Source: Methylocystis sp. L43 (GTDB lineage: Bacteria; Pseudomonadota; Alphaproteobacteria; Rhizobiales; Beijerinckiaceae). From it: 64,000 bases of DNA. The position numbers were made by a program, and so were the translations under genes. Shown piece by piece: positions 1 to 64,000 of the stretch; position 1 is the stretch's first letter; every line of letters begins with the position of its first letter. The notes under the pieces are model-generated. The model made no database searches, was not told the DNA's origin, and saw nothing but the letters and a program-made list of their open reading frames with translations. The DNA is taken from NCBI RefSeq assembly GCF_015709525.1, contig NZ_JADNRA010000026.1, forward strand, positions 1-64,000. Reading direction: 5' to 3'.

Positions 1-391
1 CGTCTACAAGGTTCCTGGCCGTGAGCTGACGATCAACGTCAAGGTCACGAACACGACCTCCGAGCCGCTTCGCCTTGGCGAATATACGGCGGCCGGCCTG
101 CGCTTCCTGAACCCTGACGTGTTCACGACGAAGCCCGACTTCCCGGATTATCTGTTGGCGGACCGCGGTCTGTCGACGGACCCGACGCCGATCGCGCCGG
201 GCGAGACGAAGGAAATCGCCGTGAAGGTGCAGGACGCGCGTTGGGACATCGAGCGTCTGTCTGACCTGGCTTACGACACCGACAGCCAGATCGGCGGCCT
301 CTTGATGTTCTTCTCGCCGACGGGTCGCCGCTTTGCGGCCGAAATCGGCGGTCCGGTCATTCCGAAGTTCGTCGCGGGCGATATGCCCTGA
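1..391 (+). CDS. pmoB: Particulate methane monooxygenase subunit B, C-terminal part (5' end outside window)
   Basis: The reading frame is open from base 2 and encodes the last ~129 residues of PmoB, the periplasmic copper-binding subunit of the membrane enzyme that oxidises methane to methanol. The part seen is the second cupredoxin-like domain and the conserved tail ending in IPKFVAGDMP. The N-terminal domain with the His copper ligands and the membrane helices lie before the window. Being the last gene of pmoCAB, it is followed 27 bases later by a strong terminator. The tail closely resembles Methylocystis/Methylosinus PmoB as I know it; the related AmoB of ammonia oxidisers is less similar. 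Confidence 0.96.
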   Translation, partial: VYKVPGRELTINVKVTNTTSEPLRLGEYTAAGLRFLNPDVFTTKPDFPDYLLADRGLSTDPTPIAPGETKEIAVKVQDARWDIERLSDLAYDTDSQIGGLLMFFSPTGRRFAAEIGGPVIPKFVAGDMP

Positions 392-418
392 TCGATACTG
401 ACGAATTGAACTAAAAAG

Positions 419-450
419 CCCCCGGCCCAAAAAGCCGGGGGTTTTCTTTT
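419..450 (+). terminator. Rho-independent terminator of pmoCAB
   Basis: An 8-bp perfect stem (CCCCCGGC at 419-426 and GCCGGGGG at 434-441) encloses a 7-base loop and is followed by a T-rich run at 442-450. It should end most transcripts of the pmo operon, so the copper genes downstream need their own promoter or read-through. Confidence 0.93.
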
Positions 451-760
451 GGGGAAGGGCCTGCGCCCCTGGGGAGCCTGCGCGCCTGAGGAAGGCCTGC
501 GCGCCTGCAATCCCACGCGATGCGCGGGCGTCGCTCGATGCGCCGGTGCGTCCTTTCGACGCAAATCATGCAGCCGTTTTTACTCGCGTCGATTTCTGGC
601 ATTTGTCAAAAGTAGCAGAGCGTCCAGCGGCGCTGGCGATGCCCTGGCGAATGACAATCATCGAGCCGCGAACCAAAATCCGCTATAGAGGATGCAGGGC
701 TCAGCAAGCTTCGCCGATAAGAGCGACAGCCCGGGAATCACAATGGATCGAGGGATGGAA
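451..760. other. Intergenic region between pmoB and pmoD
   Basis: No convincing gene lies here. It begins with three near-identical 13-base units (459-507). A TATAGA at 684-689 could be a -10 element for the pmoD cluster, but no good -35 sits at the right spacing, so no promoter is claimed. Confidence 0.5.
459..507. repeat. Three short near-tandem 13-mers after the pmo terminator
   Basis: GCCTGCGCGCCTG occurs at 476-488 and 495-507, and with one mismatch (GCCTGCGCCCCTG) at 459-471. The unit starts are 17 and 19 bases apart. The position between the pmo terminator and the copper cluster would suit a protein-binding site, but they may simply be local GC-rich duplications. Confidence 0.6.
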
Positions 761-1375
761 ATGAAGAATTGGCGTAGCATTGCAGCCGCAGTTCTCAGCG
801 CGCTTTTCTCGCTGGCGTTGACCGCCCCGCTGCGCGCATCGGAGGGCGGCGCGGGGCCCGAAGCCATGTCAATGGGCAATATGTGCATGGTCATGTTCGG
901 CTACGACATGATTCACATCACGGCCTATCAGCCCGGCAAATCGCGCAGTGAATATTGCGCCGAGATCCCGACCTCCGGACCAACCATTCTGGTGTTCGAC
1001 ATCGAAAATCCGACGTTTCGCGACATGCCGCTGGAACTGCGAATCATTCGCGATCCGCTGACGCCGATCACCAAGGGCACCGATCTTGAGGCGCTGACAG
1101 AGGTTCATCGTCCCGCGACCAAATACGTCAAGGGCACCTTCAATCTGGAGCACGATTTCAAGGAAAACGGCCATTATATCGGGCTCGTCACTCTGACCCG
1201 CCCCGACGGCACGCAGGAGACGTCCGAATTCAAATTCACGGTCGGCGAAACCCTGTGGGCCTGGGTGCCGCAGATCGCCGGGACCGTGCTCATCGCCGGC
1301 ATCGTTTTCGTGTATTGGAAGCACACGCATCCCGCCGGCAAGAAGAAGGGTGCCGCCGACGCCGCTGTGTCTTGA
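761..1375 (+). CDS. pmoD: PmoD-type copper protein, periplasmic domain with C-terminal membrane anchor
   Basis: A 204-residue protein with an N-terminal signal peptide (about 1-26), a periplasmic domain and one C-terminal membrane helix (about 166-186) followed by a Lys-rich tail. The Met-rich stretch with Cys42 flanked by Met41, Met43 and Met45, plus Cys66, matches the PmoD/AmoD family, which is known to form an unusual CuA-like dicopper site and to be linked to pMMO operons. The start at 761 is chosen because AGGG lies six bases upstream; in-frame ATGs at 743 and 755 are alternatives. It is followed closely by copC, and a paralogue lies at 8295-8906. The role as a pMMO accessory is family knowledge; its exact function is unsettled. 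Confidence 0.88.
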   Translation: MKNWRSIAAAVLSALFSLALTAPLRASEGGAGPEAMSMGNMCMVMFGYDMIHITAYQPGKSRSEYCAEIPTSGPTILVFDIENPTFRDMPLELRIIRDPLTPITKGTDLEALTEVHRPATKYVKGTFNLEHDFKENGHYIGLVTLTRPDGTQETSEFKFTVGETLWAWVPQIAGTVLIAGIVFVYWKHTHPAGKKKGAADAAVS

Positions 1376-1439
1376 TCGCAGCGACATGCGTAAACATCTC
1401 AAAAAGAAGACCGGGCTCACGCCTCTGGGGAGGAACGCT

Positions 1440-1859
1440 ATGACCAATGTTGACAGGACTTCGCCGGCGCGCGCGCGCCGGCAGGCCGGGTTCGGCTTCT
1501 CCGTCGCCGGGGCTTTCGCCTTCGTCATGGCAGCCGCCTTTGGGACGAGTTCGGCGCTCGCGCATTCTTTCCTGGTCGACGCTACCCCTTCTTCAAAGGA
1601 GCATGTCGCGGCGCCGCCAAAGACTGTCAAGCTACGGTTCGGCGGCGGAGTCGAACCGCCTTACTCGAAGATCACCATAGAAGCGCCGGACGGTAAGGTG
1701 CTCGCCGAAGGCAATAGCGCCGTTCCCGACAAGCCGCGCGAATTGTCGGCCAATGCGCCGGAACTCGCGCCCGGAAAATATATCGTACGCTACCGCGTGC
1801 TCTCCACCGACGGTCACATCGTCGAGGGAAACTATGAGTTCACCGTGGACGCCAAGTAA
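1440..1859 (+). CDS. copC: CopC-like periplasmic copper-binding protein
   Basis: A 139-residue exported protein. A signal peptide (about 1-41) ends at ALA before His42, so the mature protein would begin with His. The remaining domain is a CopC-type beta-sandwich, and Asp124 and His126 in the STDGHIVEG segment are the other two ligands of the usual Cu(II) site (His1, Asp, His). The Met-rich Cu(I) site of classical CopC is not seen. The start at 1440 has GGGGAGG just upstream; longer in-frame starts at 1350 and 1386 would overlap pmoD or spoil the signal peptide. It sits between pmoD and copD and probably hands copper to or from CopD. Confidence 0.92.
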   Translation: MTNVDRTSPARARRQAGFGFSVAGAFAFVMAAAFGTSSALAHSFLVDATPSSKEHVAAPPKTVKLRFGGGVEPPYSKITIEAPDGKVLAEGNSAVPDKPRELSANAPELAPGKYIVRYRVLSTDGHIVEGNYEFTVDAK

Positions 1860-1974
1860 GCGCCATCGGGCGAGTGACAAGGCTCGCGGCTACGCTTGCG
1901 CGACACGCGGCTCGTTTCTCACTTCTCATGCGAGCTGAAGAGATGAGCGCCAGAGAACATCGGGCGAAAGAAAA

Positions 1975-3900
1975 ATGTATCTCTCTCTTGCGGCGATCCG
2001 CTTCCTTCTGAGTTTGCCTTCGGCCCTCGCGGTCGGGCTCCTGCTCCTGCCGCGTCTCATCGGCGAGGACGGCGGGCGCTTCAAGCCTGCCGTCGCGGCG
2101 CTGGCGCTGGTGCGCGCACTTTTCGGCTTCGCGCTGCTGTATGTCACCGCGCGTGCGATCTTTCCCGCCGATCGTCCAATCGAATTCGACACGCTGTGGG
2201 AGTTTACCGTCAACACGAGCGTCGGAAACGCCTGGATAGGGACGCAACTGATCGCTTTCCTCTTCGCGGCTCTCGCGGCGGCGCGCCTCTTCGTCGCCTC
2301 AGATTTGCTCGATCAGGTGACGCTGTGGGTCGGCGTGGTCCTTATCGCCGTTGTTTCAGTGACCGGCCACGCCATCGACGACGGCCTGCCGCGGTGGACA
2401 CAGGTGAGTTTCCTTCTCCACACGGCCGCCGGCCTCACTTGGCTTGGCGGCTTGCTCGGCCTTGTCTGGTGGATGTTCACGGCGCGCGGCAAACCGCCGG
2501 AAGTTGCGGCGCAGCTCGCCGAACGCTGGTCGTTCATCGCAAAGGTCGCCATGGCGATCGTCGCCGTTACGGGATTTGCGATCGCCTGGGAGAACGTCGG
2601 AAGCATCCCCAATCTGCTGGCGACGCCCTATGGTCGGATGCTGACGTTGAAGCTCGTTCTTCTGTGCGCCGTCTTGCTCGCGGCGCTAGCGCTCGCGCGA
2701 TACATCACGCGCCGGCCTGATGGCGAATTCAACGTCGGCTGGTACAGCAAGGTCGGCGCGGGCGAGTCGGTCTTTGCGCTCGCGCTGCTTTCAATCGCCG
2801 GCTACATCGCGGTCATCACGCCAGCCTCGCACGAAACCAGTCTCTATTGGCCATTGCCATTTCGCCTGTCCTACATCGCGACGTGGGGACAGAACCCAGC
2901 GATGTTCAGCCCGATCTGGTGGTGGGGCATTGCCGGCGTCGCGCTTGCGATCCTGGCTGCGCTGATCTGGTGGACGCCAAGGACGCGCCAGTATCGTCTC
3001 TATGCGACGCCGGCCATCTCCGTCGCAGCGTTGATCTCGCTTTCCGTGTCCTTTGCGACAGAAGCCTACACCGACACCTATGACGATCCGACGCAGGACT
3101 ACACTGCGGAATCGGTTTCGCGCGGGCTGACGCATTTTCAGGAGAACTGCGTCGGTTGCCACGGCGGGCAGGGCGAAGGCAATGGTCCCCTCGCCAAAGA
3201 CCTTAAGAACCAGCAGGGACTTCCCGTCCAGCCCGCCGATCTGACGGCTCCGCATGTCGGCACCCATACGATCGGCGACATTTTCCACTGGCTGACTCAT
3301 GGCGGGCAAAGCGGCGTCATGCCCGCCTTCGGCGAGCAGCTCGACGTCGACGACCGCTGGGATGTGATCAACTTCCTGCTGATGATGTCCTATTCAAACC
3401 GCGCGCGCTTCATGAGCCCTCAGCCCATGATCCAATGGCTGATCGCGCCTGATTTCGCGCTGATCGATCCAGAGGAGAATACAACGTCTCTCTTCAAGCT
3501 GCGGGGCGTTCCGACGCTGATCTCCTTTGCGCGCTGCGGATCGACAAACGGGGATCCCACGGCGCGCGCGGCAAGCGTGAAGAACGCTCATGCCGCCGCG
3601 AAAGCCGCTGGCGTAAACCAGGTGACGATCTATGACGCGGCCTGCCCGCAAGAGGCGAAAGGTCGAGAGGTTGTTCATGCCAAGGCGGTTGAGACCGCCT
3701 ATTCGGTGATCAATCGCTACCCCAATGAAACGCCGTCCGAGGAGATCGAAGAGGCGCATTTCCTGGTGGATCGTTCCGGCTACATTCGGGCGCGTTTCCG
3801 CACATTTGCGCCCGACGACGGGAATGCTCAGAGACTGTCTGGACTCGCCGCCGAACTCGCCCGCGAACCCTTGATCGAGATCAGCCTGCATTCGCATTAG
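1975..3900 (+). CDS. copD: CopD-family copper membrane protein fused to cytochrome c and redoxin-like domains
   Basis: A 641-residue fusion. Residues about 1-365 form a multi-helix CopD domain, the inner-membrane partner of CopC thought to move copper. Residues about 380-470 are a class I cytochrome c: CVGCH at 392-396 binds haem, and Met449 in GVMPAFGE is the likely axial ligand. Residues about 480-641 resemble a thioredoxin/SCO-like redoxin fold but have no CxxC or CxxxC pair, only isolated cysteines. The three-part design suggests copper handling coupled to electron transfer in the periplasm; this is inference. No strong ribosome site precedes the ATG. It belongs to the pmoD-copC-copD-PCuAC cluster. 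Confidence 0.88.
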   Translation: MYLSLAAIRFLLSLPSALAVGLLLLPRLIGEDGGRFKPAVAALALVRALFGFALLYVTARAIFPADRPIEFDTLWEFTVNTSVGNAWIGTQLIAFLFAALAAARLFVASDLLDQVTLWVGVVLIAVVSVTGHAIDDGLPRWTQVSFLLHTAAGLTWLGGLLGLVWWMFTARGKPPEVAAQLAERWSFIAKVAMAIVAVTGFAIAWENVGSIPNLLATPYGRMLTLKLVLLCAVLLAALALARYITRRPDGEFNVGWYSKVGAGESVFALALLSIAGYIAVITPASHETSLYWPLPFRLSYIATWGQNPAMFSPIWWWGIAGVALAILAALIWWTPRTRQYRLYATPAISVAALISLSVSFATEAYTDTYDDPTQDYTAESVSRGLTHFQENCVGCHGGQGEGNGPLAKDLKNQQGLPVQPADLTAPHVGTHTIGDIFHWLTHGGQSGVMPAFGEQLDVDDRWDVINFLLMMSYSNRARFMSPQPMIQWLIAPDFALIDPEENTTSLFKLRGVPTLISFARCGSTNGDPTARAASVKNAHAAAKAAGVNQVTIYDAACPQEAKGREVVHAKAVETAYSVINRYPNETPSEEIEEAHFLVDRSGYIRARFRTFAPDDGNAQRLSGLAAELAREPLIEISLHSH

Positions 3901-4016
3901 CGCGCCATATTGTCGCAAGCGTGAACGGGGCGCGAGGGTATCGGAGCGGCGCGTCCTTCGTCATGATGCCAAGCAGGCCGGCGAGAGATAAGTCCGGGCA
4001 TAAAGGGAGAAGCGAG

Positions 4017-4595
4017 ATGCTGAAGCGGCGTGAATTTTTGCTGACCGGCGGGACTCTGCTCACCGGGACGGCGCTCGGGCTCTTCGCCGGGCGTGGTTCC
4101 GCGACTGCGCATGAATACGACGTCGGCAGTCTGAAAGTGGAGCATCCCTGGCTTCGCGCCCCCGTCGACGGCGACAACAAGGCGCAGTTCTACGCAATGC
4201 TGCACAATAGTGGCGCGACGCCCGACAAGCTGATCGCCGTCAAGTCGGAAAAATTCGGGAACGCCGAGATTCACGGCGACGCGAAGAAGCTCGATCTGAT
4301 CACGCCGATCGTCCTGCCGCCCAAGTCTAAAGTCACGCTCGCGCCTGGCGGCGTCTATGTGACGCTTCTGGACATCAAGAAGCATCTTGAGGTGGGCTGG
4401 GGCTTGGAGATGACGCTCGTCTTCGAAAAGGCCGGCGAAGTGGTTATTGACGCAGCGATCGATGCGCCGGACGCGGCCCATGCGCATGACGCCGAAGCCA
4501 TGGAGCGTTGGCAGAAGGCGCATGGCCAGGACGCCGCCGGGCCCAAGGAAGGCGGGGCGGCGCATCACGAGCACCATCACATGGATAAGAAGTGA
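4017..4595 (+). CDS. PCuAC (DUF461) periplasmic copper chaperone with His-rich tail
   Basis: A 192-residue protein. The N-terminus has a Tat-like signal (KRREFLLTGG, residues 3-12) ending at ATA before His32, so the mature chain would start with His. This agrees with the histidine-brace copper site described for PCuAC proteins of methane oxidisers (PmoF-type). The classical Met ligand after the EIH motif is absent, arguing against the usual HxM-type site. Residues about 32-145 are the PCuAC domain; the tail (from about 155) is rich in His, Asp and Ala and ends with a His cluster. The start at 4017 has AAGGGAGA six bases upstream. It is the last gene of the copper cluster. Confidence 0.88.
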   Translation: MLKRREFLLTGGTLLTGTALGLFAGRGSATAHEYDVGSLKVEHPWLRAPVDGDNKAQFYAMLHNSGATPDKLIAVKSEKFGNAEIHGDAKKLDLITPIVLPPKSKVTLAPGGVYVTLLDIKKHLEVGWGLEMTLVFEKAGEVVIDAAIDAPDAAHAHDAEAMERWQKAHGQDAAGPKEGGAAHHEHHHMDKK

Positions 4596-4646
4596 TCGGA
4601 TTGAGCGGATTGCGGCTCGTGGAGTTCGTCGATGTCGCGCAAGCAA

Positions 4647-4674
4647 AAACCGGCCGCTGGAAGGCTGCCGGTTT
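4647..4674 (+). terminator. Probable terminator of the copper cluster
   Basis: AAACCGGC (4647-4654) pairs with GCCGGTTT (4667-4674) around a 12-base loop. The following T tract is short, so termination may be partial. Confidence 0.6.
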
Positions 4675-4750
4675 GTTCAGTGCGTGGAACCGCTAAGAAG
4701 ATTGCGCGCGTCAACCGACGCGCGCTTGCTCGCCGCCTGCGATATGCGGT

Positions 4751-4984
4751 TTAGCGGTCGATCGTCACCAGACGACCAGCGAAAACGCCGCCGTCTGTGG
4801 CCACGGGCGTGGCCTTCTGGGCAGGCGAACCGATCGGCAGCGCGAAGCCGAGCACAAAGGCGGCCATCGCCATGGCGGCGACCAGCAGGAGCGAAACTCG
4901 AAACTGGCGGCGCGCCGAATCCCTGTCAAAGCTGCGCGTGAAGGCTGGCTCCATCTGATCTTCAAATTTGTCAACGAGCGACAT
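4751..4984 (-). CDS. Small single-pass membrane protein of unknown function
   Basis: A 77-residue protein: a charged N-terminus (DKFEDQMEPAF, FDRDSARRQF) is followed by one hydrophobic helix (about residues 30-50) and a short tail. I do not recognise a family. The ATG at 4984 has AGGGA just upstream; a GTG at 5002 would add six residues. It points away from the aminotransferase across an AT-rich spacer that may carry both promoters. Confidence 0.7.
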   Translation of the reverse strand: MSLVDKFEDQMEPAFTRSFDRDSARRQFRVSLLLVAAMAMAAFVLGFALPIGSPAQKATPVATDGGVFAGRLVTIDR

Positions 4985-5002
4985 TTTCCCTAATCCTCTC
5001 AC

Positions 5003-6650
<1,648 letters not shown>

Positions 6651-6832
6651 CCCCACAATGCATTGCGCATTGCGCCCGCCGCTCTAAACTGACGTCCAGC
6701 GCGTCAGGCGGCGGGTCGTGGGTGAGCGCTTCGCGAGAGAGCGACATCTCGCGGCCCGGAGAGCGCGGAACTAAATTGCAAGTCCGCGGGCCGTTCGCTC
6801 GACGGACCCACGCTCTTGCGGAGACCTGCACC

Positions 6833-7381
6833 ATGTCGATGTTCGCTCTCGTTTTCCTGGCTCTCGTCAGCGCGCTGATCGCCTACATCTCCTTCTTGCC
6901 CGATAAATTCCGCATCGCCCGCTCAATCGTGATCGACGCGCCGCCGGAAGTTGTCTTTCGCCACATCAACGATTTTCACAACTGGGCCGACTGGTCGCCC
7001 TGGGCTAAACTCGACCCGAATATGAAGCATGAATATGGAGGGACGCCGCAGGGCTATGGCGCGACCTATTCATGGTCCGGCGACAAGCAGGTCGGCGTCG
7101 GTCAGATGGAGATCGTCGAGAGCCGCCAGGGCGAGCGCGTCGGCATCAAGCTCGAATTCCAAAAGCCGTTCAAAGCCAAGAACGACGTGCAGTTCAATCT
7201 CAAGCCTTTGGGCGAGAACAGCACGGAAGTCACCTGGGCGATGTCCGGCCACCATGAATTTGTGGGCAAGGCGATGCATAAGTTCTTGAACATCGACAAG
7301 ACCGTCGGAGCGCAATTCGATCGCGGCCTCGCGGACCTAAAGCGAGTCGTCGAGTCGCAGCCGAAAATCGCCGCGAATTGA
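6833..7381 (+). CDS. SRPBCC-family (polyketide cyclase/START-like) protein with N-terminal membrane segment
   Basis: A 182-residue protein. Residues about 3-22 form a hydrophobic segment that is either an anchor or an uncleaved signal. The rest is a SRPBCC lipid/ligand-binding fold, recognisable from IDAPPEVVFRHINDFHNWADWSPW and the late TEVTWAMSGHHEF strand. The ligand cannot be told from sequence. The start at 6833 follows GGAG (6820-6823) with a nine-base gap; an upstream in-frame reading from 6722 has no support. It converges with sodB. Confidence 0.85.
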   Translation: MSMFALVFLALVSALIAYISFLPDKFRIARSIVIDAPPEVVFRHINDFHNWADWSPWAKLDPNMKHEYGGTPQGYGATYSWSGDKQVGVGQMEIVESRQGERVGIKLEFQKPFKAKNDVQFNLKPLGENSTEVTWAMSGHHEFVGKAMHKFLNIDKTVGAQFDRGLADLKRVVESQPKIAAN

Positions 7382-7462
7382 TCGCGCCGGGCGGCCTCTG
7401 GCGCCGTGAAGGAAGCCGCTGATGCTTTTTGGCCTGCAGATCGCCGCGATCATTCACAACTC

Positions 7463-7498
7463 AAAAAATGCGCGGCGCGCGAATTAGGCGCGCCGCGC
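7463..7498 (-). terminator. Rho-independent terminator of sodB
   Basis: An 11-bp GC stem (GCGCGGCGCGC at 7470-7480 with its complement at 7488-7498) is followed, reading on the minus strand, by six T residues (A run at 7463-7468). Confidence 0.9.
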
Positions 7499-7512
7499 GG
7501 AATGAAGTGACG

Positions 7513-8106
7513 CTACGCCGCGTCGAACATTTCCTCGACATGTTCCCAATTGACGAGATGGTCGAGAAACGCCTTCAGGTAGTCGGCGCGGCGATTGCGA
7601 TAGTCGATGTAATAGGAGTGCTCCCAGACGTCGGCGACGAGGATCGGCGCGGCGCCATGGACGAGTGGATTTTCCGCATTCGGCGTCTTGCGAATGGCGA
7701 GCTTTCCATCCTTCGCTTCGAGCCACACCCAGCCGGAGCCGAATTGGCCGAGGCCTTCCTTCTGGAATTCTTCGCGGAATTTGTCGACCGAGCCGAAGGA
7801 CTCGATGATCGCCTTCTCGACCTTGCCGGGAATGGCGCCGCCGCCGTTCGGCTTCATCCATTTCCAATAGTGGTGATGGTTGAAATGCTGGGCGACGTTA
7901 TTGAAGATCGGCGTGTTGCGATTGTAGGCGGTGACGATCACTTCCTCGATCGGCTTGCCTTCGTATTCGGTGCCTTTCACCAGATTATTCGCGTTGGCGA
8001 CATAGGTCGCGTGGTGCTTGTCGTGGTGATATTCGAAGGACTCGCGGGAAAGGTAAGGCTGCAGAGCGTCGTAGGGATAAGGCAAATCTTCCAGGGTGAA
8101 GGACAT
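7513..8106 (-). CDS. sodB: Superoxide dismutase, Fe/Mn family
   Basis: A 197-residue cytosolic enzyme converting superoxide to oxygen and peroxide. Metal ligands are visible: His27 in EYHHDKHH, the second His in the NVAQHFNHHHYW region, and Asp and His in DVWEHSYYIDY. GQFGSGWVWL is the family core. Sequence alone does not settle Fe versus Mn; the NHHHYW type is usually iron. AGGAGAG precedes the ATG. A strong terminator follows. Upstream on the same strand is a pmoD-like gene with its own terminator, so sodB is likely transcribed alone. Confidence 0.95.
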   Translation of the reverse strand: MSFTLEDLPYPYDALQPYLSRESFEYHHDKHHATYVANANNLVKGTEYEGKPIEEVIVTAYNRNTPIFNNVAQHFNHHHYWKWMKPNGGGAIPGKVEKAIIESFGSVDKFREEFQKEGLGQFGSGWVWLEAKDGKLAIRKTPNAENPLVHGAAPILVADVWEHSYYIDYRNRRADYLKAFLDHLVNWEHVEEMFDAA

Positions 8107-8238
8107 AATTCTCTCCTGAATACGTTAGACGAGCGTAGCCTGTCAGCCTCGGCTGCACGGGCTTAACTAAACCCGCGCGCCGCGTGCGGCAATATCGCGA
8201 GATCCCGAACGGCGCAGCTATGGTCGCTTTGTAGCGAC

Positions 8239-8272
8239 AAAAAAGCATGGCTCGTCGGCGACCGAGCCATGC
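8239..8272 (-). terminator. Rho-independent terminator of the second pmoD-like gene
   Basis: GCATGGCTCG (8245-8254) pairs perfectly with CGAGCCATGC (8263-8272). On the minus strand the stem is followed by six T residues (8239-8244). Confidence 0.93.
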
Positions 8273-8294
8273 TGCAATCTTCGGGCCGCTTGCG

Positions 8295-8906
8295 TTAGGC
8301 GATTGCGTCGCCCGCTTGCGTCTTCTTCTTTGCGCCTGCGCGCAGCATCCACCACATCAGTCCGACAAGCGAGAAGAAGCCGACGGCGTAGAGGATATAC
8401 TCGATCAGTCCCCAGAAGGTGTAGAGCCCCACCGAGAAGGGAAAGCGCGAGACCCATTCATTGCCAAGATCGTCGCGCACAGTGACGATTCCGACATAAC
8501 GACCAGCATCCTTGAAGTCGTGTTCGAAGGTCATGATGCCGTTGCGATAGACCTTCGGCTCGAGATAGGCGACGGTGACCGCATTGAGGTTGGTCTTTTC
8601 CTTCTCTTCGCCGACATCCTTAACGACGCGGATGCCGATCGCCATGTCGCGCAGATCAGGCGAAACCGCAGTCAGCGCAATGACGGTCGGCCCGGTTTTA
8701 GCGATGTCCTCGCAAAACTCCGCTTCTTCTCCCGAGCGCTGATAGCCGATGAAGTGCATGGTGTTCGGACCGATCCGCAGCACGCACTCGTCTTGTTCGA
8801 GCATCACGCCGCCATGCGCGAAAGCGGCGGATGGCGCGACGAAAAAAGCTGCGGCCGCAATCACTGCGCCAGCCAGCAGCCCGCGCACGCCAGTTAAACT
8901 TGTCAT
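8295..8906 (-). CDS. PmoD-like periplasmic protein, paralogue of the pmo-linked copy
   Basis: A 203-residue protein with the same plan as pmoD at 761-1375: signal peptide ending AFA before His31, periplasmic domain, one C-terminal helix (about 162-186) and a Lys-rich end. The two cysteines (Cys41, Cys65) keep the 24-residue spacing of Cys42/Cys66, and the FEHDF segment and the GxYxGIVTxxD strand match. But the Met cluster around the first Cys is gone (ECVLRIG instead of MCMVMFG), so the metal site may differ. GGGAGA precedes the ATG. It has its own terminator and an AT-rich upstream region. The specific role is unknown. Confidence 0.82.
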   Translation of the reverse strand: MTSLTGVRGLLAGAVIAAAAFFVAPSAAFAHGGVMLEQDECVLRIGPNTMHFIGYQRSGEEAEFCEDIAKTGPTVIALTAVSPDLRDMAIGIRVVKDVGEEKEKTNLNAVTVAYLEPKVYRNGIMTFEHDFKDAGRYVGIVTVRDDLGNEWVSRFPFSVGLYTFWGLIEYILYAVGFFSLVGLMWWMLRAGAKKKTQAGDAIA

Positions 8907-9288
8907 CTACGATTCTCCCAACGATTGCCGACGGCGGCCGGTTTCCGGCGATCTTCCGCCGCACGCGCGCGTCGACGCTGTGACGATGACGTTTGTATTG
9001 AGTGATCGAATTACGAGTGTGGCGCCATGCCGCATCTTTAAAATACTATTAGCTCGTTGAACATAAAGGAAAATATATACAACGGTGGGGGCATGGCAGA
9101 TAAATTCAACCACTACATGTTGATGTAGTATACATTAACATACGCATATCTTGTTTTCAAATTTCGCGGCGGCGCGGCGCTGCGCGCGCGTGCAAGTATT
9201 CGTGCGTCTTCCCCCGGGACTTGCGTTCCTATGGCGGTCGACGCGGCTTGTGATAGGTTCCGGCCCGGACAATCACTGAAGGATGGCG
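8907..9288. other. Intergenic region with a sharp AT-rich island
   Basis: No gene is supported. Bases about 8990-9170 are AT-rich against a GC-rich background and contain an inverted repeat at 9113-9128. It is the upstream region of the second pmoD-like gene and may hold its promoter and regulator sites; clear -35/-10 boxes were not found. Confidence 0.5.
9113..9128. repeat. Inverted repeat in AT-rich island
   Basis: CTACAT (9113-9118) and ATGTAG (9123-9128) flank GTTG. It could be an operator for a dimeric regulator, but no specific family is indicated. Confidence 0.45.
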
Positions 9289-9735
9289 ATGAGACGATAC
9301 GGCCTGGGCGTCATTTTTCTCGGGCTCGCGCTCGCGCTTTGCGGCGCTTATGGCATGTGGTCCGGGTGGGATTACATTCAGCTCGAGCGCGGTTGGAGCC
9401 TGTTCATCGGCGGCGCCACGGCGGTCTCTGGCGGCGTGGTGACGATCGCGCTGGGGCGCGCAATCGGCGTGCTGGGCCGCATCGCCGACAAAGTTCCGGC
9501 GACCCAGGCGAGTGCGGCGCCGGATTTGGTGCAAGAGGCGCAGGCGGCGCAACAGCAGCAGCGTGTCGCCGCCACAGCGTCGAAGCCGCCGGTTGAAGTC
9601 GACCGATATATCGCCAGCGGATCCGTCTATGTGATGTTTTCCGACGGATCGGTGGAAGTGCAGACCGATGGCGCCGCGCGGCGCTATCCTTCGCTTGCGG
9701 CGTTGCGCGCCGACACTGGCGTCGGCGGCGGGTGA
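9289..9735 (+). CDS. Membrane protein of unknown function
   Basis: A 148-residue protein with two hydrophobic helices in the first ~60 residues, then a Gln/Ala-rich linker (EAQAAQQQQ) and a C-terminal segment (about 110-148) with a short repeating-strand look (YVMFSDGSVEVQTDGAARRYPSL). No family recognised. The ATG at 9289 is preferred over 9283 because AAGG then lies six bases upstream. It converges with the CBS gene, the two ending 8 bases apart. Confidence 0.7.
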   Translation: MRRYGLGVIFLGLALALCGAYGMWSGWDYIQLERGWSLFIGGATAVSGGVVTIALGRAIGVLGRIADKVPATQASAAPDLVQEAQAAQQQQRVAATASKPPVEVDRYIASGSVYVMFSDGSVEVQTDGAARRYPSLAALRADTGVGGG

Positions 9736-9742
9736 CGCGCAC

Positions 9743-10684
9743 TCAATTGCGCGCCGCGCTCCACATCAGGAAGAGCGCAGCGTCGCCTGGCAGACCTTCG
9801 GGAAAATCGACGATTTGCGCGGCGATACGAAAGCCGCGAGGGTGTAGTTCATTCCGCCACCGATGAAAGACGTCGGCTGGCTCGCCGCGCAGAGTCGCCG
9901 GCCAATGGGGGTCTGGCGCATTGATCGCGCGGCCGCCGTCGGCGCACAGCTGCGACGGAAATCGGATGAGCAAATGTTCGGTGAGGCCGGCCGCCGCACT
10001 GCGTCGCGCCTGCTCCAGCATCTCGCGCCATTGCGGCTCTGTCAGCCGCTGGCTCGCGAGATCACGAATGCGTTGTTCGCGCAGTTCGATCGCCACCCGT
10101 CGACGTTCGACGCGCTCGAGGTCGAGCTGACGCTCATGCGCCTCGACGAGTTCACGAAATTCCTGCGCCGTCGCGACGGCGCAGCGGTCGCCGGTTTGCT
10201 GCGGAAGGGAGATCAGCGGACGACGCCGATGCGCCTCCAAAGCCATCGCGGTAAAGCCTCCCGCCATCGCCTCCATGACTTCCTTGCGCAGCACGAGGCC
10301 GATGATCTTGTGCCCTTCGACGACGGGGATGCGTTTGAGGCTATGGCTCTCCATAATTCGCGCGATGTCTGGAACTTTGGCGAAGTCGGAAATCGATATT
10401 GCCGGCGACGTCATCACTTCGCGCAGCTCGCGACCATTCGAGTGAAAGAGGGGCTTAGGCCTGTTGCGCAGTAGAAATTCCGGAATGGCGCCAAGGTCGG
10501 GCAGCGGCTGCGGGCGCGCCTGTTCAAGATTGCTGCGCGTCACGATTCCGATGGGCGCCAGCTCGTCGTCGACGACCGGCACGGCGCCTAGTCCGCATTC
10601 GGCGAGAAGTTTCGCGACGTAATCGAGATCCGCGTCCGCCGTGACATAAGGAAAGTTGCTGTTCATCAGATCGCGCGCGATCAT
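9743..10684 (-). CDS. CBS-domain protein
   Basis: A 313-residue protein. Two CBS modules lie in the first ~145 residues (RDLMNSNFPYVTADADLDYVAKLL...GAVPVVDDE, then EVMTSPAISISDFAKVPDIARIM...RIPVVEGHKIIGLVLRKEVM). Such pairs bind adenosine nucleotides and act as regulatory sensors. The rest (about 165-313) is Arg-rich and then ends in a compact domain that I do not recognise. It lies upstream of no obvious partner; xthA is 32 bases before it on the same strand and may be co-transcribed. Confidence 0.8.
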   Translation of the reverse strand: MIARDLMNSNFPYVTADADLDYVAKLLAECGLGAVPVVDDELAPIGIVTRSNLEQARPQPLPDLGAIPEFLLRNRPKPLFHSNGRELREVMTSPAISISDFAKVPDIARIMESHSLKRIPVVEGHKIIGLVLRKEVMEAMAGGFTAMALEAHRRRPLISLPQQTGDRCAVATAQEFRELVEAHERQLDLERVERRRVAIELREQRIRDLASQRLTEPQWREMLEQARRSAAAGLTEHLLIRFPSQLCADGGRAINAPDPHWPATLRGEPADVFHRWRNELHPRGFRIAAQIVDFPEGLPGDAALFLMWSAARN

Positions 10685-10716
10685 GCCGCCGTCTCGCCTC
10701 CCGATCCCCGTTACGC

Positions 10717-11532
10717 TCAGTCCGATAGTTCGATCGTCACCGGCACGTGGTCGGACGGGCGGGTCCAGCTGCGCGCGTCGCGCAGCACGTCTAGACGTTC
10801 CAGCCCGCCGCCAAGCGCCTCGCTCACCAGAATATGGTCAAGCCGGCGCCCCCGGTTCGACGCCTCCCAATCGGCGGCGCGATAGCTCCACCACGTATAA
10901 AGCTTTTCGTCCACCGGCACGAAATGCCGCATGGCGTCGACCCAAGCGCCCGCCTGTAACACCGCGGTCAGCTTCTCCACCTCGACTGGGGTATGGCTCA
11001 CGACTTTCAATAACGCCTTATGGCTCCAGACGTCATGTTCGAGCGGCGCGACATTTAGATCTCCGACCAGCACCACGCGGCCGCGCGAGACCCCTTCGGT
11101 GACAATCCAGTCGCGCATTTCATCGAGAAAATCGAGCTTGTGCTGAAACTTCGGATTGATGTCGACGTCGGGTTCGTCGCCGCCGGCCGGCACATAGAAA
11201 TTATGCAGCGATATCGGGCCGCTCCGGGCGTCGATTTCCACGCAGATATGACGCGCGTCGCCCTTTTCGCAGAAATCGCGCTTCTCGACGAAACGTAAAG
11301 GCCGCTTCGAAACGACGGCCACGCCGTGGTAGCCCTTCTGGCCGTTGATCGCGATATGCTCATAGCCGAGCGCATGGAGATCCTTCATCGGGAATTCGGC
11401 GTCCCGGCATTTCGTCTCCTGCAGGCAAAGCACGTCCGGCGCCCGGCTCTTGAGAAAGTCGGCGACGAGCGGCATGCGCAGCCGCACGGAATTGATGTTC
11501 CAGGTGGTGATCTTCAGGCTTGCTGCTTTCAA
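10717..11532 (-). CDS. xthA: Exodeoxyribonuclease III / AP endonuclease
   Basis: A 271-residue base-excision-repair nuclease that cuts DNA at abasic sites and removes 3' blocks. All family motifs are present: TTWNINSVR, LQETKC (metal-binding Glu), the GDLNVAP loop (catalytic Asp and Asn), RRLDHILVS and the final SDHVP with the catalytic His. Length is normal. The upstream UPF0283 gene on the same strand ends six bases away, suggesting co-transcription. Confidence 0.95.
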   Translation of the reverse strand: MKAASLKITTWNINSVRLRMPLVADFLKSRAPDVLCLQETKCRDAEFPMKDLHALGYEHIAINGQKGYHGVAVVSKRPLRFVEKRDFCEKGDARHICVEIDARSGPISLHNFYVPAGGDEPDVDINPKFQHKLDFLDEMRDWIVTEGVSRGRVVLVGDLNVAPLEHDVWSHKALLKVVSHTPVEVEKLTAVLQAGAWVDAMRHFVPVDEKLYTWWSYRAADWEASNRGRRLDHILVSEALGGGLERLDVLRDARSWTRPSDHVPVTIELSD

Positions 11533-11538
11533 TGCGGA

Positions 11539-12615
11539 TCAGCTCTTGGTCTTGTCGCCGAAGAGGAAAGGCGCGACGTCCCTGACGCCCGGCTGCTTCT
11601 CGGCGATGAAGGGCGTCGGTCGACAGACGGCCATGGCGGAAAGGCCGACTCGCGCGGTGAGAAGCCCATTCAATACGCCTTCGCCGAGCTTTGCCGAAAT
11701 GCGTGCGGCGATGCCGTGGCCGAGCGCCTGCTGAAGGATAGAGTCGCCGACCGCCACGCCGCCGGTGATGGCGAGATGCGCGCCGACCGAGCGGGCCAGC
11801 TTGAAGAAACCGAGCAGCCCCGGCTTGCCGCCGTAAATCTCCGCGATTTTTCGCATCAGCAAGATCGCCTGGCCGACGACGAAAAGCACGTCGAGGAGCG
11901 CGCGCGGGCTGATCGCCGTGACGACGGAGACGCGTTTGGCGGCGCCGGCGATTTCACGCCGCGCTTCTTGGTCCAGGGGCGCGACGAGATTACGCTCGGC
12001 AAGGGTGATCAGATCGCGTCCGTCGATAATTCGCTTCAAATAGTCGTTGAGCAGCGCGCGCGCCCGGCCGGTGTCCGGACGATCTTCATAGAGCTTGCAA
12101 AGTTCGCCGACGCGCTCGCGCGCAGCCTTACCGTCATCGCTCGCATGCGCCTCGGCCAGCGCGGCATGCAGCTTGGCGATACGATTTTGCCGGCCGATGG
12201 CGCGAAACTCGCGCGTGAGGGAGATAATGGCCGCGACCGCGGCGAGGCCGGCAAGGACCAGGCCCAGCGTCCCGAGAATGGCGGAGTGGCGGAAGGAGTC
12301 TTCGACAACCCCCCATATCCACATCGTCAGCGCCAGGGACAGAAGCCCGCTGACCGCGGAAAGGAAGACTCCGCCCCATGAGAAAACGTAGCGGCGCAGC
12401 ATGCCATCGGCCTGCGCCGCTTCGACGGCGGCTTCATCCCCGGTCATGCCGTCCGCGAACTGGGCGGCCTCAAGCGCGAAAGCGTCAAATTCCGCTTCGA
12501 CAACCTCGATAGACGGCGTCCCGGCGTCGTCTGTCGACGGCGTCGCCTTGGCGGTGACCGTCTGGTCGCCTTCGAGCCGAAAAGCCCGTGGGCGCGGCCT
12601 GCGTTGCTCAGTCAT
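11539..12615 (-). CDS. UPF0283 / TIGR01620 (YcjF-like, DUF697) membrane protein
   Basis: A 358-residue inner-membrane protein. An acidic, Ala-rich N-terminal part (1-~95) is followed by two helices (around residues 100-150), a charged coiled-coil stretch (EFRAIGRQNRIAKLHAALAEAH) and a hydrophobic DUF697 region (about 225-345). The family's function is unknown; in many proteobacteria ycjF sits next to the GTPase-like ycjX, which is not here. MTEQRRPRPRAFRL is a typical family start; a longer reading from 12723 is not supported. Confidence 0.88.
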   Translation of the reverse strand: MTEQRRPRPRAFRLEGDQTVTAKATPSTDDAGTPSIEVVEAEFDAFALEAAQFADGMTGDEAAVEAAQADGMLRRYVFSWGGVFLSAVSGLLSLALTMWIWGVVEDSFRHSAILGTLGLVLAGLAAVAAIISLTREFRAIGRQNRIAKLHAALAEAHASDDGKAARERVGELCKLYEDRPDTGRARALLNDYLKRIIDGRDLITLAERNLVAPLDQEARREIAGAAKRVSVVTAISPRALLDVLFVVGQAILLMRKIAEIYGGKPGLLGFFKLARSVGAHLAITGGVAVGDSILQQALGHGIAARISAKLGEGVLNGLLTARVGLSAMAVCRPTPFIAEKQPGVRDVAPFLFGDKTKS

Positions 12616-12834
12616 TCGATTCCTGATTTTGGCCTTCTTACCGCCTCGCGTTCGAAAACGCGACGCGCGCACATGTCGCCAGAGCTTCGAGGGAGCGATT
12701 TCAATTAAAAAAGGCGCCCACAAGGCCTCGACATATAGGCGGTCACCGCGACTGAAAACGCTTATTGCGGCGCGATAGCGCCTCCTTTAGCATCCTCAAG
12801 CCTTTCGCTGTCGAGAAGTATCGCGTTTTCACGG

Positions 12835-13428
12835 ATGAACTCCATCATTTACGACATCGTCGCCCTTGCGATCGGCTATTTGCTGGGCTCCATCCCCTTC
12901 GGTCTCCTGCTCACGCGCGTCGCGGGCACGACGGACCTGCGGGCGATCGGCTCCGGCAATATCGGCGCGACCAATGTGTTGCGCACCGGGCGAAAGGATC
13001 TCGCGGCGGCGACCCTGCTGCTGGACGGCCTGAAAGGCACGGCGGCGGCGCTCATCGGCGCCTCGCTTTCGCCCGAAGGGGGCATGATCGCCGGTCTCGC
13101 GGCATTCATCGGCCATGTTGCGCCGGTCTGGCTGCAGTTTAAGGGCGGAAAGGGCGTTGCGACGTTTCTCGGCGTGCTCTTCGGGCTCAGCTGGCCGGCG
13201 GCGCTGATTTTCTGCGCCGTCTGGCTCTCGGCGGCGGCGCTGTGGCGTTATTCGTCGCTGGGCGCGCTGACCGCGAGCGCGACGGCGCCAGTGGTCCTGT
13301 TCATGCTCGGCCATCGAGCCGAAGCCTTTGTCGTGGCGGCGATGGCCGCAATCGTCTTCTATAGACATCGCGAGAATATCGCCCGTCTGCGCGCCGGCAC
13401 CGAAACACGCATCGGACAGAAGGCGTGA
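12835..13428 (+). CDS. plsY: Glycerol-3-phosphate acyltransferase PlsY
   Basis: A 197-residue integral membrane enzyme that transfers an acyl group from acyl-phosphate to glycerol-3-phosphate, the first step of phospholipid synthesis. Hallmarks are [10 protein letters not shown], the [12 protein letters not shown] motif, DGLKG, and [12 protein letters not shown]. Helices are spread through the chain. The stop overlaps the GTG start of dprA by four bases, a frequent alphaproteobacterial pairing. Confidence 0.95.
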
Positions 13429-14684
13429 CCGGGGCGTCGCCAGGGCGATTGAGCGAAGAGCAGCTCGTCGACTGGCTCAGGCTCATCCGCAGCGAAAATG
13501 TCGGGCCGCGCACCTTCAGACAGCTCATCAATCGCTTCGGCGGCGCCGGCGCGGCGTTGGACGCGCTGCCGTCGGTTGCGGCGCGGTCCCTGCGCGGGCG
13601 GGTTATCCGCATCGCCACTCGTGAGGAAGCGCTGCGCGAGATCGAGGCGGCGCGCGCGCTCGGCGTTCGCTTCGCCACGACGGGCGATCCGGACTATCCG
13701 TCGCTGCTGCGGGAAATCGCCGATGCGCCGCCGCTCATCGCGATGCGCGGCGTGTCCTGGACCGCGCAGCGCGACGGCGTCGCGATTGTCGGCTCGCGCA
13801 ACGCTTCAGCCGCCGGTCTCGCCTTCGCCGAACGGCTCGCGCGCAGCCTCGCGCTCGAGAATTACGTCATCGTTTCCGGCCTCGCGCGCGGCATCGACGC
13901 CGTCGCGCATCGCGCCACGCTCGAAACCGGCACGATCGCCGTGCTTGCCGGCGGCCATGCGCGACCGTATCCCGCCGAACATGCGCGGCTTGTCGAAGAG
14001 ATCGCCGAGAGGGGACTGATCGTCTCGGAGATGCCCATCGAATGGGAGCCGCGCGGCCGCGATTTTCCGCGCCGAAATCGCATTATCTCCGGGCTCAGCC
14101 GCGCGACCATCGTCGTCGAGGCGGCGCGGCGTTCCGGCTCGCTGATCACGGCGCGTTTCGCCAATGAGCAGGGGCGAGAGGTCTTCGCCGTTCCGGGATC
14201 GCCGCTCGATCCGCGCGCCGAAGGCGTCAATGATCTCATCCGCCAAGGCGCGACGTTGTGTGCGCGCCCCGAGGACGTGATTTCGGTGCTTGCCGAGAAC
14301 GCGGGGACCCCGCCGCGCAAGAATCTCTTTGACGACGACTCTCTCGAAGGACAGGACACGCTGATCGACGAATTGGATCTTTTCGCCGGCCTCGATGGCG
14401 CGGCGTTTGAGGAGAGGGCAGCTCCCAAGCGATTCTCGCCGCCAAGCCCGTCAGCGGATTGCGTCGCTGATCTCGACGCGCGTCCGCCAGGCGACGAGGC
14501 GCCGCAGCGCGACGCGCATGAGGTTATCCTGTCCCTGCTCGGGCCTGCGCCTATCGCGATCGACGATCTCATCCGCGTCGCCGGATTGACGGCGCGCGAA
14601 GTGCAGGGAGTCCTCGTCGAACTGGACATCGAGGGGCGCTTGCAGCGTCACGGCGCCAACAGCGTTTCCCTCGTAATCAACTAA
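13425..14684 (+). CDS. dprA: DNA-processing protein DprA
   Basis: A 419-residue protein that loads RecA on incoming single-stranded DNA during transformation. It has an N-terminal helical domain, the Rossmann-like core ([82 protein letters not shown]) and a C-terminal winged-helix part (about 360-419). It uses a GTG start inside the end of plsY, so translation is probably coupled. Other competence genes are not in the window. Confidence 0.95.
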
Positions 14685-15061
14685 AAGTTGTAATCAGGCC
14701 GATCTGTCGATTGGATAGCCGCCAAGCTCGCGCGCCCGCATGTCCGCCTCGGCGCGGGCGAGATTCAAAAAATAGCAGAGCATGGGCATGTCGCAGCGAC
14801 TGGCGAGTTTCGCCATTTCGTCTGACATATCAGCAATATATGACGCGATGGACGCCGCTTCCTGATTGGCTTTGGCGCTGTCCGCGGTCATTGCGGAGGT
14901 CTTGCTACAATCTTTTTGAGAAGCATCTGGCCGGGGCATCGCTGTCAGTCTCCACGGACCACGAGGCAGGTTATGAATAAGGTAAGCATCGGAGTTTCTT
15001 GTATTTTTTTTCCATCACGCCTATCCCGTGTCAAGAACAAAATTCTATCAAAAGTTGTAAT
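14683..15061. repeat. Pair of 12-base direct repeats flanking a small gene
   Basis: AAAAGTTGTAAT occurs at 14683-14694, overlapping the end of dprA, and again at 15050-15061. The two copies bracket the small gene at 14694-14939 and an AT-rich stretch. Such an AT-rich 12-mer twice in 370 bases of GC-rich DNA is unlikely by chance. Confidence 0.6.
14694..14939 (-). CDS. Small conserved protein of unknown function
   Basis: An 81-residue soluble protein, mainly helical, with the core IASYIADMSDEMAKLASRCDMPMLCYFLNLARAEA. This core is familiar from small Rhizobiales hypothetical proteins, but no function is known to me. Starts at 14939 (GGAG about ten bases upstream) or at the internal ATG for MTADSAK are both possible. 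It lies between 12-base direct repeats. Confidence 0.65.
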   Translation of the reverse strand: MPRPDASQKDCSKTSAMTADSAKANQEAASIASYIADMSDEMAKLASRCDMPMLCYFLNLARAEADMRARELGGYPIDRSA

Positions 15062-15077
15062 GCTGCGATGGAGGCCG

Positions 15078-15542
15078 CTACAGACGTTTCAAACGGTCCA
15101 GCGCGCCTTGCAGGATATAGGCGGCCGCCATTCGGTCGACGACTTCGGCGCGTTTGGCGCGCGAGGCGTTCTGCGCGATCAATTCGCGCGTTACAGCCGC
15201 GGTCGACAGGCGCTCGTCCCAGAAGGCGAAGGGCAGGGATGCGAGCTTGGAAAGATTCCGCATGAAGGCGCGCGTCGCCTGCGCGCGGGGCCCTTCCGTG
15301 CCGTCCATGTTGAGCGGCAGCCCGACCACCAGCGCGCAAATATCGAAATCGGCCGCGCGTTTGAGCAAGGCGGCGGCGTCTGGAGAAAACTTCGCTCGCG
15401 CGATCGTATCAAGTGGCGACGCGAGCCGCCGCTCAACGTCCGAAAGCGCCAATCCAATGGTTTTGGTCCCGAGATCCAATCCCATCAGCCGGCCCTTAGG
15501 CGGCAGAAGCGCCGCCAGTTCTTCAAGGGTCGTCGCGCGCAT
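15078..15542 (-). CDS. ruvX: RuvX/YqgF-family RNase H-like protein
   Basis: A 154-residue putative Holliday-junction resolvase that is also implicated in pre-16S rRNA end processing. The RNase H fold shows as LMGLDLGTKTIGLALSD (first catalytic Asp), VVGLPLNMDGTEGPRAQ, and WDERLSTAAVTREL near the end, with a closing Asp in EVVDRMAAAYILQ. The ATG at 15542 is preferred to 15575 on homologue length. Head-to-head with gatC. Confidence 0.9.
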   Translation of the reverse strand: MRATTLEELAALLPPKGRLMGLDLGTKTIGLALSDVERRLASPLDTIARAKFSPDAAALLKRAADFDICALVVGLPLNMDGTEGPRAQATRAFMRNLSKLASLPFAFWDERLSTAAVTRELIAQNASRAKRAEVVDRMAAAYILQGALDRLKRL

Positions 15543-15696
15543 GGTCACCGCGATTTCGCTAACACGCCGCCGCATTTCCGCAAACTCAGCGGGCTCCGCG
15601 CTTCGGCTTTTTGCCTCTACGATCCGCTTCGCAACATTGCGCCGCGAAAGGCCAAGCGCTATAGCGCCCGTCGAGACCTTTCTTGCGGAGCCCTAG

Positions 15697-15984
15697 ATGT
15701 CCGTTGATTCCGCGACCGTCCGCCGGATCGCCCATCTCTCGCGTATCGCCATCGAAGACAGCGAGGTCGAGCGCCTTCGCGGCGAACTCAACGCCATTCT
15801 GGCTTTCGTGGAGACGTTGAGCGAGGTCGATGTCGAAGGCGTTGAGCCGTTGACCTCTGCCTTGCCGATGCAAATGAAGAAGCGCGCCGACGTCGTGACC
15901 GACGGCGGCATCGCCGATGAGATTCTCGCCAACGCGCCTTTGCGGGAGGATCATTATTTCGTCGTGCCCAAGGTGATCGAATAG
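15697..15984 (+). CDS. gatC: Asp/Glu-tRNA amidotransferase subunit C
   Basis: A 95-residue subunit that stabilises the GatCAB complex, which converts Glu-tRNA(Gln) or Asp-tRNA(Asn) to the amide form. Typical features are [36 protein letters not shown] and the final [19 protein letters not shown] sits eight bases before the ATG. gatA begins 52 bases later; gatB is separate at 18297. Confidence 0.95.
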
Positions 15985-16036
15985 CGCTTGTCGCGCCGGC
16001 GCCGCGCATGCGGCGGCCTCAGATATAAAGGGACAA

Positions 16037-17527
16037 ATGTCCGACCCCACGCATCTTTCATTGGCCGAGGCGCGCGACGCGCTCAAATCCAAACAGCTTT
16101 CCGCCGTTGAACTGGCGCAGGCGCATATCGACGCCATCGGGAAATCGCGCGCGCTCAACTGCTTCATCACGGAGACGCCGGAGGTCGCGCTGGCGCAGGC
16201 GCAAGAGAGCGACGCGCGCATTGCGCGCGGCGACGCGCGACCGCTCGAGGGTCTGCCGCTCGGGATAAAGGATCTCTATTGCTCCAAAGGCGTGCGCACG
16301 ACGGCGGGGAGTCGAATTCTCGACGACTTCACGCCGACATATGAGTCGACAGTCTCAGCGAATTTGCTGCGCGACGGCGCGGCCACGCTCGGCAAGCTCA
16401 ATCTCGACGAATTCGCGATGGGGTCGTCGAACGAAACGAGCGCCTTCGGCCCGGTCGTGTCGCCATGGCGCCGCGCCGCCGATCCCGACTCCAAGATCGT
16501 GCCGGGCGGTTCTTCGGGAGGCTCGTCGTCGGCGGTGGCCGCGCGTCTTTGCCTTGGCGCCACGGCGACCGATACAGGCGGCTCGATCCGTCAGCCCGCC
16601 GCTTTCACGGGCACTGTCGGCATCAAGCCGACCTATGGCCGCTGCTCGCGCTGGGGCATCGTCGCCTTCGCGTCGTCGCTGGACCAGGCGGGTCCGATCA
16701 CGCGCACTGTGCGCGACGCAGCGATCATGCTCAGGTCGATGGCCGGCCACGATCCGAAAGACACCACCAGCGTTGACGCGCCTGTGCCGGACTACGAAGC
16801 CGCTGTCGGCACCTCTGTGAAGGGACGCCGCATCGGCGTGCCGAAGGAATATCGCATCGATGGAATGTCGGCGGAGATCGCCGCCTTATGGGATAAGGGA
16901 GTTGCTTGGCTGAAGGACGCGGGCGCGGAGATCGTCGAGATCTCCCTGCCGCATACACGCTACGCCTTGCCCACATATTACATTATCGCGCCGGCAGAAG
17001 CGTCCTCCAATCTCGCGCGCTATGACGGCGTGCGGTACGGGTGTCGCGAGCAGGGTCGCGACATCAGCGAAATGTACGAGAAGACGCGCGCAGCGGGCTT
17101 TGGTCCGGAGGTGCGGCGGCGCATTATGATCGGCACTTATGTGCTCTCCGCCGGCTATTACGACGCTTATTACGTCCGTGCGCAGAAAGTCCGCAGCCTG
17201 ATCAAGCGCGATTTTGACGAAGCCTTCGCGTCCGGCGTGGACGCCGTCCTGACGCCGGCGACCCCGTCCACCGCCTTCGCGCAGGGAGAAAAGGGCGCCG
17301 CCGATCCTGTAGAAATGTATCTCAACGACGTGTTCACCGTTACGGTGAATATGGCCGGTCTTCCCGGCGTCGCCGTTCCGGGCGGCCTCGCGGCGAACGG
17401 CTTGCCGCTCGGGTTGCAACTCATCGGCAAAGCATTCGACGAAGAGACGCTGTTCTCGCTCGCTGCGGCGATTGAGCGGGCCGCGCCTAAGATAGAACTT
17501 CCGCAGCCATGGTGGCGCGAGGGCTGA
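16037..17527 (+). CDS. gatA: Asp/Glu-tRNA amidotransferase subunit A
   Basis: A 496-residue amidase that frees ammonia from glutamine for GatB. The Lys-Ser-Ser triad is visible: GIKDLYC (Lys), the [10 protein letters not shown] loop and [10 protein letters not shown] (nucleophile Ser). The C-terminus [16 protein letters not shown] is standard. Its TGA stop overlaps the ATG of the chorismate mutase gene. Confidence 0.96.
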
Positions 17528-17910
17528 TGATGACGACGCCGGGCGCTGAAAAGGACATTGCGGAACGCCCGCGGCAAGCGCTGCAGGACGAAATGTCCGA
17601 CGTGCGTCGCTTGATCGACGAGCTGGACGAAGAGCTTGTGACGCTGCTCGCAAAGCGCCAGCGACAGATCGAGCGGGCCGCGAGGATCAAACCCGCGTTG
17701 GGAATCCCCGCCAACGTGCCCGAGCGCGTCGAGGAAGTGTTGGCGCATGTGCTTGGCGCTGCGCGCCGCGAGGGACTGTCGGTTGAGGTCGCGATGACCC
17801 TGTGGCGCGCGCTGATCGACTGGTCGATCCAGTACGAAGAGCGGCTGATGGGCGCTCGCGCGCCAAAGGGCGACTCTCAAGGATCGGCGGACGGCGACCG
17901 CTCTTTCTGA
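17527..17910 (+). CDS. Chorismate mutase, AroQ type
   Basis: A 127-residue all-helical enzyme converting chorismate to prephenate for Phe/Tyr synthesis. The N-terminal helix MSDVRRLIDELDEELVTLLAKRQ is the AroQ signature, followed by RIKPALGIPANVPERVEEVLAHV and a third helix ending in WSIQYEE. The start is tied to the gatA stop (ATGA overlap, 17527), implying coupled translation. Its 3' end overlaps the convergent membrane-protein gene by 34 bases. Some such proteins, like PchB, are isochorismate pyruvate lyases; the context gives no sign of siderophore synthesis. Confidence 0.88.
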   Translation: MMTTPGAEKDIAERPRQALQDEMSDVRRLIDELDEELVTLLAKRQRQIERAARIKPALGIPANVPERVEEVLAHVLGAARREGLSVEVAMTLWRALIDWSIQYEERLMGARAPKGDSQGSADGDRSF

Positions 17911-18209
17911 TCGCCGTTGGGGGCCTTTGTCTTGACGCGGACGAAACCGTTGCGGATCGACCAGCGCAGGACCTTTAGTGACCACCAATGGAAACGGCGC
18001 GACAGCCTCTGAGCGCCCGGCGAGTGCGGGGCGAGGATCGCAAGCCCCAATGGCAACATCCAGACCCCGAAGACAGGAAGCGGCGCAAGAATGGTTCCAC
18101 CGAGGATCAGGCCGACGCCCACCGGAATGCTCACATAGCGGGGCGCGCCGCGCATGCGGGCGATGACGCCTTTTCGGCGGCTGTCCTCAGAATTGCGTTC
18201 CGTGGCCAT
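17877..18209 (-). CDS. Small membrane protein of unknown function
   Basis: A 110-residue protein with a basic N-terminus, two close hydrophobic segments (about 27-62: [37 protein letters not shown]) and a basic, Trp-containing tail. I do not recognise it beyond being a common type of short alphaproteobacterial membrane protein. Its end overlaps the convergent chorismate mutase gene. Confidence 0.72.
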
Positions 18210-18296
18210 CTCGCCCGTTTCCCTCTGCTGCGCGCCGGCCGTTCCGCTCTTGCGAAGCGTGGTTTATATGGAAGGCATAAGTTTAGCGAGGCGGAT

Positions 18297-19766
18297 ATGA
18301 CGACACAGGCGGCTCCCAACAAGCTCATCAGCGGCGCAACCGGCGACTGGGAAGTCGTGATCGGCATGGAGATACATGCGCAGGTGACGAGCAACGCCAA
18401 GCTCTTCTCCGGCGCTTCCGCGGAGTATGGCGGCGCGCCCAACGATCACGTCTCTCTGGTCGACGCGGCCATGCCGGGCATGCTGCCGGTCATCAACGAG
18501 GAATGCGTCAAGCAGGCGATCCGCACAGGTCTCGGCTTAGAGGCCAAGATCAACCTGCGTTCGGTTTTCGACCGCAAGAACTATTTCTATCCCGACCTGC
18601 CGCAGGGCTATCAGATCTCTCAGTTCAAACATCCGATCGTCGGCGAAGGCGCCGTGATCGTCGACGTATCGCCGAGCGAGCGCATCACGGTGGGCATCGA
18701 GCGTCTGCATCTCGAGCAGGACGCTGGCAAGTCGCTGCATGATCTTTCGGCGACGGAAAGCCACGTCGATCTCAACCGCAGCGGCGTCGCGCTCATGGAG
18801 ATCGTCTCCAAGCCCGACCTGCGTTCGGCGGAAGAGGCGCGCGCCTATGTTTCGAAGCTGCGGACGATCTTGCGCTACATCGGCTCCTGCGACGGCAACA
18901 TGGAGCAGGGTTCGCTGCGCGCCGACGTCAACGTCTCCGTGCGCCGCCCCGGCGCGCCGCTCGGCACGCGCTGCGAGATCAAGAACGTCAACTCCATCCG
19001 CTTCATCGGCCAGGCGATCGAGGTCGAGGCGCGCCGACAGATCGGCATTCTTGAAGACGGCGGCGCGATCGCCCAGGAGACGCGGCTCTTCGATCCGGGG
19101 AGGGGAGAGACGCGCTCGATGCGCTCCAAGGAGGAAGCGCATGATTACCGGTACTTTCCCGATCCGGATTTGCTGCCGCTCGAGTTCGACCAGCCATATG
19201 TCGACGCGCTAAGGGCGCAGTTGCCGGAGCTGCCCGACGCGAAGCGCGCGCGCTTTATCGATCAATACGGCCTGCCGCCTTACGACGCCGGCGTGCTTGT
19301 GATGGAGCGCGCGGCCGCCGACTATTTCGAGGAGACGGCGAAGGGACGCGACGCCAAGCTTGCGGCCAACTGGGTGATCAACGAGTTGTTCGGCCGTCTG
19401 AACAAGGAGGCGCTCGACGTCACGCGCTCGCCAGTGTCGTCGCAGGCTTTGGGCGCGATCATCGACCTCATCTCGCAGAATGTTATTTCGGGCAAGATCG
19501 CCAAGGATCTTTTCGAGATCGTCTGGACGGAAGGCGGCGATCCCAAGGAGATCGTCGACGCGCGCGGCATGAAGCAGGTGACCGACACGGGCGCCATCGA
19601 AGCCGCCGTCGACGCCGTCATCGCCGCCAATCCCGACAAGGTAGAGCAGGCGAAGGCGAAGCCAACAATGCTCGGCTGGTTCGTCGGACAGGTGATGAAG
19701 CAGACGGGCGGCAAGGCGAATCCGCAGTCGGTGAACGAGCTGCTCAAGCGCAAGTTGGGCGTCTGA
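18297..19766 (+). CDS. gatB: Asp/Glu-tRNA amidotransferase subunit B
   Basis: A 489-residue subunit that phosphorylates and amidates mischarged tRNA. Motifs: [13 protein letters not shown], the [19 protein letters not shown] segment, [10 protein letters not shown], and the C-terminal YqeY-like tail ending in [12 protein letters not shown] lies five bases before the ATG; an upstream in-frame reading from 17988 is spurious. It is split from gatCA by two small genes. Confidence 0.96.
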
Positions 19767-19803
19767 CGCGCGCCCGTTCGTCGAAAAAAACGAATCAGTT
19801 CAC

Positions 19804-19858
19804 GACGCGCGCTGCGCGATTCTTCTCCCAGCGAAGCCGTCGCGCGTCATTTTTTTTT
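19804..19858 (+). terminator. Probable terminator of gatB
   Basis: GACGCGCG (19804-19811) can pair with CGCGCGTC (19841-19848) across a 29-base loop; nine T residues follow (19850-19858). Confidence 0.65.
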
Positions 19859-19909
19859 GATCCGACCGCGCTGACCACAATTTTTTTTTCTCTCCGAATG
19901 CGCGACCTC

Positions 19910-19932
19910 GCGCGCGCCTCAGAGGCGCGCGC
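19910..19932. repeat. GC-rich palindrome
   Basis: GCGCGCGCCTC (19910-19920) and GAGGCGCGCGC (19922-19932) are perfect complements around a single A. The function is unknown; neither strand has a T tract directly after it. Confidence 0.55.
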
Positions 19933-20428
19933 GGTCGGCGCCGCTCCACGTCGTCCGTCTCTCCGCCAGTGTCGAGTCGCCGGACCGCTACAGGCGCGTC
20001 CCGCAATTTTGCATCGCGTTCCGACATATCGCGCCGCGGCCGAACTCGGGCAGAGTGCGCGCGTCGCAACTGTTCGCGGATACGAAAGCAAATCAAGTAA
20101 TTGAACAGCAGGCGCGACTTGCGCCAAAGCGTGCGTCCGCACGGCTGGAGGCCTTCTCGAAGCGGATGTCGCCAACCGATTCCGCGCGCGGATCGTCGTC
20201 AATAAAACGCGCGGCGCAAAGCTGTCGCGATAGTCTCGCCGAAGCGTTTGCAAAGCAGCTTCGCGATCATTTTGCTTGCCGCGCGACAGCGCTCAACATG
20301 CCTCGTCATGCGTTGCGTTGATCACTTCTGCGCGCGCAGCACTTGAACGACTGCTTAACCGCGTTACGCTATTTGCGCGTATTGTCGGTGGACCATAGTT
20401 CCGGCAATTCGGATCAAGGGGACTTATT

Positions 20429-20731
20429 ATGGCGAGAGCTACAATGAAGCGTAAGCCGGCCAAGAAGGCTGCGGCGAAGAAAGGTGCGCGTAAAACCGCA
20501 AGGAAGGCTGCGACGAAGAAGTCGACGGCCAAGAAGGGCGCCCGCAAGGCTACGCGAAAGTCCGCTGCGAAAAAGACGACCCGCAAGGGCGTCCGCAAGG
20601 TGGCGACGAAAAAGCGCGGCGCTGTGAAGAAGGCCGGCGCCAAGAAGAGCACGCGCAAGGCTACCGCGAAGAAGCGCACGCCGCGCAAGGCGAAAACGCC
20701 AACCCCGCCAGCTGCGCCCGCGACCGCGTAA
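20429..20731 (+). CDS. Histone H1-like Lys/Ala-rich DNA-binding protein
   Basis: A 100-residue, extremely basic protein made almost only of Lys, Ala, Arg and Thr, with degenerate AAKK/TRKA repeats and a Pro/Ala-rich tail (TPTPPAAPATA). This is the composition of bacterial histone H1-like proteins (HctB/AlgP type) that coat and compact DNA. GGGGAC precedes the ATG. Because low complexity governs the match, orthology to a named protein cannot be claimed. It is preceded by a long gene-free region. Confidence 0.85.
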   Translation: MARATMKRKPAKKAAAKKGARKTARKAATKKSTAKKGARKATRKSAAKKTTRKGVRKVATKKRGAVKKAGAKKSTRKATAKKRTPRKAKTPTPPAAPATA

Positions 20732-20793
20732 GCCGAAGCGCCTCGCATGCGCGATCGGTCTTTCGCGTCACTGCGGCAGCGCTTCATGCACTC

Positions 20794-20836
20794 ATCGCCC
20801 GGGGGCGCGCGTCCAGTGAGACGCATCCCGGGCGAT
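20794..20836. other. Stem-loop after the histone-like gene
   Basis: ATCGCCCGGG (20794-20803) is complementary to CCCGGGCGAT (20827-20836). The stem is strong but has no T tract, so it may be a transcript-end stabiliser or a weak terminator. Confidence 0.5.
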
Positions 20837-20898
20837 AGCATTCACAGCTCACTGCATTTTCAGCGCGGCGCGTCCGGCGCTCCCGCCTTTCGTTGCGC

Positions 20899-21399
20899 TT
20901 AGCGCGTCAGGCATTCCGTCGCGAAATCGCGCCACATCGGCAAACCCTCTTTCGACTCGCGTTTCATCCTGTCCCACTCCTCGGCGCAGGCCCGCATCTT
21001 CTCGCGCGCCGCGCGGGGAAGGGTCGGCGGCGGCTGGCTTGTATCGACCGGAGGCGGCGCTTGGGGCGGCGAAAGCGCGTCGACGCCAGGCGGCTGCGGA
21101 GTTTGCGGAGCGGGCTTCGCGCTCGGCGTCGGCGATACGACCGTTGGAGGTCGCGTTGCGCGGGGCTGCCGCGCCGCTGGTCGCCCCACGTCCCGTTGAG
21201 GCGCGAGGGGTCGTTGCTTTTGCTGCGCCGGGCCCGAGCGCGCTCGAGTCGGCGGCGTTGGCGTCGTCGGCTTGACCTGTGCGAACGATACGCTCGCCGC
21301 GAGAAGCGCGCTGGCGGCGATCGCCGAAGCGCGCGCCAGGCGGCTCAGAGAAGAGTTGCGCGAGCTGACTTTCAATGGTTTTTCCTCGCGCAAGCACAT
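20899..21399 (-). CDS. Exported Pro-rich protein with C-terminal Cys-containing domain, unknown function
   Basis: About 166 residues: a signal peptide ending VSFA, a long Pro/Thr/Gln-rich linker (residues ~45-125), and a small C-terminal domain (ACAEEWDRMKRESKEGLPMWRDFATECLTR type) with two cysteines. That C-terminal domain is familiar from many alphaproteobacterial exported proteins of unknown function. The ATG at 21399 lacks a good ribosome site; a TTG at 21375 has GAGGAA at proper spacing and may be the true start. It is divergent from hemB. Confidence 0.7.
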   Translation of the reverse strand: MCLREEKPLKVSSRNSSLSRLARASAIAASALLAASVSFAQVKPTTPTPPTRARSGPAQQKQRPLAPQRDVGRPAARQPRATRPPTVVSPTPSAKPAPQTPQPPGVDALSPPQAPPPVDTSQPPPTLPRAAREKMRACAEEWDRMKRESKEGLPMWRDFATECLTR

Positions 21400-21503
21400 T
21401 GGCCGTCCAACCTCTATAGCCCGAAGTCCATTCGCCTCGAAAGCGCAGGACGGAGATGACCGGGGAAGGGTGCATGTCAACGAGGCCAGAGAGCGGAGGC
21501 GCC

Positions 21504-22529
21504 ATGAACGATGCACGAAAGCCCGTTAAAGCAGCCGGGCGGCTGAGCCTGCTGCAGCGCCCGCGTCGCAATCGGAAGAGCGAATGGGCGCGTCGTCTCG
21601 TCAGGGAAAACGCGCTTGAGGTCTCCGACCTCATCTGGCCCCTCTTCTTGATCGACGGAGCCGATCGTCGCGAGCCGGTATCTTCAATGCCGGGCGTGTT
21701 CCGTTACTCGGTCGACGCGGCGGTCGAAGCCGTCGCAGAGGCGGCCGCGCTTGGCGTGCCGGCTGTGGCGCTCTTCCCCTATACCGATCCGGACCTGCGC
21801 GACGAAATCGCGAGCGCGGCGCTCGATCCCGAGAATCTCGTTTGTCGCGCCTGCCAGGCGATCAAGAGCGCCGTTCCCGACATCGGCCTCATTACCGATG
21901 TCGCGCTCGATCCTTATACGAGCCACGGGCATGACGGACTTCTCGTCGGCGACGAGATTGTCAACGACGCGACCGTCGCCGTTCTGGCGCGGCAGGCGGT
22001 CACTCAAGCGCGCGCAGGCGCGGACATCATTGCGCCCTCGGATATGATGGATGGACGCGTTGAAGCGATCCGCAACGCGCTCGACGCCGAGGGCTTCGAG
22101 AACGTTCAGATCATGAGCTACGCCGCGAAATATGCGTCGGCGTTTTACGGGCCGTTCCGTGACGCGATCGGCACCAGCAAGACGCTCAGAGGGGACAAGC
22201 GCACCTATCAGATGGACCCCGCCAACTCCGACGAAGCGCTACGCGAAGTGGGCCTCGACCTCGAGCAGGGGGCCGATATGGTGATGGTGAAGCCGGGAAT
22301 GCCCTATCTCGATATCGTGCGACGCGTCGTCGACGTCTATCACGCGCCAACATTCGCTTATCAGGTGTCTGGCGAATACGCGATGATTGCCGCGGCGGCG
22401 CAAAACGGCTGGATCGATGGCGAACGCGCCATGCTCGAAAGTCTACTGGCTTTCAAGCGCGCCGGGGCCTCAGGCGTCCTGACTTATTTCGCGCTCAGCG
22501 CGGCGCGGGCGCTGCAAGGAAGGAAGTGA
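21504..22529 (+). CDS. hemB: Delta-aminolevulinic acid dehydratase (porphobilinogen synthase)
   Basis: A 341-residue enzyme joining two 5-aminolevulinate molecules into porphobilinogen in haem and cobalamin synthesis. The two active-site lysines are in AAKYASAFYGPFRDA and MVKPGMPYLD. The metal segment reads TDVALDPYTSHGHDG with Asp/Ala in place of the cysteines of zinc enzymes, so it belongs to the Mg-type group. GGAGGC lies just before the ATG at 21504; upstream in-frame starts are not needed. Confidence 0.96.
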   Translation: MNDARKPVKAAGRLSLLQRPRRNRKSEWARRLVRENALEVSDLIWPLFLIDGADRREPVSSMPGVFRYSVDAAVEAVAEAAALGVPAVALFPYTDPDLRDEIASAALDPENLVCRACQAIKSAVPDIGLITDVALDPYTSHGHDGLLVGDEIVNDATVAVLARQAVTQARAGADIIAPSDMMDGRVEAIRNALDAEGFENVQIMSYAAKYASAFYGPFRDAIGTSKTLRGDKRTYQMDPANSDEALREVGLDLEQGADMVMVKPGMPYLDIVRRVVDVYHAPTFAYQVSGEYAMIAAAAQNGWIDGERAMLESLLAFKRAGASGVLTYFALSAARALQGRK

Positions 22530-22576
22530 CGCGTGCGTCGCTTCCTTCAAGCTTTGTTCAAAGAGAAAGTGGATCG

Positions 22577-23017
22577 TCACGCCGCGTCGCGCAGGCTGCG
22601 TACGCGGTCGTGGTTTTCCTTCACGCCCTGATACTGGCGCTGGACCATCGATCGAATCTCCGGAGGGAGAGGCTGCGCGATGGCCTGCTGATAGGCGTCC
22701 TTGGCGGCGTCCTCGCCGCGCTCGACCTCCTCCAGCACAGCCTGTTCCGATCGGCTCGTCAAAGCGGCCTTCAGATTTGTCCAAGCCCGGTGCATGGCGC
22801 CGGTCATGGAGCCGCTCTTCGAAGGCTCCCCGCCCAGGCTGACGATCTTGGATTCGAGCTCCTTAGCGCCTTCGGCGCAGCGCGCGGCCGCCGTTCGAAA
22901 CACAGTCTTTAGCGTCGGATTTTCGACGTCTTCAGCCGCGGCCAGAAACCCTTGCTCGCCGTCGCGACTGATTTCGGCCAGCTCATTCAACGTGGTGATG
23001 ACTTCAGACTTTTCCAT
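22577..23017 (-). CDS. PA2169-family four-helix-bundle protein (DUF2383, ferritin-like)
   Basis: A 146-residue, wholly helical protein beginning MEKSEVITTLNELAEISRDGEQGF, the typical start of PA2169-family proteins. Acidic and His residues that could bind metal are scattered (ENPTLKTVF, WTNLKAAL, ERGEDAAKDAYQQA), but no ferritin iron site is certain. The function is unknown; the family is often stress-induced. It converges with hemB. Confidence 0.85.
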   Translation of the reverse strand: MEKSEVITTLNELAEISRDGEQGFLAAAEDVENPTLKTVFRTAAARCAEGAKELESKIVSLGGEPSKSGSMTGAMHRAWTNLKAALTSRSEQAVLEEVERGEDAAKDAYQQAIAQPLPPEIRSMVQRQYQGVKENHDRVRSLRDAA

Positions 23018-23248
23018 TTTCCTGCCTCCCGAGGACGCAAGGGCGTACGGGTCCTAAACAATAGCCCGATTGCTTTGTTCCGGCGGATTGCAAGGCCGGA
23101 GCGTCGGCGGGACGGGCGACGCCGCGAGACTCCGAACTCGCGGGGTGGACAAAGACTCGCAAGCATGGTTTGCAGGACCGCCCGCTGCGCCGCTTTCGCG
23201 CGCGTCAGCGAGTTATCTTTCAGCCCCCCTCCAGGCCTCGCTAAAGAT

Positions 23249-23668
23249 ATGATTCGACGCGCCGTTCTTGTTGCCGCTCTATCGTTTTGCGCCGCCGGGC
23301 CGGCCCGAGCGGATTTTCGTCTGTGCAACAACACGAGCGCGCGCGTCAGCGTCGCCATCGCTTACACCGACGGGCGCAACTGGTTGTCGGAGGGGTGGTG
23401 GAACCTTCGGCCGAGCGTTTGCGAAACGCTTCTGCGCGGTCCGCTCGCCGCCCAATATTATTATGTCTACGCGATGGACGAGCGCGGCGGCGAATGGAAG
23501 GGCAAGGCGTTCATGTGCACGCGTGACCGGGAATTCCGCATCGACGGCCGAGAGGACTGTTTCGCGCGCGGCTTTGATCGAACCGGATTTTTCGAAATCG
23601 ACACGGGACGGGACGCGAAGAGCTGGACGGTTCAGCTCACTGACCCCAACGCCGCGCCCGCGCAATAA
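23249..23668 (+). CDS. DUF1036 exported protein
   Basis: A 139-residue protein with a signal peptide (1-21, ending ARA) and a DUF1036 domain: DFRLCNNTSARVSVAIAYTDG, GWWNLRPSVCETLL and YVYAMDERGG. Four cysteines may form disulfides. Function is unknown. The ATG at 23249 is chosen to place the signal peptide first. pyk follows 23 bases later and may be co-transcribed. Confidence 0.85.
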   Translation: MIRRAVLVAALSFCAAGPARADFRLCNNTSARVSVAIAYTDGRNWLSEGWWNLRPSVCETLLRGPLAAQYYYVYAMDERGGEWKGKAFMCTRDREFRIDGREDCFARGFDRTGFFEIDTGRDAKSWTVQLTDPNAAPAQ

Positions 23669-23691
23669 CTCAATTCAGGAACTGCTTCATC

Positions 23692-25134
23692 ATGAGAAGG
23701 TCGCGGCGCGTCAAAATTATCGCAACGCTTGGTCCGGCGACGGTCGACAAAGCGGTCATCGCGGGGCTCGTGCGCGCCGGCGCCGACGTCTTCCGCATCA
23801 ACATGAGCCATACGGATCATGCCGGGCTCGCCAGCTATGTTCGGATTATCCGCGAAATTGAGAACGACATCTCGCGCGCGATCGCCGTGCTCGTCGATCT
23901 CCAGGGCCCGAAGCTGCGCATCGGCGCCTTCGAAGAAGGCTCCGTTCATCTGCGCAAGGGCGACGTCTTCGTCTTCGACAGCGACCCCAAACCCGGCGAC
24001 GCCACGCGCGTGCGCTTGCCGCATCCCGAGATTTTAGCGGCGCTCAAGGTCAATGATTCGATTCTCATCGATGATGGCCGCGTGCGGCTGCATGTGGTCG
24101 AAACGTCGCCGGAGCGGGCGCACGCCGTCGTCGACGTCGCTGGGCGCCTCTCGAACCGCAAGGGCGTCAGCCTGCCCGACACCGAAATTCCGATCACCTC
24201 GATGACCAACAAGGATCGCGCCGATCTCGACGCCGCGCTCAAAGAGCGCGTCGACTGGGTTGCGATCTCCTTCGTCCAGCGTCCCGAAGACGTCCTTGAA
24301 GTGAAGCAGATCACGCAAGGCCGGGTGATGGTCATGGCGAAGATCGAGAAGCCTCAAGCGATTTCGAGGCTCGAGGAGGTGATCGAGGTTTCTGACGCGT
24401 TGATGGTGGCGCGTGGCGACCTTGGCGTCGAAGTGCCGCTCGAGCGCGTGCCTGGACTTCAAAAGCGCATCAACCGTTCGGCGCGACGGCTGGGCAAGCC
24501 GGTCGTCATCGCGACGCAGATGCTCGAGTCGATGATCCTGTCGCCCTTGCCGACGCGCGCCGAAGTGTCCGACGTCGCCACCGCCGTCTTTGAAGGCGCG
24601 GACGCCGTCATGCTCTCCGCCGAAAGCGCGGCGGGGCAATATCCGCACGAAGCCGTCGCCACCATGAGCCGGATCGCGGAAGAGGTCGAGACGGACGCGA
24701 TCTACCGCTCGATCATCAATGCCCAGCGCGGCGAATTGCCCAATCCAACCTCAGCCGACGCCATCGCCGTCGCCGCCCGCGACGTGGCGCAAACGCTTCA
24801 TTCGAAGGCGATCATCGCCTGGACGTCATCCGGCACGACGGCGCTGCGGATCGCCCGCGAACGGCCGCAGTCGCCGATTCTCGCGCTGACGCCGAAGCGC
24901 GACACCGCGCGTCGCCTGGCGCTTGTCTGGGGCGTGCACGCGCTGGAGACGCGCGACGCCGTCGACATTGAAGATATGGTGGGGCGCGCCTGCGAATATT
25001 CGGAGAGCGAGGGGTTCGGCGGCCCTGGCGACCGGGTCATCATCGTCGCCGGCATGCCTTTCGGCACGCCGGGCGCGACAAACATGATCCGCATCGCACA
25101 TTTGGGTGAGCAGCGCCAAGACGGCGACGTCTAG
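23692..25134 (+). CDS. pyk: Pyruvate kinase
   Basis: A 480-residue glycolytic enzyme making pyruvate and ATP from phosphoenolpyruvate. The barrel core is clear: [35 protein letters not shown], the catalytic [33 protein letters not shown] and the [19 protein letters not shown] region, with a C-terminal domain ending in [10 protein letters not shown]. Its TAG stop shares the palindrome CTAG with the stop of the convergent cold-shock gene. Confidence 0.96.
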
Positions 25135-25343
25135 TCCTGCAGCTGCAGCTTATCGGCGGACGACCTGCCGCTACGCTTGTCCACGACAAGTTCGTAGGAA
25201 ACCTTCTGGCCTTCAGCGAGGCTGTCCAGGCCTGCGCGCTCGACGGCGCTGATGTGTACGAAGACGTCCTGGCCGCCGGCGTCCGGCTGAATGAAGCCGA
25301 AGCCCTTTTGTGCGTTGAACCACTTTACGGCGCCTGTCGGCAT
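25131..25343 (-). CDS. Cold-shock domain protein (CspA family)
   Basis: A 70-residue single-domain RNA/ssDNA-binding protein. RNP1 (KGFGFIQP) and RNP2 (VFVHIS) are present, with GAVKWFNAQ at the start. GAAAGGA stands seven bases upstream of the ATG; the longer reading from 25400 is not needed. It overlaps the end of pyk by four bases, tail to tail. Confidence 0.95.
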
Positions 25344-25529
25344 GGCTTTTCCTTTCAAAATAGCAGGAACGCTGCGGATCGCTGCGTTCTTCTCAGTCAA
25401 TCGGAGCTTGGGAAAGGTCAGGCGCCGCGCGTCTTGAGACGAGAGAGCAAGATCGTTCGGCCGAAACTCGAATGCGCGATGAATATTATAGGAGCCGACG
25501 CGCGATGAAAACCCGGCAGGCGAGAATTG

Positions 25530-26009
25530 TTATTCTCCCTGTGGCCGCCATTCCATCATGACGGTTTCGCGACCGGACAATGTGTTCGCGCCGCGCCCGA
25601 CGCGCGAAAATCCGTCACGTTCATAAAAACGGATGGCGCGAGCGTTGTCCGCATTGACGTCAAGCCGAACAAGCCTTGGCGAGACATTTCGCGCCGCCGA
25701 CAGCAGCGACGCGCCGAAGCCTGCGCCGAAGCGATTAGGAGCGACGCAAATCTGATCGAGCCAGCCGTCCGCCGGGTTGATCACGACGAAGCCTGCAAGC
25801 GTCGACTGAGCGTCAAACAGGCAGAGGGTCACCGATCCAGTCGCTTCCAACTCCCGAATGCGGCGTCGGAGCCAGTCGCGACGCCCCTCGAAGTCGATCT
25901 CGGGATAGGTGACCCGCCAGGAGGCGACCCAAACGTCGAGAATGAAGGGCCAGTCGTCGTCGACGCGCAGACGCAGATTCAGCGACGCCTGTGCGGTCGG
26001 GGCGTTCAT
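25530..26009 (-). CDS. GNAT-family N-acetyltransferase
   Basis: A 159-residue acetyl-CoA-dependent acetyltransferase of unknown substrate. The fold shows in LRLRVDDDWPFILDVWVASWR, the LAGFVVINPADGWLDQICVAPNRFGAGFGASLL motif A region, and VNADNARAIRFYERDGF. It is translationally coupled to the phosphatase gene upstream (4-base overlap, 26006-26009). Confidence 0.9.
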   Translation of the reverse strand: MNAPTAQASLNLRLRVDDDWPFILDVWVASWRVTYPEIDFEGRRDWLRRRIRELEATGSVTLCLFDAQSTLAGFVVINPADGWLDQICVAPNRFGAGFGASLLSAARNVSPRLVRLDVNADNARAIRFYERDGFSRVGRGANTLSGRETVMMEWRPQGE

Positions 26010-26797
26010 GCCTTCCTCATCAGATCGAGCAGCTGGCGGTGGATCGCCTCATTGCCTGCGCAGATTTCGCCCTTGCCAAGCATGTCTGCGCCGCCTGAAA
26101 AATCGCTGACGAAGCCGCCGGATTCACGAACGAGCACGATTCCCGCCGCCACATCCCAGGAGCTGATGCCGCGCTCCCAATAGCCGTCGAAACGCCCGCA
26201 GGCGACCATCGCGAGATCGAGCGCGGCGGCGCCCAAGCGGCGAATGTTGGCGATTTTTCCCATGCCGGCTGCAAGCTCGCGCTTGAAGGATTCATGGTCG
26301 CGAACCCGCGCCAGCGGCGGAATTCCGCAGGCCACCATCGACTCGCCGAGCGAACGCCGCGCCGCGACGCGCATGCGGCGATTGTTGAAATAGGCGCCCT
26401 GGCCGAGCTCGGCGACGAACATGTCGTCGGTGGCGGGATTATAGACGAGGCCGGCGACGAGACGGTCCTCGCGCTCCAGCCCGATAGAGATGGCGAAGAC
26501 TGGAACGCCGTGGAGGAAATTCGACGTGCCGTCGAGCGGGTCGATAATCCAGCGGTGGCTCTTGTCGGAACCTTCGACGACGCCGCCTTCCTCGAGAACG
26601 AAGCCATAGCCGGGGCGCGCCTTCGACAGTTCGTCGAACAGAGTCTTCTCGGCGCGCTTGTCGGCCGCGCTAACGAAATCGCCCGGACCTTTCACCGAAA
26701 CTTGGAGGTTCTCGACCTCCCCGAAATCGCGTTTAAGGCCACGTCCCGCTTTCAGAGCGGCGGCGGTCATCACATTCATCAAGGCGGAGCGAATCAT
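26006..26797 (-). CDS. suhB: Inositol monophosphatase family protein (SuhB-like)
   Basis: A 263-residue Mg-dependent phosphatase. The metal motifs are WIIDPLDGTSNFLHG and SWDVAAGIVL, with a preceding EEGG in place of the more common GEE. The N-terminus MIRSALMNVMTAAALKAGRGLKRDFGEVENL is typical of alphaproteobacterial SuhB. Substrate could be inositol-1-phosphate or a related sugar phosphate. It runs divergently from the CtrA-box/rcdA region. Confidence 0.88.
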   Translation of the reverse strand: MIRSALMNVMTAAALKAGRGLKRDFGEVENLQVSVKGPGDFVSAADKRAEKTLFDELSKARPGYGFVLEEGGVVEGSDKSHRWIIDPLDGTSNFLHGVPVFAISIGLEREDRLVAGLVYNPATDDMFVAELGQGAYFNNRRMRVAARRSLGESMVACGIPPLARVRDHESFKRELAAGMGKIANIRRLGAAALDLAMVACGRFDGYWERGISSWDVAAGIVLVRESGGFVSDFSGGADMLGKGEICAGNEAIHRQLLDLMRKA

Positions 26798-26987
26798 TTA
26801 AGAAGAGCCTAGGGGGAGGGTTGTGGGAGGTTCAACGCTTTTCGAGCGCGGCGGGCGCCCGGTGACGCATGCGGAGGGTTGTTCAAATGCGCCAGTTTTC
26901 GCCCTGGAGCCAGTCCCTTTTTCGGCTTTGCCGCCGCTTCGTCTCCATGGGCCAAAAACGCTCGACACAAGGGCAGCTTGGCGCGCG

Positions 26988-27002
26988 TTAACCTTAAATT
27001 AA
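26988..27002 (+). promoter_or_regulatory. CtrA-binding box (full consensus)
   Basis: TTAA-CCTTAAA-TTAA matches the CtrA consensus TTAA-N7-TTAA without mismatch. TATCAT at 27007-27012 is a plausible -10, so the box would cover the -35, the usual place for CtrA activation. The predicted transcript starts near 27019. Confidence 0.75.
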
Positions 27003-27018
27003 CGATTATCATGCAGCC

Positions 27019-27122
27019 TGAATGTGTCCCTAGGTGGGACCTTCGAGTGGCTTCTTCTCCACTCGTCCTTGATGCCTCCCTGTCAAGAAGCCTTGAGAGC
27101 CGCCGTTGCGGCTCTCTTTTTG
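27019..27122 (+). ncRNA. Putative CtrA-controlled small RNA with four hairpins
   Basis: Four consecutive hairpins are visible: GTCCC/GGGAC (27026-27040), CGAGTGG/CCACTCG (27044-27065), CTTGA/TCAAG (27068-27087) with the loop TGCCTCCCTG, and the terminator GAGAGCCGC/GCGGCTCTC (27095-27116) followed by TTTTTT. The CCUCCC loop is complementary to Shine-Dalgarno sequences, as in known alphaproteobacterial trans-acting sRNAs. No reading frame of note exists here. The 5' end is inferred from the -10; it could instead be an attenuated leader of rcdA. Confidence 0.65.
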
Positions 27123-27149
27123 CGTTCGGCGCGGGACGGCCCGTTAAGG

Positions 27150-27164
27150 TTAAAGAAAGGCTAA
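27150..27164 (+). promoter_or_regulatory. Second CtrA-like site before rcdA
   Basis: TTAA-AGAAAGG-CTAA differs from the CtrA consensus by one base. It lies after the small-RNA terminator and just before rcdA, so it could control rcdA directly. Confidence 0.5.
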
Positions 27165-27197
27165 GCGCGCGCCCCTCGGTGCTCTGCGTTACAGTTC

Positions 27198-27773
27198 ATG
27201 CCATCAGAGACGCAACCGCGTCGCATTTGCGTGAACGTTCGTATGGCTCGAGTCAAAGGCAGCGTGGGGGAGAAGCAGCCGGTCTCTTTCATCGAGAGAC
27301 TGGCGGGATCGGAGGGCTTTTGCGCTCTGTTTCGCGAGGGAATGAGCCTCGTGGAGGAGGCGGCCTGCTATCTCGACGGCGACGGACGTCTCGACGCGAA
27401 ATCGCTGCCACGGACCGAAGCTCTCGCCTATGCGGCTGAAAGCATGCGGCTGACCACGAGATTGATGCAGATTGCGTCCTGGCTGTTGCTGCAGCGCGCG
27501 GTGAACCAGGGAGAGCTGACGCGCCATCAGGCGGCGAGCAATCGGCATCGCGTCAAGCTTCGCGAGCAGGAACTCGCTTCCGCCCCCGAACTCTTCCAGC
27601 GCCTGCCGCTCCGCCTGCGCGAGTTGTCGCTGCAGTCTCTGCGCCTGCAGGCGCGGATCATCCACCTTGACCGGCTGATACATGCGCTCGAGCCGGCCCT
27701 TGCCGCGCCGGCGCCGCTGTCAAGTCCGGTCGAAGCCCAGATCGCGAGACTGCGCGCCGCTTTCGCCCAGTGA
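27198..27773 (+). CDS. rcdA: RcdA-like regulator of CtrA degradation (DUF1465)
   Basis: A 191-residue helical protein. The segment SFIERLAGSEGFCALFREGMSLVEEAACYLDGDGR is the DUF1465/RcdA signature, followed by AYAAESMRLTTRLMQIASWLLLQRAV. In Caulobacter, RcdA is an adaptor that, after CpdR primes ClpXP, delivers substrates including (with PopA and c-di-GMP) CtrA. The first ATG is 27198; 27243 is also possible and would leave a longer leader; neither has a clear ribosome site. A CtrA-like site precedes it, fitting the known CtrA control of rcdA. cpdR is encoded 1.4 kb downstream. Confidence 0.88.
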   Translation: MPSETQPRRICVNVRMARVKGSVGEKQPVSFIERLAGSEGFCALFREGMSLVEEAACYLDGDGRLDAKSLPRTEALAYAAESMRLTTRLMQIASWLLLQRAVNQGELTRHQAASNRHRVKLREQELASAPELFQRLPLRLRELSLQSLRLQARIIHLDRLIHALEPALAAPAPLSSPVEAQIARLRAAFAQ

Positions 27774-27796
27774 TATCCTTCAGGCGAACCAACTGG

Positions 27797-27829
27797 AGGC
27801 GGCGGTTTGACCGCCGCCTTCTTTTTATT
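27797..27829 (+). terminator. Rho-independent terminator of rcdA
   Basis: AGGCGGCGGT (27797-27806) and ACCGCCGCCT (27810-27819) form a 10-bp stem with a three-base loop, followed by a T-rich run to 27829 that overlaps the rpmE stop codon. Confidence 0.9.
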
Positions 27830-28055
27830 TCTTGCCGAAAGAGAGATTTCCGAAGCGGGAGTTGAAGCGCGACAAACGTCCGCCGCGGTCGAGCAGTTGC
27901 GTTGATCCGCCCGTCCAGGCCGGGTGCGTCTTCGGATCGATGTCGAGCTGCATCGTGTCCCCCGCCTTACCCCAGGTGGAACGGGTCGTAAATTCCGTGC
28001 CGTCGGTCATCACGACCTTGATCATGTGATATCCGGGGTGGATGTCCTTTTTCAT
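27825..28055 (-). CDS. rpmE: 50S ribosomal protein L31
   Basis: A 76-residue ribosomal protein starting [20 protein letters not shown]. The zinc-binding cysteines of the other L31 type are absent, as is usual for alphaproteobacterial copies. AAGGA precedes the ATG at 28055; the longer reading to 28175 is spurious. Confidence 0.95.
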
Positions 28056-28219
28056 AACGATGCATCCTTTTTGCGATGGAAACGACTGAAAACCCACGCC
28101 GCGGCGGCGCGGGGTCGGCCGTTCGAAACAAGCGAATTTGCTGGCGCTGATAGCGCACTGCGGGCAAATGGGCAAGTTGGCCCCTAACGGCCGGGCGCCA
28201 CAAGCGAGGAATACAGATA

Positions 28220-29155
28220 ATGAGCGGATACCGAGCCGATCTGCCGCAGCTGAAGCCGGATCTCTTCGTCAGCGACGGCGGCATGGAGACGACGCTGATC
28301 TTCCATGAGGGCGTCGACTTGCCGCATTTCGCGTCGTTTGTTCTGCTCGACAGTGAAGAGGGACGGGCGCGGCTCCGCGCCTATTACGAGCGCTACCTCG
28401 CGATCGCGCGGCGCCACGGACGCGGCTTGATGCTGGACAGTCCAACCTGGCGCGCGAATCCCGACTGGGGCGCGAAGCTTGGCTATGACGCGGCAGGGTT
28501 GAAGCGCATCAATGAAGCATCGATCGCGCTGCTCGACGAACTTCGGCAGGCTTGGGAGACGGCTCAAACGCCGATCGTCGTCGCCGGCGTGATCGGGCCG
28601 CGCGGAGACGGCTACGCCGAAGGGCGCATGAGCGCCACGGAAGCGGAAGACTATCACGCGCCGCAGATCGCCTCCTTCGCCCAAACGGCCGCCGACATGG
28701 TCGCGGCCTACACGCTGAACTATGTCGAGGAGGCGATCGGGATCGCCCGCGCCGCCCGCGCGCTCGCCATGCCCTGTTCAATTTCCTTCACGGTGGAGAC
28801 CGACGGCAAACTTGTCGGCGGGCGGAGCTTGCGCGACGCGGTAGAGACGGTCGATCGGGAAACCGACGCAGCGCCTGCCTATTACATGATCAACTGCGCC
28901 CATCCGACGCACTTCGAGCAGGCGCTCTCCGCGGACGCGCCGTGGATGAACCGGCTGCTCGGCGTCAAGGCCAACGCTTCGACGAAAAGCCACGCCGAGC
29001 TGGACGAATCGGAAACGCTCGACTCGGGCGATCCCAGCGATCTTGGCCGTAGATATCGGAAATTGCGCGAGACATACCCCGGCTTGCGCATCCTGGGCGG
29101 ATGTTGCGGGACGGACGACCGCCATGTCGCCGCGATCTGCGAAGCCTGCGCCTAG
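28220..29155 (+). CDS. Homocysteine S-methyltransferase family protein
   Basis: A 311-residue barrel enzyme. The zinc-ligand cysteines are in the [10 protein letters not shown] segment and the final [11 protein letters not shown]. The N-terminal DGGMETTL and [10 protein letters not shown] loops are typical. It probably transfers a methyl group from S-methylmethionine, SAM or betaine to homocysteine; the donor cannot be inferred. It lacks the cobalamin domains of MetH. It converges with cpdR, with a long stem-loop across its stop. Confidence 0.88.
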
Positions 29156-29208
29156 ATCGCGCTGCGTGATCTGCACTGGGCGATAAAGCCCAGATGCAGC
29201 GGGATCTA
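29153..29208. other. Long imperfect stem-loop between convergent genes
   Basis: TAGATC (29153-29158) pairs with GATCTA (29203-29208), and CTGCACTGGGC (29171-29181) pairs with most of GCCCAGATGCAG (29188-29199). It covers the stop codon of the methyltransferase gene and lies before the cpdR end, so it may act as a two-way transcript end; there is no T tract. Confidence 0.55.
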
Positions 29209-29214
29209 AAGCGC

Positions 29215-29589
29215 TCAGGCCGCAAGCATTCTATGCACTTCGGTGACCAAGTCCCGCAGATGGAACGGCTTGGAGAGGATTTTCGCCTGTCGCGGCGCGT
29301 GACTGTCGGGGTTGAGCGCCACGGCGGCGAAGCCGGTGATGAACATGACCCTGATGTCGGGATCGAGTTCGGTCGCGCGGCGGGCGAGTTCGATTCCATC
29401 CATCTCGGGCATGACGATGTCGGTCAGCAGGAGTTCGAAGGGTTCGACCCGAAGCTGATCGTAGGCAGAAAGCCCATTGTCGAATGACGTGACGGAAAAA
29501 CCGGCCTGCTGCAAAGCCTTGACCAGGAAGCGCCGCATGTCGTTGTCGTCTTCCGCAAGCAGAATTCTTGCGGTCGGTCTATCGTTCAT
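29215..29589 (-). CDS. cpdR: CpdR single-domain response regulator
   Basis: A 124-residue receiver domain without an output domain. RILLAEDDNDMRRFLVKAL, LLLTDIVMPEMDGIELARRATELDPDIRVMFITGF and the KPFHL lysine motif match CpdR closely as I know it, including the IVMPEMDG phosphorylation region. In Caulobacter, unphosphorylated CpdR primes ClpXP for PdeA, RcdA-bound and CtrA substrates; CckA-ChpT phosphorylation switches it off. The ATG at 29589 with GAGG eight bases upstream is preferred to 29595. Confidence 0.92.
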   Translation of the reverse strand: MNDRPTARILLAEDDNDMRRFLVKALQQAGFSVTSFDNGLSAYDQLRVEPFELLLTDIVMPEMDGIELARRATELDPDIRVMFITGFAAVALNPDSHAPRQAKILSKPFHLRDLVTEVHRMLAA

Positions 29590-29768
29590 CGCCATCCTCG
29601 CGGGTTTTTAGCCATATCGCCCGAGCTTCGTAAATTTCAGGTGAAACCGGGGTGGCGCCGCGTTAACTTAGCGCCCAGTATAGCGCCACGCACCGTCCTT
29701 TTTGAGCTTATCCGCCACGCCGGCGCTAGTCTGAAGCGGCGGTCGCGGCGCGAAAATGAGAAAAACGA

Positions 29769-30728
29769 ATGAACGACGGCATGCGCGAGTGGCGCGAAAC
29801 CAGTTTTACGGCGACGCCCTGCTGCGAACCGGAATTTGAACGCGCCTTCGATATCGTCGAGCCGGATGCGCTCATCTCGCCGCTGGTGTTTTCCTCACCG
29901 CATTCGGGGCGGATCTATCCTGCGCGCTTTCTCGCCGCGACGCCGCTCGACGCGGCGACGCTGCGCCGTTCCGAAGACGCTTATGTCGACGATCTCTTCG
30001 CCTCGGCCTCATCCATGGGAGCGCCTCTGCTGCGGGCGCGCTTTCCCCGCGCCTATCTCGATCTCAATCGCGAACCCTACGAACTCGACCCCAAGCTCTT
30101 CGACGGCGCTTTGCCGTCCTTCGCCAATACGCGTTCTCTGCGCGTCGCGGCCGGACTGGGCACGATTCCGCGCGTCGTCGCCGATGCGCGCGAGATCTAT
30201 GCAAGCCGCCTCACGCTCGAGGAAGGCTTGCGGCGCATCGACAGCCTCTACAAGCCCTACCATGCGGCCTTGCGCGGACTGATGGAGCGCGCCGCGGCGC
30301 ATTTCGGCGTCGCCGTGCTGATCGACTGCCATTCGATGCCTTCGACCGGCGCGCGCGATCCCTTGCTTTCCACGCGGGGCGACAAGCGGCGCATCGACTT
30401 CGTCATCGGCGACCGCTACGGCGCCAGCGCCTCCACCGGACTTGTCGACGTCGTCGAGGATCGGTTGCGCGGCCGCGGCTATCACGTCATGCGCAATCGG
30501 CCCTATGCGGGCGGTTTTATCACCGAGCATTACGGCAAGCCCGCCGGGGGCTGGCACGCCCTGCAGATCGAAGTGTCGCGTGGTCTTTACATGGACGAGT
30601 CTACGCTCCAGAAGAACGAGCGCTTCGACGCCGTCGCCCGCGATCTTGCGGACGTCATGGCGGTGGTGGCGCGGCACGAAGACTTGAGCGAGATTTTGGG
30701 CGGCGAGCGGCGGGCGGCGGCCGAATAG
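29769..30728 (+). CDS. N-formylglutamate amidohydrolase family protein
   Basis: A 319-residue metallohydrolase related to HutG, which frees glutamate from N-formylglutamate in histidine breakdown. Motifs: VFSSPHSGRIYP, RSEDAYVDDLF, PRAYLDLNREPYELDP, IDCHSMPS and the late GGFITEHYGKP. Other histidine-use genes are not in the window, so the true substrate may differ. It is divergent from cpdR, an arrangement I associate with other Rhizobiales. Confidence 0.88.
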   Translation: MNDGMREWRETSFTATPCCEPEFERAFDIVEPDALISPLVFSSPHSGRIYPARFLAATPLDAATLRRSEDAYVDDLFASASSMGAPLLRARFPRAYLDLNREPYELDPKLFDGALPSFANTRSLRVAAGLGTIPRVVADAREIYASRLTLEEGLRRIDSLYKPYHAALRGLMERAAAHFGVAVLIDCHSMPSTGARDPLLSTRGDKRRIDFVIGDRYGASASTGLVDVVEDRLRGRGYHVMRNRPYAGGFITEHYGKPAGGWHALQIEVSRGLYMDESTLQKNERFDAVARDLADVMAVVARHEDLSEILGGERRAAAE

Positions 30729-30761
30729 CCGGGCGCTCGAAGCGCCCCGCCGGGAGCTGGC

Positions 30762-31574
30762 ATGACCGCCGTTGATTTCGATAAATTCGTTGAGCGCCTC
30801 GCCGACGTTTCGGCGGAAGCCATCATGCCCTTCTTCAGGACCGCGCTCGCCGCCGACGACAAGGCGCATGGCGGCGCGTTCGATCCCGTCACGGAGGCCG
30901 ACCGCGGCGCCGAACTCGCCATGCGGCGGCTGATCGAGGCGACCTTTCCCGACCACGGGGTCTATGGCGAAGAATTCGGACATTTGCGCGAGAACGCCGA
31001 ATATGTCTGGGTGCTCGATCCGATCGACGGCACCAAGAGCTTCATCTGCGGCCTGCCGCTGTGGGGCACTCTGATCGGCCTCACCCATCACGGGCGCCCC
31101 TGCTACGGCCTGATGAGCCAGCCGTTTACCCGAGAGCGATTCTTCGGCGACGGCGAGGCCGCCTATTGGCGCGGGCCCGCGCGCGGCGCGGAGGGCGCGC
31201 GCGGCGTTCTTGAGACGCGCAAGATCGCCTCGCGCCACTGTCCAGAGCTCGCGCAGGCGACGCTGATGACGACATCGCCGCTGCTGATCGACCCGGCGCT
31301 GCGCGAGCATTTTCACCGCGTTGAGCGCGGGGCGCGGCTTTCCCGCTACGGCGGCGACTGCTACGCCTATTGCGCGCTTGCGGCCGGCCATGTCGACCTC
31401 GTCATCGAGACGAATTTGCAGCCCTACGACATCGTTGCGCTGATTCCGATCATCGAGGGCGCCGGGGGCGTCGTCACCAACTGGAGCGGCGGCGCGGCGG
31501 CGCTGGGCGGCGCCATCGTCGCGGCGGGCGACCCGGCGCTGCACGAACAGGCGTTGGAGCTGCTTAACGCTTAG
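30762..31574 (+). CDS. hisN: Histidinol-phosphatase (inositol-monophosphatase-like)
   Basis: A 270-residue Mg-dependent phosphatase. Metal motifs are YGEEFGH, VLDPIDGTKSFICGLPLWGTLIGL and the late QPYDIVALIPIIEGAGG. The ICGLPLWGTLI stretch and the Tyr in QPYD (Trp in SuhB) set HisN apart from inositol phosphatases. It would make histidinol from histidinol phosphate. It follows the amidohydrolase gene on the same strand by 33 bases. Confidence 0.88.
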   Translation: MTAVDFDKFVERLADVSAEAIMPFFRTALAADDKAHGGAFDPVTEADRGAELAMRRLIEATFPDHGVYGEEFGHLRENAEYVWVLDPIDGTKSFICGLPLWGTLIGLTHHGRPCYGLMSQPFTRERFFGDGEAAYWRGPARGAEGARGVLETRKIASRHCPELAQATLMTTSPLLIDPALREHFHRVERGARLSRYGGDCYAYCALAAGHVDLVIETNLQPYDIVALIPIIEGAGGVVTNWSGGAAALGGAIVAAGDPALHEQALELLNA

Positions 31575-31621
31575 ACCATTCTGCACTGCAGCGTGATTGG
31601 TCTCAATGTTTAGAGCACGCT

Positions 31622-32569
31622 CTATGAAACGCGCGCTTCGCCCGGAATGAAAGCGTCGAAGCCGCGCCAGAACTGACTGCGAAACTCATCGCGTTCCATC
31701 ATGAGTTCATGCTTGGCGCCGGGAATCATCGCGAGAACGCCGCTGTCGAGATTTTGCGCGAAACGCTCGATGGCGGCGTTAGAGACGATCGTCTCGCGCC
31801 CGCATCCGAACATTAGAGCCGTAGCGCGAATTCTTCGGGCATAGTCGGGCGATTCGAAGCCCCTCATGAGACGGAAGGCGGCGTTGACCCAGCCGATCGT
31901 CGGATCGCCGATGGCGAGCTGCGGCGCCACCCGGAGAATCGCCGCGTTCCGTTCGAAGCGAACCGGATCGGTGGTCAGGAGATTGCCCTTGAAGGGCTTC
32001 TCGATGAAGGAGGCGCCGGTTCCGCCCGGGATGTAATTGCCGCCCAGTCCGCACATGTCGAGTGTGTCAGCGAGCCAGCGTGAGGCGCGCGGAAAGCGCA
32101 GATTGGCGAGATCAATCATGGGAGCGGTCAGCACGAAGCGCTGAAACGGCGTTTTTCCTGCATGCGCCGCGTCCAGCAGGATGGCCGCGCCCATCGAATG
32201 GGCGAGGGCGAACCAAGGCTGCGGTCGCTCGCTCAACACCTGGGAGATGAAAACCTCCAGATCGCGTTGATACTGCGAAAAGTCGTCGATATGGCCCTTG
32301 CGCGGGTCGGCGAGTTCGCGCTCCGAGCCGGCCTGGCCGCGCCAATCGAGCGCCACCACGTCGAGGCGGCGACTTCGCAACTCCTCGATCGTCTCGAAAT
32401 ATTTTTCGATGAATTCATTGTGGCCCTGGAACAGCGCCACCGTGCCGCGCGCACTCCCGCTGCAGGGAAATGCGGCTGCGCGCAAACGGCGACCGTCGCG
32501 CGTCTTCAGGATGTAAACGGCGGCGCCCTCGGGGATCGGGTTGCCGGGCGACGCGACAAGTTCTCGCAT
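31622..32569 (-). CDS. Alpha/beta hydrolase, lysophospholipase-like
   Basis: A 315-residue serine hydrolase of the monoacylglycerol lipase/lysophospholipase group. GHNEFIEKYFETIEEL carries the oxyanion region, AHSMGAA the nucleophile Ser, and GAKHELMMERDEFR the catalytic His. GAGGAGA precedes the ATG. It is the last of four same-strand genes after the OprC-like receptor, though 78 bases separate it from the redoxin gene. Confidence 0.88.
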   Translation of the reverse strand: MRELVASPGNPIPEGAAVYILKTRDGRRLRAAAFPCSGSARGTVALFQGHNEFIEKYFETIEELRSRRLDVVALDWRGQAGSERELADPRKGHIDDFSQYQRDLEVFISQVLSERPQPWFALAHSMGAAILLDAAHAGKTPFQRFVLTAPMIDLANLRFPRASRWLADTLDMCGLGGNYIPGGTGASFIEKPFKGNLLTTDPVRFERNAAILRVAPQLAIGDPTIGWVNAAFRLMRGFESPDYARRIRATALMFGCGRETIVSNAAIERFAQNLDSGVLAMIPGAKHELMMERDEFRSQFWRGFDAFIPGEARVS

Positions 32570-32647
32570 GGGCTCTCCTCGGCGCTTCAGAGCCGAATCT
32601 TCGCGCCAAGATAATGCATTTTGGCGACAAGGCCGAACGGCGCCGTT

Positions 32648-33217
32648 TCAGTCGGCGCAGAAAGCGGCAAGGCGTTGCGGCTCCGCGAAGTTCATTCTGC
32701 CGTTGACGATGGCGTCGACCCGTCCGGACGCGCCGATCAGATAGTGCAGCGGGGTGACCACGCCGCCGTCGGCCGTGGCGCCGTAGAAGGCCCGCGCGCT
32801 CTTTGCTTTCGCGACATCGGTTTTCGTCGAATCGCCGACGCGAAAAATCTTCCAGGGCAGGCCGTAGGTTTTGAACTTCGCCAGATCCTTGGGGTAGTCG
32901 CTTGCGCGCGCCGAGACGAAGACGATGTTCCAACGATCGGGGCAGGCGGCGGCGATCGCCTTGAAGCCTTTCATTTCGGCGAGACAATTCGGACACCAAT
33001 ATGCCCAAAGGCTGACAAGCGTCGGCCGACCGTTCGCCATCAGCGCACGCTGATCGAGCGGCGCGCCATTTGCGCCCACGAGATCGACCTCCCTCAGAGA
33101 GGCCTTCATCTCGTCCTCGGTGACCGCGCGCGGCGCGTTCGCGCCGATGATCTCGGCGTGCGCCGAGGCAAGCGAAGCGCAGAACAGAACGGTCAACAGA
33201 AGAGTTCGCCGCATCAT
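32648..33217 (-). CDS. TlpA-like exported thioredoxin-fold protein
   Basis: A 189-residue periplasmic redoxin: signal peptide ending AHA (about residue 21), then a TlpA/ResA-type fold with the active site CPNC in SLWAYWCPNCLAEM. FVSARASDYPKDLAKF and HYLIGASGRVDAIVNG follow. It may reduce cysteines of a copper protein, as TlpA and SCO partners do; this is inference from its place after the copper receptor gene. A stem-loop separates the two genes. Confidence 0.85.
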   Translation of the reverse strand: MMRRTLLLTVLFCASLASAHAEIIGANAPRAVTEDEMKASLREVDLVGANGAPLDQRALMANGRPTLVSLWAYWCPNCLAEMKGFKAIAAACPDRWNIVFVSARASDYPKDLAKFKTYGLPWKIFRVGDSTKTDVAKAKSARAFYGATADGGVVTPLHYLIGASGRVDAIVNGRMNFAEPQRLAAFCAD

Positions 33218-33230
33218 AAGCGTCCTGAGG

Positions 33231-33258
33231 AAAGGCGGCGCAATAGCGCGCCGCCTTT
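33231..33258 (-). terminator. Stem-loop between receptor and redoxin genes
   Basis: AAAGGCGGCGC (33231-33241) and GCGCCGCCTTT (33248-33258) form an 11-bp stem on either strand. Only a few T follow on the minus strand, so it may thin rather than end transcription. Confidence 0.6.
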
Positions 33259-33276
33259 GAAAATGGAGCGTCCCGG

Positions 33277-35703
33277 TCAGAATCTCACGGTCAGCCCGGC
33301 ATAAAAGTTCCGACCCATGCCGGGCACCTGACGCACGCTCGCAAGACCCGCATTGCGTCCGAAGAGGAACGCATTGCGCGAATAGTTCGTCAAATCGAAT
33401 CCGCCAAGCGGCAACGAGTAAAGCGCATCGGTGACATTGTCGACGCCAAGGTCGATGCGCATATTGCTCCAGTCATAGGCGGCGCGGAGATTGAGCAGCG
33501 CATATGCCGGGGTCGTGAACTCGCCCTTGTTCGCTGACACGTGATCCTTAGGCGCGACGAGTTGCGTTTCAGCGGCCATGCTCAACCCGCCGATCTGGTG
33601 CTCGAGCGCAATGCGCGCATTGGCCGGCATCAGGTTCCACAGACCGTCGCCCTTCTTGATCAAGAAGGACGCGACGGAGCACAAGCCGTTGCCAGGCGGA
33701 CAATACTGCGGATTGCCGATGTCGAGATTTCGTCCATAGACGAAACTGACGACGCCCACCGCCTGTAGCCTGCCGTATTCGGGCGATTCATGCAGCTTCA
33801 CTCTGCCCGAGCCGTCGACGCCGTATAGCTCCGCATTGAAATTGCGGAACTGCATGATCTGGAAAATGTAGGAATTCGCCACGGGAAACTGATTGAAGGT
33901 CCCGCCGGTCCTCGCGCCGTCGATGTAATTCTCGACATAGGCATAGAAGGGCGAAATCCGCGCTTCCCAATTGTTTGCGCCGGACATGTCGCGCCAAGCG
34001 CCGGTGAATGCGACATTGTGCGCCACTTCCGGCTTCAGATTGAGGTTGCCGGTATACCCATTGCCGTCGCCGAACCAGTTGAACATCGCCGTGAACGGGC
34101 CGGCGACCGGCCAAGTGTAGCGTTCATAGAGATTGGGCGAGCGCGTTTTGCGCGAATAGCCGAACTCGTAAAGACTGCCAGGTTCCGGCTCATAGCGCGC
34201 CAGAGCGGTCATGTCGAAATTGATGTCGGTGCGCGCGCGATTTTGCGCGTTGAAGATATTGACCGCCAAATTATTAGCGCGCGCGAGCAGGGGGGAGTTG
34301 GGGAAGATAAAGGGCGTGTAGCTCTGGCCAGGACCAGTGTCCATCCAGACGATGTCGTTACGAACGCCGATCAGGCTGGACCACTGAGGCGTCCAGCGGC
34401 GCTCCCATTCGACATACGTGCCAAAGCGATTACGTTGGCCGCCGTTGATGTTCACATTTGCGAAGGGCCGGCTCAAACTGCCGGGCGGCGTCGCGAACCC
34501 CTGCGTAAAACCGGTGGGATCGGAAGGCCAGTAGTCCTGCAGTCGATAGCCATGGAACTCATTGCCGATGCGGAAGAGATCCTGATCGCTGTAAGGAATT
34601 TCCGCTTTTACCGAATAGCCGAAGTCGCGGCCGAGCGCGATCATCGGGTGATTGAGCCAGAATCGGTCCTCCAGGAATCCCATCTTGTGGAAGACCTGAT
34701 GCCAGTAGGCGCGCGCCTCCAGCGTGCCCCATTCGAAGGCGCCCTTGTAGAGGGCGTCCAGCGAATAGGAGCGATTGCGCGTCATATCCATGCGTTGGTT
34801 CGGGTAGCCCTGATAGGGAATGTTCTGATAGGCGCCGCGGAAGGTGAACAGATGCCCTTCGTTCTGGTAGCCGAGCGTGACGGCGTGGTTCTCGGACATG
34901 AAACTCGTTGAGAGAACTTTGTCGCCGTTGCCGCCGGCGTGATAGTTCGTCGCCCGCTGCCAGGACCCGTTGTAGAGAAGGCTCCAATGGTCGTTGGCCA
35001 TGTTGATGTTTGCCGAAACGCCGACGCCATTGTTGTTGCCGCGGAAGAACGCGGAGACTGTTCCCGTCGCCAGCACTTCATTGTTGGGACCAAAGCGCAG
35101 CGTCCCGGGAACCGGCAGCGGCAGATAGGGAACAGGCGGGTAGGGACTTGCGGCGACGATCGGCGACACCGGCGCGCCGCCCGGACCGACGACCCCCGGC
35201 GCGACGACAGGCGTCGCAAAGACCGGCGATTTCGGCGTGACCAGAATAGAGCCGCCGATCGAATCGCCGCCTTTGCTGACGGACGAGACCGCGGTCACGA
35301 CTTCAACGCGGCCGATCGTGTTCGGATCGGTGTAGCTCAACGGCGAATTCATGTGATTGGCGCAGGAGGACGTGGCCTGCACGCCGCCGACGACAATCTT
35401 CAGGCGATCGTCGGCGAGACCACGGATCGCCGGGAGGCCGGAAACGCCGCCCCCTGTCTGAACGCTCACGCCCGGCTGATGCTCAAGAAGCTTCGCCGTA
35501 TCCGTTTCGGGAGGTTTTTCCTCCACGATTTCTCTTTGCGTGACGACGGTCTCGTTGGCCTTATCCACCGGCGTCGTGGTTGGCGTCCCCTGCGCGGCGC
35601 CGACGACGATCTGAGGAAGAGAGACTTGGGCCTTGGCGGTCGCAAGCGAGGCCAGGATCAACGCGCAAGCGCTTGCGCCGCGCAGTAGGGCGGGACGGTA
35701 CAT
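33277..35703 (-). CDS. OprC/NosA-type TonB-dependent copper receptor
   Basis: An 808-residue outer-membrane barrel with a signal peptide (1-25), a plug domain (about 50-230) and a C-terminal barrel ending in Phe. Two motifs tie it to the copper receptor OprC: Cys114 and Met118 (CANHM, CxxxM) in the plug, and His339-Lys-Met341 (HxM) in the barrel, the two halves of the copper site known for OprC. SVSKGGDSIGGSI is typical of that group. A Pro-rich insertion lies at about 160-205. AGGAGAA precedes the ATG. The DUF2946 gene is 60 bases upstream. It should import copper, relevant for pMMO. Confidence 0.85.
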   Translation of the reverse strand: MYRPALLRGASACALILASLATAKAQVSLPQIVVGAAQGTPTTTPVDKANETVVTQREIVEEKPPETDTAKLLEHQPGVSVQTGGGVSGLPAIRGLADDRLKIVVGGVQATSSCANHMNSPLSYTDPNTIGRVEVVTAVSSVSKGGDSIGGSILVTPKSPVFATPVVAPGVVGPGGAPVSPIVAASPYPPVPYLPLPVPGTLRFGPNNEVLATGTVSAFFRGNNNGVGVSANINMANDHWSLLYNGSWQRATNYHAGGNGDKVLSTSFMSENHAVTLGYQNEGHLFTFRGAYQNIPYQGYPNQRMDMTRNRSYSLDALYKGAFEWGTLEARAYWHQVFHKMGFLEDRFWLNHPMIALGRDFGYSVKAEIPYSDQDLFRIGNEFHGYRLQDYWPSDPTGFTQGFATPPGSLSRPFANVNINGGQRNRFGTYVEWERRWTPQWSSLIGVRNDIVWMDTGPGQSYTPFIFPNSPLLARANNLAVNIFNAQNRARTDINFDMTALARYEPEPGSLYEFGYSRKTRSPNLYERYTWPVAGPFTAMFNWFGDGNGYTGNLNLKPEVAHNVAFTGAWRDMSGANNWEARISPFYAYVENYIDGARTGGTFNQFPVANSYIFQIMQFRNFNAELYGVDGSGRVKLHESPEYGRLQAVGVVSFVYGRNLDIGNPQYCPPGNGLCSVASFLIKKGDGLWNLMPANARIALEHQIGGLSMAAETQLVAPKDHVSANKGEFTTPAYALLNLRAAYDWSNMRIDLGVDNVTDALYSLPLGGFDLTNYSRNAFLFGRNAGLASVRQVPGMGRNFYAGLTVRF

Positions 35704-35763
35704 TGGATGAGTTCTCCTGATCCGCCGGCGAACGGCGGTTGAAACGGTGCGTGTTTTGTTTCG

Positions 35764-36174
35764 TCAGGAGAGCGCAGGAGGCGCGCGCGAGCGCGTTTCG
35801 CCGGGCCGGCGTCGCTCTCGCGGTTCGAAAGGCCAGGAGTCGAAATAGACAAGCGGCGTTGGCGGCTGTTTGAGCCGCGCGATCGGCGGCTTTTCGGAAA
35901 GGATCGGCCCCGCGGCAATCTGGCAGGCGCCGCAGTGCGCGTGCCAGCCGTGCGTCGGCGCGCCGCTCGGCGCCGTCTCGTCCGCAGCGGCGTGACTCGT
36001 GAAGCAGAACTCTTGCGTCGCCGACAGGGCCGCATGCGGCGCGATCGTCGCCTGCAACAACGCCGAAACGACGAAAAGCGTCGCAGCAAGAAAGGCGCGC
36101 AGGCCTTTCCGCCTTGCGTTCGTCTTTGCTGTCTTCGTTGAAGCCGGAGGTGACATGCCGCTACGCCGATTCAT
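35764..36174 (-). CDS. DUF2946-like membrane/periplasmic protein with Cys/His motif
   Basis: About 136 residues: a basic N-terminus, one hydrophobic helix (around residues 25-47) and a short exported domain with FTSH, then HGWHAHCGACQ. This H-x-HCxxC arrangement is the DUF2946 hallmark; such genes often sit beside copper receptors. Starts at 36258, 36174 or 36156 are all possible; 36174 is a compromise because none has a clear ribosome site. Metal binding is inferred from the motif. Confidence 0.75.
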   Translation of the reverse strand: MNRRSGMSPPASTKTAKTNARRKGLRAFLAATLFVVSALLQATIAPHAALSATQEFCFTSHAAADETAPSGAPTHGWHAHCGACQIAAGPILSEKPPIARLKQPPTPLVYFDSWPFEPRERRRPGETRSRAPPALS

Positions 36175-36424
36175 TTCGTGCAACTTAGCCGCTACGTTTT
36201 CTTCCGTTTCCCCCCGATCGGGAGGGTGACGCTCGGCATTCACGTAAATTCTTGTCATTGTTGCAGTTGCGCAACACAGAAGCTAAGGTGCGAGCGATTG
36301 GCGCCCGGGTGTTTCTACAGATTCTTCTAGGGCTCCAGGGCAGTGCGACGTTTCGCTGGCGGAAAGCGCCATCGCGACGACCGGCCTTGCGAAGGCGTGG
36401 CGAGAGGTCGCACCGGGTGAAGAC

Positions 36425-37585
36425 ATGACCTCGACGAAAGATGCGGATGCGCGCGTCATCGCGGCCATCAAAGCCGCAGGCGACGAAGCGCAGCACTGGC
36501 CCCATGCGCTCGACGAGATCGCGCATTTGCTAAATGTGCGCTTTGCAGCGCTGCTGTTCGAAGACCGTTGTTCGGCGCTGTTGGAGCTCAAGCATTCGAC
36601 ACGCGCCGAGAAAGCCTGGATCGTCGAATATCTGCGCAATCATCGCAAACTCGATCCGGTCAAGGCGCGAGTCCTGGCCGAGATTGGCGTCGGGCGGGCG
36701 TTCTCGTCGGAAGACTTCGTCTCCCTGGACGAGCTTCATCAAAGCGGCGCCTACCAGCGCTGGATGGCGCCCTTCGGCCTCTCCGATATGATCGGCGGAG
36801 TCATTCACCGATCCGAGACCGGCGTTTGCCTATTCGTCGCCTTTCGCGATCAGGCTGCAGGTCTCGCCGACGCCGACGCGAAGGCGCGGCTTGACGCGCT
36901 TCTGCCGCATCTCGCGAAGGCCATCGCGCGGCACAAGCCGGCGTCGGACACATCCGCTCTCGTCGAATTGTTCGAGGAGCTGACATCGCCCGTGCTTGTC
37001 GTCGACAGCAGGATGCGCATCGTCCATCGGAATCGCAGCGCCGACGAGATGCTTGGCGAAGGCGATGCGCTGGCGATCTCCGGCGATACGCTGACTCTGC
37101 GCGATCCGCGCGCGAAGGAGGCTTTGGAACGTGCGCTCGCCCGGATCGGCGACGCCGATGCGGAAGCCTTCGCGATCATGGTAAAACGCGGGGAGTCGCG
37201 CTGCTGCGTGATGCATGTGCTGCCGCTGTCCAAGGGACTGTCGGCGCTGTTTTTGCGCAGGCTCGCGCTCAACTCCAGCGAGGGTGGAGCAGTCGCCGCG
37301 GGCGTGTTCGGCCTCACCGCCCGCGAGAGTTCGGTGCTGCTCGCCATCGCTGAAGTGGGCGGCGTCCCGGCCACCGCGCGCGCGCTTGGTCTGAGCGAGG
37401 GAACTGTCAAAGGTTATCTGAAAAGCATTTTCCAGAAGACCGGCGCGACCCGCCAGGCGGATCTGGTCAAGCTCGTGCTTGCTCTGGAATCCCCCTTCCG
37501 CGCGCCGGAGCGCCATCCGCTGCCGACGGAGACGCTGTTATCCGCGTCGCCGGCGCCTCTTGAACGACGCCGCAGCGCTTCTTAA
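36425..37585 (+). CDS. LuxR-type helix-turn-helix regulator with N-terminal sensor region
   Basis: A 386-residue protein. Residues about 1-170 look like a sensory (GAF/PAS-type) region and about 175-280 like a PAS fold (SPVLVVDSRMRIVHRNRSADEML). The C-terminal HTH of the LuxR family is at about 290-355 (FGLTARESSVLLAIAEVGGVPATARALGLSEGTVKGYLKSIFQKTGATRQADLVKLV). The inducer is unknown. It is divergent from the DUF2946-oprC operon and could regulate it, but this is only positional inference. Confidence 0.85.
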   Translation: MTSTKDADARVIAAIKAAGDEAQHWPHALDEIAHLLNVRFAALLFEDRCSALLELKHSTRAEKAWIVEYLRNHRKLDPVKARVLAEIGVGRAFSSEDFVSLDELHQSGAYQRWMAPFGLSDMIGGVIHRSETGVCLFVAFRDQAAGLADADAKARLDALLPHLAKAIARHKPASDTSALVELFEELTSPVLVVDSRMRIVHRNRSADEMLGEGDALAISGDTLTLRDPRAKEALERALARIGDADAEAFAIMVKRGESRCCVMHVLPLSKGLSALFLRRLALNSSEGGAVAAGVFGLTARESSVLLAIAEVGGVPATARALGLSEGTVKGYLKSIFQKTGATRQADLVKLVLALESPFRAPERHPLPTETLLSASPAPLERRRSAS

Positions 37586-37594
37586 ATCGTTGCC

Positions 37595-37676
37595 AGCGCG
37601 GGCCGTAACGGACGCGCTAAGAGGCGCGGCGCGATAACGCTAGCGCGCCGCATGTCGCTCAACTGGAGGATATGTC
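37595..37676 (+). promoter_or_regulatory. ROSE-like RNA thermometer in the Hsp20 leader
   Basis: Three hairpins fit the ROSE layout: AGCGCG/CGCGCT (37595-37618, with inner CCG/CGG), GCGGCGCG/CGCGCCGC (37626-37651) and a weak last one where UCGCU (37655-37659) faces the Shine-Dalgarno GGAGGAU (37665-37671) close to the AUG at 37677. The conserved U(U/C)GCU of ROSE elements is thus met. Repressing small heat-shock genes at low temperature is the known role. Confidence 0.65.
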
Positions 37677-38141
37677 ATGCGTCAGTTCGATCTCTCTCCG
37701 CTGTACCGCCAGACCGTCGGCTTCGACCGTCTGTTCAACCTGCTCGATCAGGCCAGCGGCTTCGAGACGACCCAAAGCTACCCGCCATACAATATCGAGC
37801 GCACGGGCGAGAACGCCTATCGCGTGACCCTCGCGGTCGCGGGCTTCTCGCGCGAGGAACTTTCCGTCGAGACCAAGGAAAACACCTTGGCCATCAAAGG
37901 CTCGAAAGAGCCGGCGCAGCCTGCGGAGGGCCGCGAGGTCCTGCATCAGGGCATCGCCGCGCGGGCCTTTGAGCGTCGGTTCCAGCTCGCCGACCATGTG
38001 GTCGTCACAGGCGCCAGCCTCGTCAACGGCTTGCTGCACGTCGACCTCGTGCGCGAGATTCCGGAGGCGCAGAAGCCACGCCGCATTGACATCGGCGTGA
38101 CGACGCCGTCGGCGACCATCGTCGAGTCAAAGGCTGCGTAA
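37677..38141 (+). CDS. Hsp20-family small heat-shock protein (IbpA-like)
   Basis: A 154-residue alpha-crystallin-domain chaperone that holds unfolded proteins. MRQFDLSPLYRQTVGFDRLFNLLD is the class A start of rhizobial sHsps, and PPYNIERTGENAYRVTLAVAGFSREEL plus IAARAFERRFQLADHV are the crystallin domain. GGAGGA sits six bases before the ATG, within a ROSE-like hairpin. A terminator follows. Confidence 0.95.
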   Translation: MRQFDLSPLYRQTVGFDRLFNLLDQASGFETTQSYPPYNIERTGENAYRVTLAVAGFSREELSVETKENTLAIKGSKEPAQPAEGREVLHQGIAARAFERRFQLADHVVVTGASLVNGLLHVDLVREIPEAQKPRRIDIGVTTPSATIVESKAA

Positions 38142-38166
38142 CGGCGGAAAATTCAAAGGAAATGTC

Positions 38167-38195
38167 AGGGGCACCCTTTCGGGCGCCTCTTTTAT
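38167..38195 (+). terminator. Terminator of the Hsp20 gene
   Basis: AGGGGCACCC and GGGCGCCTCT form a stem with one mismatch and one G-T pair around TTTC, followed by a T-rich run. Confidence 0.8.
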
Positions 38196-39634
38196 TATCC
38201 GCCGGCTTTTGGCTTTGCGGCGCTGTCGGGCGTCTTCGCCGTCGCTGAACCCATCGGGGCGGAAGCCGGCGGCGCCGAGGCCGTCGGGGCCACGACAGTC
38301 GCGCCGCTCGCGCCTGACGGCGGGACGATCGCTCGGCGCGAGGAGCCTCCGGCGGCCCGGGCGGCCGCTGCGCGCTTCGCAGGCGTGGACACGCTAGCCG
38401 ACGGGGCGGCCGGCTTTTCAGCCGTCCGCTCCGCTGGAGGCGCGGCGCTTGGCGTATGATCAGCCGAGACCGGCGCCGAGGGAGTAGGGGCGCTTTCAGG
38501 GCTGTGCGGCGACTGCTGCGTCGCTTGCGCTTGCGGCGGCGCGCTGGCGGCGGGATCAGCTTTCGGCTCTCCAGACGCCGAATCCCCCGCCGGCTTGTCG
38601 GCGGGCGTTTCCTTGGCGGCCTGCGCCGAAGGAACAGCGCCAGAGTCCGGCGCCTTTTCTGCAGAGGTCGGCGCTGGCTTAGCTGTGCTTTCCGCAGTCG
38701 GCTGCGGCTCCTGGGCCGCTTGCGCCGGCGCGGGGACGCTGGCTTCGTCGGACTTCGGCTCTGACGGAGCCAAGTTGGCTGGCTTGTCGCCGCCGGTATT
38801 GGCAGTCGCCGCCGAAGGCGTAACCGTTAAATCGGAGCTCTTCTGTTCCGGGCTCGACGCGGGCGGCGTCTCAGCGTCCGACGCGGATGGCGTCCTGGCG
38901 CTCTGAGCGTTGGGCTGGGGCTCCTGCGACCGGGCGGCGGACGGCGCAGTCTTGGGCTCGATCGGCGTAGCCGCGGACGGCGCCGCGGTGGGGAGGGCTG
39001 CAGGCGCGATCGCTGTCGGAGGTGGGGAGGACGCCTCGGGCTTTGTTGTCGGAGCGACTGCGCGCGAACTCTTCGACGCCGCGCTTTTCTGAGCCGTCCG
39101 AGCGCGCTGGCTGTTCGGCGCCTTATCGGCCAAAGCTGCGCCGCCGGGCTGTTGGCGTCCACGATCGGCCGGGCCAACCGCCCCGGAAGCGCCGGCGCCC
39201 TGCGGCGGGTATGGAGCGCCGCCCGTCGAGGGGGGCGTCCCATAAGCGTCGCCGCCGGAGGGACCGTAATCGCCGCCATAGCGCGGTCCACGATCATACA
39301 TCGGCGGAGGGCCAAGTCTGACCGCACGCAAAACGCGGCCCTCATAGGGGTCGATGATGAAGCGCATTTCGCCTTCTCGGCGACTGACGCCGGTCGCGAC
39401 GATCTGCTCGCCGCGACGGCCGAGCGGCCCAACGAGTCGATAGCCCTCTCGTCCCAGAATCGAGGCGACGGCCCTACGGGAGGCGAAACCTGGCTCTTCT
39501 GGGGGAATTTGCTGGCGGTAGCTATAGGCGAACGGCCGAAAGAAAAACTGCGCGAAGGCGTGCTGCGGAACGGCGGCGCTTGCCGCCAGCGCCAACGCGA
39601 ACGGCAAAATCGCTTTCCCCTTGAATGACCGCAT
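38195..39634 (-). CDS. Exported Pro/Ala/Ser-rich protein with N-terminal PepSY-like region
   Basis: A 479-residue protein. After a signal peptide (about 1-28, ending AFA) there is a compact N-terminal part (SRRAVASILGREGYRLVGPLGRRGEQ, MRFIIDPYEGRVLRA), resembling a PepSY-like fold seen in Rhizobiales exported proteins. The remaining ~370 residues are low-complexity Pro, Ala, Ser, Thr and Glu. AGGGAAC stands before the ATG at 39634. The disordered tail may span or bind the cell wall; function unknown. Confidence 0.72.
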   Translation of the reverse strand: MRSFKGKAILPFALALAASAAVPQHAFAQFFFRPFAYSYRQQIPPEEPGFASRRAVASILGREGYRLVGPLGRRGEQIVATGVSRREGEMRFIIDPYEGRVLRAVRLGPPPMYDRGPRYGGDYGPSGGDAYGTPPSTGGAPYPPQGAGASGAVGPADRGRQQPGGAALADKAPNSQRARTAQKSAASKSSRAVAPTTKPEASSPPPTAIAPAALPTAAPSAATPIEPKTAPSAARSQEPQPNAQSARTPSASDAETPPASSPEQKSSDLTVTPSAATANTGGDKPANLAPSEPKSDEASVPAPAQAAQEPQPTAESTAKPAPTSAEKAPDSGAVPSAQAAKETPADKPAGDSASGEPKADPAASAPPQAQATQQSPHSPESAPTPSAPVSADHTPSAAPPAERTAEKPAAPSASVSTPAKRAAAARAAGGSSRRAIVPPSGASGATVVAPTASAPPASAPMGSATAKTPDSAAKPKAGG

Positions 39635-40082
39635 TGTTTGTTCCCTGTCCAGCCCTCTCGTCGGCGCGGATGCTCTGACAACATTGCGGCGAGCGTTGGA
39701 CCGGCAAGCGCCCAAAGCCCAAGCGATTGCTTGTCACTTCAGCGTAAATCTGGCAGTAATTCAGCCCGAAGATATGTCAGCGTTGCTGACCTTAAGGCGG
39801 CGCTCGCTCTTGGAAGCTCTGTTTCATTTTCATGGTCGCCGCTCGACACGCGTCGCGGCCAACGTAAATGAGAGGGCTCGCAAAGCGATGCGTCCCTTGC
39901 CTTGCGCCCGAACGCGAGACGAGGACGTGAGGGATTCGCAATCGACGTTGCGGACCTGCGTGCGGGGGATGCGAGAGTCGGGCTGTGACGATTTCGGTCA
40001 CGCCTACGACAGTTTTATGGTTCGATGAGCGGGCGGGAGGGGCGCAGAAAAAGGCGCGCCGTCCTGTCGAGGAGACGCCAAA
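39635..40082. other. Intergenic region before gltB
   Basis: No supported gene and no clear structured element. It separates the divergent exported-protein gene and gltB and should carry both promoters; no boxes were strong enough to name. Confidence 0.5.
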
Positions 40083-43000
40083 ATGACGAAAGCCGCCGAG
40101 CACTTCGCTGAAGCCGGACCGCAGTCGCTCGGCCGCGACCCCGCTCTTCCGCAGGCGCAAGGGCTTTATGACCCCGCCAAGGAGCACGATTCCTGCGGGG
40201 TGGGCTTCGTCGCCAACATGCGCAACGAGAAGTCGCACGCCATCGTCGAGATGGGCTTGCAGATCTTGCTCAATCTCGATCACCGGGGCGCCGTCGGCGC
40301 GGATCCGAAGCTCGGCGACGGCTGCGGCATTTTGCTTCAGATCCCCCATGCGTTCTTCAAAGCGGAGTGCGCGAAGCTCGGCATAGAACTTCCCGCCGCC
40401 GGCGATTACGCCATCGGGCAGTTTTTCCTGCCGCGCGATCCAGAAACGCGCGCATGCGCGCGCGGCATCATCGATAAGTCGATCGAAGAAGAGGGGCTCG
40501 TCGTTCTCGGCTGGCGCGATCTTCCCGTCGATTCGAGCGATCTCGGCGAGGCGGTGAAGGCCGTCGAGCCGCATCACGCGCAAATCTTCATCGGGCGGGG
40601 GCCGAACGTCGCTGACGCCGACATCTTTGAGCGGCGCATCTATCTTGCGCGCAAAGCGGCCTCGAACGAAATTTACCGGCTCGGCAACGGCGGACGGGAG
40701 TTTTACGCCGTCTCGGTCTCGTCGCGCACCATCGTCTACAAGGGCATGGTGCTCGTCTCGCAGCTCGGCGAATATTTCCTCGATCTCAAGGATGAGCGTT
40801 TTATTTCGGCGCTGGCGCTCGTGCATCAGCGCTTCGCGACGAACACCTTCCCCTCCTGGCGGCTTGCGCATCCCTATCGCTTCGTCGCGCATAACGGCGA
40901 AATCAACACGCTGCGCGGCAATCTGAACTGGATGGCGGCGCGCCAGGCGTCGGTCTCCTCGCCGCTGTTTGGTGACGGGATCAGCAAGCTGTGGCCGATC
41001 TCCTATGAGGGTCAATCCGACACCGCCTGCTTCGACAATGCGCTCGAATTCCTTGTGCGCGGCGGCTATTCGCTCGCGCATGCGGTGATGATGCTGATTC
41101 CGGAAGCCTGGGCCGGCAATCCGCTGATGGACGCCGACCGCAAGGCTTTCTACGAGCATCACGCGGCGCTCATGGAGCCGTGGGACGGTCCCGCCGCCAT
41201 GGCTTTCACCGACGGTCTGCAGATCGGCGCGACGCTCGACCGAAACGGACTGCGGCCTGCGCGCTATCTCGTCACCGACGACGGTCTCGTCGTCATGGCT
41301 TCGGAAATGGGCGTGTTGCCGATTCCCGAAGAGAAGATCGTGACCAAGTGGCGTCTCCAGCCCGGCAAGATGCTGCTTGTCGATCTGGAGCAGGGACGCA
41401 TCATTTCCGACGACGAGATCAAGAAGACGCTGTCGAACTCACATCCATACAAGGAGTGGCTGGCGCGCACGCAAATTCAGCTCGAGGATCTGAAGCCCGT
41501 CGATACCCGTCCCGCCCGATGGGACGTGTCGATGCTCGACCGTCAGCAGGCCTTCGGCTATACGCAGGAAGATCTCGATCTTTTGCTTTTCCCAATGGCC
41601 GTCACAGGCCAGGAGGCGATTGGCTCGATGGGCACGGACACGCCCGTGTCGCCGCTCTCCGACAAGGAGAAGCTGCTCTACACCTATTTCAAGCAGAACT
41701 TCGCGCAGGTGACCAATCCGCCGATCGATCCGATCCGCGAAGAGCTGGTCATGAGCCTCGTGTCCTTCATCGGTCCGCGTCCCAACATTCTCGACCACGA
41801 AGGCTCGGCGAACAAGAAGCGCCTAGAAGTGCGCCAGCCGATCCTGACGAGCGAGGATCTCGAAAAGATCCGCTGGATCGGCACGGTCGAGGATAGTTTC
41901 GACACCAAGACGATCGACGTCACTTACGACGCCGCAAAGGGCGCCGAAGGCATGCACGCCGCGATCAAGCGGCTATGTCAACGCGCCGAGGAGGCGGTCA
42001 GCGGCCGCTACAACATTATCATCCTCTCGGATCGCATGGTCGGGCCAGACCGTATCCCGATTCCGGCGCTGCTCGCGACCGCGGCGGTGCATCATCATTT
42101 GATCCGCAGGGGATTGCGCACCTCCGTTGGCCTCGTCCTCGAGACCGGCGAGGCGCGGGAGGTGCATCATTTCTGCTGTCTCGCGGGCTACGGCGCCGAG
42201 GCGATCAACCCTTATCTCGCCTTTGAGACGCTCATCGCCTCCGCTGAGGAGTTTCCCTCCGACGTCGACGGTCCGACCGCCGTCAAGCGCTTCATCAAGG
42301 CGGTCGACAAGGGTATTCTCAAGGTGATGTCCAAGATGGGCATCTCCACGTACCAGTCCTATTGCGGCGCGCAGATCTTTGACGCTGTGGGTCTTGCGCA
42401 GAGCTTTATCGATGAATTCTTCACCGGCACGACGACGCGCATCGAAGGCGTCGGGCTCGAAGAAATCGCGCGCGAAACCGTGCGTCGCCATCGCCTCGCG
42501 TTCAGCGACGCGCCCGTCTACAAGGAGGCGCTCGACGTCGGCGGCGATTACGCCTACCGCATCAGAGGCGAAGCGCACAGCTGGACGCCGCAAACCGTGT
42601 CGCTGCTGCAGCATGCGGTGCGCGGAAATGCGCGAGACAAATATCGCGCTTTCGCCAAACTCCTGAACGAGCAGGACGAGAAGCTTCTCAATCTGCGCGG
42701 TCTGTTCCGCGTCAAAGGCGCCGAGGAGGACGGTCGGACGCCGATTCCGCTCGACGAGGTCGAGCCGGCGAACGAGATCGTCAAGCGCTTCTCGACGGGC
42801 GCCATGTCGTTTGGCTCCATCTCGCGCGAAGCGCATACGACGCTCGCCATCGCCATGAATCGCATCGGCGGCAGATCCAATACCGGCGAGGGCGGCGAAG
42901 AGGCGGATCGATTCAAGCCGCTGCCGAACGGCGACTCGATGCGCAGCGCCATCAAGCAGGTGGCGTCCGGCCGCTTCGGCGTGACGACGGAATATCTCGT

Positions 43001-44777
43001 CAACGCCGACATGATTCAGATCAAGATGGCGCAGGGCGCAAAGCCCGGCGAAGGCGGCCAGCTGCCCGGCGACAAGGTCGACGCGGTCATCGCCAAGGTG
43101 CGCCATTCGACGCCCGGCGTCGGCCTGATCTCGCCGCCGCCGCATCATGACATCTATTCAATCGAGGATTTGGCGCAGCTCATCTTCGACTTGAAGAACG
43201 CCAATCCGCGCGCCGCCGTGTCGGTGAAGCTCGTTTCGGAAGTCGGCGTCGGCACGGTCGCCGCCGGCGTCTCCAAGGGCCGCGCCGATCATGTGACGAT
43301 CTCCGGTTTCGAGGGCGGCACCGGCGCTTCGCCGCTGACGTCGATCAAGCACGCGGGCTCGCCCTGGGAAATCGGGCTCGCCGAAACGCATCAGACGCTC
43401 GTGCTGAACAATCTGCGTTCGCGCATCGCCGTGCAGGTCGACGGCGGCTTGCGCACCGGCCGCGACGTGGTGATCGGGGCGCTGCTCGGCGCCGATGAGT
43501 TCGGCTTCGCGACGGCGCCGCTCATTGCGGCGGGCTGCATCATGATGCGCAAGTGCCATCTCAACACCTGCCCGGTCGGCGTCGCGACTCAGGATCCCGT
43601 TCTGCGCAAGCGTTTCGTCGGCTTGCCTGAACATGTCATCAACTTCTTCTTCTTCGTCGCCGAAGAAGCGCGCGAACTCATGGCCTCCATGGGTTATCGC
43701 AGCTTCGACGAAATGATCGGGCAGATGCAAATGCTCGACAAGGAGAAGGCGATTGCGCATTGGAAGGCGCGCGGTCTCGATTTCTCCAAGCTGTTCTTCA
43801 AGCCGCAGGGAGAAGGCGGCGCGATCCGTCACAGCAAGACGCAGGATCACGGCCTGGATAAGGTCCTCGACAACAAGCTCATCGCCGAAGCGCGCGCGGC
43901 GCTTGATCGCGGCGCGAAGGTTTCCATTGAAACGCCGATCCGCAACGTCGATCGCGCCACGGGCGCGATGCTCTCGGGCGAGGTCGCGCGCATCTACGGC
44001 CATGCGGGACTGCCCGAGGACACGATCGACATCCGCGCGACGGGCACGGCGGGTCAGAGCTTTGGGGCGTTTGTCGCGCGCGGCGTGACGCTGCGTCTAG
44101 AAGGCGAAGCCAACGATTATGTGGGCAAGGGCCTCTCGGGCGGCAAGCTGATCATCTATCCCTCGCGCGACGCCGGGCAGATTGATCCCTCAAATTCGAT
44201 CATTGTCGGCAACACCGTTCTCTATGGCGCCATCGCGGGCGAATGCTATTTCCGCGGCGTCGCCGGCGAACGCTTCGCCGTGAGAAATTCTGGCGCGCTC
44301 GCCGTCGTCGAGGGCGTTGGCGATCACGGCTGCGAATATATGACAGGCGGCGTCGTGGTGGTTCTTGGACAGACGGGGCGCAACTTCGCGGCCGGCATGT
44401 CGGGCGGCATCGCCTATGTCCTCGACGAAGACGACGCGTTCTCGACGCGCTGCAATCTCGCCATGGTCGACCTCGAGCCGGTGCGCGACGAGGAGACCGT
44501 CATGACCGAGACCTATCACCAGTCCGGCGATCTGGAAGGCCATGGCCGCGTCGATGTGATGAGCGACATGACGCGCTTCGACGCCGAGCGGCTGCGTCAG
44601 CTGATCGCCAACCACCTGCGCTACACGGGCTCGACGCGGGCGCGCGACATTCTGGCGGATTGGCCAAATTACGTGGGCAAGTTCCGGAAGGTGATGCCGG
44701 TCGAGTATCGGCGCGCGCTCAATGAAATCAACGCGCGCAAAAACCAGCCGCAGCAGCTGAAAGCTGCGGGGGAGTGA
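40083..44777 (+). CDS. gltB: Glutamate synthase (NADPH) large subunit
   Basis: A 1564-residue enzyme that, with GltD, makes two glutamates from glutamine and 2-oxoglutarate. The glutaminase Cys38 ([10 protein letters not shown]) becomes residue 1 after removal of a 37-residue leader. The central and FMN domains include [38 protein letters not shown] and the Fe-S cysteines in [19 protein letters not shown]; the C-terminal beta-helix domain is glycine-rich ([16 protein letters not shown]). gltD lies further on, split off by a GGDEF gene. Confidence 0.97.
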
Positions 44778-44886
44778 CCTGGACTACTGATGCGCGGAAT
44801 GCTGGAGCTTAACCTTTGCCTTTGTCAGCAGTCATTGTTAAAGAGGTGGAGTCAGGCTAACCTGCTTTAAACTCGGCGGTTTTTCC

Positions 44887-46113
44887 TTGACGGCGGCAGG
44901 AAGCCTGATGCGAGAGGACTCTAGAGTTTACAGCTTGCCGCGCTGGCCCGCGATGCGCTGGCTTGTGAACCCGGGGCATGGCGCGAATCGCGACATCCAG
45001 GTGGCGTTGATTGGCGGGTTGTTCGGAACCCTGCCAGTCTTCTTTGGCGGCGTCATCAATACGATTGTCGTGTCGGGAGCGATTGCGGCGCGCGAACAGA
45101 CGCTCCCTTTTGTCGCTTGGTTCGTCTTTGAAATCGTGCTCGGAGTCGTGCGTCTGATCGTGCTGAGCATCTCGCGTCGCGAGGCTCTCGCGCATCGCCA
45201 GACGCCGACCGATGTCTATCTCCTGCTTCAGCTTTTTTGGAGCAGCGGCGTCGGTTACGGCGCCTTTATAAGCCTCGCGGGCGGCGACTGGGTATCCGCG
45301 ACGCTCGCTTGTCTGTCTGGGACCGCCATGGCCGGTGGCATCGGATTTCGCAATTTTGGCGCGCCGCGTCTCGCCGGCGCAATGATCCTGACGAGCCTCG
45401 GCCCGTTTCTGCCGGGCGCCGCCCTCTCTGGCGAACCGTTGCTTTATCTCGTATTTCTTCAGATTCCCCTCTATCTCGCCGCCATGATCGCTGCCGCCTA
45501 TAGCTTGAATAAAATGCTTATTGCGACGATGCAGGCCGAGCGCCTGAACGACCATCGCGCCAAACATGATGCGCTCACCGGCCTGTCGAACCGCGTCGGG
45601 CTCGCCGCCGCGGTTGACGCGAACCTGAATAGCGCGCCGACGCACGGCGGCGATTTGGCTGTCCTTTTTCTTGATCTCGACAACTTCAAGGCGGTCAACG
45701 ATACATACGGACACGCCGCCGGCGACAGGCTGCTCAAATCGGTCGCGGAGCGCCTCCGCCAGTCCTTGCGCGCGACAGACGTGGCGGCGCGGATTGGCGG
45801 CGACGAATTCGTGGTGCTCGCCAGGAGTTTGACGAGCGAGCAGGCGGCGGAGCTGAGCCACCGGCTGACGAATTCCATATCGGCGCCTTACGACCTCGGC
45901 GATGGCGCTTGCACGACGATTGGAGTCAGCGTCGGCGTAGCCCTGGTGCCCGAACATGGCGCAGACGCCGAGGCGCTGCTCGCGGTGGCCGACGAAGCGC
46001 TTTACGAGGCGAAGGCCCAGCGGCAGGTGAAATTGCTGCACGCCCTCGTTAAGGAGGATCAGTCTCGCGGCATCGCGCCGGCGGTGCGCGGCCTGAGCCC
46101 AAGCGCTCAATAG
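44887..46113 (+). CDS. Membrane-bound diguanylate cyclase (GGDEF protein)
   Basis: A 408-residue protein. The first ~215 residues hold about five or six hydrophobic helices without a recognised sensor domain. The GGDEF domain (about 225-385) is intact: GGDEF at 304-308, with the inhibitory I-site RATD at 295-298 and DALTGLSNR at its start. It should make c-di-GMP under product inhibition; no EAL domain is present. It lies between gltB and gltD on the same strand, an unusual interruption of that pair. Confidence 0.92.
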   Translation: MTAAGSLMREDSRVYSLPRWPAMRWLVNPGHGANRDIQVALIGGLFGTLPVFFGGVINTIVVSGAIAAREQTLPFVAWFVFEIVLGVVRLIVLSISRREALAHRQTPTDVYLLLQLFWSSGVGYGAFISLAGGDWVSATLACLSGTAMAGGIGFRNFGAPRLAGAMILTSLGPFLPGAALSGEPLLYLVFLQIPLYLAAMIAAAYSLNKMLIATMQAERLNDHRAKHDALTGLSNRVGLAAAVDANLNSAPTHGGDLAVLFLDLDNFKAVNDTYGHAAGDRLLKSVAERLRQSLRATDVAARIGGDEFVVLARSLTSEQAAELSHRLTNSISAPYDLGDGACTTIGVSVGVALVPEHGADAEALLAVADEALYEAKAQRQVKLLHALVKEDQSRGIAPAVRGLSPSAQ

Positions 46114-46314
46114 CGCTGCTGGCGACGGTCAGCTCCTGACGCCGAAGCTTCGCGGCTTGACGGCGACCCCTCGAAAGCGTTTAGAAAACGTCCAAGATTG
46201 CGGCGGCTCAGGGCGCTCGGGCCGGAAAGCGGATTCGCTTTTCCGGTGAGACTGCCGCGCCGATGAGAAATGCAGTTGCCGCCGCAACGCGCGGTGCGAG
46301 AGGTGCGCGATAAG

Positions 46315-47733
46315 ATGGGTAAGGTGACCGGGTTTCTCGAGATCGACCGGCATGACCGCAAATATAAGCCGGCGGCCGACCGCATTCGCCATTATCGCGA
46401 ATTCGTCATCCCCTTGTCGGACGAGACCACGCGCAGCCAAGCCTCGCGCTGCATGGATTGCGGGATTCCATTTTGCCACAACGGCTGTCCGGTCAATAAT
46501 CAGATTCCCGACTGGAATGACCTCGTCTACCATGGCGAGTGGCGGCGCGCGCTCGTCAATCTCCATTCCACCAACAACTTCCCGGAGTTCACGGGCCGCG
46601 TCTGTCCGGCGCCCTGCGAAGCGTCTTGCACGCTGAACCTCCAAGACCAGCCGGTCACCATCAAGACCATCGAATGCGCGATCATCGATCGTGGCTTCGA
46701 GCAGGGCTGGGTCGTTCCCGAGCCGCCCAAGCGCAAGACAGGCAAGAAGATCGCCGTCGTCGGCTCCGGGCCGGCGGGACTTGCGGCGGCGCAGCAGCTC
46801 GCGCGCGCCGGCCATGACGTGCATGTCTACGAAAGGCAAGCAAAGGCCGGCGGCCTGCTGCGCTACGGCATTCCCGACTTCAAGATGGAGAAGCACCTCA
46901 TCGACCGCCGCGTTCAGCAGATGGAGGCGGAAGGGGCGGTGTTTCACTGCGGCGTTCATGTCGGCGTCGATCTATCCGCCGCCGATCTGGTCGCAGGCCA
47001 TGACGCCGTTGTCCTCGCCGGCGGCGCCGAACAGCCGCGCGATCTGTCGATCCCGGGCCGTGAATTGCGCGGGGTTCACTTCGCCATGGATTTTCTGCCG
47101 CAGCAAAATCGCCGGGTCTCGGGTGAGCCGCTGTCAACCAACGAGCCGATCCTCGCCACCGGCAAACATGTCGTGGTCATCGGCGGCGGCGACACCGGCT
47201 CAGACTGCATCGGCACCTCGGTGCGCCAAGGGGCGCTTTCGGTCACCCAGCTCGAAATTATGCCGCTTCCCCCCGAGAAGGAAAACAAGCTGCTGACGTG
47301 GCCCGACTGGCCGCTGAAGCTGCGCACGTCTTCCTCACACGACGAGGGCTCCTCGCGCGAATTTTCGGTGCTGACGCGCGAATTCGAAGGCGCGGAAGGC
47401 GCGGTGAAGGCGCTGCGCTGCGTGCGCGTCGACGGGAAAATGCAGGAAGAGCCCGGGAGCGACTTCAGGCTCAAGGCCGATCTCGTGCTTCTCGCGATGG
47501 GCTTTGTGTCGCCGGTGCGCGAAGGCCTGCTTGAAACGCTCGGGGTTGATCTCGATTCGCGCGGCAATGTTGCAGCGGACACGCGCGCCTACCAGGCGTC
47601 TCGCGACAAGATCTTCGCCTGTGGAGACATGCGGCGCGGACAATCGCTCGTCGTCTGGGCCATTCGCGAGGGACGCCAATGCGCCCACGCAGTGGACGAA
47701 TTCCTGATGGGCGAAACCAATCTGCCAAGGTGA
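46315..47733 (+). CDS. gltD: Glutamate synthase small subunit
   Basis: A 472-residue NADPH-oxidising partner of GltB. The N-terminus has the Fe-S cysteines ([37 protein letters not shown]). Two nucleotide sites follow: [29 protein letters not shown] for FAD and [15 protein letters not shown] for NADPH. The start at 46315 matches the family; an upstream ATG at 46270 is less likely. A small membrane-protein gene follows at once. Confidence 0.96.
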
Positions 47734-47739
47734 GAGTAA

Positions 47740-47949
47740 ATGGTCAGTGAAAAGCTAAATCTCTGGTATTGTGATACCTTCGTCAGCACGCCCTGGCAGT
47801 TTTACCTTCTCATCGTGCCGCTCTTGGGGGCCTTCTTCTATGGCCGCGGGAAATACAAGCTCGCCTGGTCGCTGATCGGCGTTTGGCTCGGCATCCAATT
47901 GATCTTTTCGGCGCTCACCAATCTCGTGTTCTCTTGCTCGCTCGAATAG
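47740..47949 (+). CDS. Small two-helix membrane protein
   Basis: A 69-residue protein with two hydrophobic helices (about 18-34 and 41-60) and three cysteines. It starts six bases after gltD with GAGAG upstream and ends just before a strong terminator, which supports it as a real last gene of the glt unit. No family is recognised. Confidence 0.7.
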
Positions 47950-47960
47950 GGCGCAAAAGA

Positions 47961-47991
47961 AAAGGCCCCGGGAAACCGGGGCCTTTCGTTT
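47961..47991. terminator. Bidirectional rho-independent terminator
   Basis: An 11-bp stem AAAGGCCCCGG/CCGGGGCCTTT with a GAAA loop. T-rich runs follow on both strands, so it serves both the glt unit and the convergent L,D-transpeptidase gene. Confidence 0.92.
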
Positions 47992-48005
47992 GACAGAGAG
48001 CCGGC

Positions 48006-48734
48006 TTACAGCACGACGACCGTGGCGCCCACCTTCACGCGGTTGAACAGATCGGTCACGTCATTGTTCAGCATGCGGATGCAGCCCGACGAAACCGCCT
48101 GTCCGATCGTCCAGGGCTCGTTCGAGCCGTGGATGCGGAACATCGTGTCGCGATTGCCCGAGAAAAGATACATCGCGCGCGCGCCCAGCGGGTTGTCCTC
48201 GCCGCCCGTCATGTGGCGCGGCAGATCTGGACGGCGCTTCAACATCGCCGCCGGAGGCGTCCAATCCGGCCATGCTTCCTTGCGGCCGATGTGCGTCCGG
48301 CCTTTCCAAGTGAAGCCCTGGCGGCCGACGCCGACGCCGTAGCGCACGGCCTGTCCGTTCGACAGCGACAGATAGAGATAGCGGTTGTTTGTGTCGACGG
48401 TGATGGTGCCAGGACGCTCATTGGTCGGGTCCTGCACGATCTCGCGCGTCGTGGTCGGATATTCGCGCGCGAGCCGCGCGTCTTCTTGATCCCCGTAGTA
48501 GGCCTGCGGGTCCTGCGCGCCGTAATTGGCCTGCTGATCCTGACCGCCGTAATAGGCCTGCTGCTCACGCGCGTCATAGTAGGACGCGGTCATCTCCTGC
48601 GCGCTCGCTGGCGGATCAAACAGCGCCATGAAGGAGCTTTCCTGCGCGTATACGGCGGAAGACGAAAGTCCCACGAAAGCGGCGACGGCGGCGACCTTCA
48701 GAAAGCGGCTGGCGTTGAATTCACGGCGGGACAT
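48006..48734 (-). CDS. L,D-transpeptidase (YkuD domain), exported
   Basis: A 242-residue periplasmic enzyme that forms 3-3 peptidoglycan crosslinks or attaches proteins to the wall. Signal peptide about 1-31 (ending VYA). A Tyr/Gln-rich repeat (QQAYYGGQDQQANYGAQDPQ at about 59-80) follows, then the YkuD domain with HGSNEPWTIGQAVSSGCIRM carrying the catalytic His, Ser and Cys. GGAG precedes the ATG at 48734 by eight bases. Confidence 0.92.
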   Translation of the reverse strand: MSRREFNASRFLKVAAVAAFVGLSSSAVYAQESSFMALFDPPASAQEMTASYYDAREQQAYYGGQDQQANYGAQDPQAYYGDQEDARLAREYPTTTREIVQDPTNERPGTITVDTNNRYLYLSLSNGQAVRYGVGVGRQGFTWKGRTHIGRKEAWPDWTPPAAMLKRRPDLPRHMTGGEDNPLGARAMYLFSGNRDTMFRIHGSNEPWTIGQAVSSGCIRMLNNDVTDLFNRVKVGATVVVL

Positions 48735-48818
48735 GACGGCGGCTCCACAATTTTTCTCTGTCGTGCAGAGAGAATGCAAAACCACCGAAAAGCGTTCCGT
48801 GCGCGAACGCACAAATCG

Positions 48819-50144
48819 TTAGCGCGGCTGAGAAGGGGCGTTCGCCGCCGGGCGCCAGCTGTAGTCGTCGGCGCGATTGCTGCGCGGATTCTGATCCCCG
48901 CCCTCGACGAAAACATGCCGCGCGAGCGCCTGCGCGGGCGTGCCGGCGTCCGCCGCGGCTTTGCCCGCCGGGGTTCGCTTGGCGAGCTCTGTCGCCGCTC
49001 CGGCGCCCGTCAGTTGCTGCGTCGGGCCGACGGCAGGTCGTTCGGGCAAGCTCGGCGCCGCCGACGGCCCGCCGACGGGCGAGCGGAATACGATCGGCTG
49101 ACCGTCCGCTGGGGCCACCGCCACTGGTTGCTGGGGCGGAGTCGCACCCGCCGCCTCGGGCTGGGGCGTCGCCGGCGCGCCAGCGACTGGCGCCTGCTGG
49201 CGAGAGGCGTCGTAATATTTCTTGATCTCGCCTTCGACGAAATGGGCGACGCTGCGCGCGCCGGCATTGGTGAAGTGCACGCCGTCCGCAGAGCGCAGCT
49301 TGACGATCTGGCCGTTGATGTCCGGCCCGAAAGCGCTGTACTGCCCATGTTCGTCGGTCATCGCGTCCCAGAGATCGACATAGGGAATATTGGCGTGGGC
49401 CGCGCGCGCCTTGAAGATTTCATTGAGCTGCGCCATGTCGGCGGACAGGCGCTCGTTCTTCATGACCGGCAGACCGACCCAAATGACCGGAATATTCTTT
49501 TCCTTGAAAGCCGCAATCACCGCGTCGACCCGCGCTGCGTAGATCTCGCGCCAGCGCGGCGACAGCGGCTCGATTGATTCTTCGCCCTGCTGGATCGCTT
49601 GACGATCATTGCTGCCGAGCATGACGACGGCGACATTGATCTTTTGCGGGTCGGCGGCGATCTCTTTCGCCGCCTTGGGCCAATCGTAGAAGTCTTCGCG
49701 CACGAGACCGCTGCTCTCCCGGCCTTTTCGAAGAATGGCGACATCGGGGCGATCCGAAAACCCGTCTTTCAGGCCGTTGGCGAGAAGCAGTCCCAGGGTG
49801 TCGCCGATCGTCGCGACAAAGAACGTCGGCTGGGTAACGGCCGTGTTCTGAGCCTGGTCGGGGGCGGCGCCGTCCGTACGCTTCGCCGCGCGTCGCGGAT
49901 TGTCCGTCTGGCCGTGCCAGTATGTCGGGGCGCGATTCTCGCGGTGCGGCATGATCCGTCGCACTCTTGGCTCGCCGCGAGGCCCCCAGCCATGCTGCGG
50001 ATGGCCGCCAAAGATGCCGCCAAAGAATTCCGTAAAGGGGTCCTGCGCGAAGGACGCGCCGGGCGTCGCGCTCGTCAACAATGCGCCAAGAAAGAGCGCC
50101 ATAATACGGCGCAGGGTTTGTACGCTCCTAGACATAGCCGCCAT
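48819..50144 (-). CDS. DUF459 / SGNH-hydrolase-like exported protein
   Basis: A 441-residue exported protein. After the signal peptide comes a basic/His segment, then an SGNH domain (about 105-330): GDTL in the place of the GDS motif, VVMLGSNDRQ, and DGVHFTNAGA with the Asp-His pair. The nucleophile Ser is replaced by Thr, as in many DUF459 members that lack Ser. The tail (about 340-441) is Pro/Ala/Gln-rich. ATGs at 50144 and 50135 are possible starts. DUF459 proteins may act on cell-envelope acyl or acetyl groups, but activity is unproven. Confidence 0.82.
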   Translation of the reverse strand: MAAMSRSVQTLRRIMALFLGALLTSATPGASFAQDPFTEFFGGIFGGHPQHGWGPRGEPRVRRIMPHRENRAPTYWHGQTDNPRRAAKRTDGAAPDQAQNTAVTQPTFFVATIGDTLGLLLANGLKDGFSDRPDVAILRKGRESSGLVREDFYDWPKAAKEIAADPQKINVAVVMLGSNDRQAIQQGEESIEPLSPRWREIYAARVDAVIAAFKEKNIPVIWVGLPVMKNERLSADMAQLNEIFKARAAHANIPYVDLWDAMTDEHGQYSAFGPDINGQIVKLRSADGVHFTNAGARSVAHFVEGEIKKYYDASRQQAPVAGAPATPQPEAAGATPPQQPVAVAPADGQPIVFRSPVGGPSAAPSLPERPAVGPTQQLTGAGAATELAKRTPAGKAAADAGTPAQALARHVFVEGGDQNPRSNRADDYSWRPAANAPSQPR

Positions 50145-50270
50145 TATAGCGCGTCCCGAACGTCTTGGCATCCTTGTTGCGATTCTTCGCTTAATAGTGT
50201 GCCGCATAGCCTTGACGCATGGAGCGGTTTTGGCGTCAATCGTCAGCAATTGGGATATAGGAGAAGCGAG

Positions 50271-50747
50271 ATGCGGCGCCGTAACCGGGGATCTGGCCGA
50301 GTTTGGACGCGAGCCGCCGCGACCGCGCTTTTCGCGCTTGCTGCGGCCACGGCGGCCGCCCAGCCCGCACGCGAGGAAAACCCGCCGGCCGAATTTCGAA
50401 TTCTACCTTACTCCGGCCTGACGCCCTACTGCATCGATCCGACGATTCTCAACGAAGTCGTCAAGGGTTTTGCTGCAAGAGAAGCCTGGTTTTGGAATTC
50501 GCCTCTGGTCATTGTGGCCTTTGACGGCGTCGAGGACATCGGCGCCCGCAACAACGGCCTGAGCTATATTCCCCGTCGCTATTGTCGCGCACTGGCGCTT
50601 TTTAACGACGGCGTAAGACGCGAGGTCGTCTACAATATTGGAGAATCCTTGGGCTTTATCGGCGCGGGACCTGGCGTGACATGGTGCGTCGTCGGGCTGG
50701 ACCGCAATCATGCGTTCAGTCCTAATTGTCGAGCCGCAGGGCCTTAG
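50271..50747 (+). CDS. Exported conserved protein of unknown function
   Basis: A 158-residue protein with a signal peptide (about 1-30) and a small domain with four or more cysteines: YCIDPTILNEVVKGFAAREAWFW, YIPRRYCRALAL, and WCVVGLDRNHAFSPNCRAAGP. The pattern is familiar from Rhizobiales hypothetical proteins. AGGAGA before the ATG is strong. RNase T2 follows 24 bases later and is probably co-transcribed. Confidence 0.8.
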   Translation: MRRRNRGSGRVWTRAAATALFALAAATAAAQPAREENPPAEFRILPYSGLTPYCIDPTILNEVVKGFAAREAWFWNSPLVIVAFDGVEDIGARNNGLSYIPRRYCRALALFNDGVRREVVYNIGESLGFIGAGPGVTWCVVGLDRNHAFSPNCRAAGP

Positions 50748-50771
50748 CGTCCTTTTGCAGAGTCTTTTGAA

Positions 50772-51479
50772 ATGAGAAGAGTTTTCGTTCGTTGCGCCGC
50801 ATGGGCGCTCATTGTCGGCGCGGTGGCGTCAGGCGGATTTTTCGGCGCTATCGCGAAGGAAGGCGACTGCACGGCGGAGGATTGCGCCAATCGCGCGGCC
50901 TCGCGGGTCGGCGCGGCGCATGACTTCGACTTCTACGTGCTGGCGCTCAGCTGGTCGCCCGGCTTCTGCCTAGGCGTCGAAGGCGCGCGCGACCAATGCG
51001 AGCCGGGAAAGGGACTCGGCTTCGTCGTTCACGGGCTTTGGCCGCAGTATGAAAGCGGCGTCCCGAGCGAATGTCCGGGCGCGCGCTCTCCATCGCGCGT
51101 CGCGATCGAAAAAGCGGCAGGCTTGTTTCCCGACGAGCGGCTGGCGCGTTACGAGTGGCGCAAGCATGGAGTCTGCAGCGGCAAAAGCCCGAGCGACTAT
51201 TTCGCCGACGTGGCGCGCGCCCACGCCGCCCTGGCCATCCCGCCGCTTTTCGTCAAGCCCACCCGCGACCAGACCTTTACGCCGATCGACGTCGAGCGCG
51301 CCTTCTATGAAGCCAATCCTCGGCTGCGGCCCGGCATGATGGCGGTGTCCTGCCGCCGGGGCGTCATGGACGGCGTACGCATCTGCCTGTCCAAGGACCT
51401 GCGCGAGTTTCGCGCCTGTCCTGCCGTTGCGCAGCGCGGTTGCCACGTTCGAGAAATCAGCGCGCCGGCGCCGCTGTAG
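50772..51479 (+). CDS. RNase T2 family ribonuclease, exported
   Basis: A 235-residue periplasmic RNase with a signal peptide (about 1-28). The two conserved active-site segments are FVVHGLWPQY (CAS-1, His) and YEWRKHGVCSG (CAS-2, His and Lys), and cysteines for disulfides are spread through the chain. It cleaves RNA to 2',3'-cyclic products. It ends four bases before rlmJ, but the function of the latter is unrelated. Confidence 0.92.
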   Translation: MRRVFVRCAAWALIVGAVASGGFFGAIAKEGDCTAEDCANRAASRVGAAHDFDFYVLALSWSPGFCLGVEGARDQCEPGKGLGFVVHGLWPQYESGVPSECPGARSPSRVAIEKAAGLFPDERLARYEWRKHGVCSGKSPSDYFADVARAHAALAIPPLFVKPTRDQTFTPIDVERAFYEANPRLRPGMMAVSCRRGVMDGVRICLSKDLREFRACPAVAQRGCHVREISAPAPL

Positions 51480-51483
51480 CCAT

Positions 51484-52329
51484 ATGAACTATCGCCACGG
51501 GTTTCACGCCGGCAATTTCGCCGACGTCTTCAAACATGCGCTGCTTGTGCGCCTCCTGGTCTATCTGAGGCGCAAGGAGACGCCGTTTCGCGTGATCGAT
51601 ACGCACGCAGGAGAGGGCGCCTATGATCTTTCAGCGGAGGAGGCGGAGCGCACGCGCGAGTGGCGCGGCGGCGTTGGACGTCTCGCTGATCTTTCCGGCG
51701 CGAGTGCGGAAGTTCGCGCGCTGCTTGCGCCCTACATCGATTGTCTCGGGTCGCGCGATCACGAGGGAAAGCCCGCGCTCTATCCAGGTTCGCCGGCGAT
51801 CGCGCAGAAATTGATGCGCTCGCAGGACCGCGCCATTTTCTGCGAGCTGCGGCCTGACGCCTTCTTGGCGCTGCGTCGCCGGTTCGCACGCGACGAGCGC
51901 GTTAAGGCGATTCATATCGACGGCTATGTGGGGCTAGGCGCTTATGTCCCGCCGAAGGAGCGGCGCGGGATCGCGTTGATTGATCCGCCTTTCGAGCGCG
52001 AGGACGAGTTCGAGGCCGCTTTTGACGCCTTCATTAAATCATATGCAAAGTGGAATTCTGGAATTTACGCCTTGTGGCATCCCGCAAAGAGCGATCGGGA
52101 CGTTCGAAAATTCCAAAGCAGATTTAGGGAAAGCGGCATACGCCGCATCCTGCAGCTTTCGTTGCGCATTGGCGGAAATGGAGAGGGATTGCGCAGCTGC
52201 GGAATGGCGGTCGTCAATCCGCCATTCGTGTTCGAAGCAGAGGCGCGAACGCTCCTTGCCTTCCTCGCTGCACGGATGGCGCAAGGCGAAGGCGCGGGCT
52301 GCGAGATTGCGTGGCTCGCGGGCGAATGA
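51484..52329 (+). CDS. rlmJ: 23S rRNA (adenine-2030-N6)-methyltransferase
   Basis: A 281-residue SAM-dependent methyltransferase. MNYRHGFHAGNFADVFKHA is the diagnostic RlmJ N-terminus, DTHAGEGAYDL is the SAM site, and ALIDPPFE is the catalytic motif. An upstream in-frame reading lies within the RNase T2 gene and is not used. Confidence 0.93.
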   Translation: MNYRHGFHAGNFADVFKHALLVRLLVYLRRKETPFRVIDTHAGEGAYDLSAEEAERTREWRGGVGRLADLSGASAEVRALLAPYIDCLGSRDHEGKPALYPGSPAIAQKLMRSQDRAIFCELRPDAFLALRRRFARDERVKAIHIDGYVGLGAYVPPKERRGIALIDPPFEREDEFEAAFDAFIKSYAKWNSGIYALWHPAKSDRDVRKFQSRFRESGIRRILQLSLRIGGNGEGLRSCGMAVVNPPFVFEAEARTLLAFLAARMAQGEGAGCEIAWLAGE

Positions 52330-52402
52330 GCTGATCAAGTTTCCGAGCCGGCTTTGGCCGGCCTCGGAAGAGTAACTCAAACTCAGGAGCGCATTGTCGC
52401 GC

Positions 52403-52639
52403 TCACCAGCGGCGGCGCCAACGACGACGCCGAGCTCGCCGCCAATATCGACGGCGGCGCCACCAGCTTTTTTCGATCGTTGCGTTCTCCATGTCTTCAG
52501 GCGTGGCGACGCCGAGTTCGGGGCGCGCGGGAGTCACTCCTTCTTGCGGCGCCAGACCAGGAAGCGCCTGCGCTTGCGACACGACGACAGTCGCGCCAAG
52601 GCCGGCGAGCAGCGCCGTAATGAATGTGCGTCGTTCCAT
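52403..52639 (-). CDS. Small exported protein with an Arg/Trp-rich tail
   Basis: A 78-residue protein. A Tat-like start (MERRTFITALLAGLGATVVV) ends at AQA; a short Pro-rich middle follows. The last ~20 residues are almost entirely Arg and Trp with one Tyr. Such tails are known in small alphaproteobacterial proteins, sometimes labelled protamine-like; function unknown. GGGAGAGG precedes the ATG at 52639. A 6-bp hairpin stands in its leader (52656-52675). Confidence 0.75.
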   Translation of the reverse strand: MERRTFITALLAGLGATVVVSQAQALPGLAPQEGVTPARPELGVATPEDMENATIEKSWWRRRRYWRRARRRRWRRRW

Positions 52640-52809
52640 CTTAACCTCTCCCTGCCAGCAGGACTTGAACTGCTGCGCCGTCATGCATGGTCGGTCTTTC
52701 GACATCTGGCCCAATATGCGCGCTTATCAAGTCCATCTCGCGGAGTCCCCAAGGTTGATGGTCCCCATAACGCCGTTGTTGGTTTCGTAATCCGATGGTA
52801 GGAGCGGCC

Positions 52810-53406
52810 ATGCTCATCTTGCGTTATTCTCCCGCTTCGCCCTACGCCAGGAAGATCCGAATCGCCGCCGAATTGCTCGGCTTGTCGAAAAGGATCGAAA
52901 TCGTAGCCGCCGATGCGGCCGATCCCGCCGACAGTCTGCGGCGTCAAAATCCCCTCGGTAAAATCCCGACGTTGGTTATGGAGGACGGATCGTCGCTGCA
53001 TGACAGTCGCGTCATCGCCGAATATCTGGATCATCTCGCCGGCGGCGGGCGGATTATTCCGACCGAACCGATGGCCCGCTTCGCGGCCTTGCGGCTGCAA
53101 GCGCTCGGCGACGGGATCAATGACGCCGCTCTATTGATCCGCTATGAGACCTTTAACCGCCCAGAAGCATTGCGTTACGAGGAAGCGATCGCGCTTCAGC
53201 AAGGCAAGATCGATCGGGCGCTCGGCGCGCTCGACGCCGCTCCGCCAGCCGGTTCGGTCGACATCGGCCATATCGCGGTCGCCTGTGCGCTTGGCTATCT
53301 TGATTTGCGTTTCTCTGGCGCATGGCGAGAGAACCACCAGCGTCTCGTCTCGTGGCTTACGGAATTTGCACGCGCCGTCCCGGCCTTCGACGCGACGAAG
53401 GTCTAA
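52810..53406 (+). CDS. Glutathione S-transferase family protein
   Basis: A 198-residue protein: N-terminal thioredoxin-like domain (SPASPYARKIRIAAELLGL, NPLGKIPTL, DSRVIAEYLD) and C-terminal helical domain. Ser in SPASPYARK is the likely glutathione contact. Substrate is unknown. AGGAG lies six bases before the ATG at 52810. It converges with the LysM gene. Confidence 0.92.
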   Translation: MLILRYSPASPYARKIRIAAELLGLSKRIEIVAADAADPADSLRRQNPLGKIPTLVMEDGSSLHDSRVIAEYLDHLAGGGRIIPTEPMARFAALRLQALGDGINDAALLIRYETFNRPEALRYEEAIALQQGKIDRALGALDAAPPAGSVDIGHIAVACALGYLDLRFSGAWRENHQRLVSWLTEFARAVPAFDATKV

Positions 53407-53471
53407 TTCGGCCCCAGCGCATATGGCGCCTGTCCGGGAGATCTGCTCTGCCAAGAAGCGAAGCTGTCAGC

Positions 53472-53825
53472 CTATTTGCTGGCGATTTCGCTTGGCGGCT
53501 TCCACTCGCCCCCAGCCGAGGGACCAGTCTGTGCGTCTGGGATGCGCAGTCGTTGACCCGGTTGGATTTTGTCGGGATCCGTCAGCATCGGCCGATTGGC
53601 CTCGAAGATCTCCATATATTTGGCGCCCTTGCCGGCGCCGTAATGCTCTTCGGCGATCTTCCACAGCGTGTCGCCTGGCTTCACGACGTAGAAGGTCTCT
53701 GTAGCGGACGACCCTGCGGCTGCGGGCTTCTCTTCGACCTTAGGGGTAGCCGCGGCCGTTTTCTTGAGCGCGTCTGGGGCAGGCCCCGGTTTGCCTTTTC
53801 CGGTCAGAAAATCCAAAAGTCCCAT
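53472..53825 (-). CDS. LysM-domain protein
   Basis: A 117-residue protein starting MGLLDFLTGKGKP, with an Ala/Lys-rich linker and one LysM domain (YVVKPGDTLWKIAEEHYGAGKGAKYMEIFEANRPML...IQPGQRLRIP). It resembles the YgaU/Kbp group without the BON domain. There is no signal peptide. LysM usually binds peptidoglycan, though the cytosolic Kbp binds potassium. AAGGAG precedes the ATG. Confidence 0.88.
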   Translation of the reverse strand: MGLLDFLTGKGKPGPAPDALKKTAAATPKVEEKPAAAGSSATETFYVVKPGDTLWKIAEEHYGAGKGAKYMEIFEANRPMLTDPDKIQPGQRLRIPDAQTGPSAGGEWKPPSEIASK

Positions 53826-54033
53826 GCTGGAGTCTCCTTCGTAGGTCCGGCCATTCACGCCGGATGCGACTGATCTATTGTAGCGCTCCGCTCGCAACTC
53901 GCGAGTGTAGGCGTGTCCGAAAGGCAGCGCTAGGGCGCGACTTCCGAGCAATCCTAGCCGGCCAGCAGCGGGTTATGGCGGCGAAAGGCGCGCCGTCTCG
54001 CGAAAGCGCGCAAAATCTCCTATACCCCTCGCC

Positions 54034-54558
54034 ATGACAGATGCCCCCGTAGCGACCGTGCGGACCGCCCTTTACCCCGGGAGTTTCGACCCGTTGACCT
54101 TTGGCCATCTCGACGTGATGGGGCAGGGTGGGGCGCTGTTCGATAAGATCGTGGTCGCCATCGGCGTGCACCACGGCAAGGAGCCCTGGCTCTCTTTCGA
54201 CGAGCGCGCGGCGGTCATTCGCGCCGCCTGCGCCGGACTGGGCGCATCTTGCGCATTCGAGGTCGCGCGCTTTGACGGTCTTGTCGTCGAGGCGGCGCGC
54301 CAGCACGGCGCCTGCGCCATTCTACGAGGTTTGCGCGACAGCGCCGATTTCGACTATGAGATGCAGATGGCGGGGATGAACGGGACGCTCGCGCCCGACA
54401 TTCGCACTGTTTTCCTGCCAGCTTCGCCAGGGCTACGCCATGTCAGCGGAACCTTCGTGCGCCAGATCGCGGCGCTTGGCGGCGACGTGTCGGCCTTTGC
54501 GCCGGCCGCCTCCGTCGCCGCACTTGAACGCGCCGTCAAAAGGCGCGGCAACAAATAG
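54034..54558 (+). CDS. coaD: Phosphopantetheine adenylyltransferase
   Basis: A 174-residue enzyme making dephospho-CoA from 4'-phosphopantetheine and [21 protein letters not shown] is the nucleotidyltransferase signature with the T/HxGH motif; [19 protein letters not shown] and the late [14 protein letters not shown] are also typical. Two cyclophilin genes follow on the same strand. Confidence 0.95.
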
Positions 54559-54567
54559 GGGGGCTTC

Positions 54568-55119
54568 ATGAATTTCACGCGCCGTCTCATCCTTGCCGCT
54601 GCGGCCGCCGCCGCGCTTAGCGCCATGCCTGCCAGCGCGGCAGATGATCGTCTGCTCTACCTCGACACGAAGGACGGCCGCGTCACCATCAAGCTGCGGC
54701 CTGATCTCGCGCCCAAGCATGTCGAGCGTATTGAGAAGCTCGCGAAGGAGCATTTCTACGACGGTATTGTCTTCCATCGCGTCATAGACGGCTTTATGGC
54801 GCAAGCTGGCGATCCAACCGGCACCGGAATGCAAGGTTCGCGCTATACGGATCTGAAGGCCGAGTTTACGGATACGCCGTTCAAGCGCGGCACAGTTGGA
54901 ATGGCGCGCGAAGGCGGCGACGTCAATTCCGGCAATTCGCAGTTCTTCATCGTCTATGCAGACGCGCCGCAGCTCAACGGCAAATACACCGTATTCGGCG
55001 AGGTGGTCTCCGGCATGGACGTCGTCGACAAGATCAAGAAGGGTTCAAAGTCCAATAACGGTATGGTCGAGAATCCGGACAAGATCATCAAGATGCGCGT
55101 CGCTGGCGACGAGAGCTGA
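54568..55119 (+). CDS. Periplasmic peptidyl-prolyl cis-trans isomerase (cyclophilin)
   Basis: A 183-residue cyclophilin with a signal peptide (about 1-24, ending SAA). The active-site region is FYDGIVFHRVIDGFMAQAGDP, and NSGNSQFFIVYAD and GEVVSGMDVVDKIKKG follow. It should speed folding of exported proteins. It starts nine bases after coaD and is followed by a paralogue. Confidence 0.93.
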   Translation: MNFTRRLILAAAAAAALSAMPASAADDRLLYLDTKDGRVTIKLRPDLAPKHVERIEKLAKEHFYDGIVFHRVIDGFMAQAGDPTGTGMQGSRYTDLKAEFTDTPFKRGTVGMAREGGDVNSGNSQFFIVYADAPQLNGKYTVFGEVVSGMDVVDKIKKGSKSNNGMVENPDKIIKMRVAGDES

Positions 55120-55130
55120 GATCCAAATGC

Positions 55131-55157
55131 GTTATGTCCGCGCTTGTCGGGCATAAC
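55131..55157. other. Stem-loop between the cyclophilin genes
   Basis: GTTATGTCCG (55131-55140) pairs with CGGGCATAAC (55148-55157) with one mismatch; a second inverted repeat CCGGGC/GCCCGG lies at 55181-55195. No T tract follows either, so termination is uncertain. Confidence 0.5.
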
Positions 55158-55244
55158 GTAGCCGCCCCCTCCGCAAACAGCCGGGCCATGCCCGGTTGCA
55201 GCGCGTGAAGGACCGGCTTTTAGACAAGTGGAGAGGGAAACAGA

Positions 55245-55700
55245 ATGACCGAAGCCGCCGACACCATGACGCTTGAGACGACGAAAGGGCCGGTCGTCAT
55301 CAAATTTCGTCAGGACCTCGCGCCCAATCATGTCGCGCATATCAAGAAGCTCGTCTCGGAGGGCTTCTATGACGGCATCGTCTTCCATCGCGTGATCGAC
55401 GGCTTCATGGCTCAGACCGGATGCCCGCGCGGCACGGGCACGGGCGGGTCGCAATATCCAGACCTCAAGGCAGAGTTCAACAGCACGCCGCATGTGCGCG
55501 GAACCTGCTCGATGGCCCGCGCGCAAAGCCCCGACAGCGCCAATTCGCAGTTCTTCATCTGCTTCGATGATGCGCGCTTCCTCGACAACAAATATACGGT
55601 TTGGGGCGAAGTGATCTCCGGCATGGAGAATGTCGATAAGATCAAGCGCGGCGAACCGGTGAAAGATCCCGACAAGATCGTTAAGGCGACGTTGGGTTGA
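55245..55700 (+). CDS. ppiB: Cytosolic peptidyl-prolyl cis-trans isomerase (cyclophilin)
   Basis: A 151-residue cyclophilin with no signal peptide, close to its upstream neighbour: GFYDGIVFHRVIDGFMAQTGCPRGTGTGG, GTCSMARAQSPDSANSQFFICFDD, WGEVISGMENVDKI. The pair looks like a duplication with the first copy made periplasmic. GAGAGGG stands before the ATG. Confidence 0.94.
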   Translation: MTEAADTMTLETTKGPVVIKFRQDLAPNHVAHIKKLVSEGFYDGIVFHRVIDGFMAQTGCPRGTGTGGSQYPDLKAEFNSTPHVRGTCSMARAQSPDSANSQFFICFDDARFLDNKYTVWGEVISGMENVDKIKRGEPVKDPDKIVKATLG

Positions 55701-55868
55701 TCGAGTAACTCTGCAGCGTCGAGCTTCTGTTCAAGCATGCGCCCGCAGCCTTGGGCGCATGTGCAGTAAAGACCTGAGTTCGACGCGAGATTCGGAACTA
55801 TCTCTCCAGACGCTGGTTGCAAAGTATCGTTCGCCGAGACGGGCGAGCGGAACAGTGGAGAGTATCCG

Positions 55869-56579
55869 ATGAAATCGCTCAAGTTGTTGATCGCTACAGT
55901 AGCGGCGATCGCGCTTTCCGCCAGCGTGACAGCGAATGCAGCGCGCGATCGCACGGGCGCGAGTTCCAGCAAAAATCAGACTCAGTCTCGCAGCACTCAG
56001 CAGGAAAAGCCGGGCCAAGCCGTCAAGGATGCGGAGGATACGACATCTCGCAGCGGCTGGCGCGAGATGGGTCGCGATGACGACGCCGCGCCGAGCTGGC
56101 GAGGCAGCGCCGCGCGCGAACGGATGCGCGATCAGGACAGCCAGCCGGGCATGGACCGCACGGGCATGGACCGCACGGGCAGGGATCGGCAGACGACGAG
56201 AGGACGATCCGCCGCTGAAATGCGCGAATTGGAGCAGCTCGGCTCCGCCCGCGTGATTTTTTATAGGCTCGGACCTACCGACATGCGCATGTCGCAGCTG
56301 ATCGGCAGCGATGTCCGCAATCTGCAGAATGACGACATCGGCGAGATCGAGGACGTCATCTTCGACAATAACAGGAATTTGCGCGCGGTCATCGTCAGCG
56401 TCGGCGGTTTCCTCGGCATCGGCGAGCGCCATATCGCGATTGACCCGTCATCAATGGTCGTTTCCCGGAACGAAGATGGCGAGGTCGAAGCGGTTGTGAA
56501 CACGACTAGCGACGATCTGCGGAACGCTCCGGAGTTCCGATTCGACGAGCGTCGCCGGCGCGTCGGCTCATACCAATAA
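55869..56579 (+). CDS. PRC-barrel domain exported protein
   Basis: A 236-residue protein with a signal peptide (about 1-24, ending ANA), a Ser/Gln/Arg-rich, disordered middle that holds the GMDRT GMDRT GRDR repeat, and a C-terminal PRC-barrel (about 138-225: MRMSQLIGSDVRNLQNDDIGEIEDVIFD, VIVSVGGFLGIGERHIAI). PRC barrels bind partners in photosynthesis, RNA processing and envelope roles; this one's role is unknown. GGAG precedes the ATG. Confidence 0.85.
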   Translation: MKSLKLLIATVAAIALSASVTANAARDRTGASSSKNQTQSRSTQQEKPGQAVKDAEDTTSRSGWREMGRDDDAAPSWRGSAARERMRDQDSQPGMDRTGMDRTGRDRQTTRGRSAAEMRELEQLGSARVIFYRLGPTDMRMSQLIGSDVRNLQNDDIGEIEDVIFDNNRNLRAVIVSVGGFLGIGERHIAIDPSSMVVSRNEDGEVEAVVNTTSDDLRNAPEFRFDERRRRVGSYQ

Positions 56580-56669
56580 GCTCTCGCGGCGGCGCCGGTT
56601 GATCGGCAATCGGCGCCGCCGACCGTTCTGGCTTGACCTGACGGAGCTTATGGTTTTTGCAAGCTCCTT

Positions 56670-57758
56670 ATGCGCGTCGACCTCTTCGACTTCAACCTTC
56701 CGCAAGATAGCATCGCTCTTCGGCCCGCCGATCCCCGCGACAGCGCGCGTCTGCTCGTCGTTCCGGCCGGCGGATCCTTCCAGGACAGGATTGTTCTCGA
56801 TCTACCGGATTACCTTCGTCCGGGAGACGCGCTCGTCGTCAACGACTCGCGCGTCATTCACGCGCGGCTTTCCGGTCGGCGCTTTCGAGACGCGTTGAGC
56901 GCCCATGTCGAAGCGACGCTGATCGAACGGCTGGACGCTTCCCGCTGGCGCGCGCTGATGCGCCCGGCCAAGAAGCTCACGACGGGAGATCGCATTCGCT
57001 TCGCGCGCCGAGGCTGCGCGAAAGACGATGAGATCGGAAAGGCTGAGATTAACGCTCGCGTCGAAGCGAAAGGCGAAGACGGCGAGATCACGCTCGCTTT
57101 CGAGCTTCACGGACCGGCGTTGGACGAGGCGATCGAACAGTCGGGCGTCATGCCCCTCCCGCCTTATATCGCCGGCAAGCGTTCGGCCGACGCGCGCGAC
57201 GAAAGTGACTATCAGACGATCTTCGCGCGCGAAGCGGGCGCGGTCGCCGCGCCGACCGCCGGCCTCCACTTCACGCCGCAGCTGCTCGCAGCGATCGAAG
57301 CGCGCGGCGTTCGTCTTTACCGCGTGACGCTGCATGTGGGCGCAGGCACCTTTCTTCCCGTGAAGGCGGAGGACACGGACCTGCACAGGATGCATGAGGA
57401 GTTCGCGCGACTTGACGCTGAAACGGCGCAGGCGCTGAACGAGGTGCGGGCGGGAGGCGGGCGCATCGTCGCGGTCGGCACGACGGCGCTGCGCGTGCTG
57501 GAAAGCGCCGCGGACGACGCCGGACGGTTTGCGCCTTATGGTGCGCGCACCCGGATCTTCATCACGCCCGGCTACCGTTTCCGCGCTGTCGACATGCTGC
57601 TCACCAATTTCCATCTCCCGCGCTCGACGCTGTTCATGCTGGTCGCCGCGTTCGCCGGCCTCGAGCGCATGAAGGCCGCCTATGCGCATGCCATCGAAAG
57701 CGGCTATCGCTTTTATTCCTACGGCGACGCTTGCTTGCTTCAGCGTTGCGAAAAATGA
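56670..57758 (+). CDS. queA: S-adenosylmethionine:tRNA ribosyltransferase-isomerase
   Basis: A 362-residue enzyme that adds the epoxycyclopentane ring to preQ1 in tRNA on the way to queuosine. Motifs: [81 protein letters not shown] and the end [10 protein letters not shown]. Its stop overlaps the start of the next gene; tgt follows that. Confidence 0.96.
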
Positions 57759-58087
57759 GCGCCGCCCGAGACGTGCGCATTGTAGCGCTGTGGCGCGACG
57801 ATCCGAAAGAAGCGCCGATGACCATTGATGCGCGGATTGACGATGCGCGCATCGTTTCGACATGGGATCTTTTCGGCGCATTTGCTCTCGACGCCGATGG
57901 CCTGCGTCCATTCATTCTACGGCGCGACGGACGAATCGACTTCGGTGTTGGAGAGAGCTGGCGATCTGACTTGCGCGAAGCGACGATAAAGGTCGGGTCA
58001 GAGTTCTCTGTGTGGTTCAATGAAAGCGACAGCGGCCGCTATCGCATCGTGAAGCTCGCCGTACTCGGCGCGAAGGACAACAAGTGA
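57755..58087 (+). CDS. Conserved protein of unknown function between queA and tgt
   Basis: A 110-residue, likely soluble protein. It starts inside the queA stop (ATGA) and ends inside the tgt start (GTGA), so it is translated with both. Sequence features ([48 protein letters not shown]) suggest a small beta-rich fold, but I recognise no family. Its place implies a link to queuosine, though it could be a chance operon member. Confidence 0.75.
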
Positions 58088-59208
58088 CGCAGGGTTTTTC
58101 CTTTTCTGTCCTCGCGACCGACGACCTTGCGCGTCAAGGCGAAATCGTTACGCCGCGCGGAACAATCCGTACGCCCGCCTTCATGCCGGTCGGCACCGCG
58201 GCGACGGTGAAGGCGATGTTCGTTGAAGACGTGCGCGCCGCGGGCGCCGACATTCTGCTCGGCAATGTCTATCATCTCATGCTGCGGCCGGGCGCAGAAC
58301 GGATCGCGCGGCTGGGCGGATTGCATGAATTCATGCGCTGGCCCTATCCGATCTTGACGGATTCCGGCGGCTTTCAGGTGATGTCGCTTGCGAAGCTGCG
58401 CAAGCTCGATGAAAGCGGCGTGACCTTCCAGTCGCATATCGACGGTTCGCGACATCACCTGTCGCCCGAGCGCTCGATGGAAATTCAGGATCTCCTCGGG
58501 TCGGACATTCAGATGCAGCTCGACGAATGCGTGCGCCTGCCATGTTCGGAAGGAGAGGCCGAACGCGCCATGCGTCTTTCGCTGCGTTGGGCCGAGCGTT
58601 CACGTAAGGCGTTTTGCGAACGCCCGGGCCGGGCGGTGTTCGGCATTGTGCAAGGCGGCGAGTCGAAGCGGCTTCGGATCGAAAGCGCCCAAGCGCTCGC
58701 CGGCATGGATTTCCACGGGATCGCCGTCGGCGGTCTGGCCGTCGGCGAACCTCAGGACGTGATGCTCGACATGCTTGAGACGACCGCCCCGCATTTGCCC
58801 GAATCAAAACCTCGTTATCTGATGGGCGTGGGCGCGCCTGACGACATCGTTCAGGCCGTCGCGCGGGGTATCGATATGTTTGATTGTGTGATGCCGACTC
58901 GCGCCGGCCGCCACGGCCTCGCCTATACCCGCCACGGACGGGTGACGCTGCGCAATGCGCGCCACGCCGACGATCCGCGGCCGCTCGACGAGCGGTCATC
59001 CTGCCCCGCCGCGCGCGACTATTCGCGCGCCTATCTGCATCACCTCGTGAAGGCAGGGGAAATCCTCGGGATGATGCTGCTGACGCAGGCCAATGTCGCC
59101 TATTATCAGGAGCTGATGGCAGGCCTGCGCGTGGCCATCGGCGCCGGGCGCCTCGCCGACTTCATCGCCGAGACGCGCGCCAAATGGATCGAGGGCGAAA
59201 GCGCTTAA
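58084..59208 (+). CDS. tgt: tRNA-guanine transglycosylase
   Basis: A 374-residue enzyme that swaps guanine-34 for preQ1 in tRNAs with a GUN anticodon. [18 protein letters not shown] holds the catalytic-core Asp, [13 protein letters not shown], and [22 protein letters not shown] are conserved. The C-terminal zinc segment reads [14 protein letters not shown], so only one of the three usual cysteines remains. The GTG start overlaps the upstream stop. Confidence 0.94.
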
Positions 59209-59426
59209 GTCACCTCAGCCGAGTTTACGGACCAGATAATATGGTTTACGAAAACAATATTCGGCGGGGGCGGAGCATGGGCCGCTACCATGAAGAGCTC
59301 ACCAGAAGATTTTTGATCGGCGTTCGGCTGGAAGCGCCAGCAAATGCTCGTCGGCAGACGCATCTGCGACGCGAGAGCGTTCGCGCGCGCCCGTCAAAAT
59401 CCAAACTGGCGTCGATGGAGAATGGG

Positions 59427-59711
59427 ATGTCGCATCCTGGCGAAATTCTTGCCCGTCATCTGCAGGACCTCGGCCTGACCGCGTCGGATCTGGCGCGTGA
59501 TATCGACGTGCCGGTGAATCGGGTCACCGCGATCATTAATGGCCAGCGGGGGGTCACCGCCGATACGGCGCTGCGACTCGGACACTGGTTTGGCGTCCAG
59601 CCCGAAGATTGGCTCGAGTTGCAGACGCAATATGAGCTTTCGCTCGCGCGCCGCGCGGCCGGAGCGAGGATCAAGTCATTGCCGAGCCTCGCCGATCGTC
59701 AGCGCGACTGA
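59427..59711 (+). CDS. HigA-like helix-turn-helix antitoxin/regulator
   Basis: A 94-residue DNA-binding protein of the HigA/VapI group: MSHPGEILARHLQDLGLTAS, then the HTH SDLARDIDVPVNRVTAIINGQRGVTADTALRLGHWFG and QPEDWLELQTQYELSLARR. It starts at 59427 (GGAG eight bases upstream) or 59415. No HigB toxin gene is visible on either side, so it is either an orphan or a regulator of the DNA methyltransferase gene three bases downstream. Confidence 0.88.
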   Translation: MSHPGEILARHLQDLGLTASDLARDIDVPVNRVTAIINGQRGVTADTALRLGHWFGVQPEDWLELQTQYELSLARRAAGARIKSLPSLADRQRD

Positions 59712-59714
59712 AGC

Positions 59715-60914
59715 ATGGGCGCAGTTCAAAAGCTCGCGGAAACGGAATTTTTTCACGACCTGCTTTGGTCCGCAGAATTCGGCGCGGCGACCCGCGCCGT
59801 TGTCGCTGACGGCGTTCCTTATTACATCAACGCCTTTTGGACCGCCGGGCAAAGACGCGCGCATCCGCTGCATGAGATCAGCTATCGCGCCTGTTTCAAG
59901 CCGCAGCTCCCGGCTTTTTTCATCGATCGGCTGACGCAGCCGGGAGACGTCGTCTGCGATCCTTTCATGGGCCGCGGCACGACCATCCTGCAGGCGGCGC
60001 TGATGGGGCGGACGCCCATCGGCTCTGACGCCAATCCGCTGTCGCTGCTGCTGACGCGCCCGCGGCTGCGGCCGCCTGCGCTTTGCGATATCGAGGCGCG
60101 GCTTGCGGCCGCGCCCTGGGGGCGCGGCGAGGTTGAACGCGAAGACCTTCTCGCGTTTTACCACGCTGAGACGCTGCGGCAGATATGCGCGCTGCGCCGT
60201 TATTTGCTGATCCGCGCAAATGATGGCCGCCTCGACGCCGTGGATGGCTGGATTCGCATGGTGGCGCTCAATCGATTGACCGGCCACTCGCCGGGATTCT
60301 TTTCAGTCTATACGATGCCGCCGAACCAGGCCGTTTCCGTTAAGGCGCAACTGAAGATCAATGCGCGTCGCGCACAATCGCCGCCGCGGCGCGATATCGC
60401 CGAGCTGATTTTCAAGAAATCGCGCGCGCTTCTGGCGGAGGACGCGCCGGCTGCCTGCGACGCGCAACTCGTCGTGGCGAATGCCGCCCGTTTGGAGCAT
60501 ATCGCCGATGCGACAGTCGATCTCGTCGTAACGTCGCCCCCTTTTCTCGACGTCGTCGACTATCGCGGCGACAATTGGCTGCGCAACTGGTTTGCGGGAA
60601 TCGACGTCGAAAGCATTCGCCTCTCGCAACTTCGCGCGCCGGAAGACTGGCGCGCGATGACTCGCAACGTTTTCCAAGAACTGGCGCGTGTCGTGAAGCC
60701 GGGCGGTCACGTCGCTTATGAAGTTGGCGAGGTCAGGGGCGGGGCGCTGCCGCTCGAACAACTGGTCTGGCGCGCGCTCGACGATCTCCCGTTCGAGCGA
60801 TTGGGCGTGCTCGTCAATGAGCAAAGCTTCACGAAAACCAGCAATTGCTGGGGCGTCGCCAACAATGTGAAGGGCGTCAACAGCAACCGAATCGTGATCG
60901 CGCGTCGCTTTTGA
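59715..60914 (+). CDS. DNA methyltransferase-like protein (N4-cytosine/N6-adenine type)
   Basis: A 399-residue protein with the SAM motif DPFMGRGTT at 82-90 and, much later, the catalytic motif SPPF at 274-277 (VTSPPFLDVVDY). The order SAM motif first, catalytic motif second, is that of alpha- or gamma-type enzymes, and SPPF points to cytosine-N4 (or adenine-N6) methylation. The ~180 residues between may be the recognition region. No restriction gene is nearby, so it looks like an orphan enzyme. It follows the HigA-like gene by three bases. Confidence 0.82.
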   Translation: MGAVQKLAETEFFHDLLWSAEFGAATRAVVADGVPYYINAFWTAGQRRAHPLHEISYRACFKPQLPAFFIDRLTQPGDVVCDPFMGRGTTILQAALMGRTPIGSDANPLSLLLTRPRLRPPALCDIEARLAAAPWGRGEVEREDLLAFYHAETLRQICALRRYLLIRANDGRLDAVDGWIRMVALNRLTGHSPGFFSVYTMPPNQAVSVKAQLKINARRAQSPPRRDIAELIFKKSRALLAEDAPAACDAQLVVANAARLEHIADATVDLVVTSPPFLDVVDYRGDNWLRNWFAGIDVESIRLSQLRAPEDWRAMTRNVFQELARVVKPGGHVAYEVGEVRGGALPLEQLVWRALDDLPFERLGVLVNEQSFTKTSNCWGVANNVKGVNSNRIVIARRF

Positions 60915-60921
60915 CGTCGCA

Positions 60922-63024
60922 TCAGCCGGCGCGCAGCAGGCGCACGGCGTCGTCGCGTTCGAAGAGGTAGAGCAGGGCGCGCAGGGCCTGGCCTCTGTCG
61001 CTCGCAAGCTCGGGATCGCGACGCAGAATCAATTCGGCGTCATCGCGCGCCACGGCGAGGAGACGCGCGTGGGCGGAAAGGTCGGCGAGCCGAAAGCTTG
61101 GCAGACCGGCCTGCCGCACGCCGAGAATTTCGCCTTCGCCGCGCAGTCGCAGATCTTCTTCAGCGATGCGAAATCCGTCCTCAGTCTGGCGGATGATCAT
61201 CAGCCGCGCCTTCGCCGCGTCGCTCAACGGGCCCTTGTACAGAAGCAGGCATGAGGATTTTCCCGAGCCGCGCCCAACGCGTCCGCGCAGCTGATGCAGC
61301 TGCGCAAGGCCGAAGCGCTCGGCGTGCTCGATGACCATGATCGTCGCTTCCGGAACGTCGACGCCAACTTCGATGACCGTGGTCGCGACCAGAATTTTGA
61401 CCTCGCCGCGCTGAAAGGCTTCCATCACAGCGTCCTTCTCGCCGCCTTTCATGCGGCCGTGAACGAGGCCGACCGCCGCTCCGAAAAGCTTCGAGAGATC
61501 CGCATGGCGCGCTTGCGCTGCGGAGAGGTCCAACTCCTCATTTTCCTCGACGAGCGGACAGACCCAATAGGCCCGCGCGCCCTCCGCCAATGCGCGCCGC
61601 AAGCCGCCAATCACCTCGTCGATTCTCTCGGCCGGTAGCGCGCGCGTCGCGATCGGCGTGCGGCCGGGCGGCTTTTCGTCGAGCGCCGAGCAATCCATGT
61701 CGCCGAAGGCGGTCAGCGCCAGCGTGCGCGGGATGGGCGTCGCGGTCATCACCAGCACGTCGACGGCGTCGCCCTTGGCGCCGAGCGCCAGCCGCTGCTC
61801 GACGCCGAAGCGATGCTGCTCGTCGACGACGGCGAGGCCGAGGTCGTGAAAAGCGAGATCGCTTTGCACGAGAGCATGCGTGCCGATGACGACGTCGACC
61901 TCCCCCACTCCAATGGCGGCGTGGAGCGCTGCGCGCTCGCTCGGTTTAGCGCGGCCTGTCAGCAGCGCGACGCGCAGTCCCGCGGACGCGAGCGCTGGCG
62001 TAAGCCGATCATAGTGCTGCCGCGCGAGGATCTCGGTCGGGGCCATCAAGGCGCTTTGCCGGCCGCTCTCGGCGACGCTCGCTATGGCGAGCGCCGCGAC
62101 GACAGTTTTGCCGGATCCAACGTCGCCCTGAACAAGCCGCAGCATGCGCTGTTCCGACGCAAGATCGGCGCGGATTTCGTCGAGCGTGCGCTGCTGCGCG
62201 CGCGTTAAGCGAAATGGCAGGGCGGATTCGATCGCTCGGGCGTAGCGGCCGTCGCCCTTGTGCGCGCGACCCGGAGGGCGGCGCATCTTGGCGCGAATGA
62301 GGCGCAGCGCGAGCTGGCTCGCGAGCAATTCATCGAGCGCGAGACGCTGACGGGCGGGATGCTGCGACGAGAGCGCATCGGCGCTTGCCGGCCGGTGCGC
62401 GGCGCGCAGCGCCTCGGCAAACGCGGGAAGCTTATTGGCGGCGAGAACGCTGGCGTCCTGCCATTCTGGAAGGTTCGGCAGGCGCGTCAGCGCTTCTTCC
62501 GTCGCGCGTAAGACATACCGCGCCTGCAGGCCTTCGGTGAGGCCATAGACGGCTTCAAATGCGGGGAGCTTCGCCAGTCCGGCTTCGTCGAGCACGCGGT
62601 CCGGATGCACGATCTGGCGGCGCCCGTCATAAAGCTCGATGCGTCCCGAAATCCAGCGCGTCGCGCCAAGCGGCAGGCTGCGTTCGATCCAGTCGGGGTT
62701 GGCGAGAAAGAACACGAGTTCGACATCGCCGGTGTCATCCTCGACGAGCACGCGATAGGGCGATTTCGAATATCGGCCCTGAGGGCGACGATGCTCGGTG
62801 ACGCGCGCCTTCAACACCACCATCGTCTCGAGCGGCGCGGCCGCGATCGTGGGCCGCACGCTGCGGTCTATGACGGTCGACGGAAGATGAAAAAGCAGAT
62901 CGACGAGGCGCGCTTCCGTCCCCGGCTTGGCGAGCAGCCGGTCGAACAGCCTGGCGGTTTTCGGTCCAACGCCAGGCAGTGCGGCGACGCGACCGAAGAA
63001 GGGGTCGAGCAGGGAAGGACGCAT
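60922..63024 (-). CDS. recG: ATP-dependent DNA helicase RecG
   Basis: A 700-residue helicase that reverses stalled forks and branch-migrates junctions. N-terminal wedge domain (about 1-255), then motor motifs LVQGDVGSGKTVVAALA (Walker A), VVDEQHRFGVEQR (DEQH-type), MTATPIPRTLAL and QLRGRVGRGSGKSSCLLLY. Length is normal. It converges with the methyltransferase gene. Confidence 0.97.
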   Translation of the reverse strand: MRPSLLDPFFGRVAALPGVGPKTARLFDRLLAKPGTEARLVDLLFHLPSTVIDRSVRPTIAAAPLETMVVLKARVTEHRRPQGRYSKSPYRVLVEDDTGDVELVFFLANPDWIERSLPLGATRWISGRIELYDGRRQIVHPDRVLDEAGLAKLPAFEAVYGLTEGLQARYVLRATEEALTRLPNLPEWQDASVLAANKLPAFAEALRAAHRPASADALSSQHPARQRLALDELLASQLALRLIRAKMRRPPGRAHKGDGRYARAIESALPFRLTRAQQRTLDEIRADLASEQRMLRLVQGDVGSGKTVVAALAIASVAESGRQSALMAPTEILARQHYDRLTPALASAGLRVALLTGRAKPSERAALHAAIGVGEVDVVIGTHALVQSDLAFHDLGLAVVDEQHRFGVEQRLALGAKGDAVDVLVMTATPIPRTLALTAFGDMDCSALDEKPPGRTPIATRALPAERIDEVIGGLRRALAEGARAYWVCPLVEENEELDLSAAQARHADLSKLFGAAVGLVHGRMKGGEKDAVMEAFQRGEVKILVATTVIEVGVDVPEATIMVIEHAERFGLAQLHQLRGRVGRGSGKSSCLLLYKGPLSDAAKARLMIIRQTEDGFRIAEEDLRLRGEGEILGVRQAGLPSFRLADLSAHARLLAVARDDAELILRRDPELASDRGQALRALLYLFERDDAVRLLRAG

Positions 63025-63058
63025 GAAGGTTCAGTTCAGCTCGCCGGCGCGGAACGGG

Positions 63059-63703
63059 TCACTTGATCTCGACATCGTAGCTCGGCGCGCCGTCCGCGCC
63101 TTTGTAAGTGAAATGCCACCATTCGCGCGGAAAATTTTCAAAACCGTGGCGGCGCATCAGCGTCACGAGCGCGTCGCGATGCGCCCGCGCCGTCTTTGAG
63201 GTTTTGGCTTTCGTCCATGAGCGCGTATCGAAAAAATCGAATGGCGTGCCGAAATCCCAGCCTTTAACGCCGATATCGACGGCCAATCCCGTCGAATGGG
63301 TGGAATGTTCGGCGATATAGCCCTCGGGAAACAGCGCGCTCTTGGCGAGGCGCGGATAATGTTCGGTCTTCGTCCGCTGGTCGGCGTTGCGCGACCAGTC
63401 GACGAATGCCGAAACGGCGCGCAGCGGTCGGTAGCAATCGTAGACGACGAGCGAAATCCCGCGCGCGCGCGCATCCTTCTGCGCGGCGGCCAGCGCTTTG
63501 GCGGCGTCAGTGCGCAGCCAGCATTGCGGCGCCTCATAGCCGGGGACCGGGGCGCCGGTGAAATTATCGGCGCCGGCATAGCGCATCTCCTGAACGATGG
63601 TCGGCGCAACGTCAGCCAGGCGTGCGAAGCCTGGCGGCGGCTCGCCGGCGTGCGCATATGGCGCGGAAAGCGCCCCGATAAAAAGAAACATCACTCTGCG
63701 CAT
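63059..63703 (-). CDS. D-Ala-D-Ala dipeptidase (VanX-like, M15D), exported
   Basis: A 214-residue zinc peptidase with a signal peptide (about 1-18). The zinc site is STHSTGLAVDIG (His and Asp) and EWWHF (catalytic Glu and His). PEGYIAEHSTHS and the following DTRSW segment match the DdpX/VanX group. It would recycle D-Ala-D-Ala in the periplasm; no vancomycin genes are near. The true start is 63703; the longer frame up to 63997 overlaps the divergent gene. Confidence 0.88.
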   Translation of the reverse strand: MRRVMFLFIGALSAPYAHAGEPPPGFARLADVAPTIVQEMRYAGADNFTGAPVPGYEAPQCWLRTDAAKALAAAQKDARARGISLVVYDCYRPLRAVSAFVDWSRNADQRTKTEHYPRLAKSALFPEGYIAEHSTHSTGLAVDIGVKGWDFGTPFDFFDTRSWTKAKTSKTARAHRDALVTLMRRHGFENFPREWWHFTYKGADGAPSYDVEIK

Positions 63704-63784
63704 GGCGGCTCCACGTGCGTTGGCGCAATTCGCTGCTCCCGAACCCCGACTATAGGTCTTTCCAACGCAATCGGGAGGCCTTTG

Positions 63785-64000
63785 ATGTCCGAGAAACTCG
63801 CGCCTTTCGCCGGCCTCACTCTTGCCGCTCTCGCCGCCGCGATCGCATGGGGCGCGACGGCGCTCGCTGGCGATCGTTGCAAGGCGACGGGCGCCATGGG
63901 CGCTTCGATCGCCCTCCACGATCAGCGCAAGACTGTCATCGGCGTTATTGAAGACGGCAAGACTATCATCGTGCAGCGCTATGGCGAGGACGATCACGGT
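63785..64000 (+). CDS. Exported or anchored protein, unknown function (3' end outside window)
   Basis: The first 72 residues are visible: a hydrophobic N-terminus (about 8-28) that looks like a signal peptide or anchor, ending near ALA, then a short region with one Cys and the strand-like DQRKTVIGVIEDGKTIIVQR. GGGAGG stands well placed before the ATG. The rest is cut off, so no family is assigned. Confidence 0.65.
   Translation, partial: MSEKLAPFAGLTLAALAAAIAWGATALAGDRCKATGAMGASIALHDQRKTVIGVIEDGKTIIVQRYGEDDHG

Follow-up and report, generated by a model that had tools for sequence, protein, structure and literature searches.

A BjrC1505 family small RNA gene with a conserved CtrA box upstream of rcdA in Methylocystis sp. 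L43

The locus between the IMPase gene and rcdA of Methylocystis sp. L43 is a new member of the known, little-studied small RNA (sRNA) family BjrC1505 (RF02356), with the structure, CtrA box and terminator that the family conserves, and with the neighbour, rcdA, that it has in most of the order. From our comparative analyses, we consider it probable that this single-copy gene encodes an sRNA which has its own CtrA-box promoter and terminator, is most likely activated by CtrA, and lowers the translation of mRNAs. The sRNA is presumably transcribed in Methylocystis sp. L43 from its own promoter, where the CtrA box would lie close to its -35 region, and the activator of the gene is most likely phosphorylated CtrA. 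The transcript would end at its own terminator before rcdA, the conserved loop GCCUCCCU of the RNA of about 100 nt would pair with ribosome-binding sites, and the translation of a set of mRNAs would be lowered when CtrA is active. The original prediction had proposed a CtrA-activated sRNA with an anti-Shine-Dalgarno loop; a terminated, covarying RNA with a conserved box and loop was found here, whereas its transcription in this organism, its activation, rather than repression, by CtrA and the blocking of ribosome-binding sites by the loop are the parts that we infer.

Anatomy and family assignment of the locus

Within the window, by which we mean the whole 64-kb stretch of DNA analysed, RF02356 was the only Rfam family to reach its cut-off, and it did so marginally (50.5 bits against 50). 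The match is full-length over model positions 1-140 (26978-27121, forward strand) and is the single one in the genome. The locus thus resembles BjrC1505 in sequence and structure over the full model, in layout, and in having rcdA as its neighbour, as most of the order loci read do; it differs in its low score. BjrC1505 is reportedly a Bradyrhizobium sRNA, credited to Madhugiri et al. in 2012. The Rfam output gives no function for it, and mentions neither a CtrA box, nor a link with rcdA, nor a spread beyond the order. The RF02356 model takes promoter DNA, including the CtrA box, as RNA and draws base pairs there (26978-27020 in the window), so that the first 40 or so positions of the match are promoter DNA and the remainder is the sRNA. 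Because the model contains these promoter positions, we built a promoter-free model, R2, for the RNA body alone, from 50 sequences of our choice and with the structure supplied from one of them, L007. R2 placed the sRNA body at 27021-27121 of the forward strand with 63.1 bits, a score obtained with the window's own sequence in the training set.

The perfect TTAA-N7-TTAA box of the original prediction was confirmed by a motif scan at 26988-27002 (forward strand), and is kept in relatives. It is the single exact occurrence in the window, where 0.04 are expected, and exact matches were present in four of 100 shuffles. The genome also contains a gene that we take, from its sequence ends, to be that of a CtrA-like response regulator. 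Downstream of the box, on the same strand, folding gave hairpin 1 (GUCCC/GGGAC, 27026-27040), hairpin 2 (CGAGUGG/CCACUCG, 27044-27065) and hairpin 3 (27068-27087), in which the anti-Shine-Dalgarno loop GCCUCCCU (27074-27081) is closed by CUUGAU/GUCAAG; a hairpin exposing CCUCCC had indeed been foreseen. An intrinsic terminator follows (27095-27121, forward strand), with a 9-bp stem (27095-27116), a 4-nt loop and TTTTT. The predicted arrangement of packed hairpins ending in a terminator before rcdA therefore held: the fold of 27019-27122 has an energy of -41.9 kcal/mol against -26.8 in shuffles (sd 3.3, z -4.57), and none of the 200 shuffles was as stable. A second CtrA-like box, TTAAAGAAAGGCTAA, with one mismatch (27150-27164, forward strand), is a candidate promoter element of rcdA (DUF1465, PF07323, E 2.5e-52), which occupies 27198-27773 of the same strand with a start at about 27198, a later ATG being possible.

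The proposed -10 element, TATCAT (27007-27012, forward strand), is doubtful. It starts 5 bases past the box and is not conserved: the sister species G545 has box and hairpin 3 letter-for-letter identical, without TATCAT, and in relatives the best -10-like hexamer lies 12-13, not 5, bases past the box. Between the two RNA-bearing species of the genus, no conserved -10 can be made out, so the true -10 is uncertain here. We place the start site at about 27018-27024, a position that is uncertain in this genus.

Distribution, structure and promoter in relatives

Of 150 order genomes, 128 had an RF02356 match, which exceeded the cut-off in 108, and 134 had an R2 match, which in one (G091) represents the mmgR family. 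In a sample of the family Beijerinckiaceae, 27 of 60 genomes exceeded the RF02356 cut-off and 47 matched at E≤1, many weakly. In a class-wide sample of 387 genomes, RF02356 was found in 45, of which 19 passed the cut-off and 40 belonged to other orders; the RNA together with the box thus also occurs in other alphaproteobacterial orders. The corresponding R2 tally, 111 of 387, overstates the spread because some of its matches are mmgR (RF00519). Among 14 control genomes, that of Caulobacter vibrioides gave no RF02356 match at E≤1, and three others gave chance matches at that threshold.

Several candidates were set aside. Generic CCUCCC matches were rejected as members of BjrC1505. An Rfam scan of 19 loci assigned seven that R2 had picked to mmgR. 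At the class level, the RF02356 match L123, at a sub-threshold E of 2.5e-4, overlaps a tRNA-Lys gene, and L124 and L125 look like chance in our own reading; weak RF02356 matches need checking, as L123 illustrates. Among other variants of the locus, G039 and G133 have a degenerate copy with an exact box still upstream of rcdA. Three loci of one family of the order (L318-L320, in G047, G081 and G111) have a diverged sRNA with the loop ACACCTCCCTATT or similar and an exact CtrA box. In other orders, R2 found two copies about 200 bp apart in G464 and three in G325; the four of these that were checked (including L110, L112 and L113) each have an exact CtrA box.

Covariation in relatives, which the sRNA hypothesis predicted, was found. 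In 101 R2-aligned matches, the window's row included, 95.3% of 2384 cells were paired and 21 of 24 pairs had changed on both sides. Two-sided changes were seen in 205 cells, whereas shuffles gave 32 and slid partners no more than 52; the alignment was fitted to the structure of the model, which favours such a result. Helices 1 and 2 changed on both sides in 6/6 pairs each, and helix 4, the terminator, in 6/7, with 99.0% of its cells paired. Hairpin 3 was the least variable and was paired in 89.1% of cells. RNAalifold, applied to a 50-row MAFFT alignment, recovered the terminator only, because hairpins 1 and 2 were misaligned there. The loop sequence CCTCCCT was present in 84 of 91 order loci and in 32 of 38 loci from other orders, and the 14-mer GACGCCTCCCTGTT was identical in 62 and 24 of these, respectively; the invariant loop columns of the 50-row alignment, which is without several loop variants, overstate this conservation.

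The 91 order loci were drawn from 131 RF02356 matches and comprise the window's own, the 30 best and 60 chosen to widen the sample. The loop served as anchor, by which 85 of them could be placed. In the interval 60-120 nt before the loop, a TTAA-N7-TTAA box with no more than one mismatch was present in 82 of the 85 (8.8 expected) and was exact in 34 (0.7 expected); of the six order loci lacking the anchor, a looser scan found a box in five and none in L085. For the other orders, 32 of the 38 loci could be placed, with a box in 29 (4.8 expected) that was exact in 16 (0.4 expected). Since the RF02356 model itself covers the CtrA box, we also made a promoter-blind check, using a pattern of the loop and the start of the terminator only, on 81 named loci whose titles include Bosea thiooxidans, Hyphomicrobium zavarzinii and Sneathiella chinensis. 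The box was present in 79 of 81 matches (80 loci; 8.4 expected) and exact in 52 (0.76 expected), counts that are inflated by relatedness, as 29 of the 81 named titles are Bosea or Boseaceae, and that overlap with the genome sample in 9 of the 81 named contigs. The remaining named locus, L284, has an exact box.

The seven inner bases of the box differ widely among loci, and the spacing between box and hairpins is variable. Of 78 order loci, 48 have their best -10-like hexamer at 12-13 bases past the box, with ties broken towards 13; independently of ties, T stands at +12 in 46/78 and A at +13 in 50/78. Such a spacing would put the box over the -35 region. Six order genomes were recognised by R2 and missed by RF02356: an exact box is present in four of them (G039, G047, G081 and G111) and no box in G019, and the sixth is the mmgR genome G091. 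R2 further added 20 weak loci at the class level, eight with a box within 80 nt and twelve without, six of the latter being mmgR. No CtrA box was seen near the seven RF00519 mmgR loci picked up by R2; the box is therefore not general to anti-Shine-Dalgarno sRNAs. The CtrA-box promoter logic of BjrC1505 is well supported by these counts, and the link to CtrA seems to be common to the whole family.

The rcdA neighbour and competing readings

Same-strand rcdA was found downstream in 84 of the 91 order loci, within 451 nt in 83 and at 1122 nt in one; it was on the opposite strand in none, and seven loci had no rcdA within the stretch read. The spacer between sRNA and rcdA measures 44-250 nt in 80 order loci. 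In other orders rcdA follows in 18 of 38 loci. For the 81 promoter-blind matches, rcdA was within 500 nt in 56, elsewhere in one and unseen in 20, and four stretches were too short. The comparison suggests that CtrA usually controls the BjrC1505 family and that rcdA, which helps to destroy CtrA, is often its neighbour. In Caulobacter, RcdA is described as one adaptor for CtrA proteolysis (PMC8959179, in the part available).

This arrangement could also mean that the box drives rcdA itself, with the hairpins as a leader or attenuator, a leaky terminator, and rcdA expressed by read-through from the CtrA promoter. The constancy of the same-strand order (84/91, 80 of them with 44-250 nt spacers) exceeds what a trans-acting RNA would need, and a second box is missing from most spacers across the order, being found in 21 of 81 (3.6 expected). 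Nevertheless, we consider this reading unlikely. The terminator, with the pairing and two-sided changes of helix 4 given above, is among the most conserved parts, and rcdA has a CtrA-like box of its own in this genus: elements like the TTAAAGAAAGGCTAA box stand before rcdA in both other species of the genus that were examined. One of them, G583, keeps rcdA and the CtrA-like element and has no RF02356 match at E≤1, which suggests loss of the sRNA; the RNA is therefore dispensable in this one of three species of the genus. In addition, 19 of the 20 promoter-blind matches with no rcdA seen nearby have a CtrA box, with the proviso that a divergent RcdA could be missed. In Sinorhizobium meliloti, ChIP-seq found CtrA upstream of rcdA, whereas CtrA depletion left rcdA unchanged (PMC4433202, in the portion available). 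The conserved terminator and the separate CtrA-like box thus weaken the case for an rcdA leader; rcdA appears to be served here by a CtrA-linked element of its own, with the sRNA as a separate unit, while read-through may contribute to rcdA expression in most of the order.

Granted a separate sRNA, CtrA might repress it, so that the RNA would appear only once CtrA has been cleared. CtrA can act either way, activating or repressing, and the box, which lies inside the promoter region, marks a possible binding site and carries no sign of the effect. However, a box over the -35 region is the spacing typical of activation, and the hexamer at 12-13 bases in 48 of 78 relatives places the box there. 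By analogy only, the level of CcnA, whose CtrA box is at -23, fell in a ctrA-ts strain and rose in mutants of rcdA, cpdR and popA, according to the sections of PMC8959179 available. We therefore hold repression to be quite improbable. Highly improbable, in our estimate, is that the binding partner of the conserved loop is a protein and not mRNAs, with the RNA acting as a sponge or scaffold. The degree of GACGCCTCCCTGTT identity in the order and beyond it exceeds what a generic anti-Shine-Dalgarno function would need, and no target stood out in our pairing and complement searches; against this, the loop is an anti-Shine-Dalgarno sequence like those of AbcR1/2 and NfeR1, which base-pair (PMC8844928, as far as its available text goes).

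For the BjrC1505 family, the box in nearly every placeable copy and the usual adjacency to rcdA in the order provide a candidate regulator and a timing hypothesis. In the literature searched, in which the founding description was not covered, we found no link of BjrC1505 to CtrA, rcdA or the cell cycle; the family is named in a list within a Herbaspirillum study. Relative to the Rfam output, the new comparative results are the CtrA box, the link to rcdA and the occurrence in other orders. A start-site study of S. meliloti describes a CtrA motif ahead of an rcdA start site, and assigns start sites up to 300 nt in front of a gene to the putative mRNA starts (PMC3616915, in its available part); such classing could hide a BjrC1505 sRNA in that species, if present there. 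An sRNA promoter, if present in S. meliloti, would also explain the binding of CtrA upstream of an unaffected rcdA (PMC4433202). On a wider view, to which we give even chances, much of the Alphaproteobacteria would have in BjrC1505 an ancient branch of their CtrA circuit, an anti-Shine-Dalgarno sRNA that is switched on by CtrA beside rcdA and reshapes translation, and the ChIP signal at the rhizobial rcdA promoter would mainly be that of the sRNA. From the reported ranges of GspR and CcnA, BjrC1505 would be a more widespread CtrA-linked sRNA than either.

Comparison with known sRNAs and pairing of the loop

The original prediction had likened the RNA to CcnA of Caulobacter crescentus and to rhizobial cell-cycle sRNAs, a kinship that was not borne out, as the locus belongs to RF02356, which found nothing in C. 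vibrioides. CcnA shares the CtrA box in its promoter and a C-rich loop thought to pair near ribosome-binding sites; it differs in being 182 nt long, in its position at the replication origin and in its loop CCCC, as given in the accessible part of PMC8959179, whereas the sRNA of Methylocystis sp. L43 is about 100 nt long and lies between the IMPase gene and rcdA. Identity with CcnA was rejected because RF02356 had no match in the C. vibrioides genome even at E≤1, a one-way comparison in which the CcnA sequence did not serve as query. The available excerpts on S. meliloti likewise report that no clear CcnA homologue was found there. EcpR1 (SmelC291) is also a conserved, cell-cycle-linked sRNA of the Rhizobiales (PMC4414408). 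However, from the available parts of PMC4414408 and PMC12403871, it sits downstream of divK-pleD or next to rpmG, has two stem-loops and is under stringent-response control. We rejected EcpR1 identity on the different neighbours and folding, and kinship with it did not hold up either. EcpR1 has been reported in the methanotroph Methylosinus sporium 5, whose transcriptome paper lists EcpR1 and ar45 as non-coding units and names a TTAA-N7-TTAA motif; BjrC1505 is not mentioned in its main text (PMC12403871). GspR, described in the available excerpts as 143 nt long and limited to Sinorhizobium, was rejected for its length and distribution, the present RNA being about 100 nt long and order-wide.

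Other sRNAs share the loop type. AbcR1/2 and NfeR1 of rhizobia have anti-Shine-Dalgarno motifs and likely act in a common mode with the RNA studied here; they belong to other families, neither of which has an Rfam match in the window. In the portion of PMC8844928 available, both are said to repress translation at ribosome-binding sites, AbcR1/2 being controlled by LsrB and RpoH1 and NfeR1 being stress-induced. The loop of the BjrC1505 RNA may block ribosome-binding sites as theirs do. A CCUCCC-type loop before a GC-rich terminator is likewise present in mmgR/suhB (RF00519) and SorY (RF02651). The former was cross-matched by R2 and differs in having no CtrA box at the seven loci read, and SorY identity was rejected on a score of 19.1 against a cut-off of 111.

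Target prediction with the loop gave a divided outcome: the CCUCCC loop is conserved, but no target stands out. Within a region reaching from 150 nt upstream to 30 nt into the coding sequence, 158 of 200 shuffles paired as well with the 5' region of ctrA, and 45 of 200 with that of gcrA, the latter gene being assigned by Pfam and the former by our own reading of the sequence ends. Because these pairings are no better than shuffles, they lend no support to the CcnA circuit in this genome. The complement of the seed, ACAGGGAGG, was not enriched genome-wide (25 matches, as compared with 22 for the reversed pattern). Fourteen of the 25 carry the more extended repeat GGGACAGGGAGGGG, and the sRNA's own locus accounts for another; three of the other 10 (L297, L302 and L308) lie 5-6 nt ahead of ORFs with 97, 192 and 253 codons, and the repeat copies L303 and L307 also precede ORFs, these fractions being raw counts without a control. 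The genome of Methylocystis sp. L43 contains an interspersed, mostly palindromic repeat around GCGGGGGAGGGACAGGGAGGGGGC that includes the seed complement, with copies at L292, L293, L295, L298, L303, L307, L311, L313, L315 and L316.
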